Origin: Candidatus Mcinerneyibacteriota bacterium
Lineage (GTDB): Bacteria > AUK180 > JAQVHJ01
NCBI GenBank assembly: GCA_030630935.1
Contig: DAOVMD010000086.1
Location: 1 to 9,380 of the forward strand
Direction of reading: 5' to 3'
DNA: 9,380 nucleotides
A program made the translations under genes and the position numbers. Below the pieces are notes generated by a model. The model searched no databases, was not told the DNA's origin, and saw nothing but the letters and a program-made list of their open reading frames with translations. Positions 1 through 9,380 of the stretch are shown here, in pieces (within the stretch, counting starts at the first letter, position 1; each line of letters begins with the position of its first letter).

Positions 1-3000
1 AAATTCTGACATCACTAAAATCCGATGACTTAACTTTATCTTTCAGGGCAAAAATTCCAAACATTGAGAAATGATCAGTATAAATTGTAATAGTATTCTG
101 GACAGGATCAATTTCACCGCCTATAAGTTCCCACTTATTCTCAGGTTCATTCCAGTACCATATTTTTAATTCAAGTTCATTTATTCCTGGGTCCCCAGTC
201 CCGTCCACATATCCGTTATCATCAATATCATTATAATGAATCGTCATTTTCACAGGATTCTCAAAAGTTATTCCTTCGTTATCTGCATAGAACTCCCGGA
301 CTTCACCAGTCTCGATCATCCTTCCGGTTGTATCAGAAGCAGGTGGTGGTGAAGTCGGAGCGATTACACTTAGCTCCACACTACCGGAGACATCATCACT
401 TCCAATTGAGACTTCGGTATATCCAAAATCCTTTAAGGTTTGACCGGAAGAATCAGTTTGCGAAACTGAAGTTATTGGCAAAACATTCAACTTAAAACTT
501 CCATCGGAAACTTTTACAATATACGTCAGTCTATCCCCGCCATAAGGAGCCCACATTGAAAATGCTTCATTATAAGGATTATCCCCGAGAACCTGTGGAG
601 CAAGGTTAGCGTCAGATTCATCGCCTGATACTCTTGGATCATCCCAATGAGTAAGATATATATTAAAGTCTGAATTAGTTAATGACGGCAGAACTCCAAT
701 TGAATTAAAATCTTCATTTGAAAAATCATTCATAATATCTTCTGTGAAAAGGATGATCTCTCCATCGCTTGACCAGCTCGGTGACCAGGTTGGGAGATCA
801 GAATCAGTTATCCTGGTAAGATAAGTTGTATCATCCCAGGAATTTACAGTTACAGCACCGCCACTGGGCATATTTGCATTTATTAAATCCTGAACCCGAT
901 TCAGAACATAGATATCTGTTTTATTGGTTGTTCTCGATTCGCGGACAAATACAATCTTTAACTCACCTGCCGGACCTGAATAACTCCCGTCAGATTCCCA
1001 CCATCGCGGTTGGAGGCATCTATCTGAAGTGGTGTCAAACGCACCATTACATAAAGAAGTTAACCTGATTAATGAATTGGGAAGGTCATCAGGATCAAAT
1101 AGATATAAATCACCATGAACAGAACATACTATCCTGTCGTCTCCATTTCCATTCACGTCAACTAACCCGGGAAAATTCGTATAATCCGGGTCAAACCAAT
1201 TAATATAATATCCGGATGCTGCAAGTGAAAGATGTTCCTTTGCAGTCCCGTCTTCCTTGATCCTGAAAATCTGTGAGTACCCTGAAACATTCTCTTCACA
1301 ATAATAGATATAATCAGGTACTCCTCCCCCGGGACCGCCCCAGCTAATTTTTGAGAAATAAACAATTGTATCTCCTTCGGTCACGGTATTTAAGACTCCT
1401 GATTCATTTGGTGAAATTGTATAGAGCCCCGGGTGACCTGAGCGATCAGAGATGAATGCAAGTTTCTGATCTGTTACATCAACACCCCAATCCGGGAATA
1501 AAATATAATGTCCTGAACCTACCTCAGCATTCTGAATATGTAGAACTTCATCTATCCGAATATCTATCCCGGTATCCTTCGGGGTAAATAATTTTACTTG
1601 CCTATCTGATAAGACCGGTGATATGAAGTTGCCGCTTCGGTCTTGAATTGTTGAAGGGACTGTAATCGTATAGGTTGTTCCATGCTGGAGATTTGTTGTT
1701 GTTAATTTTATACTTAAATCGTCATTTAATAAAGAAACATCTGAAATGTTTACTACTGGAGCAAATGTATAATCGGCAGGATTTCCAATTGAAGATGGGT
1801 TAACTTTTATATTTGTTTTTATAATGATAATATTATCTTCAGGATTAAAACCTGTACTGACTTTTAGTAATGCGGGAACAGACCAGGTTGATTTGGATAG
1901 GAAACTTTCAACATTCGCAGAATTCTCCGCGGTGACTTTAAAATAATAAGTTAGCCCGGACGTTAAGCCTGAAGCAATATAAGTCGAACCCGTAACCAGA
2001 CCGCTTACATCAATATAATTTGTATCTTCCTGAAGACTCCTGTAAATATGATAACCCTGGTTATTCTCTTCCGGGTTCAGGTACCAGCTAACAAGGACAG
2101 AGTTCGATGAATATGGTTCCGAAAATACTCCTTCAGGTCTACGGAAATCTTTTAAAACTGTTGACATAACTATGTTTTGTGAAGGGAGAGAGTTTATACA
2201 TTCAAACGGAAAACCAAATACTATTATCCTTGAAAGACCGGTTCCGTTATTTTCATAGCCATTCCAATTTAGGGCTGCATTCCTGCCTGAACCGTAACTT
2301 AAAATATTCACCCCGTCATTTATACCTTGAATAGAATCGGGCCAGCGTGCTTGATATGATGCAATACCCTGGGTTGACCCGGCATCATCTGTATAAATTT
2401 CAAAGCTTACTCCTTCAAAGATCTGTCCTGCTAAACCATTTACCGTATAACTGATCCCGTCATCAAATAAATAATTCGATTTCAAAACTTGATTATAAAG
2501 TTCAGGGTTACTGCCTTTGTATTCTAAATCATAACCTATCTCAGCACCGGTTAATAAAAATTTTCCGCCAGCGGTTAAGTACGCTTCAATAAATGGAGCT
2601 TCATCAGAATTTAATGAGCCTGTTCCATAATCAGGCGGGAACGAATCAAGACCGGTAAACCAGATAACCTTATCATAATCCGTTAAAACCAAATCACCAT
2701 CGACAATCGCTTCAGAAGTGGAACCGTCAAAGTAATGTGAATCATTCACGGATGCTTTTCCATACGGGACAAAATAATCATTCGGGAAATTCCGATTCTC
2801 ATCCTCAACAATTAAAAGATCCGGGATTTGTGACCCTGAAACTCTAACTCCTAAAACATCGGTTGGTCCGGATTGATTACCTGCATGGTCTTCACTCTTC
2901 ACCCTGAAATAATAATCCTGGCTAACTGTTAAACCTGATAATACAGTTGAATTCGGAGTTGAAGAGACAGTAGTTAATAAACTAAAACTGGAACCGTCCG

Positions 3001-5236
3001 TGCTGAACTCAATTGCAATATTTGAAATATCTTTCATATACCCGGTAGTCCAGGCGATCTCAATATCTCCTGTCCCGGAATTTTTTACATATTTAATTTT
3101 GCTTGAATCAGGTGGGACATTATCAAACCATATTAGAATTCGTCTTAGGACTTCCTGCCTTTCAGACGGAGACGTAATTGTTTCAAATGGAAATCCGAAA
3201 TGGACAAGCCGGCCTTCCTCAATTCCTGCTCCGAATAATCCTGAGTACTGGATCCCTGCAGTTGTACCGGTTCCGTAAGTCAGGCAGACTGCAGAACCAT
3301 TGATTGCAGCAATCACATCAGGCCATTGTGCTTCATAAGCTCCACCGTCAGGAACACTATCGTCATCGTCAAAATAGAAATCCATTGAACTTAAAATTCC
3401 TGCACCTAATAAATGATAGTTACCCGAGTCGTCCTGGATATAATTTGCTTTTATAAAATCATTATAATAAACCGGGGCAGTACCTTTAAAATCAAGGTCA
3501 TACCCAATCTCAGCACCTGAAATAAAGAATCTACCGCCACTCTCAAGATATGCCTGAACAAGCGGACGCTCTGCAGTATTTAATGTGCCGGTGCCGTTGG
3601 TCGGGGCAAATGAATCACGGCCTGTAAACCAAACCACGCCCATATAACTCGAAAGGAGAACTGTTCCGTTTACAACCGCTTCAGAACCACAGTTATCAAA
3701 TGAGAAATCAAGATTCCTGATTCCCTCACAGAAATATTTTGAATAGTCATCATTATTAAACCTGTTATCATCTTCCACAATTAAAATTCTATCTGTATCA
3801 GTTGAAATTTTCACACCATAAACATCTGATGCACCTGAGATATTACTGTTTAGATCGATTGCATAAATTTTATAATAATAAACATCACCCGGAGTGATGC
3901 TCGAATCAAAATAGTGAGTTGCCGTCTTTGAAGGAGAAGTTAAGAGAGAAAATGAAACTGCGTCAGGACTCTTATAAATTTGATATTCATCGAGGTCAGA
4001 ATCACCAACCGTTTCCCAGATTATCTCGACTTGACTATTTTCAAATTTCACAATTGATAATGTTGGAGTCTCGGGTGGTACACTATCAGCGCAGAACTTA
4101 TCCCGTAAAACGTCCCAGAGATCATTCTCAACTCCATCATAACCAAGAGCCCACATCCCAACCCCGCCAAGGTCGGAAGAGATTGCAAGGTCATACTTCA
4201 AACCGAGTGAAACTTCGTCGTCATACCAGCACTGATACCAACCCGGGTCCTGATATTTATACCATGGTGTCTGGGAATTCGTATCCCATAACCGTCCGTA
4301 GGTTACTGCTTGACCTTTGGCATTCCGGAAAATTACCACAGACCCGCCTCCGGTCGTATTTGCATTAATGTTCCCTGAGTCAGTTGGCCATTTATAACCG
4401 TAATATGGAACTCCGAGTATAAATTTATCTGTATATAATCCCCAATCAATATAGTCCTGAACTGTCCAGGTAACATTATAAGTTCCCCAAACTGCACCCG
4501 AAGTCAACTGGGCAACAGGCCCGGCTTTTGAAGCTGAAGACCAGTGATAATCATAAGCCATAATAAATAAAGCATCACAATTCAATGCAAGTTCATCATA
4601 ATCAAATACTCCATTCCAATCAACTGCAGGAGTACAGATCGAAACATGATAATCAGGGTCGGCATCTTTGAATGCTGTATTTAATTCTGTCATGAAAGTT
4701 ACAAGCAATACCTTGTAACCGGCAGGAACTCCTTCAAAATCTATGCAGACACCATCTCCATTCCCATTCTGAACAAGAGTTAACAAATTGCTTATTAGGT
4801 TAGCACGATGTGTGGGGCTGGATAAAATATCCCCGATCGTAGTACTGCCAAAACAAGTGACAGTTAAAACAACCTTAACTCCATTTGCATGAGCAGTTAC
4901 AATAGGAGCATATTCAGGCCAATGCCAACCTGCAGCATTATTAAGTGAACCATCAGAATTCGCTTCAACTGAGAACCATGCTAATATTGTTAATAAATCC
5001 CACTCAATCTCACTTAAATAATTTGACGAGTATGAATTATAAAAACCCATAACTTCCTTTGTCACACAAGGTGTACTGCGAGTAGTCGGGACCCGGTTAT
5101 CGGGGAGCTTACCGGCCTTACCCTTGAGACGCTCAAACTCAAGCTGATGAATGCTCTTGAACTCATGATCAAATGCAAATACAGTACTAGTCATTATTAT
5201 TAAAATCAAAACCAGGAAGGATAATCTTTTTAACAT
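1..5236 (-). CDS. Large secreted GH18-family multidomain protein, C-terminus beyond the window
   Basis: I translated the minus strand from the ATG at 5236 and found 1745 codons with no stop, so the gene is partial at its 3' end. Domains, in approximate residues: signal peptide 1-21 (MLKR, hydrophobic core, cut near VFA); GH18 barrel 60-383; FnIII 388-478; GATase1-like module 482-705; FnIII 708-800; second GATase1-like module 806-1031; FnIII 1034-1121; SbsA-type Ig-like 1125-1219; TolB/PD40-like beta-propeller 1220-1600; ZU5-like beta domain 1602-1731. By family it should hydrolyse or bind beta-1,4-linked amino sugars (chitin, peptidoglycan or related glycans) outside the cytoplasm; the substrate is not visible. 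The other modules probably serve adhesion or display. The start is supported by the signal peptide, by a promoter about 30 bp upstream and by a weak GGA 8 bases before the ATG. The frame reads cleanly throughout, so this is not a pseudogene. Domain limits are by eye; the GH18 call is firm and the later modules are less so. Confidence 0.95.
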   Translation of the reverse strand, partial: MLKRLSFLVLILIIMTSTVFAFDHEFKSIHQLEFERLKGKAGKLPDNRVPTTRSTPCVTKEVMGFYNSYSSNYLSEIEWDLLTILAWFSVEANSDGSLNNAAGWHWPEYAPIVTAHANGVKVVLTVTCFGSTTIGDILSSPTHRANLISNLLTLVQNGNGDGVCIDFEGVPAGYKVLLVTFMTELNTAFKDADPDYHVSICTPAVDWNGVFDYDELALNCDALFIMAYDYHWSSASKAGPVAQLTSGAVWGTYNVTWTVQDYIDWGLYTDKFILGVPYYGYKWPTDSGNINANTTGGGSVVIFRNAKGQAVTYGRLWDTNSQTPWYKYQDPGWYQCWYDDEVSLGLKYDLAISSDLGGVGMWALGYDGVENDLWDVLRDKFCADSVPPETPTLSIVKFENSQVEIIWETVGDSDLDEYQIYKSPDAVSFSLLTSPSKTATHYFDSSITPGDVYYYKIYAIDLNSNISGASDVYGVKISTDTDRILIVEDDNRFNNDDYSKYFCEGIRNLDFSFDNCGSEAVVNGTVLLSSYMGVVWFTGRDSFAPTNGTGTLNTAERPLVQAYLESGGRFFISGAEIGYDLDFKGTAPVYYNDFIKANYIQDDSGNYHLLGAGILSSMDFYFDDDDSVPDGGAYEAQWPDVIAAINGSAVCLTYGTGTTAGIQYSGLFGAGIEEGRLVHFGFPFETITSPSERQEVLRRILIWFDNVPPDSSKIKYVKNSGTGDIEIAWTTGYMKDISNIAIEFSTDGSSFSLLTTVSSTPNSTVLSGLTVSQDYYFRVKSEDHAGNQSGPTDVLGVRVSGSQIPDLLIVEDENRNFPNDYFVPYGKASVNDSHYFDGSTSEAIVDGDLVLTDYDKVIWFTGLDSFPPDYGTGSLNSDEAPFIEAYLTAGGKFLLTGAEIGYDLEYKGSNPELYNQVLKSNYLFDDGISYTVNGLAGQIFEGVSFEIYTDDAGSTQGIASYQARWPDSIQGINDGVNILSYGSGRNAALNWNGYENNGTGLSRIIVFGFPFECINSLPSQNIVMSTVLKDFRRPEGVFSEPYSSNSVLVSWYLNPEENNQGYHIYRSLQEDTNYIDVSGLVTGSTYIASGLTSGLTYYFKVTAENSANVESFLSKSTWSVPALLKVSTGFNPEDNIIIIKTNIKVNPSSIGNPADYTFAPVVNISDVSLLNDDLSIKLTTTNLQHGTTYTITVPSTIQDRSGNFISPVLSDRQVKLFTPKDTGIDIRIDEVLHIQNAEVGSGHYILFPDWGVDVTDQKLAFISDRSGHPGLYTISPNESGVLNTVTEGDTIVYFSKISWGGPGGGVPDYIYYCEENVSGYSQIFRIKEDGTAKEHLSLAASGYYINWFDPDYTNFPGLVDVNGNGDDRIVCSVHGDLYLFDPDDLPNSLIRLTSLCNGAFDTTSDRCLQPRWWESDGSYSGPAGELKIVFVRESRTTNKTDIYVLNRVQDLINANMPSGGAVTVNSWDDTTYLTRITDSDLPTWSPSWSSDGEIILFTEDIMNDFSNEDFNSIGVLPSLTNSDFNIYLTHWDDPRVSGDESDANLAPQVLGDNPYNEAFSMWAPYGGDRLTYIVKVSDGSFKLNVLPITSVSQTDSSGQTLKDFGYTEVSIGSDDVSGSVELSVIAPTSPPPASDTTGRMIETGEVREFYADNEGITFENPVKMTIHYNDIDDNGYVDGTGDPGINELELKIWYWNEPENKWELIGGEIDPVQNTITIYTDHFSMFGIFALKDKVKSSDFSDVRI
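44..433 (-). other. C-terminal ZU5-like beta domain
   Basis: Residues about 1602-1731. A Pro/Ser-rich linker (APTSPPPAS, 1626-1634) leads into strands with ITFENPVKMTIHY (1656-1668), an Asp-rich turn (DIDDNGYVDG), then LKIWYWNE, KWELIGGEID and a closing HFSMFGIFAL. This resembles the ZU5-like domains near the end of many long secreted bacterial proteins. The family name is tentative. The frame continues as SSDFSDVRI to the window edge. Confidence 0.5.
437..1579 (-). other. TolB/PD40-like beta-propeller region of the GH18 protein
   Basis: Residues about 1220-1600. Several blades resemble the PD40 pattern of TolB-type propellers: FPDWGVDVTDQKLAFISDRS (1247-1266) followed by LYTIS, and PTWSPSWSSDGEIILFTED (1482-1500) followed later by NIYLT. 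A further blade ends in DIYVLNR (1441-1447). Loops between blades are long and irregular, so the number of blades cannot be fixed by eye. Such propellers usually act as binding scaffolds. Confidence 0.6.
2144..2821 (-). repeat. Internal duplicated module, copy 2 (GATase1/ThuA-like fold)
   Basis: Residues about 806-1031. It repeats copy 1 in the same order: LLIVEDENR, VIWFTGLDSF (857-866), YLTAGGKFLLTG (886-897), AEIGYDL (898-904) and IVFGFPFE (1005-1012). The two copies agree at well over half the positions in the central stretch but differ throughout at DNA level, so the duplication is old or the copies were shuffled as domains. Each copy is preceded by an FnIII domain, so the duplicated unit is probably FnIII plus module. 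Confidence 0.75.
3122..3793 (-). repeat. Internal duplicated module, copy 1 (GATase1/ThuA-like fold)
   Basis: Residues about 482-705 of the GH18 protein, first copy of a module found twice. It starts with a beta strand followed by acidic residues (ILIVEDDNR), as in Rossmann-type glutamine-amidotransferase-like domains of secreted bacterial proteins. It then has VVWFTGRDSF (534-543), a YLESGGRFFISG strand-turn (563-574), AEIGYDL (575-581) and VHFGFPFE (678-685) near its end. I see no Cys-His-Glu triad, so it is probably non-enzymatic. The fold assignment is inferred from motif order; the duplication itself is plain. Confidence 0.75.
4088..5059 (-). other. GH18 catalytic domain (YaaH-like), with one atypical active-site residue
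   Basis: Residues about 60-383 of the large protein. The active-site strand reads DGVCIDFE (161-168). In the GH18 consensus DxxDxDxE the acid/base is the last Glu, here E168 at 4733-4735, and D166 is also kept. The middle Asp is Cys (C164); spore-type YaaH enzymes often have Asn there. Other family signatures are MAYDY (226-230), ILGVPYYG (273-280) and GMWALGYDG (360-368) near the end of the barrel. The essential acid is present, so activity is plausible. The Cys could lower or alter catalysis, and a glycan-binding role is the alternative. Confidence 0.92.
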
Positions 5237-5268
5237 AAGTAATTCCGTTTATAATACCTTATTGTATC

Positions 5269-5297
5269 ATTTTAACATAAATATAAAGAAAATGCAA
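5269..5297 (-). promoter_or_regulatory. Predicted sigma-70 promoter of the GH18 gene (extended -10)
   Basis: On the minus strand, TTGCAT (5292-5297) and TAAAAT (5269-5274) are 17 bp apart, and TG precedes the -10 by one base (TATGTTAAAAT). The -35 is weak, but the extended -10 differs by one base from that of the serpin promoter. Transcription would start near 5262, leaving a leader of about 26 bases. No operator is evident apart from the hairpin just upstream. Confidence 0.6.
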
Positions 5298-5303
5298 ATA
5301 GAA

Positions 5304-5330
5304 GATTCAGTTAACAAAGTTAACTGAATC
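5304..5330. repeat. Perfect 12-bp inverted repeat upstream of the GH18 promoter
   Basis: Arms GATTCAGTTAAC (5304-5315) and GTTAACTGAATC (5319-5330) pair perfectly around an AAA loop. The element ends 6 bp upstream of the -35 box of the GH18 promoter. With no T-run on either side it is not a classical terminator. It could be a protein-binding site or a repeat-family hairpin. Confidence 0.85.
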
Positions 5331-5336
5331 GAGAAC

Positions 5337-5353
5337 AGATAGCAGAGAACTGA
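5337..5353 (+). repeat. 17-bp direct repeat, copy 1
   Basis: The sequence AGATAGCAGAGAACTGA is identical at 5776-5792. The word GAGAACTGA within it also occurs inverted at 5668-5676. GAGAACAGA lies just before this copy and just after the other, so the surroundings appear to be built from shuffled short words. Confidence 0.75.
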
Positions 5354-5380
5354 AAGTAGTCGTTTTTTAGGAAGCAGTAG

Positions 5381-5399
5381 GGGTTAACGGCGTTAACCC
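5381..5399. repeat. Inverted repeat with the same GTTAAC core
   Basis: GGGTTAAC (5381-5388) and GTTAACCC (5392-5399) pair perfectly around GGC. It shares the GTTAAC-nnn-GTTAAC core with the element at 5304-5330, but its outer arms and loop differ. Confidence 0.8.
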
Positions 5400-5570
5400 T
5401 GACCCAAATAAGTAAGTCACCCGCATGAAACAAAATCAATTATTCAAGAGCTAAAATATGTTCAAGAGTTATTCTTTTTGATTTATTTTGATTTTTTATT
5501 TTTCTCCGCGTCTTCGGTGATTAAAAAGGTTTTTCCCTGATTATATCGAAGAATTAAGCTCATTCGATTC

Positions 5571-5590
5571 GGGCGTCTCGCCAGACGCCC
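5571..5590. repeat. REP-like GC-rich hairpin
   Basis: GGGCGTCT (5571-5578) and AGACGCCC (5583-5590) pair perfectly around CGCC, and CCTACA follows. Its arms contain the GTCT/AGAC word and its flank the CTACA word of the hairpins at 7271-7300 and 7377-7396, which suggests a diverged member of the same family. It is G+C rich against an A+T-rich background, as REP elements often are. Confidence 0.7.
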
Positions 5591-5744
5591 CTACACCGCT
5601 TGGAATACAATTCTTTGGTTTTCGAATGAATACATCATTTTTTTGTTTTGTTTTCTTATGTTCTCATCAGTTCTCCCGATGCAAAAAATCCCCGACAAAT
5701 CGGAGTAAACTCAATCACATCCCTTCGGTCGGCGACCTGCTATT

Positions 5745-5767
5745 CTCAAGCAACTTTGTTGCTTGAG
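5745..5767. repeat. Perfect 10-bp hairpin with TTT loop
   Basis: CTCAAGCAAC (5745-5754) and GTTGCTTGAG (5758-5767) pair perfectly around TTT. No T-run follows on either strand, so I do not call it a terminator. Confidence 0.8.
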
Positions 5768-5775
5768 CAGAGAGT

Positions 5776-5792
5776 AGATAGCAGAGAACTGA
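5776..5792 (+). repeat. 17-bp direct repeat, copy 2
   Basis: Identical to 5337-5353 and overlapping GAGAACAGA on its right. It follows directly after the CTCAAGCAAC hairpin. Confidence 0.75.
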
Positions 5793-5925
5793 GAACAGAA
5801 TGCAAATGCGGTAGTTGAACCCCCTATAATTGTTTAACATTTTAACCATTGAACTATCCCAACTCATACACATTTGAACTTTTTGTTAACACTTGAACCA
5901 TTCAACTATCAAAACTATTGCACAC

Positions 5926-5987
5926 TTGAACACATGCGAAGCATGCTTTGAACATTTGAACAATTGAACACTTGAACATTTGAACAC
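5926..5987 (+). repeat. TTGAACAN octamer array with CATGC hairpin (block A)
   Basis: TTGAAC at 5926, a hairpin CATGC-GAA-GCATG (5933-5945), then five octamers TTGAACAN starting at 5948, 5956, 5964, 5972 and 5980. Only the eighth base varies (T, A, C, T, C). More diverged TTGAAC/TTTAAC words extend left to about 5814. It lies just 3' of the serpin gene, where the transcribed strand reads TGTTCAA. The same layout recurs at 7403-7428 and 9268-9313. Confidence 0.85.
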
Positions 5988-6013
5988 TTTGTTGTAAAGC
6001 GAAGCGAAACAGA

Positions 6014-7204
6014 TCACTGTCGTGGATCTTTAACTGAACCAATAAAGATTATCAAGCCTGTTTCTTCATCTACAATTGCAAAGAAATATGGTCTGGTAAC
6101 ATGCATCTTAAATGGTTTTGGAGGTCTATAATCTTCTGAACAAGGTACAATCCCCAGCGTTACTTCGGTAACTGCCGCGGCTTCAGTACCTTCTTCATTT
6201 ATTTCAATAAATGAATCCTGGATTACTTCTTTAATATAAAAATTCATTTTCTCACGATCAAAATCTATCAGCTTAGATAAATCAGCATCTTTCTCGTCAA
6301 ATAAAATACCCATACCTAATTGTGTTAAGTATTTTGAGAGATCTATATTCTTTCGGAATTTTAATCTTGGCAGCTTAATCTCGCCTTTTCGTTCATGAAA
6401 AGGCTTCTGCCACCCATTCCAGCTTTTATTATTTAATGAAGTAACAAAACTATCCAAGGACTCTCCCTTACTTGGGAGAAAAACATACATACAAATTCGT
6501 TTCCCTATGTATGGTAGCTTGATCGCCTGGAACTTATTATTTTCAAAATATTGGAAGTAGTCACTCCTGAACATTAAAGGTACCTTTTTCTCATCACCAT
6601 TTTCCAAATTGAATATTTCTTCTTTGGTCTTTGCTTTATCAAACTTCAAGTCCCAGAGCCCTTTAAAATATATGGTATTAATAATGAAGGCAATGTCCTT
6701 TTCACTAATATCACTTATTACATTTTTAAATATTCCATTCGTATTCTCTTTAACGATTTTATTTATTTCTTTAATTAAAAGTTCTTTGTCTTCCTGAGAA
6801 AAATCTCTCTTATTAATTGCAGCATTAAAATATTTATCATTTAAATTCATGAATTCTTTCTTGAAATCAAAATACAATGTAATTAATTCTCTATTAAACA
6901 TTCCTGTCCATCTATCGGTAAACCATAAAGAATTGAACATTTGAATTTTTAATTCACTAGAATCCAATTGATTTAAATATTCTATTATTTCTTTATTACT
7001 AAAATTGATCTCATCAATATCAATATTATCATAATGTAAGGTTGACTTAATCGCATTATAAGTCCTGCCTTCAGCACCGTTCAGGATAATTGTGAGTGGG
7101 ATTTGAATACTAATTGGAGAAATGAATTGATTCTCATTAGGCAGGTCAAGATATACCTCTTTAAATATATCAAAAAGAAAGTCCATGAATATCATCTTTT
7201 TCAT
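6014..7204 (-). CDS. Serpin, inhibitory type, predicted cytoplasmic
   Basis: A 396-residue serpin, near the usual core length. Family landmarks: helix A and FISPISI (27-33), LNGAEG (41-46), the shutter motif NTIYFKGLW (176-184), KLPRLKF (277-283), the hinge EEGTEAAAVT (337-346) and the C-terminal TRPYFFAIVDEETGLI ... GSVKDP. The small-residue hinge is typical of inhibitory serpins, which trap serine or cysteine proteases covalently. Counting 17 residues from the hinge Glu puts P1 at V353 with Pro at P1', so the true cleavage bond may be shifted and the target cannot be predicted. There is no signal peptide, so it probably guards cytoplasmic proteins or acts after lysis. I chose the ATG at 7204 because AAAGGT lies 6 bases upstream; the frame can be extended to a TTG at 7219, but that codon is upstream of this site. 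It is transcribed from its own strong promoter, divergently from the DUF89 operon. Confidence 0.95.
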   Translation of the reverse strand: MKKMIFMDFLFDIFKEVYLDLPNENQFISPISIQIPLTIILNGAEGRTYNAIKSTLHYDNIDIDEINFSNKEIIEYLNQLDSSELKIQMFNSLWFTDRWTGMFNRELITLYFDFKKEFMNLNDKYFNAAINKRDFSQEDKELLIKEINKIVKENTNGIFKNVISDISEKDIAFIINTIYFKGLWDLKFDKAKTKEEIFNLENGDEKKVPLMFRSDYFQYFENNKFQAIKLPYIGKRICMYVFLPSKGESLDSFVTSLNNKSWNGWQKPFHERKGEIKLPRLKFRKNIDLSKYLTQLGMGILFDEKDADLSKLIDFDREKMNFYIKEVIQDSFIEINEEGTEAAAVTEVTLGIVPCSEDYRPPKPFKMHVTRPYFFAIVDEETGLIIFIGSVKDPRQ

Positions 7205-7210
7205 AATCTT

Positions 7211-7216
7211 ACCTTT
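7211..7216 (-). promoter_or_regulatory. Ribosome binding site that sets the serpin start
   Basis: AAAGGT on the minus strand, 6 bases before the ATG at 7204. It lies inside any reading that begins at the upstream TTG (7219), which favours the ATG. Confidence 0.7.
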
Positions 7217-7239
7217 CAACGATTTGATTAATCTGAAAT

Positions 7240-7268
7240 ATTATAACATAAAACCCATTCAAAGTCAA
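7240..7268 (-). promoter_or_regulatory. Strong predicted sigma-70 promoter of the serpin gene
   Basis: Minus strand: TTGACT (7263-7268), 17-bp spacer, TATAAT (7240-7245), with TG one base before the -10 (TATGTTATAAT). It is one base from full consensus. The predicted start near 7233 gives a leader of about 29 bases. A 13-bp perfect hairpin begins 2 bp upstream of the -35. Confidence 0.85.
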
Positions 7269-7270
7269 AC

Positions 7271-7300
7271 TGTAGAGACTTGCGATAGCAAGTCTCTACA
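7271..7300. repeat. Perfect 13-bp hairpin next to the serpin promoter
   Basis: TGTAGAGACTTGC (7271-7283) and GCAAGTCTCTACA (7288-7300) pair perfectly around GATA. The TGTAGAGAC...GTCTCTACA arms resemble hairpins widely dispersed in bacterial intergenic regions. It is followed by ATAACATTTGAACA, linking it to the octamer family. No T-run is present. Confidence 0.9.
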
Positions 7301-7360
7301 ATAACATTTGAACAATTTAACGATCTCAACTTACACACACTTGAACATCTTTTTAACATT

Positions 7361-7414
7361 TAAACGATTGAACCATAGACATGCCGTGGCATGTCTCTAC
7401 AATAACACTTAAAC
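7361..7414 (+). repeat. Tandem repeat unit 1 with GACATGCC hairpin
   Basis: The unit starts with an 18-bp sequence (7361-7378) identical to 7445-7462. It then forms the hairpin AGACATGCC-GT-GGCATGTCT (7377-7396), followed by CTACAATAACACTT. Compared with unit 2, two stem base pairs differ and both changes keep pairing. Confidence 0.85.
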
Positions 7415-7415
7415 A

Positions 7416-7428
7416 CATGCAAAGCATG
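7416..7428. repeat. CATGC-AAA-GCATG hairpin (block B copy)
   Basis: CATGC (7416-7420) and GCATG (7424-7428) flank AAA. It is preceded by TTAAACA, a diverged octamer. The same small hairpin is embedded in the TTGAAC arrays at 5933-5945 and 9291-9305. Confidence 0.7.
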
Positions 7429-7444
7429 CCTTTATAAAAACACT

Positions 7445-7498
7445 TAAACGATTGAACCATAGATGTGCCGTGGCACATCTTTAAAATAACTTTTTAAC
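7445..7498 (+). repeat. Tandem repeat unit 2 with GATGTGCC hairpin
   Basis: Second copy of the unit at 7361-7414, 84 bp downstream. Its hairpin AGATGTGCC-GT-GGCACATCT (7461-7480) keeps a perfect 9-bp stem despite two substitutions per arm. The right flank is TTAAAATAAC in place of CTACAATAAC. Confidence 0.85.
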
Positions 7499-7534
7499 GT
7501 TTTATTAACACTTGAACTATTTAACATTTTAACT

Positions 7535-7553
7535 CTCAGATTTGACATCTGAG
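7535..7553. promoter_or_regulatory. Inverted repeat enclosing the -35 box (candidate operator)
   Basis: CTCAGAT (7535-7541) and ATCTGAG (7547-7553) are perfect 7-bp arms around TTGAC, the first five bases of the -35 box at 7542-7547. A dimeric regulator bound here would block RNA polymerase. No regulator gene is in the window, and the arms do not match the repeat family nearby. Confidence 0.55.
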
Positions 7554-7570
7554 GAATCCTATGATATAAT
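7542..7570 (+). promoter_or_regulatory. Consensus sigma-70 promoter of the DUF89 operon
   Basis: TTGACA (7542-7547), a 17-bp spacer and TATAAT (7565-7570), both exact consensus, plus an extended -10 TG (TATGATATAAT). Predicted start near 7577, about 18 bases before the TTG start codon. So strong a promoter inside a candidate operator suggests repressible control. Confidence 0.9.
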
Positions 7571-7584
7571 ACAGATTCAAAATT

Positions 7585-7590
7585 GGAGGT
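7585..7590 (+). promoter_or_regulatory. Ribosome binding site that sets the DUF89 start
   Basis: GGAGGT, 4 bases before the TTG at 7595. A start at the upstream TTG (7583) would put this site inside the coding region, so 7595 is preferred. Confidence 0.75.
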
Positions 7591-7594
7591 AAGA

Positions 7595-8437
7595 TTGAAG
7601 ACAGATCCGAGATGCATTCCATGTTTTTTTCAACAGGCAATTAACTTAAGTAAAATAATGAAACTTGACGAGAATATTCTTAAGAAGATTCTCAAAGAAA
7701 CAGGTTTAATAATCAATGACATTACTTTTGAAGAGACTCCCGCTGAGATTGGGAGAAGAGTTTACTCAATGATTAGTCAGATCACCGGAGTTGAAGATCC
7801 ATATAAAAGTCTAAAGAGAGAGAGTATCGAAACTGCATTGGGGCTCTATCCTGATTTAAAAGAGAAAGTTGAAAATTCAAATGATAAACTTCTATCAGGA
7901 ATAAAATATGCAGTTGCAGGAAATATAATTGATTTCGGAGTAGGTAAAGAATTTGATATTCATGATGAAATTGATAAGGCTGCAACTAAACAATTTGCAA
8001 TCTTTGATTATCCTGAATTTAAGGAGTCATTAATAAATGCTGATAGTATTTTATATATTGCAGATAATGCCGGCGAGAGTGTTTTTGATAGATTACTCAT
8101 TGAACAATTACATAAACCTGTTCTCTATGTTGTTCGGGAAAAACCAATTATAAATGATCTAACTTATGAAGATGCTGTCGCATCAGGAATTCCGGATCAT
8201 ATAAAAATTATTTCATCCGGGGTTACTGCACCGGGAACAATATTAAAACTATGCTCAGATGAATTCATCGAAATCTATAATAATGCAGAAATGATTATTT
8301 CAAAAGGACAAGGGAACTATGAAGGGCTTTCCGGAGAACCAGGAAATATCTTTTTCCTCTTAAAAGCAAAATGCGAATGCGTTTCTGAAAAACTTAATGT
8401 TCCTCTCGGTTCTCTTATCTTGAAAAAGTCGGAGTGA
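7595..8437 (+). CDS. DUF89 / ARMT1-like metal-dependent phosphatase family protein
   Basis: A 280-residue protein of the prokaryotic DUF89 type (COG1578-like). Members are metal-dependent phosphatases thought to remove damaged or surplus phosphometabolites; the substrate here is unknown. Visible motifs: the N-terminal CIPC (C7, C10) of this subfamily, TGVEDPY (64-70), AGNIIDFG (108-115), ADNAGESVFD (156-165) with the metal-ligand pair D157-N158, IINDLTYEDA (185-194) probably giving the third acidic ligand, SKGQGNYEGL (236-245), and FFLLKAKC (253-260). All expected landmarks are present and the length is typical. Translation probably begins at the TTG at 7595 (MKTDPRC...), which fits the usual DUF89 N-terminus. 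No signal peptide or membrane segment, so cytoplasmic. It is the first gene of an operon, read from a consensus promoter overlapped by a candidate operator, and is followed after 3 bp by a membrane protein gene. Confidence 0.93.
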   Translation: MKTDPRCIPCFFQQAINLSKIMKLDENILKKILKETGLIINDITFEETPAEIGRRVYSMISQITGVEDPYKSLKRESIETALGLYPDLKEKVENSNDKLLSGIKYAVAGNIIDFGVGKEFDIHDEIDKAATKQFAIFDYPEFKESLINADSILYIADNAGESVFDRLLIEQLHKPVLYVVREKPIINDLTYEDAVASGIPDHIKIISSGVTAPGTILKLCSDEFIEIYNNAEMIISKGQGNYEGLSGEPGNIFFLLKAKCECVSEKLNVPLGSLILKKSE

Positions 8438-8440
8438 CAC

Positions 8441-9130
8441 TTGACAAAGCCAAAGAAACTCTCATTAATAATTGCTGTTATCTTATTCTCAATTTCAATA
8501 TTAATGTGGGGATTCATAATAAACTGGCAATTTATATTTTATCCTTTTAAAAAGGATTTCATTAAGGAAATTTCTATTCTCGAAATAATGATCCTTGATA
8601 ATAAACTTTTCATGTTTCATGAAGAATTAAAAGGTAAAAAATTTATTGATAATCAATTGCGTCTGAAATTTCAAGATCAGAACAAAATCGTTTTTTATAC
8701 TTATGACTTTACTGAACTGGAGAATGGAAAATCATATATGTTCACCTGTGTAAAAGTAAAAGTTAAAAATGAAATGAGAATCTTTATCTTTAAGATTAAT
8801 GAAAAATACTTCGTGCAAATATTCTTTATAAATTATGTATTCCTTATAATTTCAATCCTGGTTTTTATACTTGGTCTTATTTTTATAAAATTCATGTTTA
8901 GAAAAATTAAAATAACTTCAAAGGATGAAATTAAACTTTATATTGAACTGCTTAATAAGTATATTGAAGATGAAGAGTTCTTTAAGAAGATCAATAAATC
9001 CCAGGTATTCATAACTCCAAGGTTTGGAGAAACTATCAATGCAATAAATTTAAAATTGAAAATTGAAGAGAATAAACAAAATAGAAAGAAAATTAAAATG
9101 TTTCTTAAGAAATGTATCTCAAAAAAATAG
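8441..9130 (+). CDS. Unknown two-helix membrane protein, second gene of the DUF89 operon
   Basis: I do not recognise this 229-residue protein. It starts with TTG 3 bp after the DUF89 stop; GGAG (8431-8434) lies 6 bases upstream, overlapping the end of the preceding gene, so translation is probably coupled. Layout: short Lys-rich N-terminus, transmembrane helix about 7-29, an extracytoplasmic part 30-127, a second helix about 128-153, then a Lys/Glu-rich cytoplasmic tail 154-229. The segment from about 64 to 120 alternates strands in a way that could be an OB-like beta barrel (GKKFIDNQLRLKF ... LENGKSYMFTCVKVKV), but this is weak. The tail is likely helical and basic. The gene is strongly A+T rich: one 60-base line at 8521-8580 counts to about 22% G+C, compared with about 42% for the line at 2401-2460 in the GH18 gene. 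The reading frame, ribosome binding site and topology make it a credible gene; its function is open. Confidence 0.85.
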   Translation: MTKPKKLSLIIAVILFSISILMWGFIINWQFIFYPFKKDFIKEISILEIMILDNKLFMFHEELKGKKFIDNQLRLKFQDQNKIVFYTYDFTELENGKSYMFTCVKVKVKNEMRIFIFKINEKYFVQIFFINYVFLIISILVFILGLIFIKFMFRKIKITSKDEIKLYIELLNKYIEDEEFFKKINKSQVFITPRFGETINAINLKLKIEENKQNRKKIKMFLKKCISKK

Positions 9131-9267
9131 TATGAAAAATAAAACTATAATGAAAATTGATATGAAGAAGTTTTTTTCTTATTTATGCATTTCCTGAATT
9201 TCATGTATAAGATGATTTAATATAAATCCGTTCTTTGACATAATTTCGCTTCACTACACAATAAAGA

Positions 9268-9313
9268 GTTCAAATGTTCAAGTGTTCAATGCATGCTTTG
9301 CATGCGTTCAAAT
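9268..9313 (-). repeat. TTGAACAN octamer array with CATGC hairpin (block C, inverted)
   Basis: On the plus strand GTTCAA starts at 9268, 9276 and 9284, an exact 8-base period. Then come the hairpin GCATGC-TTT-GCATGC (9291-9305) and GTTCAA at 9306. The spacing across the hairpin (9284 to 9306, 22 bases) equals that in block A (5926 to 5948). It is inverted relative to blocks A and B. Confidence 0.85.
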
Positions 9314-9322
9314 GTTATTGTA

Positions 9323-9344
9323 GAGACATGCAATTGCACGTCTC
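9323..9344. repeat. Imperfect GAGAC...GTCTC hairpin (block C)
   Basis: GAGAC (9323-9327) pairs with GTCTC (9340-9344); one A/C mismatch follows, then the self-complementary TGCAATTGCA (9329-9338). Preceded by TTATTGTA and joined to the octamer array as in block B, it is a member of the TGTAGAGAC family. Confidence 0.7.
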
Positions 9345-9380
9345 AATAAAATAATTTAAAAACAAAACCACAGATATTTC

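Follow-up and report, generated by a model that had tools for sequence, protein, structure and literature searches.

The locus raises the question of why two neighbouring hairpins should have exchanged two base pairs of their stems while both arms stayed complementary. The window, i.e., the whole stretch of DNA that was analysed (9,380 nucleotides), is the entire contig C13 of a metagenome-assembled genome (MAG) of 3.16 Mb in 471 contigs and 80% completeness. Its features are collected in Table 1.

Table 1. Features of the window with positions and strand (a dot marks features given without strand).
Feature	Positions	Strand	Description
GTAG palindrome	5377-5399	+	unrelated stem, GTAG-GGGTTAAC-GGC-GTTAACCC
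GTAG palindrome	5571-5594	-	unrelated stem, GTAG-GGGCGTCT-GGCG-AGACGCCC
Serpin gene	6014-7219	-	PF00079, divergent neighbour
Promoter of serpin gene	7240-7268	-	TTGACT-17-TATAAT, TG before -10
Third H1 hairpin	7272-7299	.	'double foot', GTAG-AGACTTGC-GATA-GCAAGTCT-CTAC
Repeat island	7302-7535	.	imperfect octamers of NNTTNAAC type (ATTTGAAC, ACTTGAAC, AATTGAAC)
H1 hairpin, unit 1	7377-7396	-	CA/TG stem subtype, AGACATGC-CGTG-GCATGTCT
GTAG tag of unit 1	7397-7400	-	CTAC on + strand; abuts foot, unpaired; ATGG on opposite side
H2 hairpin	7415-7429	.	ACATGC-AAA-GCATGC, second palindrome family of the island, no GTAG tag
H1 hairpin, unit 2	7461-7480	-	TG/CA stem subtype, AGATGTGC-CGTG-GCACATCT
Promoter of ARMT1-domain gene	7542-7570	+	sigma-70 type, near-perfect, TTGACA-17-TATAAT, TG before -10
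ARMT1-like gene	7583-8437	+	damage-control phosphatase, PF01937, divergent neighbour
Fourth H1 hairpin	9320-9343	+	opposite orientation, GTAG-AGACATGC-AATT-GCACGTCT

The original prediction described a left part shared by two units 84 bp apart and two compensatory pair changes that leave the stem perfect. Both statements were confirmed from the sequence, except that the identical part, TTAAACGATTGAACCATAGA, measures 20 bp (7360-7379 and 7444-7463) rather than 18 bp. Units 1 and 2 are 20-nt hairpins with a realistic stem of 8 bp and a loop of 4 nt, the only differences between them being C-G to T-A and A-T to G-C. At the tag position of unit 2 (7481-7484), the sequence reads TTAA, so that this unit has lost its GTAG. 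The third hairpin of the same family, termed H1, shows an extra compensated change (G-C to T-A at pair 5), and the fourth carries one single-arm change, which is a G.T mismatch on the minus strand. Since the stems of unit 1 recur on contigs C149, C170, C85 and C130 and those of unit 2 on C126, the two changes need not postdate a local duplication. The term "duplicated hairpin", as first applied to the locus, is apt for two similar units but understates the scope, because the units belong to a dispersed family of about 80 copies.

Using the window region as a query yielded 66 matches in the own genome, and the hairpin pattern with at most one mismatch was found at 80 places as compared with 0 for a reversed-pattern control; the hairpin pair is not due to chance. 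From about 110 fetched stretches of the own genome, 82 H1 copies were gathered, with the consensus AGACGTGC-NNNN-GCACGTCT. Candidates with five or fewer pairs were regarded as chance background and discarded, and four look-alikes with 6-7 pairs were removed by inspection because the family flanks were missing. All eight pairs are Watson-Crick in 62 of the 82 copies and 6-7 pairs are formed in the remainder, while the loop occurs as CATG, CGTG, TATG, CATA, AATT, GATA and other variants. Every one of the 82 copies lies outside open reading frames of at least 100 amino acids. Where both neighbouring genes were seen (n = 51), the copies lie between co-directional (28), divergent (15) or convergent (8) genes, and neighbouring H1 copies form eight direct pairs and one inverted pair. 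The hairpin was absent from all 59 other genomes searched from the list of relatives, and a literature search for the hairpin sequence itself retrieved no relevant paper among the 20 listed.

A longer stem that includes the outer AGAGAC was considered and rejected on the genome-wide set, in which the GTAG foot is usually unpaired; the exact stem query AGAGAC..GTCTCT finds only five places in the own genome, as the outer foot is broken in most copies. Chimeric hairpins were also observed. In stretches L030, L041, L048, L050 and L053, the H1 right half GGCACGTCTCTACAATAAC (a variant of it in L053) is fused to a different palindrome, and this partner, CTCAAGCAAC..GTTGCTTGAG, is also present at 5740-5772 of the window. 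Recombination within the hairpin made a half-copy module that recurs.

Covariation of the stem was analysed on a main set of 51 distinct flank-plus-hairpin sequences, in which 98% of the stem cells are paired. Cells changed on both sides number 18, against 3.2 ± 1.4 in shuffles (none of 500 reaching 18), and both-changed Watson-Crick cells number 20, against a maximum of 8 across 2000 shuffles; controls with a slid register gave at most 72.5% pairing. To avoid selecting for pairing, a second set of copies was anchored solely by the right flank and the right arm. The resulting 100 places are bimodal, 76 having 6-8 pairs and 24 having four or fewer; this low group consists in large part of other hairpins (H2 register) and of chimeras whose left arm has given way to another palindrome. 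The compensated changes comprise C-G to T-A at pair 4, G-C to A-T and G-C to T-A at pair 5, G-C to A-T at pair 2, and A-T to G-C and A-T to C-G at pair 1, the foot, i.e., at least six different outcomes spread over four pairs. A flank tree was uninformative for counting independent events (pair 4, 10 changes vs 10.8 shuffled), and as the flanks hold no phylogenetic signal for stem type, independent compensatory events are not countable on a tree. With covariation above the shuffles on every measure, the check proposed at the outset (more copies and a covariation test) came out in favour of maintained stem pairing.

In units 1 and 2, the variable pairs 4 and 5 form an ACGT (CpG) step in both arms, and most compensated changes are transitions at these two pairs. 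It could be argued that such hypermutable steps decay independently in each arm and match by coincidence. In that case, the unmatched states TG/TG and CA/CA should be as frequent as the matched ones. Where both arms carry a transition, 14 of 14 copies are matched and none is unmatched, and compensated changes occur also at pairs 1 and 2, so that mere coincidence is hardly credible. Which positions vary may reflect CpG mutability; the joint variation of the two arms does not.

On the strand antisense to the octamers, the hairpin has the form GTAG-AGACGTGC-NNNN-GCACGTCT. An exact GTAG lies at one foot in 67 of the 82 copies (73 within one mismatch), and the other side shows CCAT, TATC or ATCG; just four copies have GTAG at both feet, where it is pairable. 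In the fetched DNA, no tetramer is as strongly enriched next to perfect 8-bp hairpins as GTAG (67 observed vs 1.0 expected). GTAG palindromes with unrelated stems also occur in this genome, two of them in the window (Table 1), so that it harbours several families of repetitive extragenic palindromes (REPs).

These properties are the published signature of the GTAG-tagged REPs of Di Nocera et al. 2013 (PMC3733652), which are short, high-copy intergenic palindromes with one unpaired GTAG foot, complementary changes between stem subfamilies and several stem families per genome. As in the definitions of PMC3733652 and PMC6006769, H1 is a high-copy intergenic palindrome within 20-40 bp, has an unpaired GT[AG]G 0-2 nt from the 5' foot, and forms a fully paired stem within 7-20 nt with a loop within 2-5 nt. 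The Quentin predictor additionally filters for at least three G/C in the first four stem bases, of which AGAC has two; its rules are broken by 4 of 66 known families, and the G/C filter stands outside the 2013 definition (PMC6006769). The AGAGAC stem does not appear in the text of PMC3733652, the survey reports GTAG repeats from Proteobacteria, Cyanobacteria, Chloroflexi and the PVC group, and H1 differs from them in not being depleted between divergent genes and in sitting in octamer-repeat mosaics.

Other REP classes were compared likewise. The third window hairpin with its GTAG/CTAC ends is similar to the 'double foot' REPs of TnpA-REP subclass 2.4 (Quentin et al. 2018, PMC6006769), as are Bacteroidales palindromes of the form GTAGAGACG...CGTCTCTAC, whose two ends are likewise GTAG and CTAC; however, most H1 copies are single-footed, and no repeat-flanked gene of the subclass 2.4 type was found. 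Mosaic intergenic palindrome arrays are shared with REPINs/BIMEs, and compensatory changes are reported to be common in the REPIN hairpin (PMC3116915), but H1 copies stand in direct order and do not form inverted doublets as a replicating unit. CGTC-tagged REPs are of similar size, whereas the H1 foot bears GTAG and no unpaired CGTC. Such CGTC-tagged repeats are known in Bacteroidetes and Chlorobi and are not known to have a dedicated transposase.

We consider it probable, at roughly 60%, that the H1 hairpins are a GTAG-tagged REP family residing in mosaic islands, whose folded single-stranded DNA is recognised by a TnpA-REP/RAYT-like enzyme. The TnpA-REP enzymes of E. coli, Stenotrophomonas and Marinomonas cut folded single-stranded REPs, and GTAG is crucial for cleavage by the E. 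coli enzyme (PMC8266576). Where the REP is a perfect palindrome, cleavage is almost lost or severely impaired by a mismatch in the stem, whereas exchanging stem blocks for their complement has modest consequences (PMC8266576). Such mismatch sensitivity is a constraint that would leave compensated stems. By analogy, we infer that this biochemistry may carry over to the present genome and that H1 may be mobilised by a RAYT. The functional form would be the extruded hairpin of single-stranded DNA, whose GTAG tag and paired stem would be recognised by an HUH transposase of the TnpA-REP/RAYT type that is active now or was formerly active in the lineage. Copies with a broken stem would not be re-mobilised, and those with both arms changed would spread, giving rise to stem subfamilies; unit 2, having lost its tag, would be a dead copy retaining its stem.

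Covariation classically points to RNA structure, and the H1 stems would fit a transcribed hairpin acting in mRNA stability, termination or regulation. REPs elsewhere are often transcribed downstream of genes (PMC3733652), and on the minus strand the window hairpin at 7269-7302 is terminator-like. This copy alone has a terminator score, owing to its flank; units 1 and 2 lack a T-run and lie upstream of the promoters of both genes, as the island occupies the gap between two near-consensus divergent promoters. Genome-wide, a promoter-like site (score of at least 10) lies between H1 and the facing gene at 39 of 60 gene starts vs 16% in shuffled sequence, and the divergent gaps noted above hold 15 of the 51 classifiable copies. 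Many H1 copies are thus not included in the mRNA of the following gene. The single-arm changes do not clearly favour one strand (about 11 of G.T type vs about 5 of A.C type), and the Rfam 15 covariance models gave no match in the window up to an E-value of 1. Maintenance of the stem as RNA is improbable.

Long imperfect tandem NNTTNAAC octamers are present also at 5835-6010 and 9244-9345, linking different palindrome modules, and contig ends of this MAG often fall inside octamer islands, e.g., the right end of the window. Beside the serpin, which is a full-length bacterial one, the minus strand of positions 2-5236 encodes a secreted-looking protein of more than 1745 amino acids with GH18 and fibronectin type III domains. 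A comparison of L095 (3698-3893) with C91 (L124, from 791) showed 93% identity up to TTCTTTGACATA, past which L095 enters an H1 island and C91 does not. This is a presence/absence difference of an island between near relatives, for which insertion and deletion are both possible. L095 derives from a Chlorobiota-labelled MAG, which was rejected as a sister genome on account of only two matches, and is probably a stray contig of the lineage studied here.

Exact searching of genome contigs located hairpins, e.g., GTAGAGACGCGCCATGGCACGTCTCTAC, in MAGs of Bacteroidales and Salinivirgaceae; three such whole genomes contain 95, 25 and 54 AGAGAC...GTCTCT palindromes (GTAGAGACG-type). Their inner stems are wholly different yet paired (TAGCGCGCTA, GTGTGCACAC, CAAAATTTTG, ATGTGCACAT), and one pair is Watson-Crick in 47 of 47 palindromes with three pair types. 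The genomes of L096 and L098 (Bacteroidales/Salinivirgaceae) harbour a subfamily GTAGAGACG[C/T]GCCATGGC[A/G]CGTCTCTAC, which is common and in many copies has a C.A/T.G mismatch at one fixed pair, the other pairs being matched.

A perfect dyad with a variable 4-bp centre could equally be the symmetric site of a dimeric DNA-binding protein, with stem variants serving paralogous or tolerant proteins. Within one genome, however, both half-sites shift together to several sequences while the centre varies freely, the exchange of the whole inner stem in Bacteroidales would hardly be tolerable for a sequence-reading protein, and the asymmetric GTAG tag lies outside any dyad site. We regard this explanation as very improbable. 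Among the four mechanisms left open by the original prediction, recognition of the hairpin at the DNA level is hence favoured, and RNA and a symmetric protein site are disfavoured, so that the original interpretation is supported in part.

Template switching at a hairpin during replication (quasipalindrome correction) would copy mutations of one arm into its partner, with no selection acting on pairing. This is an established mechanism (PMC8794818), and it predicts perfect stems and free loops, as found in H1; moreover, the nearest flank neighbours of several compensated H1 variants carry consensus stems. The untagged H2 hairpins (consensus RCATGC-NAA-GCATGY, 6-bp stem) behave differently, with a ratio of compensated to single-arm interior changes of 4:27 as compared with 16:21 in H1. 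Fisher's test gave p = 0.008 for all copies and 0.02 for distinct hairpins, the copies not being independent, and p = 0.05 and 0.14, respectively, with the foot pair included. The H2 contrast weakly disfavours a general hairpin-templated correction; it is not decisive, as the H1 hairpin is longer and stronger. The mismatch persisting at a fixed pair in many Bacteroidales copies also speaks against such correction, which we consider rather unlikely.

A transposase for the favoured GTAG-tagged REP reading was sought among Y1 genes. The own genome contains three Y1_Tnp matches above the cut-off, one of which (L011) is cut by a contig end. The product of a further one, L010, which has a C-terminal extension, matches REP_Tyr_transpos as its best NCBIfam model with 67.7 bits, below the cut-off of 80, and no sequence relative of it was found in the PDB. 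In REPtrons, as defined in PMC3733652 and PMC6006769, the tnpA-REP (RAYT) gene is flanked by cognate repeats. No Y1 gene flanked by GTAG hairpins was found in the own genome, at 80% completeness and with L011 truncated, nor was an H1-flanked Y1 transposase gene found in the MAGs of L094, L095, L096 and L098. In L009 (740-1207), the 3' end of an IS200-type transposase reading frame is apparently overwritten by a repeated motif (translated ELQRYRSY..TKISPLQSCKDIAPTELQRYRSYG), which suggests that a further repeat family has entered a Y1 gene.

Against the favoured reading stand the negative search for a repeat-flanked Y1 gene in these genomes, the sub-threshold RAYT score of L010, the direct rather than inverted order of the copies, the presence of two instead of three G/C in AGAC and the flanks that give no tree for counting independent compensatory events. 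It is conceivable, though rather doubtful, that the family has no cognate flanking transposase and that stem pairing is maintained in the DNA itself, outside transcripts, through copying or repair directed by the hairpin and confined to GTAG-tagged hairpins as opposed to their untagged neighbours.

Compensatory change in REP hairpins has already been reported (PMC3116915, PMC3733652), and H1 adds a further case to a known type of small mobile DNA and does not represent a new mechanism. It extends the range of REP-type elements to a sparsely sampled lineage and, together with the Bacteroidales relatives, points to a widespread set of GTAGAGAC palindromes. The tagged H1 and untagged H2 hairpins of the same islands constitute an internal control within one genome, which bears on which process, the mobilisation of intact hairpins or template switching, gives rise to compensatory change in DNA palindromes.
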